From the NCBI RefSeq assembly GCF_014695575.1, contig NZ_JACJOO010000065.1:1-38797 (forward strand): a stretch of DNA of 38,797 bases, in the 5' to 3' direction. This document shows positions 1-38,797 of this stretch, piece after piece. Each line of letters opens with the position of its first letter. Position 1 is the stretch's first letter. This DNA is from Leptolyngbya sp. FACHB-8 (GTDB lineage: Bacteria > Cyanobacteriota > Cyanobacteriia > Elainellales > Elainellaceae). The position numbers were made by a program, and so were the translations under genes. Under the pieces are notes generated by a model. That model saw only the letters and a program-made list of their open reading frames with translations. It was not told where the DNA came from and made no database searches.

Positions 1-362
1 TGGCTCAAACGTGGGTGTTAAACGTTCAGCTTTTAGAATAGAAGCCTGAAAGCCAGTGATAACAGGGATGATAGAAAATATTAAGAAGCTCTCAAATGAC
101 CTTTAGAGGGCTGGGGTCGTAGACCCCTCAAAAATTCCTAGGGTAAGAGCGTTTTCGAGTGCCACGCAACGCGTGGCACTCGAAAACGCTCATTTTGGTA
201 TGCGCGAAGGGTACGCCAAAATGAGCACTTCAGCTTAGCTCGAACTCAAGCTTGAATGCTTTTTCTGCCCCTTTGATGTTGCCCGTTGCATATCTCATTA
301 TTCAGTAACACCTGATTTTGCATGGGTAGCGCATAGGCACGATCAAGGGGTTCAGCAGAACG
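1..362. other. Intergenic region at left window edge
   Basis: No gene can be supported here. A short open frame at the very start (about 12 codons ending near base 39) could be the tail of an upstream plus-strand gene, but it is too short to judge. A small GGGGTC/GACCCC hairpin lies near 113-127. The main content is a reversed copy of the bipartite double-hairpin repeat, annotated separately. Confidence 0.5.
137..257 (-). repeat. Bipartite double-hairpin repeat, copy 1 (reverse orientation)
   Basis: Two abutting hairpins are visible. The first has a 20-bp perfect stem (148-167 with 171-190) and loop AAC. The second pairs GCTCATTTTGG (188-198) with its complement at 216-226. Read on the minus strand, the order of parts and much of the sequence match the full copy at 17631-17752, including a recognisable terminal sequence (CTTAGCTCGAACTCAAGCT on plus). 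The other terminus is degenerate and no flanking direct repeat is clear. Confidence 0.8.
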
Positions 363-800
363 TTAATCAATATCGATGTGCAAAATGTAGTGCCCTAAGT
401 TGACTTGCTGCGCCCATAGCTCGTATTCCACTCGTAGATGGGAGGGGAGAGGATGCCCTTCGAGGGTCAGGGTACGGGTATAGTTGCGCAGCCTCAATTG
501 ATCACACTGGACGGGATCGTCGGCTTGCAGCCAGAAACGGCTGAGGCCAAAAACGCCACGCTCCCAGTAATGGCGGTAGCTGAACTTACCGTGGGTTTGC
601 ATGGTGAGAATGACACGGTAGGGCGACAAATCTAACCAGAGGAAGCGAGGAGAGGCGATCGCGGTGCTACTCGGTTCAGCATCCAGGGTATGCCCTTCTA
701 AGGCAGGTTCTGGGAGAAGCAAGTGATAGCGCTCTGGGCCTTTTTCGTAAAGTGTTGCTGAAGCTTCCACCACCGACCAGAGGGGTAAATCCAGCGACAT
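363..800 (-). CDS. Conserved hypothetical protein
   Basis: This encodes about 145 residues beginning MSLDLPLWSVVEAS. I start it at the internal ATG at 800. The frame stays open to a GTG at 932, but those extra 44 residues look like random sequence and have no ribosome binding site. The protein has alternating hydrophobic and polar stretches rich in Leu, Tyr, Arg and Trp, suggesting a mostly beta soluble domain. There is no signal peptide, membrane segment or recognisable catalytic motif. It is divergent from aroA across about 235 bp. I do not recognise the family; that it is a real gene is inferred from its length and coherent composition. Confidence 0.6.
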   Translation of the reverse strand: MSLDLPLWSVVEASATLYEKGPERYHLLLPEPALEGHTLDAEPSSTAIASPRFLWLDLSPYRVILTMQTHGKFSYRHYWERGVFGLSRFWLQADDPVQCDQLRLRNYTRTLTLEGHPLPSHLRVEYELWAQQVNLGHYILHIDID

Positions 801-1036
801 GTATGAAAGAGAGACAGTTTTGCGGTGATGAGTCAGCACAGCTTTGATGGAAAAAAGTGGGGTATAGAATACAAGGCACGGTGCATTATTGAAGAGGCGT
901 ATGTGCTTGGGAGGTGGAGCAAAAACCTTCACAATCCAAACTCATACTCAGAGCAAGGCTTCATGGACGTGGAGTGATAGCCAGGAATTGAACCCTTGCC
1001 CGCGTCAAAAAAACTCCTTTATCCAGCTTAATCCAA

Positions 1037-2377
1037 ATGTCGAGCTCCCCTGTAACACTGACCATTTCTGATGCTCACCATGTCCTCACTGTATCGGCAC
1101 CGCCTGAGTTAGCCCTACGGGGGCAAGTTCGGATCCCTGGGGACAAGTCAATTTCGCACCGAGCCTTAATGTTAGGGGCTTTGGCAGAAGGCGAAACTCG
1201 GATTCGTGGGTTGCTGCTGGGTGAAGACCCCCGTAGTACGGCGGCTTGTTTTCAGGCAATGGGTGCGGAAATTGCCAACCTGGAAGGCGAAGAAGTTCGC
1301 GTGAAGGGCATTGGTCTGGGCAATTTGCAAGAACCTACAGATGTGCTGAACGCTGGGAATTCGGGAACAACGATTCGGCTGATGTTGGGAATCCTGGCGT
1401 CCCATGCTGATCGCTTCTTTACAGTGACAGGAGATGGGTCGTTGCGATCGCGTCCCATGGCTCGCGTCATCACCCCGCTCGAAAAAATGGGAGCGACCAT
1501 CTGGAGCCGTGGACGGGGCTTAGCACCCATTGCCGTACGCGGTCAGAATCTTCGGCCCATCCACTACCAATCTCCGGTTGCCTCGGCTCAAGTCAAATCC
1601 TGTATTTTGCTGGCCGGGCTACTGACAGAGGGCAAAACTACCGTAACGGAGCCGGCTCTCTCCCGTGATCACAGCGAACGGATGCTACGAGCCTTTGGCG
1701 CAACTATAGAAGTTGATCCCGAGACTTGCAGCGCATCGGTTATCGGTCCAACCCGCTTACAGGGCCAATCCGTTGTGGTGCCGGGAGATATCAGTTCAGC
1801 CGCGTTCTGGTTGGTAGCGGGGGCGATCGTTCCCGGCTCTGACCTGATCGTTGAAAACGTTGGTGTGAACCCTACCCGCACAGGCATTTTGGAAGCCTTG
1901 CAACAAATGGAAGCTGACATCACTCTGCTGAACGAGCGGGAAGTCGCTGGGGAACCCGTGGCCGATATTCGTATCCGTTACTCCCCTTTAAAGGCCTGCA
2001 CGATCGGTGGTGATATTATCCCCCGCCTGATCGACGAGATTCCTATCCTTGCCGTTGCTGCTCTCTTCGCAACCGGCACAACGGTTATTAAGGATGCGGA
2101 GGAATTGCGGGTGAAGGAGAGCGATCGCCTTGCTGTCATGGCCTCTCAACTCACCCTGATGGGAGCCAGCGTGACCGAGCATCCTGACGGCATGGAAATT
2201 ACTGGCGGTATTCCCCTGAAGGGGGCAGAGGTCGATAGTTTTACCGATCATCGGATCGCCATGAGTCTGGCGATCGCGGCCCTCAATGCGAAAGGCACCA
2301 CAACGATTCGCCGGGCCGAAGCTGCAGCAGTTTCCTATCCGGATTTCACACCGACGTTGCAGCGGTTAGTGGGATAA
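1037..2377 (+). CDS. aroA: 3-phosphoshikimate 1-carboxyvinyltransferase (EPSP synthase)
   Basis: This 446-residue cytosolic enzyme joins phosphoenolpyruvate to shikimate-3-phosphate, the sixth step of the shikimate pathway to aromatic amino acids, quinones and tocopherols. Family motifs are clear: [18 protein letters not shown] near the N terminus (PEP and shikimate binding Lys, Ser, Arg), [22 protein letters not shown], the SAQVKS segment, [21 protein letters not shown], and a C-terminal [13 protein letters not shown]. Length and the two-domain repeat architecture are normal. The ATG at 1037 lacks a strong Shine-Dalgarno sequence, which is common in cyanobacteria. About 20-30 residues precede the conserved core. 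It appears monocistronic; the next gene is 350 bp downstream beyond a large palindrome. Confidence 0.97.
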
Positions 2378-2427
2378 GCACGAGGGTGGGGGGGTGGCAT
2401 CTATCATCTTCTCGCCCTTAGAACTTA

Positions 2428-2533
2428 GAAGATTTCCAGATAAGAACTTCCCCATTATTTGGAAAAAAGGCGCGGCGAAGCCGCGCCTTTTTTCCAAATA
2501 ATGGGGATATTGTTTCTCAGAAATCTCCTTAGC
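2428..2533. repeat. Nested palindromic element with 27-bp perfect hairpin core
   Basis: Bases 2450-2476 pair perfectly with 2480-2506 around a GAA loop, giving a 27-bp stem that begins CCCCATTATTTGG and has a GC-rich tip (GGCGCGGC/GCCGCGCC). Outside it, AGAAGATTTCC (left) and GAAATCTCCT (right) form a second, imperfect inverted repeat. The whole element is therefore a nested palindrome of about 105 bp. Its right half (AATGGGGATATTGTTTCTCAG) recurs at 35951-35995. It sits 3' of aroA and could also terminate transcription. Confidence 0.85.
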
Positions 2534-2727
2534 AAAGAAATAAAATCTCGGAGGGAGGTGTGGGCCTTGCCCGCACTCCTTCCAGAATTTTATTTAATAG
2601 CAAGTCCCTTAGCATTTCCTACGGCTGTTCAACCGTAAATTCGACTACTTCTCTGGGCCATTTATGTTTCATCTGGGAATACTTGGGAAAACGTCTGGTT
2701 ATCAGACAACCCAGGGCAGCCAGTTTT

Positions 2728-3150
2728 ATGTGGTACCAGCTCAAGAACTTCATTCAGAGTTTTAAAACCTATGCGGTTTTAAGCCCTGACCTGAAGGCTC
2801 GGCGGCAGGTGCTCCATTTGTTGCGAAATCGGCCGCTCCTGAGTTCCACAGAGTGGTATGAGATCTACGGGCATTCCTTCCAAATTTCTCCGGCGGTTAC
2901 GGAGTTTGCCTATCGTTATTTAGCCGATTATTCGGGGTTGGAATTTGGGCGGGTGTTGCCGGGCGATCGCCTGGATGAAGACCTCAATTGGACAAAGATT
3001 TGCTGGTTTGATTGGCAGATTGCTCTCTGCGATGACTTCTGCGAAATCTTCTCTGTCGATCTCAGTGATGAGCTATGCGATATACCTGAGACAACCGTTC
3101 TGGCTCTGCTGCGCTTCCTGGAAGAGCGATTGCCCCCTGAGAAAAGCTGA
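2728..3150 (+). CDS. Small acyl-carrier-like protein (DUF1493-like), function unknown
   Basis: This is a 140-residue protein starting MWYQLKNFIQSF. The frame is open upstream, but the ATG at 2728 is the first start with protein-like sequence behind it, because the upstream part reads through a repeat-rich leader. The C-terminal half contains PGDRLDEDLNW, then WFDWQIALCDDFCEIFSVD and a final helix LALLRFLEERLPP. That spacing resembles the small helical acyl-carrier-like DUF1493 group. The serine that would carry phosphopantetheine in true carriers appears absent, so a carrier role is not supported. There is no signal peptide or membrane helix. The family match is from memory of pattern and is moderate at best. 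Confidence 0.65.
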   Translation: MWYQLKNFIQSFKTYAVLSPDLKARRQVLHLLRNRPLLSSTEWYEIYGHSFQISPAVTEFAYRYLADYSGLEFGRVLPGDRLDEDLNWTKICWFDWQIALCDDFCEIFSVDLSDELCDIPETTVLALLRFLEERLPPEKS

Positions 3151-3172
3151 AGGAGCCATGACCAGGATTTCC

Positions 3173-3217
3173 GCATTGGTATTGGGTGTGTGAAATAACC
3201 ACACCCAATACCAATGC
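3173..3217. terminator. Hairpin 3' of the acyl-carrier-like gene
   Basis: An 18-bp perfect stem (3173-3190 with 3200-3217) built on GCATTGGTATTGGGTGTG, with a 9-nt loop. It lies between convergent genes. It has no long T run, so termination is inferred from position. Confidence 0.6.
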
Positions 3218-3240
3218 TCCCAATAACCTTTCAAGTTAAA

Positions 3241-3283
3241 AGCATTGTTGAGTGCCGCGCGTTGCACGGTACTCAACAATGCT
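3241..3283. repeat. Hairpin sharing the core of the bipartite repeat (partial copy)
   Basis: A stem of 13 perfect pairs (AGCATTGTTGAGT at 3241-3253 with 3271-3283) is extended by a GAGTGCCGCGC-type tip with mismatches. The tip is the same as hairpin B of the bipartite repeat at 17693-17733, but the outer stem is different. It lies just 3' of the LCP gene and could also act as its terminator. Confidence 0.6.
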
Positions 3284-3298
3284 CTTCATCCAATAAAA

Positions 3299-4726
3299 TC
3301 AAAACTCGCCTTCTGAAGCCGGCTGTTGCAGCCAATCTTGGCCAAGCTGGATGGTAATGTCAGCATCCAGGTTTTCAGTGCCCTGCACGAGAATTTCTCC
3401 AACCCCAAGGGCTTGTTGCACAGCCTGGGCTTCGTCGGTGTTGCCCCGCTGCGCGAAGATGCGGGTAGACGACACAATTTCTCCCGTTTCATCTTCTACA
3501 GAGGTGCGGTCAAACCCCTGACCATTGAGTTTTTCCATGACCGAGTCAATGGCCCATTCATCGCCAGTGCTGTTGAGTATGGCAATGCGCACGCGATCGG
3601 GTTCAATGGCTTCATTAAGGGCCGTATCCGTGTGGGCGGCTTCAGCGACTTCCATTTCCGAGCTCATGGGGTCGTAGAAATATTGCGCCACCATCTCGCT
3701 GATACGGTTCTCATTGGGCAGCCAGTAGCTGACTTCATACTCACCGTTGCCGCTGAAATCTCCCGGTAGCATCAACATTTGTACACTAGAACGCTCCATC
3801 TGGGATGCGAAGCCCATTAGAGCGACCAATTCTTCTACATTCAAATTGGTATCAACGTTGTCTTGAATGACAGACAAGATTTGCGGAATTCGAGTGAGTG
3901 TGGTTGGGGTCAGCGCCTGCTCCACTAACGCTCGCATAAATTGCTGTTGCCGTTGCACTCGCCCAATATCGCCATATTGGTCATACCGGAAGCGGAGAAA
4001 TTGCAGCGCCTTATTGCCATTGAGATGCTGCTCCCCTTGTTTCAGATTGATGTAGAGGTGCTGGCTCTCATCGGTGTACTTCATATCATGGGGCACGTAG
4101 AGATTAACCCCACCCAGCGCATCAATCAGCTTCTCGACACCCTGCACGTTAATCCGCACATAGCGATCGATGGGGACATCTCCCAATAAATCCTGAACTG
4201 CTGTTGCCGAGAGGGCAGCGCCACCGTAGGCGTTTGCTTCGTTGAGCTTGGTGGTTCCAACGCCCTCCACATAGGTACGCGTATCGCGTGGGATGGATAA
4301 CACGACCAGCCGTTGGCCCTCGGGGTTAAAACGAATCAGCAGCATTGTATCCGACAACCCTTCAAAGGAATTGACCAGGGCGTGATAGCCCAACTCTTCC
4401 ACATCAGGAGGTGGGTCGCTCACGTCGGAGCTCAGAACTTTCACTCCTAAAACCAGAATGTTGACCGGACGCGTCAGCTGCGGAAAACGGAAGTTGGCGC
4501 CGCTGGAAATGTCTTCCTGTTCAAAAACTTGTGCTTCTCTAGCGCTGAGATGGCTTTGGAGGAGGGGTGTGCTGGTGAGAGATACGGCTAACATTGCTCC
4601 TGCCCCTGCGGAAGCAATGGCGACACTGGCTAAACCCAAAGAGAACCAAACTCGACGGCCACGTTTGGATGATTTTGCGCGCCCATTAGTAGGCGCTAAC
4701 CAGTTATGAATTTTGGGTTTAACCAC
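3299..4726 (-). CDS. LytR-CpsA-Psr (LCP) family protein with LytR_C domain
   Basis: This is a membrane-anchored enzyme of about 475 residues. The LCP family transfers polyprenyl-linked glycans to peptidoglycan or other envelope acceptors. A basic cytoplasmic N terminus (KSSKRGRR) is followed by one membrane segment (about residues 26-50). The LCP domain has DTMLLIRF, SIPRDTRTYVEG, KLNEANAYGG and the signature block LRFRYDQYGDIGRVQRQQQF, with the Arg and Asp residues that bind pyrophosphate and metal. The last 90 residues (VRIAILNSTGDEWAID onward) form a LytR_C domain. I prefer the GTG at 4726 because GAGGA lies 5 nt upstream; a TTG at 4738 would add four residues. It is monocistronic, converging on the acyl-carrier-like gene. 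Confidence 0.92.
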   Translation of the reverse strand: MVKPKIHNWLAPTNGRAKSSKRGRRVWFSLGLASVAIASAGAGAMLAVSLTSTPLLQSHLSAREAQVFEQEDISSGANFRFPQLTRPVNILVLGVKVLSSDVSDPPPDVEELGYHALVNSFEGLSDTMLLIRFNPEGQRLVVLSIPRDTRTYVEGVGTTKLNEANAYGGAALSATAVQDLLGDVPIDRYVRINVQGVEKLIDALGGVNLYVPHDMKYTDESQHLYINLKQGEQHLNGNKALQFLRFRYDQYGDIGRVQRQQQFMRALVEQALTPTTLTRIPQILSVIQDNVDTNLNVEELVALMGFASQMERSSVQMLMLPGDFSGNGEYEVSYWLPNENRISEMVAQYFYDPMSSEMEVAEAAHTDTALNEAIEPDRVRIAILNSTGDEWAIDSVMEKLNGQGFDRTSVEDETGEIVSSTRIFAQRGNTDEAQAVQQALGVGEILVQGTENLDADITIQLGQDWLQQPASEGEF

Positions 4727-5276
4727 GGGTTTCCTCAACAGGAGTCCAACACCAATGCGGATCGTTGTTCTAGCTTTGGGAAGCTACCTCAGATGGGCAG
4801 ACCTGACTCCCCTGATGAGTCTATCAAAAGGCTCATGAATCAGAGAGAGCAGAAATGGTTTGAGGAAACGATCTCCTCCTCTCCCTTCGGCTCACAGGGC
4901 GAAAATTCCGGGAAATTTTCGATCCCTGGAGCTACGGTTGTGGCCGGAGCACTGACTCATGCTGCATGGTAGCAAGGTTTTCGGGTTTTGCGTCCGTATT
5001 TCTGTCAAGTACTGGGCGAATTTACTGGAAACTTATTGATACAGAGATTGATACAGAGAAGTATTGTAAGTCCACAGGCATAGAAACTCCTGTCACTTGC
5101 CTGATATCTATCCCAAAACCTACCGTTTAGAGAGGGGGTTCCACAAAGCTTGTCCCTCGAAAAAGCCCATTTTGGTGTGCGCGGAGCGAACGCCAAAATG
5201 GGCTTTTTCGAGATTGAGGTTTTTGTGGTCGATAAGCAACTGTCAAAAGAAACTGTATACGATGGGCAGCAACGAT
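4727..5276. other. Intergenic region between LCP gene and small membrane protein
   Basis: About 550 bp with no gene I can support. The short open frames lack start signals and protein-like composition. The right half holds one hairpin of the repeat family (5156-5212). The left half must contain the promoter of the LCP gene, but I could not pick a convincing -10/-35 pair. Confidence 0.5.
5141..5228. repeat. Hairpin A of the bipartite repeat (partial copy)
   Basis: A 20-bp perfect stem, CTCGAAAAAGCCCATTTTGG (5156-5175) with 5193-5212, encloses TGTGCGCGGAGCGAACG. The CATTTTGG(T/C)GTGCG core matches hairpin A at 17656-17694. Outer CCACAAA (5141-5147) and TTTGTGG (about 5222-5228) form further inverted ends. 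The second hairpin of the full element is missing. Confidence 0.7.
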
Positions 5277-5633
5277 CTAGGGAAGGCGATCGCTCAACTC
5301 ACTCACTCCCGGCAGGTGCACTGACTTCCGCTGCCACACCCGCAGCATGAGCCAGAAGTTGATCAGGAAATAGCTAGAGGTGGTCATGGTGTTGACAATC
5401 CACAACCAGAGGGATTGAGTATTGTGAGCCCCCGTCCCCGACAGCAGGTAGAACAATAGCCAGCACAGACCGATAGTGACGGCCATCCGGCAAATCATCC
5501 GCTCCTGGCGATCGCCCTTCCGTTGCGCCAGCTGCCACCCCGCCGGAAATACGCCAATCACCGGCAGAAGATAGACATAGAAACGAATACGCCTGAGTGC
5601 TTTGGGATCGTAGGGGTCGTCGTAGGAGGGCAT
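5277..5633 (-). CDS. Small integral membrane protein, function unknown
   Basis: This encodes about 118 residues beginning MPSYDDPYDPKALRRIRF. I place the start at the ATG at 5633; the open frame reaches 5681 but runs through the hairpin 3' of the serpin gene. Three hydrophobic stretches are visible: YVYLLPVIGVFPAGW, a central VTIGLCWLLFYLLSG and a C-terminal LWIVNTMTTSSYFLINFWLM. The loop between the first two is positively charged (QRKGDRQER), suggesting a three-helix inner or thylakoid membrane protein. It lies 71 bp downstream of the serpin gene on the same strand, but a hairpin separates them, so co-transcription is doubtful. I do not recognise the family. Confidence 0.7.
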   Translation of the reverse strand: MPSYDDPYDPKALRRIRFYVYLLPVIGVFPAGWQLAQRKGDRQERMICRMAVTIGLCWLLFYLLSGTGAHNTQSLWLWIVNTMTTSSYFLINFWLMLRVWQRKSVHLPGVSELSDRLP

Positions 5634-5647
5634 AAAACCTGTCAGTG

Positions 5648-5685
5648 TGGGATGGAGGGGTGTTGTAAGACACCCCTCCATCCCA
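5648..5685 (-). terminator. Hairpin 3' of the serpin gene
   Basis: A 16-bp stem, TGGGATGGAGGGGTGT (5648-5663) with 5670-5685, and a 6-nt loop. It sits between the serpin and the next gene on the same strand and is the likely serpin terminator, although there is no strong T tract. Confidence 0.6.
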
Positions 5686-5704
5686 CTGTATCAACCCCAT
5701 TGGA

Positions 5705-6991
5705 TCAACTGCCAGACGGATTCATCATCACGCCCATAAACAGGATGGCGCCTGTCTCGTTGTCTTGAATCGCGTAGAGGAAGGGGCGATCGCACACCAT
5801 GCGGAAAGGCGGGTTCACGGGGAGCGAGGTGACGCCAATGCCAACGGAAGTGGCGGCAGCGGCTTCGGTGCCTTCTTCATCAACTTTAATATAGGTCTTG
5901 TGCTGCACATCACTGATGTAGAGCTGGGCGTCACCCATACCTGAGAAGTCAGCCGCATCGGGGTCAAAGGCGACGTCCATACCCAGAGCTGTGAGGGCGT
6001 CGTTGAGACCTGTCCCAAACTCACTCTCAAAGCGAGGGAGTTGGATCATGCCCGGTTGCTGGGCGAAGCGGTTCATCCAGGTCTGCCAGTTTTGAGGGGT
6101 GAGGGATTGTTGCAGAGCCTCCAGGCTGGAACCGTCGCGGGGCAGCAATACAACCATGCTGAGTCGACCATCGCCATAAGGAAGATGAATGCCCTGGAAT
6201 TGGTCTGTTTGAAGATAGCGGAACTCTCCGTTCTTGGTCATCATGGGTACGGTCATCTGGCTACCATCAGCCCGGTAGAAGGGTTGTCGTTGGGTCTGGC
6301 GGCGGCTGAAGGGGTCTGTCCAGGTGCCCTTGAAGTACACAGCGTTGACTAAGAACAGGACTTCCTCTGGGCGAATTTGCTCCACAATCTTGGGAATTTT
6401 GCCCTCGGTACTGTCGCTGACCCACTCGTTGATAGTGTCTGTGGCGTTGGGGTCGGCAAAATCCATCGATTGCACTTCGGCCCGGTAGTAGTCTTGATTA
6501 CGCTGCAAAAAGTCGGGGTTGAAGGTAAAGTCTTCTCGACCCCAGAGGGAATTAGCAATCCCAATTTTGACGTCTGGATCTGCGTTTTCCAGAATTGTGT
6601 CAAGGGCCGCATTGGCCTGATTCAGGTCTTCCAAGCTCATGCCCTGAAGCTCCAGGACTCTGGCCATGGCCTGCTGGGTTTCGCCACTGGCCCCGTTGTA
6701 GGTCATGGAGAGAGCGATCGCCACACTCGATGGCGAAATCATCACATTCTGCCCGTCCGCCTGCTGCATCACCTGGGAGAACAGCTTGAAGCCAAAGGCA
6801 TTTTGCGAAGCCACCAGGCGATCGTCTAGCGCTGGCAAATTCTCGGGTGCTACACGCTGGCTAACTTCTGGATTTTGAGAGGGCGATCGTCCCACCCCTT
6901 CCGCCCAACCTCCGGTCATGGCACATCCCAATAAGCCCACTAATACCAGGCTACTCAGCAAAACCTGTTTCGTGCGTTGCAATTGTCGCAT
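5705..6991 (-). CDS. Serpin-family protease inhibitor, predicted lipoprotein
   Basis: This is a 428-residue serpin. The start at 6991 is fixed by a strong GGAGG seven nt upstream; an earlier in-frame ATG at 7009 lies before that site. Residues 1-24 form a lipoprotein signal ending LVGLLGC, so the mature protein should be lipid-anchored outside the cytoplasm. The serpin core is complete, including MISPSSVAIALSMTYNGA, LFLVNAVYFKGTW and the C-terminal DRPFLYAIQDNETGAILFMG. The reactive-loop hinge EEGTEAAAAT has the small residues needed for loop insertion, so it should be inhibitory. Counting 17 from the first hinge Glu places P1-P1' at Thr-Ser (GIGVT/SLPV). That would favour an elastase- or subtilisin-like target, which is an inference. 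Serpins are sporadic in bacteria, which hints at horizontal history. Confidence 0.94.
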   Translation of the reverse strand: MRQLQRTKQVLLSSLVLVGLLGCAMTGGWAEGVGRSPSQNPEVSQRVAPENLPALDDRLVASQNAFGFKLFSQVMQQADGQNVMISPSSVAIALSMTYNGASGETQQAMARVLELQGMSLEDLNQANAALDTILENADPDVKIGIANSLWGREDFTFNPDFLQRNQDYYRAEVQSMDFADPNATDTINEWVSDSTEGKIPKIVEQIRPEEVLFLVNAVYFKGTWTDPFSRRQTQRQPFYRADGSQMTVPMMTKNGEFRYLQTDQFQGIHLPYGDGRLSMVVLLPRDGSSLEALQQSLTPQNWQTWMNRFAQQPGMIQLPRFESEFGTGLNDALTALGMDVAFDPDAADFSGMGDAQLYISDVQHKTYIKVDEEGTEAAAATSVGIGVTSLPVNPPFRMVCDRPFLYAIQDNETGAILFMGVMMNPSGS

Positions 6992-7133
6992 CTGCTCACC
7001 TCCAGCCATCTCTATGGGCGCTTATTTCTGTGATTTCATCCCAGGAAAGAAACTTTTTCCATAGCTCTACGATGCCATTCGGGACTAAAAAGTTTGAAGA
7101 GGTTGCGCTTTTTGTAACGCCTCAGGATTTACG

Positions 7134-7172
7134 AAGACAGAGCCCCCTACATTGTGGCGGGCTCTGTCTTTT
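7134..7172 (+). terminator. Terminator-like hairpin upstream of valS
   Basis: A 12-bp perfect stem, AAGACAGAGCCC (7134-7145) with GGGCTCTGTCTT (7159-7170), followed by TT. It is unusual in lying between two divergent genes with no plus-strand gene ending just before it. It could be an attenuator in a long valS leader or mark the end of a small RNA. Confidence 0.5.
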
Positions 7173-7184
7173 AAGGACCTACGC

Positions 7185-7229
7185 ATTTAGTTGTGGGTGG
7201 GGTGCAGAGTACCCCACCCACAACTAAAT
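7185..7229. repeat. 19-bp perfect hairpin in the valS leader region
   Basis: ATTTAGTTGTGGGTGGGGT (7185-7203) pairs perfectly with 7211-7229 around a 7-nt loop (GCAGAGT). The G-rich tip resembles the hairpin at 14376-14422. It lies 72 bp before the valS start codon. Confidence 0.7.
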
Positions 7230-7300
7230 CCACCAACCCCCCACTCGACGTGGCAAAATCGAGGTAACTTTTCTTAATTGAGTCGCATTCCCATAAACCA

Positions 7301-10300
7301 ATGACGGCAACCCTCCCTACCCTCCCCAGCCAATACAATCCGGCTGAAACCGAAAGCAAATGGCAGGCATTTTGGGACGAACACCAAGTCTTCAAGGCCG
7401 ATCCCAACGCCCCTGGGGAACCCTACTGTGTCGTCATTCCTCCCCCCAATGTGACGGGCAGCTTGCACATGGGGCACGCCTTTGAAAACGCCCTGATTGA
7501 TACCCTTGTGCGTTACCACCGCATGATCGGGCGTAACACTCTTTGGCTGCCGGGTACTGACCATGCCAGCATCGCTGTTCAAACCATTCTGGAGCGCGAA
7601 TTGCGGAGCCAGGGGAAAACCCGTGCTGATGTAGGCCGTGAAGCCTTCCTGAAGCGAGCCTGGGAATGGAAAGAAGAATCGGGTAGCACTATTGTCAACC
7701 AGCTACGTCGTCTGGGAGTCTCGGCCGACTGGAGCCGCGAGCGCTTCACTATGGACGAGGGGCTGTCTGATGCGGTGCTGTATGCCTTCAATCAGCTTTA
7801 TGAGGAAGAGCTGATTTATCGCGGCAACTACATGGTGAATTGGTGCCCTGCCACCCAATCCGCTGTGTCTGACCTGGAGGTCGAAAACACAGAGGTGAAC
7901 GGCAACCTCTGGCACTTCCGCTACCCACTCACCGATGGCTCTGGCTTTGTGGAGGTCGCCACTACTCGGCCCGAGACGATGCTGGGGGATACGGCTGTAG
8001 CCGTCAACCCGGATGATGAGCGTTACAAAGACCTCGTGGGCAAAACCCTGATGCTGCCCATCATGCAGCGAGAAATTCCAATCATCGCTGACGAGTATGT
8101 CGACGCCAGCTTCGGAACGGGTTGCGTCAAAGTGACTCCTGCCCACGATCCCAACGACTTTGAGATGGGCAAGCGTCACGACCTACCCATGATCAACATC
8201 CTGAACAAGGACGGCACTCTGAACGAGAATGTCGCTGCAGAATTCCAGGGGCTCGATCGGTTTGTGGCTCGCAAGAAGGTCGTGGAGCGTCTGGAAGCCG
8301 ATGGGTTCCTGGTGCGGGTGGAGGATTATAAGCACACGGTGCCTTATAGCGATCGCGGCAAAGTTCCCGTCGAACCCCTCCTCTCGACTCAGTGGTTCGT
8401 CAAGATCCGCCCCCTGGCCGACAATGCACTGAACTTCCTGGATAACCAGAACGACCCCATTTTCGTGCCCGAACGGTGGACGAAGGTGTACCGTGACTGG
8501 CTGGTGAGCCTGCGGGATTGGTGTATTTCTCGGCAACTCTGGTGGGGGCATCAAATTCCCGCCTGGTATGCCGTCAGTGAAACGGGCGGTGAGATTACCG
8601 ACAACACCCCCTTTGTTGTGGCCATGTCGGAAGCAGAAGCCCGGACCCGGCTAGAAGCGAAGTTTGGTAGCTCTGTTGAAATTCAGCAAGACCCCGATGT
8701 ACTCGATACCTGGTTCTCATCAGGGCTGTGGCCTTTCTCCACAATGGGTTGGCCCAACGACACCCCTGATCTGGCGCGCTACTACCCCACCACCACCCTG
8801 GTAACCGGGTTTGACATCATCTTCTTCTGGGTAGCCCGAATGACCATGATGGCGGGGCACTTCACCGGCAAGATGCCCTTCAAGACGGTTTACATTCACG
8901 GTCTGGTGCGGGATGAAAACAACAAGAAGATGTCCAAGTCGGCCAACAACGGCATTGACCCGTTGCTGCTGATCAACAAGTACGGCACAGACGCCCTGCG
9001 CTACACCTTGATTCGCGAGGTTGCCGGAGCTGGGCAGGATATTCGCCTGGCTTATAACCGCAAAACGGATGAGTCAGAATCCGTCGAAGCTTCCCGAAAC
9101 TTCACCAACAAGCTGTGGAATGCCTCCCGCTTCGTGTTGATGAATCTGGATGGTAAGACGCCCGAGCAATTAGGCGAACCTGCCCTTGAAGATCTGGAGT
9201 TGGCCGATCGCTGGATTCTCTCCCGCTACCACCAGGTGGTGCAGCAGACTCGCACCTACACCGACAACTTTGGTCTTGGAGAAGCGGCTAAGGGGCTGTA
9301 CGAGTTCATCTGGGGAGATTTCTGCGATTGGTACATTGAGTTGGCAAAATCCCGCCTGCAGCAGAAAGAAGACCCCTCTCGTCTGATTGCTCAACAAACC
9401 CTGGCCTATGTGCTGGAGGGCACCCTGCGCTTACTGCATCCCTTTATGCCTCACATTACAGAAGAGGTATGGCAGACCCTGACCCAGTCGGAGAGCAAGC
9501 GGGTACTGGCGCTGCAAGCCTACCCTGAAGCCAACGCGACCTTTATTAATCCGGAACTGGAAACTCAGTTTGATCTGGTAATCGGGACCATTCGTACGAT
9601 TCGCAACTTACGAGCCGAAGCCGATGTGAAGCCCGGGGCAAAGGTGAAGACGATCCTGCGAAGTGAAGACTTGAAGGAACGCCTGATTCTCTCCGCAGCA
9701 CAGTTTTACATCAAAGATCTGGCAAAGGTGGGTGAACTGATCGTCGAAGAGCCAGAACTTCCCGCCAGTGAGGCAGGAGCGATCGCCTCCACCCCGTCCA
9801 CTCCTAGCTTGGATGTCAGTTCCCTAACCAATTGGACCGATCGCATCTCCTGGGATACTCTCAAGTCATTCCGCAAGCCTCTGCTGAGTCTGGGGCTGCT
9901 GTATCTGCTTCTTCTAGGACTTCGTATCGGCATTAATGTCTTCCAGGCCATTGATAGTATTGCCATTCTGCGGCCGTTCTTCAAACTGGTGGGCTTAGGC
10001 TACGCCGGTTGGTTTACCCTGCGCTATCTGGTCATTTCCGAAGGGCGGCAGGAATTGCTGGATACCATGGAAGGCTGGATTAAGGAGCCTAAATCGGTGG
10101 CTAGTCTGCCGGCTACAGAGACGCCCCCTGCTCCCCTTCCAGCCAAGGTTGAGGTGGTTCCTGAAGTGGCCCCTGAGCCAGAGACGGAACAAATGTTGGT
10201 GGGTGTAGTTGGCACCGTGCAAGTGCTGTTGCCTCTAGCAGGAGTAGTTGATCTGGTAGCATTACGCAGCAAATTGGAGCGTGACCTGGCCAAGGTGGAA

Positions 10301-10450
10301 GGGGAAGCCAAATCCTTGAGCGATCGCCTCTCCAACCAAAACTTCGTGGCCCGTGCCCCCGAAGACGTGGTGCAGACCGCTCGCGATGCCCTGGCAGAAG
10401 CCCAGAAGCAGGCCGAAATTTTGCGCGATCGCCTGCAACAGTTGCAGTAG
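7301..10450 (+). CDS. valS: Valyl-tRNA synthetase with CAAD membrane domain
   Basis: This 1049-residue class I enzyme charges tRNA-Val. The catalytic core has [14 protein letters not shown] (HIGH motif, near residue 55) and [12 protein letters not shown] (KMSKS, near residue 544). The editing domain lies between them, with [17 protein letters not shown]. The anticodon-binding helical domain follows, with [13 protein letters not shown]. The C-terminal coiled coil (about 965-1049, [20 protein letters not shown]) is the usual ValRS arm. Between these last two parts lies an insertion of about 130 residues (roughly 825-955) with two hydrophobic helices, [21 protein letters not shown] and [19 protein letters not shown], flanked by Pro/Glu/Ala-rich linkers. 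This is the CAAD domain known to anchor cyanobacterial synthetases to thylakoid membranes. It is monocistronic with two strong hairpins downstream. Confidence 0.98.
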
Positions 10451-10460
10451 AGCCTTATTC

Positions 10461-10499
10461 AAAGATGGGAGGTGGTGCTGAGCGCCACCTCCCATCTTT
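10461..10499 (+). terminator. valS intrinsic terminator
   Basis: AAAGATGGGAGGTGGTGC (10461-10478) pairs with 10482-10499 (one G-T pair) around a TGA loop and is followed by T residues. It begins 11 bp after the valS stop codon. Confidence 0.85.
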
Positions 10500-10533
10500 T
10501 TAGCGCCTTCCTGCCGGTTACCAGTAATTCTCA

Positions 10534-10598
10534 TTTTGAGCTTCCAATCCGAGAGTGTATGTCCTTAGGGCACGAACTCTCGGATTGGAAGCTCAAAA
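10534..10598. repeat. 23-bp perfect hairpin downstream of valS
   Basis: TTTTGAGCTTCCAATCCGAG plus AGT (10534-10556) pairs perfectly with 10576-10598. The 19-nt loop contains a smaller GTGT/GCAC-type pairing. It is a second hairpin behind the valS terminator and has A and T runs on both sides, so it could act in either direction. Confidence 0.75.
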
Positions 10599-10842
10599 AA
10601 CGTTCGCCCTAGACGAGCGGTTTTCGGGCTGGATTCCAGGATGAAAATTGCTGGACTGGTACATATCCTTGTGACAGATTGCAGAATCTCGGCTAGGCTA
10701 ATAAGGCACTCATGATCGGAGTCGTTATTTTACGGAGAACCCATGAAATCTTCATGGAAATAAGATATGGTTTCCTGAAATCTCCACAAGAGTGAACGAT
10801 ATACTTTACCTTTAAGACCTTTCGAGTTGTCATCGCCTTCAG

Positions 10843-11331
10843 ATGAAGTATCTGGCTCAGGTCGTCAGCAAAGACCCACAAGGGACGGCGAAGTTCCAGC
10901 TACTCGCCGTTCAGAAGACTGAGTATACCTGGGTAAGATTGGCTGAAGAAGCCTATATCTTCTCGGATAAAGCTGTTTCCTTGGGTGAAGGGATGCTTGT
11001 CCTGCTTCACCTGACGGGCTCTCAAAAAATTGAATGCATCATTGATGCAAAAGATTGGCTTCTAGAATTTCTAGAACAATATTTGACCGTCGGAATTTCT
11101 CCCAAACAATTGCAGGAAGAGGCTGAACGGGCAGAACAGTGGCGACAATCCCTCACTCTTAAAAGTCAAGAACTGGCGCGGCGTGCCCTTGAAATGGAAG
11201 CCCGTCAGGATCAGATTCAACAGGTGGAGGAAAGCCTTAAACGCGAGAAAAAACAACTCGAGTTACTGGCTGCCGAATTACAAGCCAATGACGATAACCT
11301 GAGGATTAACTTCAACAGTGCAGGTAGCTAA
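10843..11331 (+). CDS. Coiled-coil protein of unknown function
   Basis: This is a 162-residue soluble protein starting MKYLAQVVSKDPQGTAKF. The first 80 residues form a compact beta-rich segment (FQLLAVQKTEYTWVRLAEE, then MLVLLHLTGSQKIECIIDA). Residues about 90-150 are a long charged coiled coil (LQEEAERAEQWRQSLTLK, LEMEARQDQIQQVEESLKRE). There is no signal or membrane segment. A strong 24-bp hairpin overlaps the stop codon, so the unit is probably monocistronic. Globular head plus coiled coil suggests a scaffold or adaptor, but no function can be assigned. Confidence 0.8.
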   Translation: MKYLAQVVSKDPQGTAKFQLLAVQKTEYTWVRLAEEAYIFSDKAVSLGEGMLVLLHLTGSQKIECIIDAKDWLLEFLEQYLTVGISPKQLQEEAERAEQWRQSLTLKSQELARRALEMEARQDQIQQVEESLKREKKQLELLAAELQANDDNLRINFNSAGS

Positions 11332-11380
11332 TTACTATTAGAAGAGAGAAACTAAAAGTTTCTCTCTTCTAATAGTAATT
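11330..11380. terminator. 24-bp perfect terminator hairpin overlapping a stop codon
   Basis: The left arm 11330-11353 (AATTACTATTAGAAGAGAGA plus AACT) pairs perfectly with 11357-11380 around a 3-nt loop, with a T run at 11385-11390. The stop codon of the coiled-coil gene (11329-11331) lies in the base of the stem. Confidence 0.85.
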
Positions 11381-11462
11381 CTCGTTTTTTCTGAGTGTTT
11401 TGTGAGATGAGTAGGCAAGATACTCACCTTACAAAACAGTTGATTTAATCCCAATTCTGGAT

Positions 11463-11575
11463 AGGCCTAAGTGCCATTTTGTCATACGCTTTGTACACAA
11501 CAAAATGGGCTTTTTTTGGGGGCGTGCAAGGCGCGCCCCTCAAAAAAAGTCCATTACCCAAACTCAGGTTGTTTA
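11463..11575 (+). repeat. Divergent full copy of the bipartite double-hairpin repeat
   Basis: Hairpin A pairs CCATTTTGT (11474-11482) with ACAAAATGG (11500-11508). Hairpin B pairs CTTTTTTTG and GGGGCG (11510-11524) with CGCCCC and CAAAAAAAG (about 11534-11549). The right flank CCCAAACTCAGGTT matches the terminus of the full copy at 17735-17752. Order and spacing of A and B are the same, but the stems have changed sequence while keeping pairing. It lies 3' of gmk (minus strand). Confidence 0.65.
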
Positions 11576-11598
11576 ACTATAGAAAACAGCTAATTCAG

Positions 11599-12162
11599 TT
11601 AGACAGGCATGGGGAGGGAGAGGGCTGACTCAATCTGCTTGAGCGCTACGTCCAGGTCGCCATTGACGACATGGATGTCAAATTCATTGACCGCTTCTAA
11701 TTCCACCTTGGCGCGAGCGAGCCGACGAGCGATCGCTTCTTCTGAATCCTGAGCACGGGCACGCAAACGCTGCTCCAACTCCTCCATAGAAGGGGGGAGC
11801 ACAAAAATTCGCATGGCCTCGGGAAACGACTCGCGAATTTGGCGGGCGCCCTCTAGCTCGATCTCGAGAATTACCGTTTTACCCTGGGCAATTTGATCAG
11901 CTACCGGGCGTCGGGGCGTTCCGTAGAAATTTCCGGCAAACTCAGCCCGTTCCAACAGTTCGCCCTGTTCAACAAGCTGTAGAAATTGGGGGCGGCTCAG
12001 AAAATGATAGTGCTCACCATCCACTTCCCCCAAGCGAGGACTGCGAGTGGTACAGGATGTCGAAAGAAAAAAGTCAGGATGGCGGCGCATCAATGCTTTT
12101 AGTAGCGTACCTTTGCCAACCCCACTGGGTCCCGTTAAAACGATCAGCTTGCCTCTACCCAT
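11599..12162 (-). CDS. gmk: Guanylate kinase
   Basis: This 187-residue cytosolic enzyme phosphorylates GMP to GDP with ATP, for nucleotide supply and (p)ppGpp precursor balance. The P-loop is GPSGVGKGT (residues 11-19). It is followed by the GMP-binding segment [20 protein letters not shown] and the conserved [20 protein letters not shown] and [12 protein letters not shown] lid region. Length is normal for the bacterial family. It lies 77 bp downstream of remA on the same strand, probably as a remA-gmk operon, a gene pair also known from Firmicutes. Confidence 0.97.
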
Positions 12163-12239
12163 TGGCCCTCTATCGCATGTGTAATGAAGATTACTATCGT
12201 ATCGCAGGATGGTTGGGTCGATCGCCCACTGGTTTCTAC

Positions 12240-12503
12240 TTATTCTTCTCCATGAATTTCTTTGCTGACCAGGAAACGATTGGCAACGGTTTCTGGTTGG
12301 ATGGCTGACAGCACAACATGTCCAGAGTCTGTCACAATTACGGCGCGGGTACGACGACCGTAGGTTGCATCAATCAACTGGCCCCGATCACGAGCATCAC
12401 TGATGATACGCTTGATGGGGGCAGACTCGGGGCTCACAATAGCGATGACCCGGTTCGCAGAAACAATATTGCCGAAACCGATATTGATCAGCCGTATATC
12501 CAT
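12240..12503 (-). CDS. remA: RemA/DUF370 family DNA-binding regulator
   Basis: This is an 87-residue protein starting [20 protein letters not shown] at the ATG at 12503. The frame stays open further upstream, but that part would overlap the divergent rqcH gene and is not RemA-like. The family core is complete: [20 protein letters not shown], then [20 protein letters not shown]. In Bacillus RemA is a ring-forming DNA-binding activator of matrix and osmoprotection genes. The cyanobacterial role is not established. It precedes gmk on the same strand and is divergent from the RqcH-family gene, with only 85 bp between starts. Confidence 0.93.
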
Positions 12504-12588
12504 AAAATGCCCTAAAAATCGGCAAAGATCCCATAAAGCCTTAGTGTCATGGTATCGGTTTAATTTTTGACTCACAAGTGAAATAAAA

Positions 12589-14334
12589 GTGCAGCCCGTT
12601 GACTTCACCACCCTGAGGGCGATTTGCGCCGATTTGCGATCGCATTGGCTCCCGGCCCGCCTGGAGCAGGTATACCAGCGCGATCGCCACACCCTGGCCC
12701 TCGGCCTGAGAACCCTGAACCGACGAGGATGGCTAACTGTGTCCTGGCATCCCCAGGCCGCCCGCCTCTGTATCGATGAAGCTCCCCCCCGTACCCCGGA
12801 TACGTTTACCTTCAGTCAGCAGCTACGTCACCAGCTCAATGGGTTAGCTCTGGTGGCGATTGAGGCGATCGCCCCCTGGGAACGTGCGTTGGATCTTCAA
12901 TTTGCCCGTCGTCCCGGTGACCCGCCGTTATGGCGCCTCTACGTGGAGGTGATGAACAAGTACAGCAACGTGATTCTGACCACCGCAGAAGGGCAGATTG
13001 TCACCGTGGCTCACCAGGTGAGCGCTCAGCAATCCAGTGTGCGTCCGTTACAAACTGGGCAACCTTACGAGTTTCCCCCTGCTCTGACCGAAACGATCCC
13101 TAATACGGCTGAATCGTTAGAATCCTGGCGAGAACGGGTGGCGTTGGTGCCCAAACCCTTGCGGCGAGCGTTGCAAGAGAATTACCGGGGGATGAGTTCT
13201 GTCCTGATTCGGGGAATGGGCGATCGCGCTCAAATTAATCCCGAGCAACCTACCGATCAAGTTACCGATGCCGAGTGGTTGCGCCTCTACGAAGTCTGGC
13301 AGGAATGGCTACATGCCCTTGAAGCTGAGTCCTTCCAACCGGGATGGACGCCGAGTGGCTACACCGTTTTAGGATGGGGTATGACGGCTGTGGCCTCAGA
13401 CCTCCAAACCGTTGTTAGTAGCTATTACCGAGAACAACTCAACCGCCGAGAATTTGAGCAACTACGGCATCAATTGGATCAGCGCCTGCTCAGCTTGTTG
13501 AAAAAGTTATATGTCAAAGCTGAAGATTTTCAGTCGCGATTGAGTCAGTCGGACCAGGCCGATCGCTTTAAAGAACGGGCTGATCTGTTGATGGCGAACC
13601 TGCATGAGTGGCAGGTGGGGATGAACAGTATCACTCTGTCAGACTTTGCGACTGGAGAGCCTGTAACAATTTCCCTGGACCCTGAAAAGAACGCCGTTCA
13701 AAACGCTCAGGCGTTTTACAAGAAGCATCAGAAATTGAAGCGATCGCGCCAGGCCATCGAGCCTCTGTTACAGGAGGTACAGAGTGAGATCGCCTATCTG
13801 GAGCAGATTCAGGTGGCGATCGCCCAGTTCCAACACTACACCGCGCCTGATGACCTGGATTCGCTCCTGGAGATTCGCGAGGAGCTGATCCAGCAAGGCT
13901 ACCTGGAAGCGACCGATGGCCGTCGTAGTTCCACCCCCGAAGAAACGACTTCCTTCCGCCGCTATCGCACCCCCAGCGGCTTTGAAGTTTGGGTAGGCCG
14001 CAACAACCGCCAGAACGATCAACTCACCTTCCGTTTAGCAACCGACTACGATCTCTGGTTTCACAGCCAGGAAATTCCGGGTAGTCACGTGCTGCTGCGC
14101 CTTCCGGCCGGGGCTGCCCCTGATGATGTCGATCTCCAGTTCACCGCTAACGTTGCGGCTTACCATAGCCGTGCTGCCCAGAGCGAGCAGGTACCTGTGG
14201 TTTACACGGCTCCCCGCTACGTTTTCAAACCAAAAGGCGCGAAGCCAGGCATGGCACTGTACAAACAGGAAACCATCATCTGGGGAGAACCTCAGAAGGC
14301 TGCTCAGTATGTTGTTAAAGAGGGTGAGGAGTAG
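12589..14334 (+). CDS. rqcH: NFACT/RqcH family protein (ribosome quality control, FbpA-like)
   Basis: This encodes about 581 residues from a GTG start at 12589. The family (NEMF/Tae2/Caliban in eukaryotes, RqcH in bacteria) binds split 50S subunits holding stalled peptidyl-tRNA and recruits tRNA-Ala for C-terminal tailing. The N-terminal NFACT-N part includes [21 protein letters not shown] long helical middle (about 280-430, coiled coil near [20 protein letters not shown]) follows. The C-terminal NFACT-R domain carries [27 protein letters not shown] and PGSHVLLR. There is no signal peptide, so 'fibronectin-binding' annotation should not be taken literally. It is divergent from remA-gmk; in Bacillus rqcH also sits near remA and gmk. 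Confidence 0.93.
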
Positions 14335-14347
14335 GAGAGTAGTGATG

Positions 14348-14450
14348 CCTAGTAGGCTGGGGCAGAAGTGTACAACCTATTTTTTGTGGTGGGGTGCGAA
14401 GCACCCCACCACAAAAAATAGGCAACGAACTTAGGCCGTAGCCTACTAGG
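14348..14450. repeat. Nested palindrome 3' of rqcH
   Basis: The inner hairpin is perfect over 22 bp (14376-14397 with 14401-14422, loop GAA), with CCTATTTTTTGTGGTGGGG at its base. The outer arms CCTAGTAGGCT (14348-14358) and AGCCTACTAGG (14440-14450) pair perfectly over 11 bp. The architecture matches the element at 2428-2533 (outer arms, spacer, long core, GAA loop) although the sequence differs. It probably also terminates rqcH. Confidence 0.8.
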
Positions 14451-14532
14451 GATATTTTGGGCAATCGCTACCCAAACAACTCAGACTACCCAGTTCAACA
14501 CAGGCCCCCCGTTCCTCTGCTTCCCTGCCCTT

Positions 14533-15180
14533 ATGCCCACGCCCGACGCTCGCCTTTACGCCCCTGCAACCCAGCGCAACCGTGAACCCATTTTAGAAGT
14601 CCTGCGCCAGGTTCTTCCGGCGGATGGAACTGTTCTAGAAATTTCCAGTGGTACAGGAGAGCACGCGATATTCTTCGCGCCCTTACTACGGCCTCGCCAA
14701 TGGCTTCCTTCGGATCCAGACCCGAATGCCCGTGCCAGTATTGCTGCCTGGCAGCGAGAGTGCCCCGCCGATAACCTGCACCCCCCGATCGCCCTGAATG
14801 CACAGGAACCGCTCTGGCCGCTGGAGGAGGGGTTTGCAGGGGTGGATCTGCAACAGTATCCAGTGCGGGCGATCGTGAATATCAACATGATTCACATCGC
14901 GCCCTGGGCGGCCTGTTTAGGGCTGATGGCTGGAGCCGGGCGGATTCTGCCATCTGGTGGCATCCTCTACCTCTATGGCCCTTTTAAGCTGAATGGTCAG
15001 CATGCGGCTCCCAGCAACGAGGCCTTCGACCAATCCCTACGGATGCGAGATCCAGACTGGGGCGTGCGCGATCTAGAGTCTGTTACAGCAGTCGCTGAAG
15101 AGAATGGTCTGAAGCGGATTCAGGTCGTTTCAATGCCTGCAAATAATGTCTCGGTGGTTTTTCAGCGATGTTCGCCTTGA
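14533..15180 (+). CDS. DUF938 family SAM-dependent methyltransferase
   Basis: This is a 215-residue cytosolic protein. Its N terminus (ARLYAPATQRNREPILEVL) and the motif VLEISSGTGEHAIFFA (motif I, SAM binding, near residues 36-51) match the DUF938 family. Further family blocks are QWLPSDPDPNARASIAAW, AIVNINMIHIAPW, GGILYLYGPFKLNG and NEAFDQSLRMRDPDWGVRD. The substrate of the family is unknown to me. It starts about 80 bp after the nested palindrome and is followed by two hairpins, so it is likely transcribed alone. Confidence 0.92.
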   Translation: MPTPDARLYAPATQRNREPILEVLRQVLPADGTVLEISSGTGEHAIFFAPLLRPRQWLPSDPDPNARASIAAWQRECPADNLHPPIALNAQEPLWPLEEGFAGVDLQQYPVRAIVNINMIHIAPWAACLGLMAGAGRILPSGGILYLYGPFKLNGQHAAPSNEAFDQSLRMRDPDWGVRDLESVTAVAEENGLKRIQVVSMPANNVSVVFQRCSP

Positions 15181-15246
15181 ACAGCGACCCTCTGAGCTAT
15201 GACATCTCCTTGGATAGCGCAGTGCGCTCAGATTCAGGACGTTGAA

Positions 15247-15284
15247 TTTTTGAGAAGCCGAGCCTTCATGTGGCTTCTCAAAAA
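15247..15284 (+). terminator. Hairpin 3' of the DUF938 gene
   Basis: A 13-bp stem, TTTTTGAGAAGCC (15247-15259) with 15272-15284, has T and A runs at its base and can work in either direction. It is placed between the convergent DUF938 gene and psaFJ. Confidence 0.75.
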
Positions 15285-15343
15285 ACGGTTCTGACCAGGT
15301 CGTGTCAGGCTATAACGGGCATTCTGTCGCTCTTGGGGCAAAA

Positions 15344-15378
15344 GTTAAGGGTGTGACGCATTGCATCACACCCTTAAC
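15344..15378 (-). terminator. Hairpin 3' of psaFJ
   Basis: A 13-bp perfect stem, GTTAAGGGTGTGA (15344-15356) with 15366-15378, has extra GCA/TGC pairing in the loop. It lies about 60 bp after the psaJ stop codon on the minus strand. Confidence 0.65.
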
Positions 15379-15439
15379 TATGGAAACCGCGTATGGAAAA
15401 AGGGGGCATGATACCCCCAGGAAAACCATTCCTAGAAAA

Positions 15440-15568
15440 CTAGGGAATGGGTGCAAACAGCAAATCTGGGAACAAGCGGTTGATCTCAATCAGCAGGCTG
15501 GCGAGAACGACCACAGTAACTGTAGCCAGAACTGGGGCTGTAGATAGGTATTTGACGAAGTATTGCAT
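15440..15568 (-). CDS. psaJ: Photosystem I reaction centre subunit IX (PsaJ)
   Basis: This 42-residue one-helix thylakoid membrane protein begins [19 protein letters not shown]. It continues through a hydrophobic helix into [17 protein letters not shown], the characteristic C-terminal motif of PsaJ. PsaJ stabilises PsaF and nearby antenna chlorophylls at the PSI periphery. The start is supported by GGAG about 9 nt upstream. It lies 72 bp downstream of psaF in the standard cyanobacterial psaFJ operon and is followed by a hairpin. Normal length. Confidence 0.97.
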
Positions 15569-15640
15569 AGTTCGTGCTCCACAGTATCGGACAAGGACGA
15601 CAACGAAAAATCAGGAGAATTTAGCCAAAAAGGCCAGCCC

Positions 15641-16117
15641 CTAGCGAGGCGAGACCGGAATCTCGTTATCGGCAGCCGTCAGCTTACCTGTGGTGAACTC
15701 TCGCAGAGCTGCAAGGGGCCAGAGAAAGCTGGAGGCGATAATACCCAGTGCTTTGGGTACATCAATGATGATTTCATCCATCTCGGGGCTTGTCCCACGC
15801 CGAGGGGAATTCAGGTAAGTGCGGCCGGACCAGCCAATCAATCCTGCAATGTACAGGAACAGAATGCTGGGGATAATGAACTCACCCAGGTGATTCAAGC
15901 TGCCGTCAACGATCAGATGAGGCAACCCATCTTCTTCGCCGCAGAGAACTTGAGAGTAACGCTCAAACCGCAGTTTGGTCTGAGGGGTAACTGCCTTGGA
16001 TGCCCGAGCCTGGAAGGCTGGGGTATCAGCACAGGTGGTTAGGTTGTAGGCTGAAGCTGGAGGCACGATTCCAATCCAAAGAACCACTGCCAGAGCAAGA
16101 GCAAACAATTTGCGCAT
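15641..16117 (-). CDS. psaF: Photosystem I subunit III (PsaF), plastocyanin/cytochrome c6 docking side
   Basis: This is a 158-residue precursor. Residues 1-23 (MRKLFALALAVVLWIGIVPP then ASA) are a cleavable signal for export to the thylakoid lumen. The mature N terminus YNLTTCADTPAFQARA carries Cys29, and Cys59 (VLCGEEDGLPHLI) is its likely disulfide partner. One membrane helix (FIIPSILFLYIAGLIGWSG) follows, then the stromal tail with EIIIDVPKALGIIASSFLWP. The extra basic docking helix of plant PsaF is absent, as in other cyanobacteria. It is the first gene of psaFJ and divergent from tsaD. Confidence 0.97.
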   Translation of the reverse strand: MRKLFALALAVVLWIGIVPPASAYNLTTCADTPAFQARASKAVTPQTKLRFERYSQVLCGEEDGLPHLIVDGSLNHLGEFIIPSILFLYIAGLIGWSGRTYLNSPRRGTSPEMDEIIIDVPKALGIIASSFLWPLAALREFTTGKLTAADNEIPVSPR

Positions 16118-16488
16118 GGAATTGTTTCCCTTTGTTACAAAAAGCTAAGTTTTTTGTAGAAAAAATTAAGTTGTTTGTATGAAGCCCATTCAAACTTCAG
16201 GGTAATCATACTCTGCCAGGGATTCAGCTTAACGTTAAGCTTTTAGAAGTTGCATCTTGATGAAAATAGAGACCAAAAAGTGGTATGGGCTGCTTAGATG
16301 GCGATCGCTATGTAACGCTCCAAAACCTTGCCCAGAGAGCTTTTGGCTATTCTTCCTTGGCACTCATTCAAGATTGTTAATTGAGTTTTTGACTGCGGAA
16401 TAGAGAGCTTTGTAACGATTTTTGTTTCATGCTCTTCTATGTAGTTTTGTAAATTTTGACCGATTTTGTAGAGCAGGGTTAAGAGTAG
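16118..16488. other. Divergent promoter region psaFJ / tsaD
   Basis: 371 bp without a gene. On the psaF side an AT-rich leader of about 90 bp follows the candidate promoter annotated next. On the tsaD side the sequence is T-rich, and no promoter could be chosen confidently. Confidence 0.5.
16205..16240 (-). promoter_or_regulatory. Candidate psaFJ promoter with perfect palindrome at -35
   Basis: On the minus strand, TTAAGC (16227-16232) and TATGAT (16205-16210) are separated by 16 nt, a reasonable sigma-70-like pair about 90 bp upstream of psaF. The -35 hexamer lies inside the perfect 14-bp palindrome GCTTAACGTTAAGC (16227-16240), a possible operator for a dimeric regulator. This is from inspection only. 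Confidence 0.4.
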
Positions 16489-17535
16489 ATGGCGACCGTT
16501 TTGGCAATTGAAACCAGTTGTGATGAAACTGCTGTGGCTGTGGTGCGCAATCGCTGCATCCTCAGCAATGTGGTTGCCTCTCAAATCGCGGTGCATCAGC
16601 CCTATGGCGGTGTTGTGCCGGAGGTGGCATCACGGCAACATTTGGAGACGGTGAATGGGGCGATCGCCCAGGCTTTAGAGGAATTTGGTGAAGGGTGGGA
16701 TGCCATTGATGGGATTGCCGCTACCTGTGCTCCGGGATTGGTAGGGGCATTGATGGTGGGTTTAACTGCCGCGAAAACCCTGGCTCTCTTGCACGAGAAG
16801 CCGTTTCTTGGAGTTCATCATTTAGAAGGTCATATCTATGCCAGTTACCTGGCCGCTCCAGACCTGCAACCGCCATTTCTCTGCCTTCTGGTGTCGGGTG
16901 GCCACACCAGTCTGATCTATGTCAAAGATTGCGGCCATTACGAAACCTTAGGAGAAACCCGCGACGATGCAGCGGGGGAGGCCTTCGACAAGGTGGCCCG
17001 CTTGCTGGATTTGGGTTATCCCGGTGGCCCTGTGATCGATCGCTTGGCCCAGGAGGGTAATGCCCAGGCATTTCCCTTGCCCGAGGGGCAAATTTCCCTG
17101 CCAGGTGGTGGATTTCATCCCTATGACTCCAGCTTCAGCGGCCTGAAGACAGCGGTGCTGCGCTTGACTCAAACGTTGCAGCAACGTCCCGAACCAATTC
17201 CCGTTGCAGACCTGGCTGCCAGTTTTCAAGCAACAGTGGCACGGGCGTTGACGAAGCGGGCGATCGCCTGTGCTCTCGACTATGGTCTCACCACCATTGT
17301 GGTCGGGGGTGGCGTCGCCGCTAACCGTGGGCTGCGAGAACATCTAACGGCTGCTGCTGAGGCTCGCAATTTGCGGGCATTTTTCCCACCGCTCAAGTTT
17401 TGTACGGACAACGCGGCCATGATTGCCTGCGCCGCTGCTGATCACCTGAACCGGGGGCACCGGTCAACACTAGCCCTGGGAGCACAATCCCGGATGCCCT
17501 TGTCGAAAGTTATGGAGTTGTATAGCCTGACGTAA
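16489..17535 (+). CDS. tsaD: tRNA N6-threonylcarbamoyladenosine transferase (TsaD)
   Basis: This 348-residue cytosolic enzyme transfers threonylcarbamoyl from its adenylate to A37 of ANN-decoding tRNAs, working with TsaB/TsaE. The N terminus [16 protein letters not shown] is the ASKHA phosphate-binding signature. The metal-binding motif HHLEGHIYA places His111 and His115. The strings [42 protein letters not shown] and [13 protein letters not shown] complete the family pattern. Length is normal. It is divergent from psaF, an arrangement I recall from other cyanobacteria, and followed by a 20-bp terminator hairpin. Confidence 0.98.
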
Positions 17536-17546
17536 TTCAGTTAACA

Positions 17547-17597
17547 CAGGTGATGCTTGAAAAGCCCCGTATCATGTGGCTTTTCAAGCATCACCTG
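17547..17597 (+). terminator. tsaD terminator hairpin
   Basis: CAGGTGATGCTTGAAAAGCC (17547-17566) pairs perfectly over 20 bp with 17578-17597; loop 11 nt. It starts 12 bp after the tsaD stop codon. Confidence 0.75.
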
Positions 17598-17624
17598 ATT
17601 CTAAACCTGTAGGGTTACCGACCC

Positions 17625-17758
17625 TATCTAACCTCAGCTCGGGATAAGCTGAAGTGCTCATTTTGGCGTGCGTTTTGCGCACGCCAAAATGAGCGTTTTC
17701 GAGTGCCGCGCAACGCGCGGCACTCGAAAACGCCCTTAACCCGAACTCAGGTTATCTA
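17625..17758 (+). repeat. Bipartite double-hairpin repeat, full copy with flanking direct repeats
   Basis: This is the most complete copy. The terminal inverted repeats are ACCTCAGCTCGGGATAAG (17631-17648) and CTTAACCCGAACTCAGGT (17735-17752). Between them are hairpin A (17 bp perfect, GCTCATTTTGGCGTGCG at 17656-17672 with 17678-17694) and hairpin B (19 bp perfect, GCGTTTTCGAGTGCCGCGC at 17693-17711 with 17715-17733, loop AAC). The element is flanked by identical TATCTA hexamers (17625-17630 and 17753-17758). This suggests insertion with target duplication, like a MITE. There is no coding capacity. Confidence 0.88.
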
Positions 17759-17830
17759 AGTAGTTCGCCAAGCGTCCTTTGAGGGTTTGATACGGCCTGC
17801 GAAGCTTGCCACATCAAATTATCTTCAAAC

Positions 17831-18820
17831 CTATGCAGAGGTTGGAAGACTATCGCTATGCTTCTGCAAAATGTCCAGGATGATCTGGCTGACGTAATCA
17901 GTCTGCTCCAACATAGCCAGGTGACCGCAATCCGGAATCTCGATCACATTGTTTGCGTTGTTGTGAAAGAGTGAGTGGAAACTGGCGAGATGCTGCACAT
18001 ATTGAGGCTCCATCACGGTATCCTGCTGCCCTGTGAGGAAATACACGGGTTGCTTGAGGCGGGAAACCACTTGAGGTAAGCGATGGACTTCTTCCTCAGT
18101 GGTGGAATCAAGCAGGGCACCTAAGGCAGCTTCAGGGTCAGCTGCTGTCCAGTCTACAAGTCGCCGTCGCCCCCAGGAGCGGGGAAGCGGTCGGGCCACA
18201 TTCATCCAGGCCATCATGCGGTCAAGCAGCGGCAAGTAGCAAAGCCAGCGAGGGCGCAGTCTAACCAATTGCTCCCCAGCGGCCCGGAATCGCTCAAATT
18301 CCTCTTTGAGATAAATGCCACCGCCAGAGTTGACGCAGATGACCCCTTTGACGCGATCGCCCATCTGATCCGCTGCCCAAAGCGAAATGCTGCCCCCCAG
18401 GGAATGCCCTACAAGCCATACATTGGAAAGATTCAGCTTCTCTAACAGAATTTCGAGATCATGGGCATAGTCAGCAGGGGTATAGCGCCCTGAGGAAATT
18501 TCTGTATTGAGTGTTTCGGTAGAAACGCCTTGCTCAAGGGGGAGCGTCGCTGGAGATGAGGGACGCGAGGGAGAGGCGGCTACCTGGGCTGCTGGAGAGA
18601 GCCGGGCAACGCGAACCTGCCGAGAAGTCTGGGAATCTCCGAAGCCCCGTAGGTCGTAAGTGAGGCATTGGTAATAGGGGGAAAGCTGTTGGATTAACGG
18701 TTGCCAGTAGGCGCGGCTCAGAAGCCAACCGTGAACGAACACCAAAACCGGAGGCGTTTTGGCAGGGGACGTCAACTCGTATGCGTGGGGAACCCCTAGA
18801 ACTTCGACAGTGCTTACCAT
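17831..18820 (-). CDS. Alpha/beta hydrolase fold protein
   Basis: This is a 329-residue soluble protein. The oxyanion-hole region VFVHGWLLSRAYW and the strand TYDLRGFGDSQTS are typical of the fold. The nucleophile elbow is GHSLGGS (catalytic Ser). A late acid candidate lies in LTGQQDTVMEPQYV, and the catalytic His is in PDCGHLAMLEQ. About 45 residues of Pro/Ser/Ala-rich sequence (SPAAQVAASPSRPSSPA) are inserted between the DLRGFGDS strand and the nucleophile. This is an unusual low-complexity loop likely to be lineage-specific. The substrate cannot be deduced. It is monocistronic. Confidence 0.9.
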   Translation of the reverse strand: MVSTVEVLGVPHAYELTSPAKTPPVLVFVHGWLLSRAYWQPLIQQLSPYYQCLTYDLRGFGDSQTSRQVRVARLSPAAQVAASPSRPSSPATLPLEQGVSTETLNTEISSGRYTPADYAHDLEILLEKLNLSNVWLVGHSLGGSISLWAADQMGDRVKGVICVNSGGGIYLKEEFERFRAAGEQLVRLRPRWLCYLPLLDRMMAWMNVARPLPRSWGRRRLVDWTAADPEAALGALLDSTTEEEVHRLPQVVSRLKQPVYFLTGQQDTVMEPQYVQHLASFHSLFHNNANNVIEIPDCGHLAMLEQTDYVSQIILDILQKHSDSLPTSA

Positions 18821-19065
18821 GCTTCTATCCTAGCCCGAAGTGAGGGGGAAACGGGGGATCGGTTGAGCCTCTTTCTGGGAGGGAATTGCGGTTTTCATCC
18901 CGCACATTGCATGTTGCTACAGTTCTCAGGTTGCTCTCGGGTTTTGACGGTAAAATCTGCGTGACTTTAATCCCTAATGGTTGCGTTCAAATGGGTTGAA
19001 ATTTGAGCAATCCATTTCCTGACTTTGTTCGTATTGGTTATACCGCTCTTACAGGGAGACCGTCC

Positions 19066-19833
19066 ATGAGTGCGAAGGATTTGGCAACCATTCTGCATCC
19101 GGCGATCGCCGCCTTCTATGTATTTCCGTTAATCGGCATTGCTGTTTACTATGCCTGGCAGACGCGCCAACGGCGGCTGCAAGCTCAGGCAGATGGCAAA
19201 AGCAAAATTCCTCCAGTGGTCGGTTCTGAGCATTTGAAGTTAGGAAAATGGTTAAGCGCCTCGGTGGTGGGAATTGCCCTGCTAGGAATGGCACAGCCCA
19301 TTGTGAAAAAGCTGATCTTCGATTCCCAAAATTGGGCGGCTAACTCCACGCGCTTCTTCCTGATTCTGCTGTTTTTTGTTGCCACGATCGCCTCTCTCGT
19401 GATGCTGTATCGTGCCCGAACTCCGTTATGGCGAGCAGTGTTCGCGACTCTTTGCGGCATGGGGGTGATTATTATTGGTTTCCAGAAATTTCAAGCTGGG
19501 GATGGCAACCTTTACCCCCTCGTCTTCCGGCGTGATTATGAGTGGTATGTGTCCCATTTCTACTTCGGGATGGGAGCCACGATGCTGATGATTTTTTCGC
19601 TGGCGACCATACCCGATATTTACAAGGATCGCTCTAACGGTTGGCGAAAGGCTCATGCGCTGCTGAACTGTGTTGCCCTTTTGTTCTTCATTTTTCAGGG
19701 AATCACTGGGGCACGAGATCTCATCGAAATCCCGCCAAGTTGGCAACAGCCCTATGTAGAACAGCTGTATATCAATAACTGCCAGGCTCAACCTTGCCAG
19801 GTGACGCCCGCTGCGCCTAGTCCTGCTCCTTAA
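19066..19833 (+). CDS. DUF4079 family integral membrane protein
   Basis: This encodes about 255 residues. I choose the ATG at 19066 (MSAKDLATILHPAIAAFYVF) because AGGGAGA lies 6-7 nt upstream. A TTG at 19003 would add 21 residues and has no such signal. Five to six hydrophobic helices are visible, including FPLIGIAVYYAW, SVVGIALLGMAQPIV, FFLILLFFVATIASLVMLY and ALLNCVALLFFIFQGITGA. The conserved LHPA near the N terminus and HFYFGMGATMLM fit DUF4079, a cyanobacterial and plastid family resembling cytochrome b561-type proteins in layout. The C terminus ends in a Pro/Ala-rich tail with two Cys. Function unknown. Confidence 0.85.
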   Translation: MSAKDLATILHPAIAAFYVFPLIGIAVYYAWQTRQRRLQAQADGKSKIPPVVGSEHLKLGKWLSASVVGIALLGMAQPIVKKLIFDSQNWAANSTRFFLILLFFVATIASLVMLYRARTPLWRAVFATLCGMGVIIIGFQKFQAGDGNLYPLVFRRDYEWYVSHFYFGMGATMLMIFSLATIPDIYKDRSNGWRKAHALLNCVALLFFIFQGITGARDLIEIPPSWQQPYVEQLYINNCQAQPCQVTPAAPSPAP

Positions 19834-19868
19834 TCCTTGAAACGTCCTTGCGATGCCTGACAACGCTT

Positions 19869-19974
19869 GTAGGGGCGGGTTTTGGCCTTATTTTTGCATC
19901 ACATCCAGAATTATTTTTCCAACCCGCCCTTGCTTGCGATCGCCTACAACTACAGCGAGGGCAGGTTTTGCCGG
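19869..19974. repeat. GTAGGGGCGGGTTT-type dispersed repeat, copy 1
   Basis: GTAGGGGCGGGTTTTGG (19869-19885) is followed by the inverted half CCAACCCGCCCT (19919-19930) and a further degenerate AGGGCAGGTTTTGCC (about 19958-19972). The same motif occurs at 38326-38390. GTAGGGGCGGG-type repeats are common between genes in many cyanobacterial genomes. This copy lies between the DUF4079 gene and rsmH. Confidence 0.65.
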
Positions 19975-20036
19975 GAGGTTAACATCACAGGCGAAGGTGA
20001 TCTGCTAAACCCTTTCCTACCCTTGCGGATGAACGT

Positions 20037-20936
20037 TTATGATTCGTTATTCTTTTTGGCGGCGATGCGAAGCTTGGCCGATCGCGCTCTCGGATTTGCC
20101 TCTAACTCGGCCTCTTGAGCCTCAATCGGTTTCTTCGTAATGACCGTCAGCTCTGGATGATTGCGGAAGCCGTGCTTTACCAGTCGATCCTCCAAGCTAT
20201 GGAAGCTGATGATGGCAATCCGGCCTTCTGGCTTGAGCCAATTAGGCGCGGTTTGTAGAAGGTGCTCCAGTACCTCCAACTCACGGTTTACGGCAATGCG
20301 GAGGGCCTGAAAAACTCGGGTAGCTGGGTGAATGCGGCCATAGCGGTATTTGGGAGGCACACAGCGGGCGATCGCCTCTGCCAATTCCGTGGTCGTTTCA
20401 AAGGGCCGCTGCTCTACAATGCGCCTGGCCATACGCCGGGATAGCCGCTCTTCTCCATAGGTGTAGAAAATCCGCGCTAGCTCTGCCTCATCTTCTTCAT
20501 TAATCAGGTCAGCTGCGCTGAGAGGTTGATGGGGGTTCATTCGCATATCCAGAGGCGCGGTCTGCCGGAAGCTAAAGCCTCGCTGGGCTTGATCCACCTG
20601 GGCAGAGCTAATTCCCAAGTCGGCCAGGATGCCGTCGAAACGCTGGTTGCCAGGGTTGAAGTCTGCGAAGTTGGTGGCGTGAAATTGGACGCGATCGCCA
20701 AACTCCTTTAAATTTTCCTGTGCCGCTGCCAGCGCCATCGGGTCTTGATCCAGCGCTGTTACCCTGACTCCGGGAGCCGATTCTAAAATCCGCCGACTGT
20801 GCCCACCGCCGCCTATGGTTGCATCCAGATAATGGCCGTTGGCCTGAATGGCCAAGCCCGCAATCACCTCATCCGGTAACACGGGGATATGGTGGAACTC
20901 AGGGGATTCTTCAAGAAGGGTGGGGCGATCGCTCAA
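20037..20936 (-). CDS. rsmH: 16S rRNA (cytosine(1402)-N(4))-methyltransferase
   Basis: This 299-residue cytosolic enzyme (MraW/RsmH) methylates C1402 of 16S rRNA in the P-site. Diagnostic blocks are [30 protein letters not shown] (SAM motif I), [78 protein letters not shown] and [18 protein letters not shown]. The start is a TTG at 20936; no nearby ATG would preserve the N-terminal core, and a weak GAGAG lies upstream. It is not in a division cluster here but divergent from ndhH across 275 bp. Confidence 0.97.
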
Positions 20937-21211
20937 GGGACTCTCTCAACAAATGCACAGCACAGAAAGCATAACCAGGACTCTGATACTTTGTGTTAGC
21001 TATCCACCTACCGCAGCATAGTTATTGAAAAAAATCTATGCAGTAAAACTTATGCATAGACTACTGAAAAGTAATTGACCCCAAGCCTCAGACTGCTTAC
21101 AGAAGGCTATAAAATCCTTCATAATCTTAAGAGTATCCAGCACAGTCTCCCGGCTAATCTCGATTCTTCTAACCCTACCCCGAATTTCACGTACCAGGAG
21201 AGAGCACCGCT
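20937..21211. promoter_or_regulatory. Divergent rsmH / ndhH promoter region
   Basis: AT-rich 275 bp. TATAAA at about 21109 is a candidate -10 for ndhH, but no good -35 was found at the right distance. The ndhH ribosome binding site AGGAGAG lies about 10 nt before its ATG. Confidence 0.35.
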
Positions 21212-22396
21212 ATGCCGATGATCGAAACTAAAACCGAACCCATGGTTCTCAACATGGGGCCACACCACCCGTCAATGCACGGGGTGTTGCGCCTGATTGT
21301 GACCCTGGACGGCGAAGATGTGATCGACTGCGAACCTGTCATTGGCTACCTCCACCGGGGCATGGAGAAGATCGCAGAAAATCGCACTCCCATCATGTAC
21401 ATCCCCTATGTAAGCCGCTGGGACTACGCGGAAGGGATGTTCAACGAGGCGGTTGTGGTCAACGCCATTGAGAAACTGGCAGATGTGCCCATTCCCCGCC
21501 GCGCCAGCTACATCCGCGTCATTATGTTGGAGCTGAACCGGATTGCCAACCACCTGCTGTGGCTTGGCCCCTTCATGGCAGACGTGGGTGCTCAAACTCC
21601 TTTCTTCTACATCTTCCGTGAGCGGGAGCTGATCTATGACCTGTGGGAAGCTGCAACGGGCTATCGCATGGTCAACAACAACTACTGGCGCATTGGCGGT
21701 GTAGCCGCTGACCTGCCCTATGGTTGGGTGGATAAGTGCTACGACTTCTGTGACTACTTCCTGCCCAAGGTGGATGAGTACGAGAAGCTGATCACCGACA
21801 ACCCCATCTTCCGCCGTCGTGTGGAAGGGGTGGGCACGATTACCCGTGACCAGGCGATCAACTGGGGTCTATCTGGCCCCATGCTGCGTGGCTCTGGCGT
21901 GCAGTGGGACTTGCGCAAGGTTGACCACTACGAGTGCTACGACGACTTCGACTGGGACGTTCACTGGGAAACCGCTGGCGACTGCTTCGCCCGCTACGTG
22001 GTGCGGATTCGTGAAATGCGTGAATCCATCAAGATTATTCGTCAGGCTCTCAAGGGTCTGCCCGGCGGTCCCTACGAGAACTTGGAAGCCCAGCGCATGG
22101 CTGGTGGTCCCAAGTCAGAGTGGAACACCTTTGACTACCAGTTCATTGGTAAGAAGATTGCTCCCACCTTTAAGATTCCCAAGGGCGAAAACTACGTCCG
22201 TGTGGAAAGCGGTAAGGGTGAGTTGGGTATCTATGTGATTGGTGATGACAACGTCTTCCCCTGGCGCTTCAAGATCCGCGCTGCTGACTTTGTGAACCTG
22301 CAAATTCTGCCCCACATTCTGAAAGGGGTGAAGGTCGCAGACATTGTGGCAATTCTCGGTAGCATTGACATCATTATGGGTTCTGTTGACCGTTAA
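21212..22396 (+). CDS. ndhH: NAD(P)H-quinone oxidoreductase (NDH-1) subunit H
   Basis: This 394-residue subunit of the thylakoid NDH-1 complex (49-kDa/NuoD family) helps form the plastoquinone-binding site used in respiration, cyclic electron flow and CO2 uptake. Motifs include [97 protein letters not shown] and a C terminus [16 protein letters not shown]. Length and conservation are normal. AGGAGAG upstream supports the ATG at 21212. It is monocistronic, followed by a clear terminator. Confidence 0.99.
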
Positions 22397-22420
22397 TTGA
22401 GCGATCGCAATTCGTTCTAG

Positions 22421-22456
22421 AAAAATGCGCTGTGGCAAAGCACAGCGCATTTTTAT
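22421..22456 (+). terminator. ndhH intrinsic terminator
   Basis: AAAAATGCGCTGTG (22421-22434) pairs perfectly with CACAGCGCATTTTT (22441-22454), and the T run in the right arm completes the signal. Confidence 0.92.
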
Positions 22457-22591
22457 TACTTCTTTAACCCGTTTGTGCTGTTCTCAAGCTCTCCTAATTG
22501 AGCCGTAAAAGTTGTTTGAAACGGTTGATTTCCGTGTTCTAAAAAGTGAGAAAACTAACTGTTTAAAACGGTTTTTAAGAACCTATTGAAG

Positions 22592-22632
22592 AAGGTAATT
22601 TTCCGTGCCTTTAGGACGCGGAAAATACCTTT
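22592..22632. repeat. Imperfect hairpin at the edge of the transporter fragment
   Basis: AAGGTAATTTTCCG (22592-22605) pairs, with one bulge, with CGGAAAATACCTT (22619-22631). It abuts the first recognisable codons of the EamA-like fragment. Confidence 0.6.
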
Positions 22633-22633
22633 T

Positions 22634-22810
22634 TCATGGCTTTTCAATCAGCTTTTAATATTATCCAGCCTGGCTTCGTTCAAGGGTTTGGAGGCGGTGT
22701 TGGCTGTTCTTTTCAGCGCCGTTCTATTTCGCGAAGACTATTCGGCCTTAAAATTGCCTGGGGTGTTTCTCGTTGTTGGAATTACGTTTCTTTGTTCAGG
22801 TAATGCTTAA
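22634..22810 (+). pseudogene. C-terminal fragment of an EamA/DMT-type transporter
   Basis: Translation gives about 58 residues ending SGNA. The segment LEAVLAVLFSAVLFREDYSA, followed by LKLPGVFLVVGITFLCSG, matches the last two helices of drug/metabolite transporters. There the pattern is LEPVxAxLxxxLLxGE, then a final helix. No upstream sequence in any frame supplies the other eight helices. The open frame continues upstream only through a hairpin whose translation is meaningless. I read this as a decayed remnant, although a very small membrane protein cannot be excluded. Confidence 0.55.
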
Positions 22811-22849
22811 GTAGGTAGGCGATCGCCCTTCCAGCCATGCTGATTCCAG

Positions 22850-22894
22850 TATGTTTTGGGACGTGAAATCCAGGATTTTACGTCCCAAAACATA
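22850..22894. terminator. Hairpin 3' of the transporter fragment
   Basis: TATGTTTTGGGACGTGAAAT (22850-22869) pairs with 22875-22894 with one mismatch, loop about 5 nt. The CCAG/CTGG ends extend it past a bulge. The role is inferred from position. Confidence 0.55.
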
Positions 22895-23102
22895 CCTGGC
22901 GAGTTAACCCTAAACCCAGTTGAACTAGTGTGAGAGTGCTCACATAAAACCTTTACGTTCCCTCAGCATTGTTATACTTGCCAAAAAATGGCGCTGCGGA
23001 TTTTGGGTACGAGCTTGAGCAAACGATCAAGGTTTCGGTTCTCAACGGCTTGTTTAGCAGTTGCAACGGTTCACACCGTTTAACAGAAATAAGGAGGGCG
23101 TC

Positions 23103-23639
23103 ATGGGATATGGGGCAACATTAGCCGAAGGGTGGCAACTCTATGTGGACAATGAGGCTGGGCAAACCCGTTTAACGACTCTTCAGGGTAACGCTGGCCA
23201 ACAGCAGAGCCAGACGATCGCCTTTCTGACTGGTTTCTGGACCGTGCCTCCCACTCTTTTTCGTACACCTCAAGGGTTCATCCTGCGAATCGAGGGCGAA
23301 TCGGGACAAACCTATGTGCAAATCCAACCAGGTGGTGTTCAGGCTCTTAACACGTCACCCAACCTGGCAGCAGCAGATGTTATACCCCTAACGCAGCGCA
23401 CCCATTCAGTCCCAGGGGCAATGCCTCCCATGGCCCCATTGCCACCCATGCAACCCCTGCCGCCGATGCAGATGAATCCCATGCGTATGCGGATGGGAGA
23501 CATGGAGATGCAAATGGGCAACGCTTCCACTCCAGACCCAATGCGAAAGTTTTGTCCTCAGTGCGGACAGCCAGTGCGGGTGGGCGATCGCTTCTGCTCC
23601 AGTTGTGGGCATCGCTTGGGGGAATTGACGCAATCCTAA
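23103..23639 (+). CDS. Zinc-ribbon protein with Met/Pro-rich linker
   Basis: This is a 178-residue protein. The ATG at 23103 is fixed by AAGGAGG 5 nt upstream; the frame is open earlier but without a start signal. Residues 1-100 are a beta-rich domain (GYGATLAEGWQLYVDNEAGQ, TGFWTVPPTLFRTPQGFILR). Residues about 107-147 contain 12 methionines among prolines (MPPMAPLPPMQPLPPMQMN, then MRMRMGDMEMQM). The end is a double-CxxC zinc ribbon: Cys151, Cys154, Cys165 and Cys168 in CPQCGQPVRVGDRFCSSCG. There is no signal or membrane helix. Function unknown. The zinc ribbon suggests protein or nucleic-acid contacts, and the Met-rich linker could bind soft metals (inference). Confidence 0.85.
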   Translation: MGYGATLAEGWQLYVDNEAGQTRLTTLQGNAGQQQSQTIAFLTGFWTVPPTLFRTPQGFILRIEGESGQTYVQIQPGGVQALNTSPNLAAADVIPLTQRTHSVPGAMPPMAPLPPMQPLPPMQMNPMRMRMGDMEMQMGNASTPDPMRKFCPQCGQPVRVGDRFCSSCGHRLGELTQS

Positions 23640-24179
23640 GGGTTGTGAGTTTAATAGAACCCCGATTTTTTGAGGAAAGCTCGGCGTAGTCAAGCTTTCC
23701 TCAAAAATCGGGGTTCTACTTTGTACAAGATCAATACGGCTAAATTCCTATCCATCCTGCGCCAATTCCAACATCCCTTTTTCTATCCTCGCAAGACTGA
23801 TGCAAGTTGGCTCTAGCTGCTGCATTGTGATGGGTGCGCTGGCTGAAACGCAAGCTTAATGATGTTGTTTCTTTAAGAAACACTGCAAGTTATTAATATT
23901 AATGTTTTTACATGTTTCTCAACTTTGTTCTGGGATCGCCATGAGGAAAGGAACCTGGCTTTTCTAAAGAAAAATGAATGAATTTGTAGTCGTTAAATCT
24001 TCTTGCAAGACGGCCAGGGAATCAGAATCCTGCGATTGAATGGAAGCATAGGATGCAATAGGCAAGCGCATAACTGGGAGGTGTTAAAGGATTGTAACAA
24101 CCTCTGGATATGTGCCCTTTACTTGTTGCTGAGGCTGTTATTGTTTCCCGTTGTCGAGTCGTGAGAAGGGCTAATTAAT
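23640..24179. other. Intergenic region after the zinc-ribbon gene
   Basis: 540 bp. After the terminator hairpin the rest (23720-24179) is AT-rich with small palindromes such as GTTTCTTTAAGAAAC near 23868. I see no gene, tRNA or larger repeat there. Confidence 0.5.
23655..23718 (+). terminator. Long hairpin 3' of the zinc-ribbon gene
   Basis: TAGAACCCCGATTTTTTGAG and on (23655-23681) pairs with 23693-23718 over about 26 bp with a single T bulge. A- and T-runs lie inside the stem. It begins 15 bp after the stop codon. Confidence 0.8.
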
Positions 24180-24467
24180 ATGAACTGGTATGGGCAACTT
24201 ACTCGGCTAGTGTTGGATTATTACCGGGAAGACCTGCCACAACTTCGGCAAATTCAAAACCTGCAAAGGTGTAAAGTTTTTCGCCGTTGGGGTGTATTAA
24301 AAATTGATTGCCGCGATCGCAAAATCGCCGAAGAACTATCTGCTGCCGCTGCCATCTTACAAGAACCTATTGCTCAGCTTAGAATTGCTCACCAGATTAA
24401 TATTTTGTGGCGAGGTGAGCTTGTACTATCGTTGCCCGTCGATGATTCTCGCCTCAAAACCTGGTAA
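24180..24467 (+). CDS. Conserved small hypothetical protein
   Basis: This is a 95-residue soluble protein starting MNWYGQLTRLVLDYYREDLP. It is amphipathic and basic in the middle (QRCKVFRRWGVLKIDCRDRK), with an Ala-rich helix (IAEELSAAAAILQEPIAQLR) and a C-terminal beta-like stretch (INILWRGELVLSLP). No known motif or membrane helix is present. It is convergent with the DoxX gene across a shared 19-bp hairpin. I do not recognise the family; composition and length support a real gene. Confidence 0.7.
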   Translation: MNWYGQLTRLVLDYYREDLPQLRQIQNLQRCKVFRRWGVLKIDCRDRKIAEELSAAAAILQEPIAQLRIAHQINILWRGELVLSLPVDDSRLKTW

Positions 24468-24520
24468 TTCTCAAGCCAACTTCAATTTGGGAAGAACAGG
24501 ACTTTGCCTGGTTTCTTCCG

Positions 24521-24561
24521 TATTAAAAAGAGTGGGAGCCAAGCTCCCACTCTTTTTAATA
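24521..24561. terminator. Bidirectional terminator between convergent genes
   Basis: TATTAAAAAGAGTGGGAGC (24521-24539) pairs perfectly over 19 bp with 24543-24561 around a CAA loop. An A-run in the left arm and a T-run in the right arm make it a classic terminator for both strands. Confidence 0.9.
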
Positions 24562-24584
24562 GCTAATGCTATCAGCGATCAAAA

Positions 24585-25103
24585 TTACCTTACATTTGCT
24601 TTCTGAGGTGCAGTTGCCGGGGCCGCTACGCTGGCATGAGTCGGTAGCATTGCATTTAACCAACCTGCTACTAACGCATCCAGGGAAAACAAACCGGCTC
24701 CATTAATCAGGAACACCAGGAAGCAGGCGGCATACAGCATCGACAGCTCCAGGTAGGGAATGCTGAATCCCGCCACCTTAATGTGGTGGTACATCGCGAC
24801 CAGCATGGTCGAGAACAACCCTAAGGCTGCCGGACGAGTCAATAACCCAACAGCGAGCAACGGTGCTGCTAGCAGCTCGGTATAACCAGCCAGGTAACTA
24901 AAGAAGATGGGAAACGGCAACCCAATCACCTTCACATAAGCTTCAGCAAAGCTTTCGATATTGGAAAGCTTGTCCAATCCGTTGTGAATCATTACCAGAC
25001 CTGCCACCACACGCAGAATCAACCAGGCTGCCTGGGAGGCATAATTCGGAACAAGGTTCGGCCGCAATACGGCCAGAACCAGAGTGGAGAGACGCTGAAT
25101 CAT
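24585..25103 (-). CDS. DoxX family membrane protein
   Basis: This encodes about 172 residues from the ATG at 25103 (MIQRLSTLVLAVLRPN); a TTG at 25118 would add five. Four hydrophobic helices are present. The first carries AAWLILRVVAGLVMIHNGLDKL, the DoxX hallmark with His-Asn-Gly. The others are FFSYLAGYTELLAAPLLAVG, LGLFSTMLVAMYHH and YAACFLVFLINGAGLFSLD. DoxX proteins are linked to quinone-dependent redox reactions and oxidative stress in several bacteria, but the cyanobacterial role is unclear. It is monocistronic, divergent from gcvP. Confidence 0.88.
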   Translation of the reverse strand: MIQRLSTLVLAVLRPNLVPNYASQAAWLILRVVAGLVMIHNGLDKLSNIESFAEAYVKVIGLPFPIFFSYLAGYTELLAAPLLAVGLLTRPAALGLFSTMLVAMYHHIKVAGFSIPYLELSMLYAACFLVFLINGAGLFSLDALVAGWLNAMLPTHASVAAPATAPQKANVR

Positions 25104-25362
25104 GATGTATGCCGCCAAAAGTATGTTGAGTTTCTATAAGCACTCTTATTAAGTAATATAAACTAATTTTAATGTATGTGGATCAAGCACTCTCATCTTT
25201 TCAAAAGGTGCTTGTTCTTCCTCTGCGCTGTTTTATTGCAAATTGTTGCAGAATAGTCAGAGAGAGAGTTGAAACTGGGCTTATTCTGCTGGGGTTATGG
25301 GTGCGATCGCCGAGTGAGCGGTGGAGCCGAAGGCGCCTACTTCCCCTTGAAATGCTCTCTTG

Positions 25363-28362
25363 ATGCTTGATTCCGTACCCGAAGGTCAGTCTTCTACACC
25401 TATGTCTTCAGAATTTTCCACTCAGTTACGCTCCTCGGATGCGAGCCCTGCTGTCAGAAATGAGGGCTCTAGTAATGGCACCTCAAATCACAATGGAGCG
25501 ACCAATGGGGCAAAAACCAGCGCTCTCGCTCCCCCCGATGATTTTGTACCCCGGCACGTGGGGCCACGGGAAGCTGAGTTGGCGCAAATGCTTCAGGTTT
25601 TGGATGTAGCAACTTTGGCGGAGTTGATTGACCAAACGGTTCCAGCCAGTTTGCGGGTGAAGCAACCCCTGAAGCTAGGTGCGGGGCGGAGTGAAGCAGA
25701 ATTGCTACAGGAGTTAAAGGCGATCGCCTCCCAAAACCAGATCTTCCGCTCCTACATTGGCATGGGCTATGCCAACTGCATTACACCGCCTGTTATCCAG
25801 CGCAACATTCTGGAAAACCCCGGCTGGTATACCCAGTACACCCCCTATCAACCGGAAATTGCTCAAGGGCGTCTCGAAGCATTGCTGAATTATCAAACTT
25901 TGGTGACGGATTTGACGGGAATGGCGATCGCGAACGCCTCCCTCCTCGATGAGGCGACCGCTGCTGCTGAAGCGATGGCGATGAGCTATGGCCTCAACAA
26001 GGGCAAAGCCACTACCTTTTGGGTTTCTGAAGCCTGCCACCCTCAAACCATTGATGTGATTCGTACTCGGGCTTTACCCTTGGGAATTGACGTAGTTGTG
26101 GGCGATCACCAGAAATTAGAGGTTGATGCGTCCATCTTTGGAGTGCTGCTGCAATACCCTGCTACCGATGGCAGCATCTATGACTATTCCGCGTTGATTG
26201 AGCAGGCCCATGCAGCTGGAGCCCTCGTCACCGTAGCGGCGGATCTCCTGGCTCTAACGCTGTTGAAGCCCCCCGGTGAGTTTGGTGCCGACATTGTAGT
26301 GGGTAATACCCAGCGTTTTGGAGTGCCCCTGGGTTATGGTGGCCCCCATGCCGCTTACTTCGCAACCCGTGAAGCCTACAAGCGACAGATTCCCGGTCGT
26401 CTCGTGGGAGTTTCCAAAGATGTATTAGGAAACCCAGCGTTGCGTTTGGCGCTGCAAACCCGTGAGCAACACATCCGGCGGGATAAGGCGACCAGTAACA
26501 TTTGTACCGCTCAAGTTCTGTTGGCTGTCATCGCTTCTATGTATGCGGTGTACCACGGGCCGGAAGGACTGAAGCGCATTGCGACTCGGATTCACCAGCT
26601 AACAACTGCCCTGGCTCAAGGGTTACGAAGCTTCGGGTATAGCCTGGGGGAACCCTTTTTTGACACGGTGCGCGTGACTGTGGAGGCCGAGCAGGCGGCG
26701 GTAATTGGAGAGCGGGCGATCGCAAACCGCATCAATCTGCGCCATCTTGATTCCGATACCTTCACCATTACCCTGGATGAGACGACGACACCGGATGATG
26801 TCCAGGCTCTATTGAACCTATTTGCCCCTGATAAATCTGTCAGCCTGCAATATGGTCCCTCCCCGGTGCCTGTGGCTCTACAACGTACATCGCCCTATCT
26901 GACCCATCCCGTATTCCAGCGCTATCACTCTGAGACGGAATTGCTGCGCTACATGTATCGCCTGCAAATGAAGGATTTGTCTCTGGCAACGGCGATGATT
27001 CCGCTGGGCTCTTGCACCATGAAGCTGAACGCGACCAGTGAGATGATCCCTATCACTTGGCCGGAGTTTGGGCAAATTCATCCATTTGTTCCGTTGGATC
27101 AGGCTCAGGGCTATCAAACCATGTTCCGTCAACTGGAAGATTGGCTGGCAGAAATTACCGGGTTTGCGGCTATCTCCTTACAGCCAAATGCGGGTTCTCA
27201 AGGAGAGTATGCGGGTTTGCTGGTGATTCGGGAGTACCATCAGCAGCGGGGAGATGGCGATCGCACAGTCTGTCTGATTCCGGAATCCGCTCACGGCACG
27301 AACCCCGCCAGTGCGGTTATGGCCGGCATGAAGGTGGTTCCCGTTGTTTGTGATAACGATGGGAACATCGACATGGCTGACCTGAAAGCCAAGGCAGAAA
27401 AGCATAGTGCCCAGCTGTCTGCGCTGATGGTGACTTACCCCTCTACTCACGGGGTATTTGAGGAGGGCATTCAGCAGATCTGTGACATCATCCACACTCA
27501 CGGTGGCCAGGTGTATATGGATGGGGCCAATCTCAATGCTCAGGTCGGCCTCTGTCGTCCCGCTGAGCTGGGCGCTGATGTCTGTCATCTCAACTTGCAT
27601 AAAACCTTCTGCATTCCCCATGGTGGTGGCGGGCCTGGTATGGGACCGATTGGGGTCGCTGCTCACCTGGTACCTTATCTGCCAGGCCATACTGTGGTCA
27701 CCCTGGAGGGGCAGGAACGTATTGGTGCTGTCTCCGCAGCTCCCTGGGGAAGTAGCAGCATCTTGCCAATTTCCTGGATGTACATTGCCCTAATGGGTGG
27801 CGAGGGGTTAACCCGCGCTACCGAAATCGCTATCCTTAACGCAAACTACATTGCCAAGCGTCTGGAGGGGCACTATTCCATCCTTTACAAGGGTCGCAAT
27901 GGTCGCGTTGCCCATGAATGTATTGTGGACTTGCGTCAATTCAAGAAGACAGCGGGTATTGAAGCGGAAGATGTAGCGAAGCGTCTGATCGACTATGGTT
28001 TTCACCCACCCACCATGTCTTGGCCGGTGGCTGGCACTATCATGGTTGAGCCGACCGAGAGCGAATCGTTAGCGGAGCTAGATCGGTTCTGCGATGCAAT
28101 GATCGCCATTCGTGAGGAAATTCGCGAGATCGAGGAGGGCAAGGCCCATGCTCAGGATAACTTGCTGAAGCATGCGCCCCATCCTGCTGCGGTCGTGACG
28201 AGTGATGTTTGGGAACGCCCCTATTCTCGGGAACGGGCTGCTTACCCCACTGCCTGGACGCGGGAGGGTAAATTCTGGCCTGCGGTGGCGCGAGTGGATA
28301 ATGCCTATGGCGATCGCAATCTCGTCTGTGCCTGCCTACCGATGGAAGCCTACGCCCAGTAG
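25363..28362 (+). CDS. gcvP: Glycine dehydrogenase (decarboxylating), P-protein of the glycine cleavage system
   Basis: This 999-residue PLP enzyme decarboxylates glycine and passes the aminomethyl group to the H-protein. In cyanobacteria it serves photorespiratory 2-phosphoglycolate recycling and one-carbon supply. The ATG at 25363 follows a TTG in the same frame. Residues 1-65 are Ser/Asn/Thr-rich and low-complexity, then [13 protein letters not shown] starts the conserved core. The N-terminal half has [20 protein letters not shown] and [20 protein letters not shown]. The C-terminal half has [37 protein letters not shown] and [19 protein letters not shown], with the PLP lysine near residue 747. 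gcvT and gcvH are not in the window. It is monocistronic with a downstream hairpin. Confidence 0.98.
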
Positions 28363-28371
28363 GTTCACTCT

Positions 28372-28406
28372 GTTGTTTTTCGGGTGCCTCGCGTCCGAAA
28401 AACAAC
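28372..28406 (+). terminator. gcvP terminator hairpin
   Basis: A 12-bp perfect stem, GTTGTTTTTCGG (28372-28383) with 28395-28406, starting 10 bp after the stop codon; the A/T-rich base works on both strands. Confidence 0.65.
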
Positions 28407-28480
28407 GCCTTCAGTCAGCCCTAAAACATGCTCTAGCATCTGGAGCCGCGACCGCAACCATTTGCAAAAATAAACTGGTC

Positions 28481-28533
28481 TCAATCAAAAGGAGAGAGGC
28501 GGGACAAAGCCCCGCCTCTCTCCTTTTGATTGA
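28481..28533 (-). terminator. prmA terminator hairpin
   Basis: TCAATCAAAAGGAGAGAGGC plus GGG (28481-28503) pairs perfectly over 23 bp with 28511-28533. It lies 10 bp beyond the prmA stop codon on the minus strand. Confidence 0.85.
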
Positions 28534-28542
28534 CTATGCAAA

Positions 28543-29445
28543 TTACGTTCGGCGAATATTTAAACAGCACCACTCGCCTCGTCGCCAGAGGGTTGCAACA
28601 ACCCAACCGTTTTCCTCCAGGGTGTCTGCAACCGGTTTCACCTGTTCGAGCAAAATGCCGCTGAGAATACCCCAGGTGGTTGGTTTGGAAATTGCCCCAA
28701 ATCCCGGAATCAAATCCACAATTGTCTCTGCCAGGATATTGCAGAGAATCCCATCGACGGGTTCTGAGGTGAGTTCTGAGATGGTGCTGAGGCTACCCTT
28801 CGTGGTAACCAGGCGATCGCTTGGTAGATTATTTAATTCCAGGCTGGTCTGAGTGGCTTCAATCGCTAAAGGATCGGTGTCGACCGCCAACACCCAATCG
28901 GCCCCCAACAGGATTGCCCCCAGGGAGAGAATCCCAGAACCGCAGCCAATATCTGCGATGACAACTTTAGCATTGGGATCGCGAGGTGACTCATCTAACC
29001 GCATTTCCAGCGCTTCCAGGCAGAGCTGGGTAGTGGCGTGGCTACCCGTACCAAAGGCAAAGCCAGGATCGAGGCGAATGACCAGCCGATCCGTTTGTTC
29101 CGGCTCGGGGAGCCATGCCGGGTTAATGAGGAAGCGATCGCCCACCTCTTGAGGTGCCCAATACTGCTTCCAAGTACTCGACCAGTCCTCCTCCTCAATC
29201 ATCTGCCATTGCATATCGGGGATCGGCAACCCGGCACACAGAGCATCTTGTTTGAGTAACAGGGCTAGAGCGGATAAATCCAATAACTTGACTTGCTGTT
29301 GAGGCAAATAAGCCCGTACCAGCTTGGTATGGCCTGCCGTTTCACTGGAAGTTCCCTGGCTGCCAAAGTCCGTCAGCCGCCAGAAAACCAGGTCTTCCGC
29401 GTCAGGGTCACAGAGTACCCGAATCTCCCACCAACTTGTCGCCAA
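28543..29445 (-). CDS. prmA: Ribosomal protein L11 methyltransferase
   Basis: This 300-residue cytosolic methyltransferase trimethylates ribosomal protein L11. It starts at a TTG (29445) with GGAGG 4-5 nt upstream; the first residues ([21 protein letters not shown]) match cyanobacterial PrmA N termini. SAM-binding and catalytic blocks are [62 protein letters not shown] and the late [12 protein letters not shown]. Length is normal. It lies 240 bp downstream of serA on the same strand. The pair is adjacent in other cyanobacteria, but a 17-bp hairpin separates them here. Confidence 0.96.
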
Positions 29446-29532
29446 AGTTCCTCCAGTGTTTCGATCATGGCTGCGCCAGGTTGACCTTAAGCCTCAAAAA
29501 TAGGCTTTCTAAGGCTAGGCTACTCCTCCATT

Positions 29533-29573
29533 AAGGATTTTTTGAGGGGGCTTTAACCCCTCAAAAAATCCTT
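29533..29573 (-). terminator. Hairpin between serA and prmA
   Basis: AAGGATTTTTTGAGGGG (29533-29549) pairs perfectly over 17 bp with 29557-29573, with T/A runs in the stem. It could end serA transcription or attenuate entry into prmA. Confidence 0.75.
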
Positions 29574-29686
29574 GGATTTGATCTGTCAGTATCGAGCGAT
29601 GATCCTGACAAACAACCTGAGCCCATACGAGACGCATCAATTCAATGTGTCAGGCCGGAACTCGACTCTAACAAATTACCCAAACC

Positions 29687-31273
29687 CTACGCAGGCAGCG
29701 TAATGGTATAAGCATCCCGAATGCCAGCCAGTTGAGTAATCTCAGTGAGTACCCCTTCTGGTAAGGGATCATCCAAACTGAGTACCATGACCGCGTCGCC
29801 CCGCACGATTTTGCGACCCACCTGCATGCTGGCAATGTTGACGTTAAAGTTGCCCAATAGGGAACCTAACTGGCCAATAATGCCCGGCATGTCACGATGC
29901 AGGGTAAATAACATATACCGGCTGGGGGGCACGTTAATCGGGAAATCATTGATGCTGGTAATACGAATTTCGTTGTCTCCCAACAGTGCTCCGGAAACTG
30001 TGTGTTCTCCAAGCGGACCGTCGGCCGAAATCCGAATCGAACCCGTGTAATCCTTCGTAGTGGCATCCCGAACTTCGGTAACGTGGATACCTCGTTCCTT
30101 CGCCTCAATGCTGGCGTTCACGTAGTTAACGCGCTCTTGCAGAGCATGGGACAGCAGCCCCTTCAGGCCCGCTACTACAACGGGTTGGCTCTCATTATTG
30201 GCAACTTCACCCTGTAAGCGGATGTTGAAGTTCTCAACACGCCCACCCGTAAGCTGGCTGATCAGGTTGCCGAGAGTTTCTGCCAAATCCATGTAAGGAC
30301 GTAGCTTCTCCAGAACCTCGGGCCGCAGACCGGGGATGTTGACCGCCGAGCGAGCCGGCAGGCCCAGCAATACATCACGGATTTGCTCGGCCACATCAAT
30401 CGCCACGTTTACCTGCGCTTCTTCAGTGGAAGCGCCCAGGTGAGGCGTCAAGATGATCTCCCGGCCCACTTCCCGCAGGACAGACTCACCCAGGGGTTCG
30501 CTCTCAAATACGTCCAGTGCGGCTCCAGCAATTTGACCCTCTTGCAGCGCTTTAGCCAGAGCTGCCTCATCAATAATGCCGCCCCGAGCGCAGTTGATCA
30601 GCCGTGCCGTCGGCTTCATCTTCGCCAGCGTATCGGCATTGATCATGTGGTAGGTTTCGGGGGTCTTGGGCAGGTGCAGCGTAATGTAGTCAGACTCGCG
30701 CATCAGCAGATCGAGTTCGACCAGATGAACGCCTAATTGCTCAGCCCGTTCCTTGGAAAGAAAGGGATCATAGGCCAGCACTTGCATCCCCATTGCCCGT
30801 GCAACCGTAGCAACGTGGGAGCCGATCTTACCCAGACCGACCACACCGAGGGTCTTCTTGTAAACTTCAACCCCCAGGAATTTGCCCCGTTCCCACTTGC
30901 CTTCCTTAACGGACTGGTTGGCAGCGGGGATATGGCGGGAGAGCGAGAGCATCATGGCGAGCGCATGCTCCGCTGCCGCAATAGTGTTTCCTTCGGGGGA
31001 ATTGACCACCAGAATGCCCTGGCGGGTGGCACTTTTCACGTCTACGTTATCGACGCCAACACCAGCGCGGCCGATAATTTTGAGTTGTTTACCGGCTTCG
31101 ATGATTTCGGCGGTGACACGAGTGCCCGAGCGAATCATCAGAGCATCGTAATCGGGAATAATTTGCACCAGTTCTTCTGGTGTCAAACCGGTTTTGACAT
31201 CGACCTGCGCAACCTGGGAGAGGATGTCGATACCAACCTGATCAATCGGGTCAGAAACGAGAACCTTGGGCAT
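29687..31273 (-). CDS. serA: D-3-phosphoglycerate dehydrogenase with C-terminal ACT domain
   Basis: This 528-residue cytosolic enzyme oxidises 3-phosphoglycerate to 3-phosphohydroxypyruvate, the first step of phosphorylated serine synthesis. The NAD-binding fold has GLGKIGSHVATVARAMG with AYDPF after it. Catalytic-site motifs are NCARGGIIDEAALAKAL (Arg), LDVFESEPL (Glu) and LTPHLGAST (His). The long form is complete: an intervening domain (LLGLPARSAVNIPGLRPEVL onward) and a C-terminal ACT domain (LFTLHRDMPGIIGQLGSLL, NVNIASMQVGR) that in this family senses serine. The ATG at 31273 gives the standard MPKVLVSD start. Confidence 0.98.
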   Translation of the reverse strand: MPKVLVSDPIDQVGIDILSQVAQVDVKTGLTPEELVQIIPDYDALMIRSGTRVTAEIIEAGKQLKIIGRAGVGVDNVDVKSATRQGILVVNSPEGNTIAAAEHALAMMLSLSRHIPAANQSVKEGKWERGKFLGVEVYKKTLGVVGLGKIGSHVATVARAMGMQVLAYDPFLSKERAEQLGVHLVELDLLMRESDYITLHLPKTPETYHMINADTLAKMKPTARLINCARGGIIDEAALAKALQEGQIAGAALDVFESEPLGESVLREVGREIILTPHLGASTEEAQVNVAIDVAEQIRDVLLGLPARSAVNIPGLRPEVLEKLRPYMDLAETLGNLISQLTGGRVENFNIRLQGEVANNESQPVVVAGLKGLLSHALQERVNYVNASIEAKERGIHVTEVRDATTKDYTGSIRISADGPLGEHTVSGALLGDNEIRITSINDFPINVPPSRYMLFTLHRDMPGIIGQLGSLLGNFNVNIASMQVGRKIVRGDAVMVLSLDDPLPEGVLTEITQLAGIRDAYTITLPA

Positions 31274-31328
31274 GATGGGAAATGAGTGGCAATAGACGAC
31301 GAGTGATCAGGGGAAGGCAAGCGCATTC

Positions 31329-31391
31329 TTGAAAAGACCCTGTGAGGGTTCATTTTTTGGGCGTAAGACGCATAAAAGATGAACTTTTCAA
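31329..31391. repeat. Compound hairpin upstream of serA
   Basis: Outer arms TTGAAAAG and CTTTTCAA (31329-31336, 31384-31391) enclose a small CCCTGTGAGGG hairpin. A second stem pairs GTTCATTTTTT (31348-31358) with its near-complement at 31374-31384. This branched fold lies 56 bp or more upstream of the serA start; role unknown. Confidence 0.5.
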
Positions 31392-31724
31392 AAACACGAG
31401 CATTACCATCCCGACGGGAATGATTCCAGTCAACTTAGCACCAAAGCAGCGTGGCTTCCGGACTGAAAGCTCTGATCTGATTGGGCTTAACGGCCCGTTT
31501 ATAGGAAGGATTGAAAACTTCTACAAAGGGTCATTTTACTGCAAAGCGGTAATGCCCTGGAGAATGGCAGAAAGTTTTCGCGATCGCCATTATCAGGTTC
31601 GGTTTCCTTAAGTTTCCGGAGAAGTTTGCAGCCGAACCCCAGGCTCACCTGGGCCTAGGCGAACTAAACAGGACTATTTCATCACTTTCGGATTACCGTA
31701 CCTTGCCGAAGCCTGCAATAATCT

Positions 31725-31742
31725 GTTACATTTATTTACAGA
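31725..31742 (+). promoter_or_regulatory. HLR1-like box (putative RpaB site)
   Basis: GTTACATT-TA-TTTACAGA matches the cyanobacterial HLR1 consensus (two (G/T)TTACA(T/A)(T/A) halves spaced by 2 nt) with one mismatch. RpaB uses such sites to control photosystem I and high-light genes. It lies 31 bp before the ATG of the Psb35-related gene. The position fits promoter-proximal control, but the transcription start is unknown. Confidence 0.55.
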
Positions 31743-31773
31743 TTGAAACAGGGCTTTACATAAGGAGGCCAAC

Positions 31774-32007
31774 ATGGTTCTGCTAATTGCGTTGTTTGGA
31801 GTAGCCTGGGTTGCCGCTGCGGTCATTGGAACTCAAGCCTACTTCCGAGGTGAGCAGACAAAGCCAATTCATGAGCGGAACTGGCGCTCGAATGGGTTTG
31901 AGGCACTGGCTCAAACTTTTACGGGTAGCGAAATTGATTACAGCAATCGGGTTCCAGCCTTCCAGGTCGTCGATGCATATACTAGCCGGACGCTGCCGAA
32001 CCGATAG
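31774..32007 (+). CDS. Small one-helix membrane protein, probably Psb35-related (PSII)
   Basis: This is a 77-residue protein with an N-terminal membrane helix (MVLLIALFGVAWVAAAVIGT). A conserved-looking hydrophilic stretch follows (QAYFRGEQTKPIHERNWRSN, then GFEALAQTFTG), with a tail ending SRTLPNR. The start is fixed by AAGGAGG 5 nt upstream. From memory this resembles cyanobacterial proteins annotated as Psb35-related. Psb35 stabilises the CP47 assembly module together with high-light-inducible proteins. The HLR1-like box upstream and the single helix agree with that role. The assignment needs a database search, so I give no symbol. Confidence 0.7.
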   Translation: MVLLIALFGVAWVAAAVIGTQAYFRGEQTKPIHERNWRSNGFEALAQTFTGSEIDYSNRVPAFQVVDAYTSRTLPNR

Positions 32008-32083
32008 GCTTCATGGGCTGTGGCTCTCCACGCAGCCCGTGATCCCCAAGTTTGTTACGCGATACCTATGAATCCTCAATGTG

Positions 32084-32107
32084 TGGCCTCTGCGGGGGCC
32101 ATTTTTT
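32084..32107 (+). terminator. Terminator of the Psb35-related gene
   Basis: TGGCC (32084-32088) pairs with GGCCA (32097-32101) and is followed by a run of six T. The stem is short, but the T tract is good; it lies 77 bp after the stop codon. Confidence 0.6.
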
Positions 32108-32194
32108 GTAATCGGGTTCCGGGTTAAGGGCGTTTTCGAGTGCCGTACGTTGCGCGGCACTCGAAAACGCCCTTAACCGAACTCGGGTTTTGTA
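32104..32194. repeat. Bipartite repeat, hairpin B-only copy with flanking direct repeats
   Basis: A 24-bp perfect stem (32122-32145 with 32155-32178) contains GGGCGTTTTCGAGTGCCG, as in hairpin B at 17693-17733. Flanking arms ATCGGGTTCCGGGTTAAGG and CCTTAACCGAACTCGGG are the terminal repeats of the family. Hairpin A is absent. Identical TTTTGTA heptamers (32104-32110 and 32188-32194) border the copy, a possible target duplication. The left heptamer overlaps a terminator T-run, so chance is possible. Confidence 0.78.
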
Positions 32195-32227
32195 GGTGCG
32201 TGGTGCCGTAACAAAATTTAGTGAAAA

Positions 32228-32266
32228 ATGAGAAAAAGGGCTTCTTTTAGAAGCCCTTTTTCTCAT
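32228..32266. terminator. Terminator hairpin 3' of the DUF3352 gene
   Basis: ATGAGAAAAAGGGCTTCT (32228-32245) pairs perfectly over 18 bp with 32249-32266, with A and T runs in the arms and a TTT loop. It serves the minus-strand gene ending at 32278 and could work both ways. Confidence 0.85.
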
Positions 32267-32277
32267 AAATTGCATCG

Positions 32278-33969
32278 TTAGCGATCGGATAGACGGATAA
32301 AGAGGGTGCCTTGTCGACTCTGTTGATCGCCCCCAGCACTGCTGAATGTTAGCGATCGCACATGATCAAAAATAGGACGGGCCGACAATCCTGCCAGTTT
32401 CAGCAGAGGAATACGCTTTTCTAGAACTGGCCTGACGGCGGACCAATTGACGTAGAAAAAGCCGTTGTTTGCAGGAGGGATGGGGGCGATCGCTTCCTTA
32501 AACTCTCCTTGCTCTGCCAGGGAACGGGAGGGCGCCTGAAGTGCCTGGCTCATGGCATCCAGAGAGGTTGCCAGCAGTTCAAATCCGCGAGTGTTAGTGT
32601 GGACCCCCCGCACTTCGGCCTGGATCTGGGGCGTGTTGCGTCGTCGCGAGCGACCCTCAGCGGTGGAAAGGCGAGTCCAGGTATAGGTAGGCTGACCGTT
32701 CAAATCGACGGGGCCAATACTGAGGCCCTGGTTTTGGGCGATCGCATCCAACTCATCTAGTGCCGGCTGGGTCGCCTCTGTAGCCTGAGCCGCAACCAGC
32801 CAGTCCTGCTTTTTACCCGCTTTCGGCATCAGCCCCAGGGCAAACTCTTGGTCAGCCCAGCTTAGTAGAGGGCCAGAGAGGGGCATACCCCATTGTGACT
32901 CCAGGGGCTTGAGGGCCTGCTGAAACAGCTCTGCCAGGAGTGGAAAATCTTGCAATCCTGTATTCAGGTCATTCCACACCTGATTTAAGTCCAACCCGGA
33001 AACCAGCAGTGGCGTATCCTCTGGCATGAACTGGAGCGCGGTTGTGGGGCGATCTGCAACGGGTTGGATAAAGGGTAGCTCGAAGCCGGGGGCGGTCAGG
33101 AGAGCAGTATCGGCGAGAAGACCGTAGCGGTTGAGTTGAAGAGCTGCGATCGCCCGATCAAACCGAGATGCGCTGGCACTGCGGCTCTGCCCTAACCACT
33201 GGCCCAACTGAGGCAAATTCACGTACACCATGCCCAGCGTGTGCTCGGGTACCCGCCGCAAGGCTGCTTCATAGTCAGCATTACTGCTCAAGTTAAGACC
33301 TGGGGCCTGGACGTTGTTGATGGCCTCTCGCAACACTTTGGGAGAGTTAGCAAAGAGGACGAAGCGATCGACCACTACCGTCGTTGCCAGGGTTTGAACT
33401 ATTCCGTCTGTTGCCGCCTGATCGACCGTTTGCCCGTAGATCAGCTTTACCCCGGCGTAGGGTTCAAAGACGAGATCGGAGCCAGCGATCGCCTGTTTCT
33501 GCCAGAACACCTGCAAAAAGTCGCGGGCGCGATCGCCGTCCTGGGTCTCTATGGCTAGCAAGTAACCGGGCTGTTGCCCGTTAGCTGGGTTGCGATCCAG
33601 ATCAGGTGTGGTGACAGATAGAGTAATTTCGTCGCCCAGCCAGGGCTTAATGTCTGTGGCATAGTTCAACTGTCGTTCTGACAGAATGCCCTGCTTAAAT
33701 TGTTCGATTTCCTTACGAGCCTGACGACGGGCGGTGGGATTGGCGATCGCAATACGCAAGGCCTCCAGGCGATCGGGGTTGACCTGCAAAGATGCCATCA
33801 CAGGCGCTTGCTTGGGCACAAAGACCGCAGCTGCCGGGTCAGGACGTTTGCCATCCGACAACACATCCAGCGGGCTTTGGACCGCTAACCAGAAAAAGAG
33901 GGCGATCGCCGCCACCAGAGATCCCACCACGACGGCACTGAGTGCCACATAAAACGAGCGCAGGCTCAT
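32278..33969 (-). CDS. DUF3352 domain protein, membrane-anchored
   Basis: This encodes about 563 residues from the ATG at 33969 (MSLRSFYVALSAVVVGSLVA); a TTG one codon upstream is in frame. Residues about 5-32 form one N-terminal membrane helix or uncleaved signal. The rest should face the lumen or periplasm. The body carries the DUF3352 pattern of repeated alpha/beta units: AAAVFVPKQAPVMASLQVNP, IKPWLGDEITLSV, GYLLAIETQDGDRARDFL and a second half with LQFMPEDTPLLVSGLDLNQV. No catalytic motif is evident. The family is widespread in cyanobacteria with unknown function. It is followed by a strong hairpin and is likely monocistronic. Confidence 0.88.
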   Translation of the reverse strand: MSLRSFYVALSAVVVGSLVAAIALFFWLAVQSPLDVLSDGKRPDPAAAVFVPKQAPVMASLQVNPDRLEALRIAIANPTARRQARKEIEQFKQGILSERQLNYATDIKPWLGDEITLSVTTPDLDRNPANGQQPGYLLAIETQDGDRARDFLQVFWQKQAIAGSDLVFEPYAGVKLIYGQTVDQAATDGIVQTLATTVVVDRFVLFANSPKVLREAINNVQAPGLNLSSNADYEAALRRVPEHTLGMVYVNLPQLGQWLGQSRSASASRFDRAIAALQLNRYGLLADTALLTAPGFELPFIQPVADRPTTALQFMPEDTPLLVSGLDLNQVWNDLNTGLQDFPLLAELFQQALKPLESQWGMPLSGPLLSWADQEFALGLMPKAGKKQDWLVAAQATEATQPALDELDAIAQNQGLSIGPVDLNGQPTYTWTRLSTAEGRSRRRNTPQIQAEVRGVHTNTRGFELLATSLDAMSQALQAPSRSLAEQGEFKEAIAPIPPANNGFFYVNWSAVRPVLEKRIPLLKLAGLSARPIFDHVRSLTFSSAGGDQQSRQGTLFIRLSDR

Positions 33970-34041
33970 CAACCCACCCCAATCAAAGGTACGCCGCTGT
34001 TAGTTTACTGCTGTTGTACTCGATTTAACAGAATAACCTTG

Positions 34042-34104
34042 CAAAAGCCTAGATCTGGATGTGGGCGACGCTGAGCGCCGCCCACATCCAGATCTAGGCT
34101 TTTG
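34042..34104. terminator. 30-bp hairpin between DUF937 and DUF3352 genes
   Basis: The left arm 34042-34071 pairs with 34075-34104 in 29 of 30 positions around a TGA loop; the base is CAAAAGCCTAGATCTGGATG. This is the longest stem in the window. It lies just 3' of the DUF937 gene on the minus strand and contains A/T runs suited to termination. Confidence 0.85.
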
Positions 34105-34117
34105 AAGCAAACGTTAT

Positions 34118-34648
34118 CTACCGATGGTTTAAGTAGCGGCCTGCCATCGATAGAGCATCACCCATATCCACATCGCCATCACCGTCAGCATCCATAAAGG
34201 CACCCAAAACGGAGTTGCCACCCACGGCTGAACCCTGACCCTGTTGGGCACCGCTACTGAGGAGTTTGAGCGCAATAGGCACCAGAACAACGAGCAGGCC
34301 TTGGATCTGGGAGGCATTTAAGCCTGTTCTTTGGGAAATGGTCTGAGTCAGTTGCTGTTGCTGAGAAGGGTTAAAGAGCGCTTGCACAGCGGCTGGGTTA
34401 GGGCCAGTACCGGCAAATTGACGCATGATGGAATCAACCTGCCCTGCGCCGCCCTGGCTGGCCTTCTGCTTCAGGGCCGAACGTACATAGCTACCTACTA
34501 CCGACATGGCGGCCTGGGTCGTGCCCGTGTTGGTTCCCTGGTTACCCGCTACCTGTTGCAACGTGTTCAGAATAGTACCGAGCTGATCAGAGCTGGCCTG
34601 TTGATTTGGGTTATTGATAGCACCCAAGATTTGATCAAACAGTGGCAT
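34118..34648 (-). CDS. DUF937 family protein with EF-hand/dockerin-like loop
   Basis: This is a 176-residue protein starting MPLFDQILGAINNPNQQASS, with AGGAA about 7 nt upstream. Gln/Asn-rich N-terminal and central helices (LGTILNTLQQVAGNQG, GSYVRSALKQKASQGG, LTQTISQRTGLNASQIQGLL) fit DUF937. A hydrophobic helix (VVLVPIALKLLSSGA) follows. The C terminus has DADGDGDVDMGD (about residues 153-164) and ALSMAGRYL. Asp at positions 1, 3, 5, 9 and 12 of the loop matches calcium-binding EF-hand or dockerin loops. There is no classical signal peptide. Function unknown. Confidence 0.87.
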   Translation of the reverse strand: MPLFDQILGAINNPNQQASSDQLGTILNTLQQVAGNQGTNTGTTQAAMSVVGSYVRSALKQKASQGGAGQVDSIMRQFAGTGPNPAAVQALFNPSQQQQLTQTISQRTGLNASQIQGLLVVLVPIALKLLSSGAQQGQGSAVGGNSVLGAFMDADGDGDVDMGDALSMAGRYLNHR

Positions 34649-34773
34649 AACCGAAATTCCTCAGCGTGTATGTTTCCTGACGTCCAAATAGCAATGCATG
34701 TAGAGAAGAAGTTTAGGAGGGCAGACGCGCTGCATCTGCCCCAGAGCCCAAGCTAAGAGCGCTTAAGTAGAAA

Positions 34774-35100
34774 CTAGCCAACCGTTACCTGGGTAGAATC
34801 AACTTCCGTTGCGCCATTCACACCTCGGGCAATACTGACAGCACGGCTTAGCAAATCTTGGGAAGGAACTTCACCCTTCAGCACGACTCGGCTACCGGTT
34901 TGAGCAATCCAGAGGCGATCCAGCGGCTCTAACTGAGGATCGTTATCGAAAGCGATCGCCACTCGCTTGGCCAATCCGCTTTCATCAAACGTCCCATCGG
35001 GACCGACCTTCTCAGCGGGGGTACCAGGCTGCTGAGGAGCAACCGCCACAGACTCGTTATCTTTCTTCTTGCGGCCAAACAAACGATCAAAGAAACCCAT
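34774..35100 (-). CDS. BON-domain protein
   Basis: This is a 108-residue protein from the ATG at 35100 (MGFFDRLFGRKKKDNESVAV), supported by GGAGAG 4-5 nt upstream; the open frame to 35151 lacks such a signal. A basic amphipathic N terminus and a Pro/Glu-rich linker precede a single BON domain (about residues 42-108). That domain contains LAKRVAIAFDNDPQLEPL, the central glycine strand VVLKGEVPSQDLLSRAVSIA and the ending VNGATEVDSTQVTVG. BON domains bind membranes or partner proteins. With no signal peptide it is probably cytoplasmic and may touch the membrane through the FFDRLFGRKKK end. It is monocistronic. Confidence 0.85.
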   Translation of the reverse strand: MGFFDRLFGRKKKDNESVAVAPQQPGTPAEKVGPDGTFDESGLAKRVAIAFDNDPQLEPLDRLWIAQTGSRVVLKGEVPSQDLLSRAVSIARGVNGATEVDSTQVTVG

Positions 35101-35830
<730 letters not shown>

Positions 35831-35872
35831 GTCTGACCCAATCCTACGAGTTGACCAAATTCTAGAATCCAA

Positions 35873-35900
35873 CAAAGGGGGCCTTGGCCCTCTTTTTTCT
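35873..35900 (+). terminator. psaC intrinsic terminator
   Basis: AGGGGGCC and GGCCCTC form a short GC stem around TT, followed by a run of six T (about 35893-35898). It lies 45 bp after the psaC stop codon. Confidence 0.8.
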
Positions 35901-35950
35901 TGCTTGGTTTTATGGGGTCTCACATCCATAAAACTAAGCTTGATATTCTA

Positions 35951-35995
35951 AGGAGATTTCCAAAAAATGGGGATATTGTTTCTCAGAAACCTCCT
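35951..35995. repeat. 45-bp relative of the nested palindrome at 2428-2533
   Basis: AGGAGATTTC (35951-35960) and GAAACCTCCT (35986-35995) are inverted ends with one mismatch. The interior AATGGGGATATTGTTTCTCAG (quoted in part) is identical to 2500-2520, and the right end matches 2521-2530 but for one base. The long central hairpin of the other copy is missing here, so this looks like a half-element or an unexpanded form. Confidence 0.8.
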
Positions 35996-36047
35996 AAAAG
36001 GAGCAATGACGCACGGAAAACCAGGAGTGCGCCATCGCTCCTTTTAG
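35994..36047. repeat. Hairpin abutting the 45-bp repeat, upstream of glmS
   Basis: CTAAAAGGAGC (35994-36004) pairs perfectly with GCTCCTTTTAG (36037-36047), and an inner GCAC/GTGC pairing closes the arm. It overlaps the repeat end by two bases and lies 88 bp before the glmS start; it could block read-through from psaC. Confidence 0.65.
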
Positions 36048-36134
36048 TTTGCTTTTGTCACCCTTCTGCCCTCATGGGTAAATCCTGTGGATAAAATGGG
36101 GTGAAATTTTTGTGGTTTAACGGGAGGGTTGGCC

Positions 36135-38042
36135 ATGTGTGGAATCGTCGGCTATATCGGAACGCAGGCGGCCAGTCAGATTTTGCTCGAAGGACTACGG
36201 AAACTGGAGTATCGGGGTTACGACTCAGCCGGAATGGCTACCATCCTGAATGGTGAAATCCATTGTGTTCGGGCAAAAGGTAAGCTTCAGAACTTGCAGG
36301 ACAAGATCGCAGGTGAAGACAATCCTGCTTGCGTCGGAATTGGCCATACCCGCTGGGCTACTCACGGCAAACCCGAAGAATATAACGCCCACCCCCACAC
36401 CGATACCGCCCGCCGCATTGCCGTGGTGCAGAATGGCATTGTCGAGAATTATCGCGAATTGCGTGAAATCCTCAAAGCTAAGGGTCACGAGTTCCGTTCT
36501 GACACGGACACGGAAGTCATTCCCCATCTGGTTGCGGAGTATTACCAGCAATTGAAATCGGGTGCGCTTACGGTCCCTGCCCGTGCTGCTTCGCCCTTTT
36601 TGGAAGCTGTGCGACTGGCGGTTAGTGACCTGCGCGGTGCTTTTGCGCTGGCGATCGTTTCTGCTGACTACCCTGACGAGTTGTTGGCTGTGCGACAGCA
36701 GGCCCCTCTGGTGGTGGGCTTTGGGCAGGGAGAATTCTTCTGCGCGTCGGATACCCCTGCTCTGGTGCCCTACACCCGTACTGTGCTGACTCTGGAGAAT
36801 GGCGAGATTGCACGGCTCACTCCCATGGGTGTGGAAGTATATAGCTTTGGTGGCGATCGCCTCCGCAAGACCCCTCAAACTCTCAACTGGAACCCCATCC
36901 AGGTCGAGAAGCAAGGCTTCAAGCACTTTATGCTGAAGGAAATCTACGAGCAGCCCGGAGTCGTGCGGGCGGGGCTAGAGGCCTATCTTGATCCTGGCTG
37001 GACAGCCGAATCAGGGGCTAATCCGATTAATCTGGGCTTACCGGAGTCTTTCTACGAAGATATTGAGCATATTCAAATTCTGGCTTGTGGAACGAGCTGG
37101 CACGCGGGTTTGGTCGGGCGCTACCTGTTGGAACAACTTGCCGAAATTCCGACACAGGTTCACTATGCCTCTGAGTTTCGCTACTCTCCCACGCCGCTCA
37201 TGCCCAATACCCTGACCATTGGCGTGACACAATCTGGAGAGACTGCCGATACTCTTTCCGCTTTAGAAATGGAAATGCGACGACGGGTCGATCTGGGGCC
37301 TAAGTTCGCGGCACGAATGTTGGGCATCACCAATCGCCTCGATAGCACTCTGGGTCGTCTGGTAGATAACCTGATCAATACCCATGCGGGGATTGAGATC
37401 GGGGTTGCGGCAACCAAAACCTTTAGTGCTCAGTTGGTTGCCTTCTATTGTCTAGCGCTGGACTTGGCCTATCGTCGTCGCACGATCTCGGGCGATCGCC
37501 TCCAAAAGATTATCGATGGCCTGCGACAACTCCCCGCCCAAATCGAATCCATCCTGGAGGTGCAGGAACGCTACATTGGCGAACTCTCTCACCAATTTGC
37601 TGAAACTCAGGACTTCATCTTCCTGGGGCGAGGTATCAACTATCCGATCGCTCTGGAAGGTGCCCTGAAGCTAAAGGAAATCAGCTACATCCATGCTGAG
37701 GGGTATCCGGCAGGTGAGATGAAGCATGGGCCGATCGCCCTGCTGGATGCGAAGGTGCCAGTGGTGGCGATCGCCGTTCCCGGTTCAGTCTACGAAAAGG
37801 TGCTGTCTAACTCCCAGGAGGCCAAGGCTCGCGATGCTCAACTAATCGGCGTGACCGCGATGGATGATCCCGAAGCTGCCGAGGTCTTCGACAACCTGTT
37901 GCCGGTGCCCCATGTGGATGAATTGCTCTCGCCGTTGCTGACGGTGATTCCGCTGCAATTCCTCTCGTACCACATCGCCGCTCACCGTGGTCTAGACGTA
38001 GACCAGCCCCGGAACCTCGCCAAATCGGTAACGGTTGAGTAG
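36135..38042 (+). CDS. glmS: Glutamine--fructose-6-phosphate aminotransferase (isomerizing)
   Basis: This 635-residue cytosolic enzyme makes glucosamine-6-phosphate for peptidoglycan and lipopolysaccharide. I start it at the ATG at 36135, preceded by GGAGG, so that MCGIVGYIG exposes the catalytic Cys after Met removal; an in-frame TTG two codons earlier would bury it. The glutaminase domain (to about residue 240) has LEYRGYDSAGMA, HTRWATHGKP and RSDTDTEVIPHL. Two SIS isomerase domains follow, with ILACGTSWHAG, VTQSGETADTLSA, LKLKEISYIHAEGYPAGEMK and HGPIALLD, and a C terminus PRNLAKSVTVE. No glmS ribozyme core was seen in the leader. Confidence 0.98.
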   Translation: MCGIVGYIGTQAASQILLEGLRKLEYRGYDSAGMATILNGEIHCVRAKGKLQNLQDKIAGEDNPACVGIGHTRWATHGKPEEYNAHPHTDTARRIAVVQNGIVENYRELREILKAKGHEFRSDTDTEVIPHLVAEYYQQLKSGALTVPARAASPFLEAVRLAVSDLRGAFALAIVSADYPDELLAVRQQAPLVVGFGQGEFFCASDTPALVPYTRTVLTLENGEIARLTPMGVEVYSFGGDRLRKTPQTLNWNPIQVEKQGFKHFMLKEIYEQPGVVRAGLEAYLDPGWTAESGANPINLGLPESFYEDIEHIQILACGTSWHAGLVGRYLLEQLAEIPTQVHYASEFRYSPTPLMPNTLTIGVTQSGETADTLSALEMEMRRRVDLGPKFAARMLGITNRLDSTLGRLVDNLINTHAGIEIGVAATKTFSAQLVAFYCLALDLAYRRRTISGDRLQKIIDGLRQLPAQIESILEVQERYIGELSHQFAETQDFIFLGRGINYPIALEGALKLKEISYIHAEGYPAGEMKHGPIALLDAKVPVVAIAVPGSVYEKVLSNSQEAKARDAQLIGVTAMDDPEAAEVFDNLLPVPHVDELLSPLLTVIPLQFLSYHIAAHRGLDVDQPRNLAKSVTVE

Positions 38043-38050
38043 TTCCAGCT

Positions 38051-38256
38051 ACAAAGGCTCGTTGATGAGATGTGAAGCATCGTGAGTGAGGTAATTCTTC
38101 TCGCTTACGATGCTTTTAATGTTATGGAAGCCTTGCAAAGACTCGTGGAGCAGTTGTGAATATTGGGCCTTGAGATGTTACAAATCAACGATGATTGACA
38201 AAGACTTGTCGATAAGTTGTCGGGACTCATGCAAGAGCTTTCAAGATTTGTGGATT
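38051..38256 (+). repeat. Degenerate tandem-like 26-bp repeats
   Basis: Three related units start at 38051, 38135 and 38198 (ACAAAGGCTCGTTGATGAGA, GCAAAGACTCGTGGAGCAGT, ACAAAGACTTGTCGATAAGT) and continue to TGTGAA or TGTCGG. A possible fourth lies near 38231. Spacing is irregular (84, 63 and about 33 bp). The pattern is by eye and could be weak. Confidence 0.4.
38075..38117 (+). terminator. glmS terminator hairpin
   Basis: AAGCATCGTGAGTGAG (38075-38090) pairs over 16 positions, including two non-Watson-Crick pairs, with 38100-38115, followed by TT. It starts 33 bp after the glmS stop codon. Confidence 0.75.
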
Positions 38257-38325
38257 TGGATAATGGATGAGCGACGCTAAATTAAATTTAGTTTCACAAC
38301 AAATGACAACATGAGTAAGCGAATC

Positions 38326-38390
38326 GTAGGGGCGGGTTTGGCAGATAACTCCTAACCCCGTCAGTAGCTTGATGGCAAAACCTGCCCTTA
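38326..38390. repeat. GTAGGGGCGGGTTT-type dispersed repeat, copy 2
   Basis: GTAGGGGCGGGTTTG (38326-38340) and GGCAAAACCTGCCCTTA (38374-38390) are imperfect inverted ends around a spacer of about 33 bp. This matches the repeat at 19869-19974. Confidence 0.65.
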
Positions 38391-38459
38391 TAGGTATTGG
38401 TAATAACCTCTGTGTAGATTGGTGTGAGTATTTCTGGCTGAAAGAGGGCTTAAATCGAC

Positions 38460-38492
38460 AGATCCCCGGTTTTTCAAAAAAACCGGGGATCT
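38460..38492. terminator. Hairpin, possible terminator
   Basis: AGATCCCCGGTTTT (38460-38473) pairs with AAAACCGGGGATCT near 38479-38492; A and T runs are in the loop-proximal arms. It lies 3' of the minus-strand partial gene and may terminate it, or act both ways. It resembles the CCCCGATTTTT hairpin at 23655-23718. Confidence 0.6.
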
Positions 38493-38692
38493 AAGTTTTT
38501 TCAGCCAAACACATGGATGAATTGTTCATCTTTGTCATTGGATGATGTGGAAGGATAGCATTGCGATCGCCCCACGTCATTCAATGGAAAGAAACCTGCG
38601 AAGGAAAGGCGAAATCAGTTGGGGGATACCGGAGTGGAAAGTTCTTTGGAAGCTTTGGTACGGGAAGCTTTGAAACGTTCGCTGATACCGTT

Positions 38693-38797
38693 TTAATATG
38701 AAGCTGCGCCAAATAGGGCTTCGAGAATGAAATCGTAGGACGTCAATGACGCAACCCTTTCAGGGGAAATCTTGTCGAGTTCCGAGGTCAGGAGTTT
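38693..38797 (-). CDS. C-terminal end of an unidentified protein (truncated by window edge)
   Basis: The minus-strand frame is open from the window edge to a TAA at 38693-38695, giving 34 residues. The end reads ISPERVASLTSYDFILEALF and finishes GAASY. The composition (amphipathic helix with Leu, Ile, Phe) looks like real protein, and a hairpin lies downstream. Only the C terminus is visible, so the family cannot be named. Confidence 0.5.
   Translation of the reverse strand, partial: KLLTSELDKISPERVASLTSYDFILEALFGAASY

Follow-up and report, generated by a model that had tools for sequence, protein, structure and literature searches.

A family of IS982-type MITEs with a conserved double-hairpin body in Leptolyngbya sp. 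FACHB-8 and two related genera

The locus at positions 17625-17758 of the window (by which is meant the whole stretch of DNA analysed here, 38,797 nucleotides in length) is one member of a family of IS982-type MITEs in which a two-hairpin body is conserved. Its 134 bases consist of a TATCTA hexamer, an element of 122 bases and a second TATCTA. The family is short, non-coding and multi-copy, and it has terminal inverted repeats, target duplications and unoccupied sites--that is, the features by which prokaryotic MITEs are recognised. Very probably an IS982 transposase is what moves it, and its hairpins are kept near-perfect mainly by template switching. At the level of sequence, the account rests on the ends, the duplications, the empty sites, signs of recent spread, the sharing of ends with IS982 elements, paired changes within the stems and the occurrence of hairpin loops in both orientations.

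The preliminary description of this locus, which was made from the letters of the window alone, had given its location, its TATCTA flanks and two perfect hairpins of 17 bp and 19 bp, all of which were borne out (Table 1). The 18-bp terminal inverted repeats that it had likewise proposed are present, but in the window copy they match at 15 of the 18 positions and so are not perfect; in the consensus of each subfamily 16 of the 18 positions are complementary. The arms of hairpin A occupy 17656-17672 and 17678-17694 and those of hairpin B 17693-17711 and 17715-17733, two bases being common to the arms of both hairpins in this copy. Its folding z-scores are -13.55 (RNA parameters) and -12.40 (DNA parameters), and none of 200 shuffles is as stable as the real sequence under either set of parameters. 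The 122-bp body, which is too short for a transposase gene, carries no gene; it sits between two convergent genes, one of the TsaD family (16489-17535, + strand) and the other encoding an alpha/beta hydrolase (17831-18820, - strand). (A separate perfect 20-bp hairpin, without a T tract, occurs directly after the TsaD-family gene, at window positions 17547-17597.)

Table 1. The element, its parts and its relatives, in window coordinates
Feature	Positions	Strand	Basis
Left target duplication, TATCTA	17625..17630	.	direct reading; 6-8-bp T...A duplication class as in the sampled genome
122-bp element (MITE) of subfamily 1, shown with A before B	17631..17752	+	sequence and genome copies
Left terminal repeat ACCTCAGCTCGGGATAAG ('GGGATAAG' end; upstream end of IS982-type elements)	17631..17648	+	15/18 complementary to right end; like IS982-type ends
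Hairpin A, perfect 17-bp stem in window copy; CGTGCGC (inner stem) conserved across genera	17656..17694	.	arms, alignment and folding
Hairpin B, perfect 19-bp stem; CCGCGC tip conserved across genera	17693..17733	.	arms, alignment and folding
Right terminal repeat, ACCTGAGTTCGGGTTAAG reading inward ('GGGTTAAG' end; downstream end of IS982-type elements)	17735..17752	-	direct reading and IS982 comparison
Right target duplication, TATCTA	17753..17758	.	direct reading
Decayed full-length 122-bp copy, without exact duplication	11448..11569	+	scan for pairs of terminal inverted repeats
78-bp derivative, hairpin B only, exact 6-bp duplication TTTGTA on both sides	32111..32188	+	sequence
Copy retaining A and B, with ends decayed; on the + strand B precedes A	about 137..257	-	sequence; B arms
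B-like hairpin remnant, no recognised ends	3238..3286	.	sequence and arms
A-like hairpin, arms extended by B-like sequence; no recognised ends	5156..5212	.	sequence and arms

Five relatives inside the window had been listed earlier, together with the statement that copies can carry only hairpin A, only hairpin B or both. All five are real, but they are not of one kind: they comprise a decayed full-length copy, a B-only derivative, a decayed double-hairpin copy and two single-hairpin remnants without ends. The statement about hairpin content holds as well, though the shorter forms are diverse and mostly resemble deletion derivatives.

Within the window's own draft genome (termed here G000; 6.93 Mb), terminal-repeat matches with at most two mismatches number 549, versus 2 for a reversed-pattern control. 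A sample of 2,036,797 bp of this genome (2.04 Mb, the window included) contains 124 end pairs, of which 85 span 100-140 bp, 18 are shorter and 21 are longer. One of the 85 stretches of 100-140 bp, C83:88831, is a chance pair and was left out, leaving 84 elements, 74 of which are exactly 122 bp long. Extrapolation from these 84 gives about 285 elements genome-wide, an estimate that is rough because the sampled contigs are mostly large ones. At least one of the 18 pairs shorter than 100 bp is likely due to chance, and 5 have exact 6-8-bp duplications; the 21 longer pairs are mostly weak-ended, and an exact duplication (7 bp) occurs only at C61:13317-13542 (226 bp). Two unusual forms were also seen: a 46-bp element at C55:30357-30402, from which both hairpins are absent and which is flanked by an exact 8-bp duplication, TAAAACTA; and an apparent recombinant of 136 bp at C46:88527-88662, in which the left end and hairpin A of subfamily 2 are joined to hairpin B and the right end of subfamily 1.

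The view that the element is non-autonomous and mobile, which the preliminary description had made to depend in part on direct repeats being seen around other copies, is well supported by its terminal repeats, its duplications, paralogous targets that are still empty, the occurrence of identical copies at several sites and the lack of double-hairpin copies in the single genome of the same genus that was searched. Of the 85 stretches of 100-140 bp bounded by terminal inverted repeats, 63 have exact target duplications of 5-10 bp on their flanks; the first base of these duplications is T in 59 and the last is A in 61, the commonest duplication being TACTTA (7 occurrences). For a 1.24-Mb subset, exact duplications of at least 5 bp were found at 45 of 58 stretches, versus about 0.1 of 58 expected from randomly shifted ends. 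(A chance origin of the element is ruled out by the end counts relative to the control, the excess of duplications and the folding z-scores.) Unoccupied sites were sought by joining the two flanks of each of these 63 stretches, with one duplication removed, and by searching for paralogous sites in the same genome. An unoccupied target was found for nine of the 63 queries, and in seven of the nine it is gap-free within 5 bases of the junction; the gapped cases are C46:76027 (gaps inside the target) and C73:32280 (gaps beside the target). The clearest empty site corresponds to C7:167962 and lies at C42:72685-72783 (92.9% identity), with a single intact TACTTA; there are 35 such places. Another, for C64:159062, lies at C7:106130-106228 (94.9% identity, with 5 of 6 target bases identical), and those for C73:44416 and C73:109746 show 77-78% identity with targets identical at 7/7 and 8/8 bases. 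Some unoccupied targets fall within other palindromic repeats, the host repeat at C42:72685-72783 being an example.

Six sequence-identical copies occupy six sites, each with its own duplication. Two copies of a single host palindrome carry, at an identical position, elements of different subfamilies (C43:174853-174974 and C46:76027-76148), both with a TACAAA duplication, and the copy at C51:1884 is nested inside an apparent older member of the family. The only other genome of the same genus that was searched (G001) contains one lone end, and neither a DNA search nor an end-pattern search found double-hairpin copies in it; synteny with G001 was found when orthologous empty sites were sought there, but the intergenic stretches do not align base by base.

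Like members of the IS982 family (compared with PMC7335449), the MITE has ends that begin with AC and duplications that differ in length. More specifically, its ends are those of elements that carry an IS982 transposase in related genomes, asymmetry included--contrary to the earlier view that no named family matches. Both ends are shared with such elements in G001, G016, G020, G026 and G035, and one end was found at an IS982 gene in G033. In G001 a gene for a 292-amino-acid IS982 transposase (261 bits, relative to a cut-off of 130) lies inside an element of 967 bp, whose two ends read ACGTGAGTACGGGATAAG and ACGTCAGTACGGGTTAAG and which is flanked by an exact duplication, TAGCTA; in G016, G020, G026 and G035 IS982 genes or their remnants lie within elements of 931-988 bp with ends of the same kind. 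Eight IS982 copies were read at both ends (those in G001, G020, G026 and G035 and, in G016, those on C90, C7, C35 and C1). Seven of the eight have GGGATAAG as the upstream and GGGTTAAG as the downstream end (with GGGTTAGG as the downstream end of G016:C7), and seven have GGGTTA at the corresponding place downstream of the gene; the exception among the eight is the G020 copy, which has TGGATAAG at both ends. The MITE has the same asymmetry, with GGGATAAG on the A side and GGGTTAAG on the B side. Judged by eye, an exact duplication flanks one of the eight copies, namely that of G001. Several IS982 loci lack these ends at a threshold of at least 14 of 18 matches: L231 (G030), L233 (G012), L093 and L178 (G016), and L080 and L083 (G037). 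Some of these are fragments or weak matches, and L083 has ends of its own beginning ACCTGAGTTCGACA. (An IS982 remnant at G016:C84 was considered as a parent of the MITE on account of a longer shared stretch, but was rejected because the matching end belongs to an adjacent MITE copy.)

An IS982-type transposase thus probably mobilizes the MITE. A transposase with matching terminal repeats, for which the preliminary description had suggested looking, was found in related genomes but not, above the cut-off, in the element's own draft genome: the G000 draft yields a single 23.7-bit match to the IS982 transposase (cut-off 130) and no match to the G001 protein. Nor, among the pairs of terminal inverted repeats in 2.04 Mb, does G000 contain an autonomous 1-kb element with these ends; its 0.8-2.5-kb pairs have weak ends (at most 15/18) and lack exact duplications of at least 3 bp. 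Since G000 has no IS982 gene above the cut-off, the copies look orphaned there. The draft of G013, which also carries the MITE, likewise gives a match below the cut-off (26.5 bits) and none to the G001 protein; IS982 transposase genes are present in G016, mostly broken. The mover is thus missing from two of the three MITE-rich genomes, possibly through loss, through a gap in the drafts or because another enzyme is at work. In our view, a parental transposase in the same genome is often seen with MITEs but is not a defining feature of them.

The distribution of the family was explored in 388 genomes of the class by means of a pattern requiring both ends, without mismatches, at a distance of 70-100 bp (control, 0 matches). 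Matches occur in seven genomes: 92 in G000, 60 in G016, 7 in G013 and one each in G173, G235, G258 and G307. The four singletons have different interiors (80 bases of each were viewed), that of G173 having one hairpin. When 60 relatives were searched at the DNA level, six had matches, G000 among them. G016 and G013 come from the same family as G000 but from different genera, and their elements share the 122-bp layout with different stems. Twelve copies from each were analysed, these being high-ranking search matches or exact-end matches rather than a random draw; 11 of 12 are exactly 122 bp long in each genome, and exact 6-9-bp duplications flank 10 of 12 in G016 and 5 of 12 in G013. Short elements with similar ends and with one hairpin or none also occur in other cyanobacteria (L157, at G173:C2:21459-21571, and L176, at G037:C289), which suggests that several MITE bodies use IS982-type ends.

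That the copies keep pairing while changing stem sequence had been claimed at the outset, with compensatory changes named as the evidence on which the structural claim would stand or fall. Such changes are present, and the claim withstands shuffle, slid-partner and terminal-repeat controls. Among the 48 copies of subfamily 1 (1,920 stem cells) there are 69 one-sided and 24 two-sided changes, and all 24 of the latter still pair; about 1.9 two-sided changes, 0.6 of them pairing, are expected from the one-site rate. (The counted stems overlap by up to 8 bases, so that some one-sided changes are counted twice; moreover, cells are copies rather than events, the 24 two-sided cells representing 11 distinct changes, 5 of which occur in a single copy.) The 18 copies of subfamily 2 (738 cells) show 12 one-sided changes and one two-sided change, which pairs. 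The terminal repeats, by comparison, show 37 one-sided and no two-sided changes in 768 cells for subfamily 1 (0.45 expected) and 18 one-sided and no two-sided changes in 288 cells for subfamily 2. The preponderance of one-sided (69) over paired (24) cells in subfamily 1 implies that correction of one arm by the other is incomplete.

An alignment of 84 distinct elements from the three genera (66 of the 74 122-bp copies of G000, 7 from G016 and 11 from G013, from which exact duplicates were removed, as were two copies of 124 bp and any of another length) extends this pattern: pairing is intact in 98.1% of 2,939 stem cells, and both sides have changed in 22 of the 35 pairs. None of 500 shuffles, which ignore relatedness, reaches any of five pairing measures; in a slid-partner control, which keeps relatedness, pairing is at most 55% and the number of two-sided cells falls from 302 to at most 40. 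For the terminal repeats in the same alignment, covariation is not above that of the shuffles. Stem letters are conserved at the tips and replaced toward the bases: two-sided cells number 153 in the outer nine pairs of hairpin A versus 5 in the inner seven, and 135 in the outer thirteen pairs of hairpin B versus 9 in the inner six.

Either orientation of a loop is found. Of the 48 subfamily 1 copies, 22 have AAA and 20 have TTT as the loop of hairpin A, and for hairpin B 33 have AAC and 10 have GTT. Of the 18 subfamily 2 copies, 14 have GAC and 2 have GTC in hairpin A, and 12 have GAA and 6 have TTC in hairpin B; all remaining loops are other triplets. When the loops are masked, three groups of otherwise identical copies remain, within which there are seven pairwise loop differences (not independent of one another), six of them exact reverse complements.

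These patterns are consistent with the following course of events. A transposase would recognise the 18-bp ends and excise or copy the element, which would insert at T...A-type sites and so produce mostly 6-8-bp duplications. Each hairpin would then be kept near-perfect mainly by polymerase template switching during replication: by copying the opposite arm, the nascent strand would either erase an arm mutation or transfer it to the partner arm (i.e., create a paired change), and a template switch across the hairpin tip would invert the 3-base loop. Template switching explains why paired changes arise without a G-U step, why the far-apart ends have none, why neither strand is favoured and why loops are flipped. 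Polymerase template switching between the arms of inverted repeats, with homogenisation or correction of the arms and inversion of the spacer, has been described in yeast genes (PMC8604942), and template switching has been described in the history of rRNA hairpins, bacterial loop inversion included (PMC8794818). We infer that template switching caused the hairpin pattern. Neutral template switching alone does not explain the constant 122-bp length and the conserved tips across three genera; these suggest some selection on the hairpins, either in transposition or for a host protein.

From a different perspective, the hairpins might be a functional RNA signal--a two-way transcription terminator or a stabiliser of mRNA 3' ends--whose pairing is kept by selection on the RNA. 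The fold is indeed very stable, and placement appears to favour this reading. The flanking genes of the 84 elements are convergent for 31, tandem for 37 and divergent for 15, with one element at an edge, whereas intergenic bases are 15.7% convergent, 55.0% tandem and 29.3% divergent; the excess of convergent settings (31 of 83 elements flanked by two genes) is significant relative both to bases (binomial 1.4e-6) and to gaps, 20.4% of which are convergent (2.8e-4). The median distance is 109 bp to gene 3' ends versus 258 bp to gene starts, and none of the 84 elements lies wholly within a predicted gene (using a simple gene finder with a coding fraction of 0.78, which would call an interrupted gene as two separate ones, so that some copies may nonetheless disrupt genes). 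Three other palindromic families in the same genome, however, have a similar convergent share (11/37, 8/19 and 10/33 of the copies flanked by two genes), so that tolerance of insertions suffices and the excess need not mean function; a terminator role deduced from convergent placement is weakened accordingly. (Three further palindromic families, with 1-4 copies each, are uninformative on this point. The high-copy palindromic families have 19, 35 and 39 copies in 2.04 Mb, and examples occur in the window at 2424-2532 and 14345-14453.) Nor does the element look like a terminator otherwise: a T tract is absent after the stems, and a terminator scan does not call it. In the window there are no matches to Rfam 15 at gathering scores. 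One-sided mismatches are about as often G-T as A-C (29 versus 27 for subfamily 1 and 4 versus 5 for subfamily 2), so that neither strand is favoured, unlike what an RNA would predict, and a G-U intermediate is impossible for some of the two-sided changes, for instance U-A to A-U and G-C to C-G. Template switching in DNA palindromes accounts for this pattern, including the paired changes and loop inversions, better than does RNA function, which we consider very unlikely; the dispersed structured RNA that the preliminary description had offered as an alternative thus goes unsupported.

It is also conceivable--and compatible with the IS982 and template-switching account--that the hairpins are part of the transposition machinery, where cruciforms or single-strand folds would join the ends of a very short substrate and be kept by selection among copies. 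The constancy of length suggests as much (exactly 122 bp for 74 of 85 stretches in G000 and for 11 of 12 copies in both G016 and G013, the latter 24 not being random), as do the conservation of stem-tip letters while stem bases turn over and the smaller number of shorter forms (18 pairs below 100 bp). The 46-bp element at C55:30357-30402, on the other hand, has its exact 8-bp duplication without either hairpin (although a deletion after insertion would fit too), and hairpins comparable to these were not seen, by eye, in full-length IS982 ends. We regard such a role as possible, if on balance doubtful. A more specific version, in which sequence-specific tips on paired stems of any sequence are extruded from DNA and bring the ends of the 122-bp element together for an IS982-type transposase, while selection among copies preserves length, pairing and tips over inter-genus time and template switching rewrites the stem bases, seems rather unlikely. 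The element is, finally, short, palindromic, intergenic and high-copy, as is a REP/BIME-type repeat, such repeats being associated with a tyrosine (Y1) transposase (RAYT); yet target duplications are not expected from Y1 transposition, and the element has exact 6-8-bp duplications and 18-bp terminal inverted repeats like those of a DDE-type insertion sequence, which makes movement by a REP-associated Y1 enzyme scarcely credible.

Against this background, the element can be compared with known systems. It resembles the IS982 family in its AC ends, the T at position 9, variable duplications and ends of about 18 bp (PMC7335449); ISNsp1 of Nostoc, a cyanobacterial member, is 1028 bp long, with ends of 16/17 and a duplication of 6 (PMC7335449). 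It differs in being a MITE without a transposase gene, of 122 bp rather than about 1 kb, and in its two-hairpin body, which was not seen in the IS982 ends examined here. An IS982-derived MITE is already known, namely MITECca01 (PMC9769881), which is likewise short, non-autonomous, mostly intergenic and of high copy number (169 copies) with IS982 ends; it is, however, about 240 bp long, and the available text of PMC9769881 describes no two-hairpin body with covarying stems for it. The MITEs of Anabaena sp. 90, of which 147 copies, whole or partial, are reported (PMC3542288), are also cyanobacterial and mostly intergenic, and by description the group 1 MITE, with three sets of inverted repeats, has a layout comparable to the double hairpin (PMC3542288). 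Unlike those of the MITE in the window, the ends of the Anabaena sp. 90 MITEs are described as lacking similarity to that genome's insertion sequences (type II; PMC3542288). Thus both IS982-derived MITEs and cyanobacterial MITEs with multiple inverted repeats are known, whereas a description of this double-hairpin family was not found in the open-licence literature by way of its end sequences or related MITEs, and neither was any double hairpin whose layout stays fixed in three genera as its stems turn over and its loops flip.

More generally, hundreds of near-identical palindromes at independent sites in one genome constitute a natural experiment, from which one could measure how fast template switching corrects arms and inverts loops in a bacterium. 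The family also illustrates that a hairpin may show compensatory changes and strong covariation without these alone being evidence of a functional RNA, and the comparison of three genera makes it testable whether hairpins inside a MITE aid its movement. Two minor observations concern the host and the remainder of the window: a CAAD domain in the host's valyl-tRNA synthetase marks it as a cyanobacterium, and the window contains a serpin gene at 5705-7009 (E = 3.6e-121).
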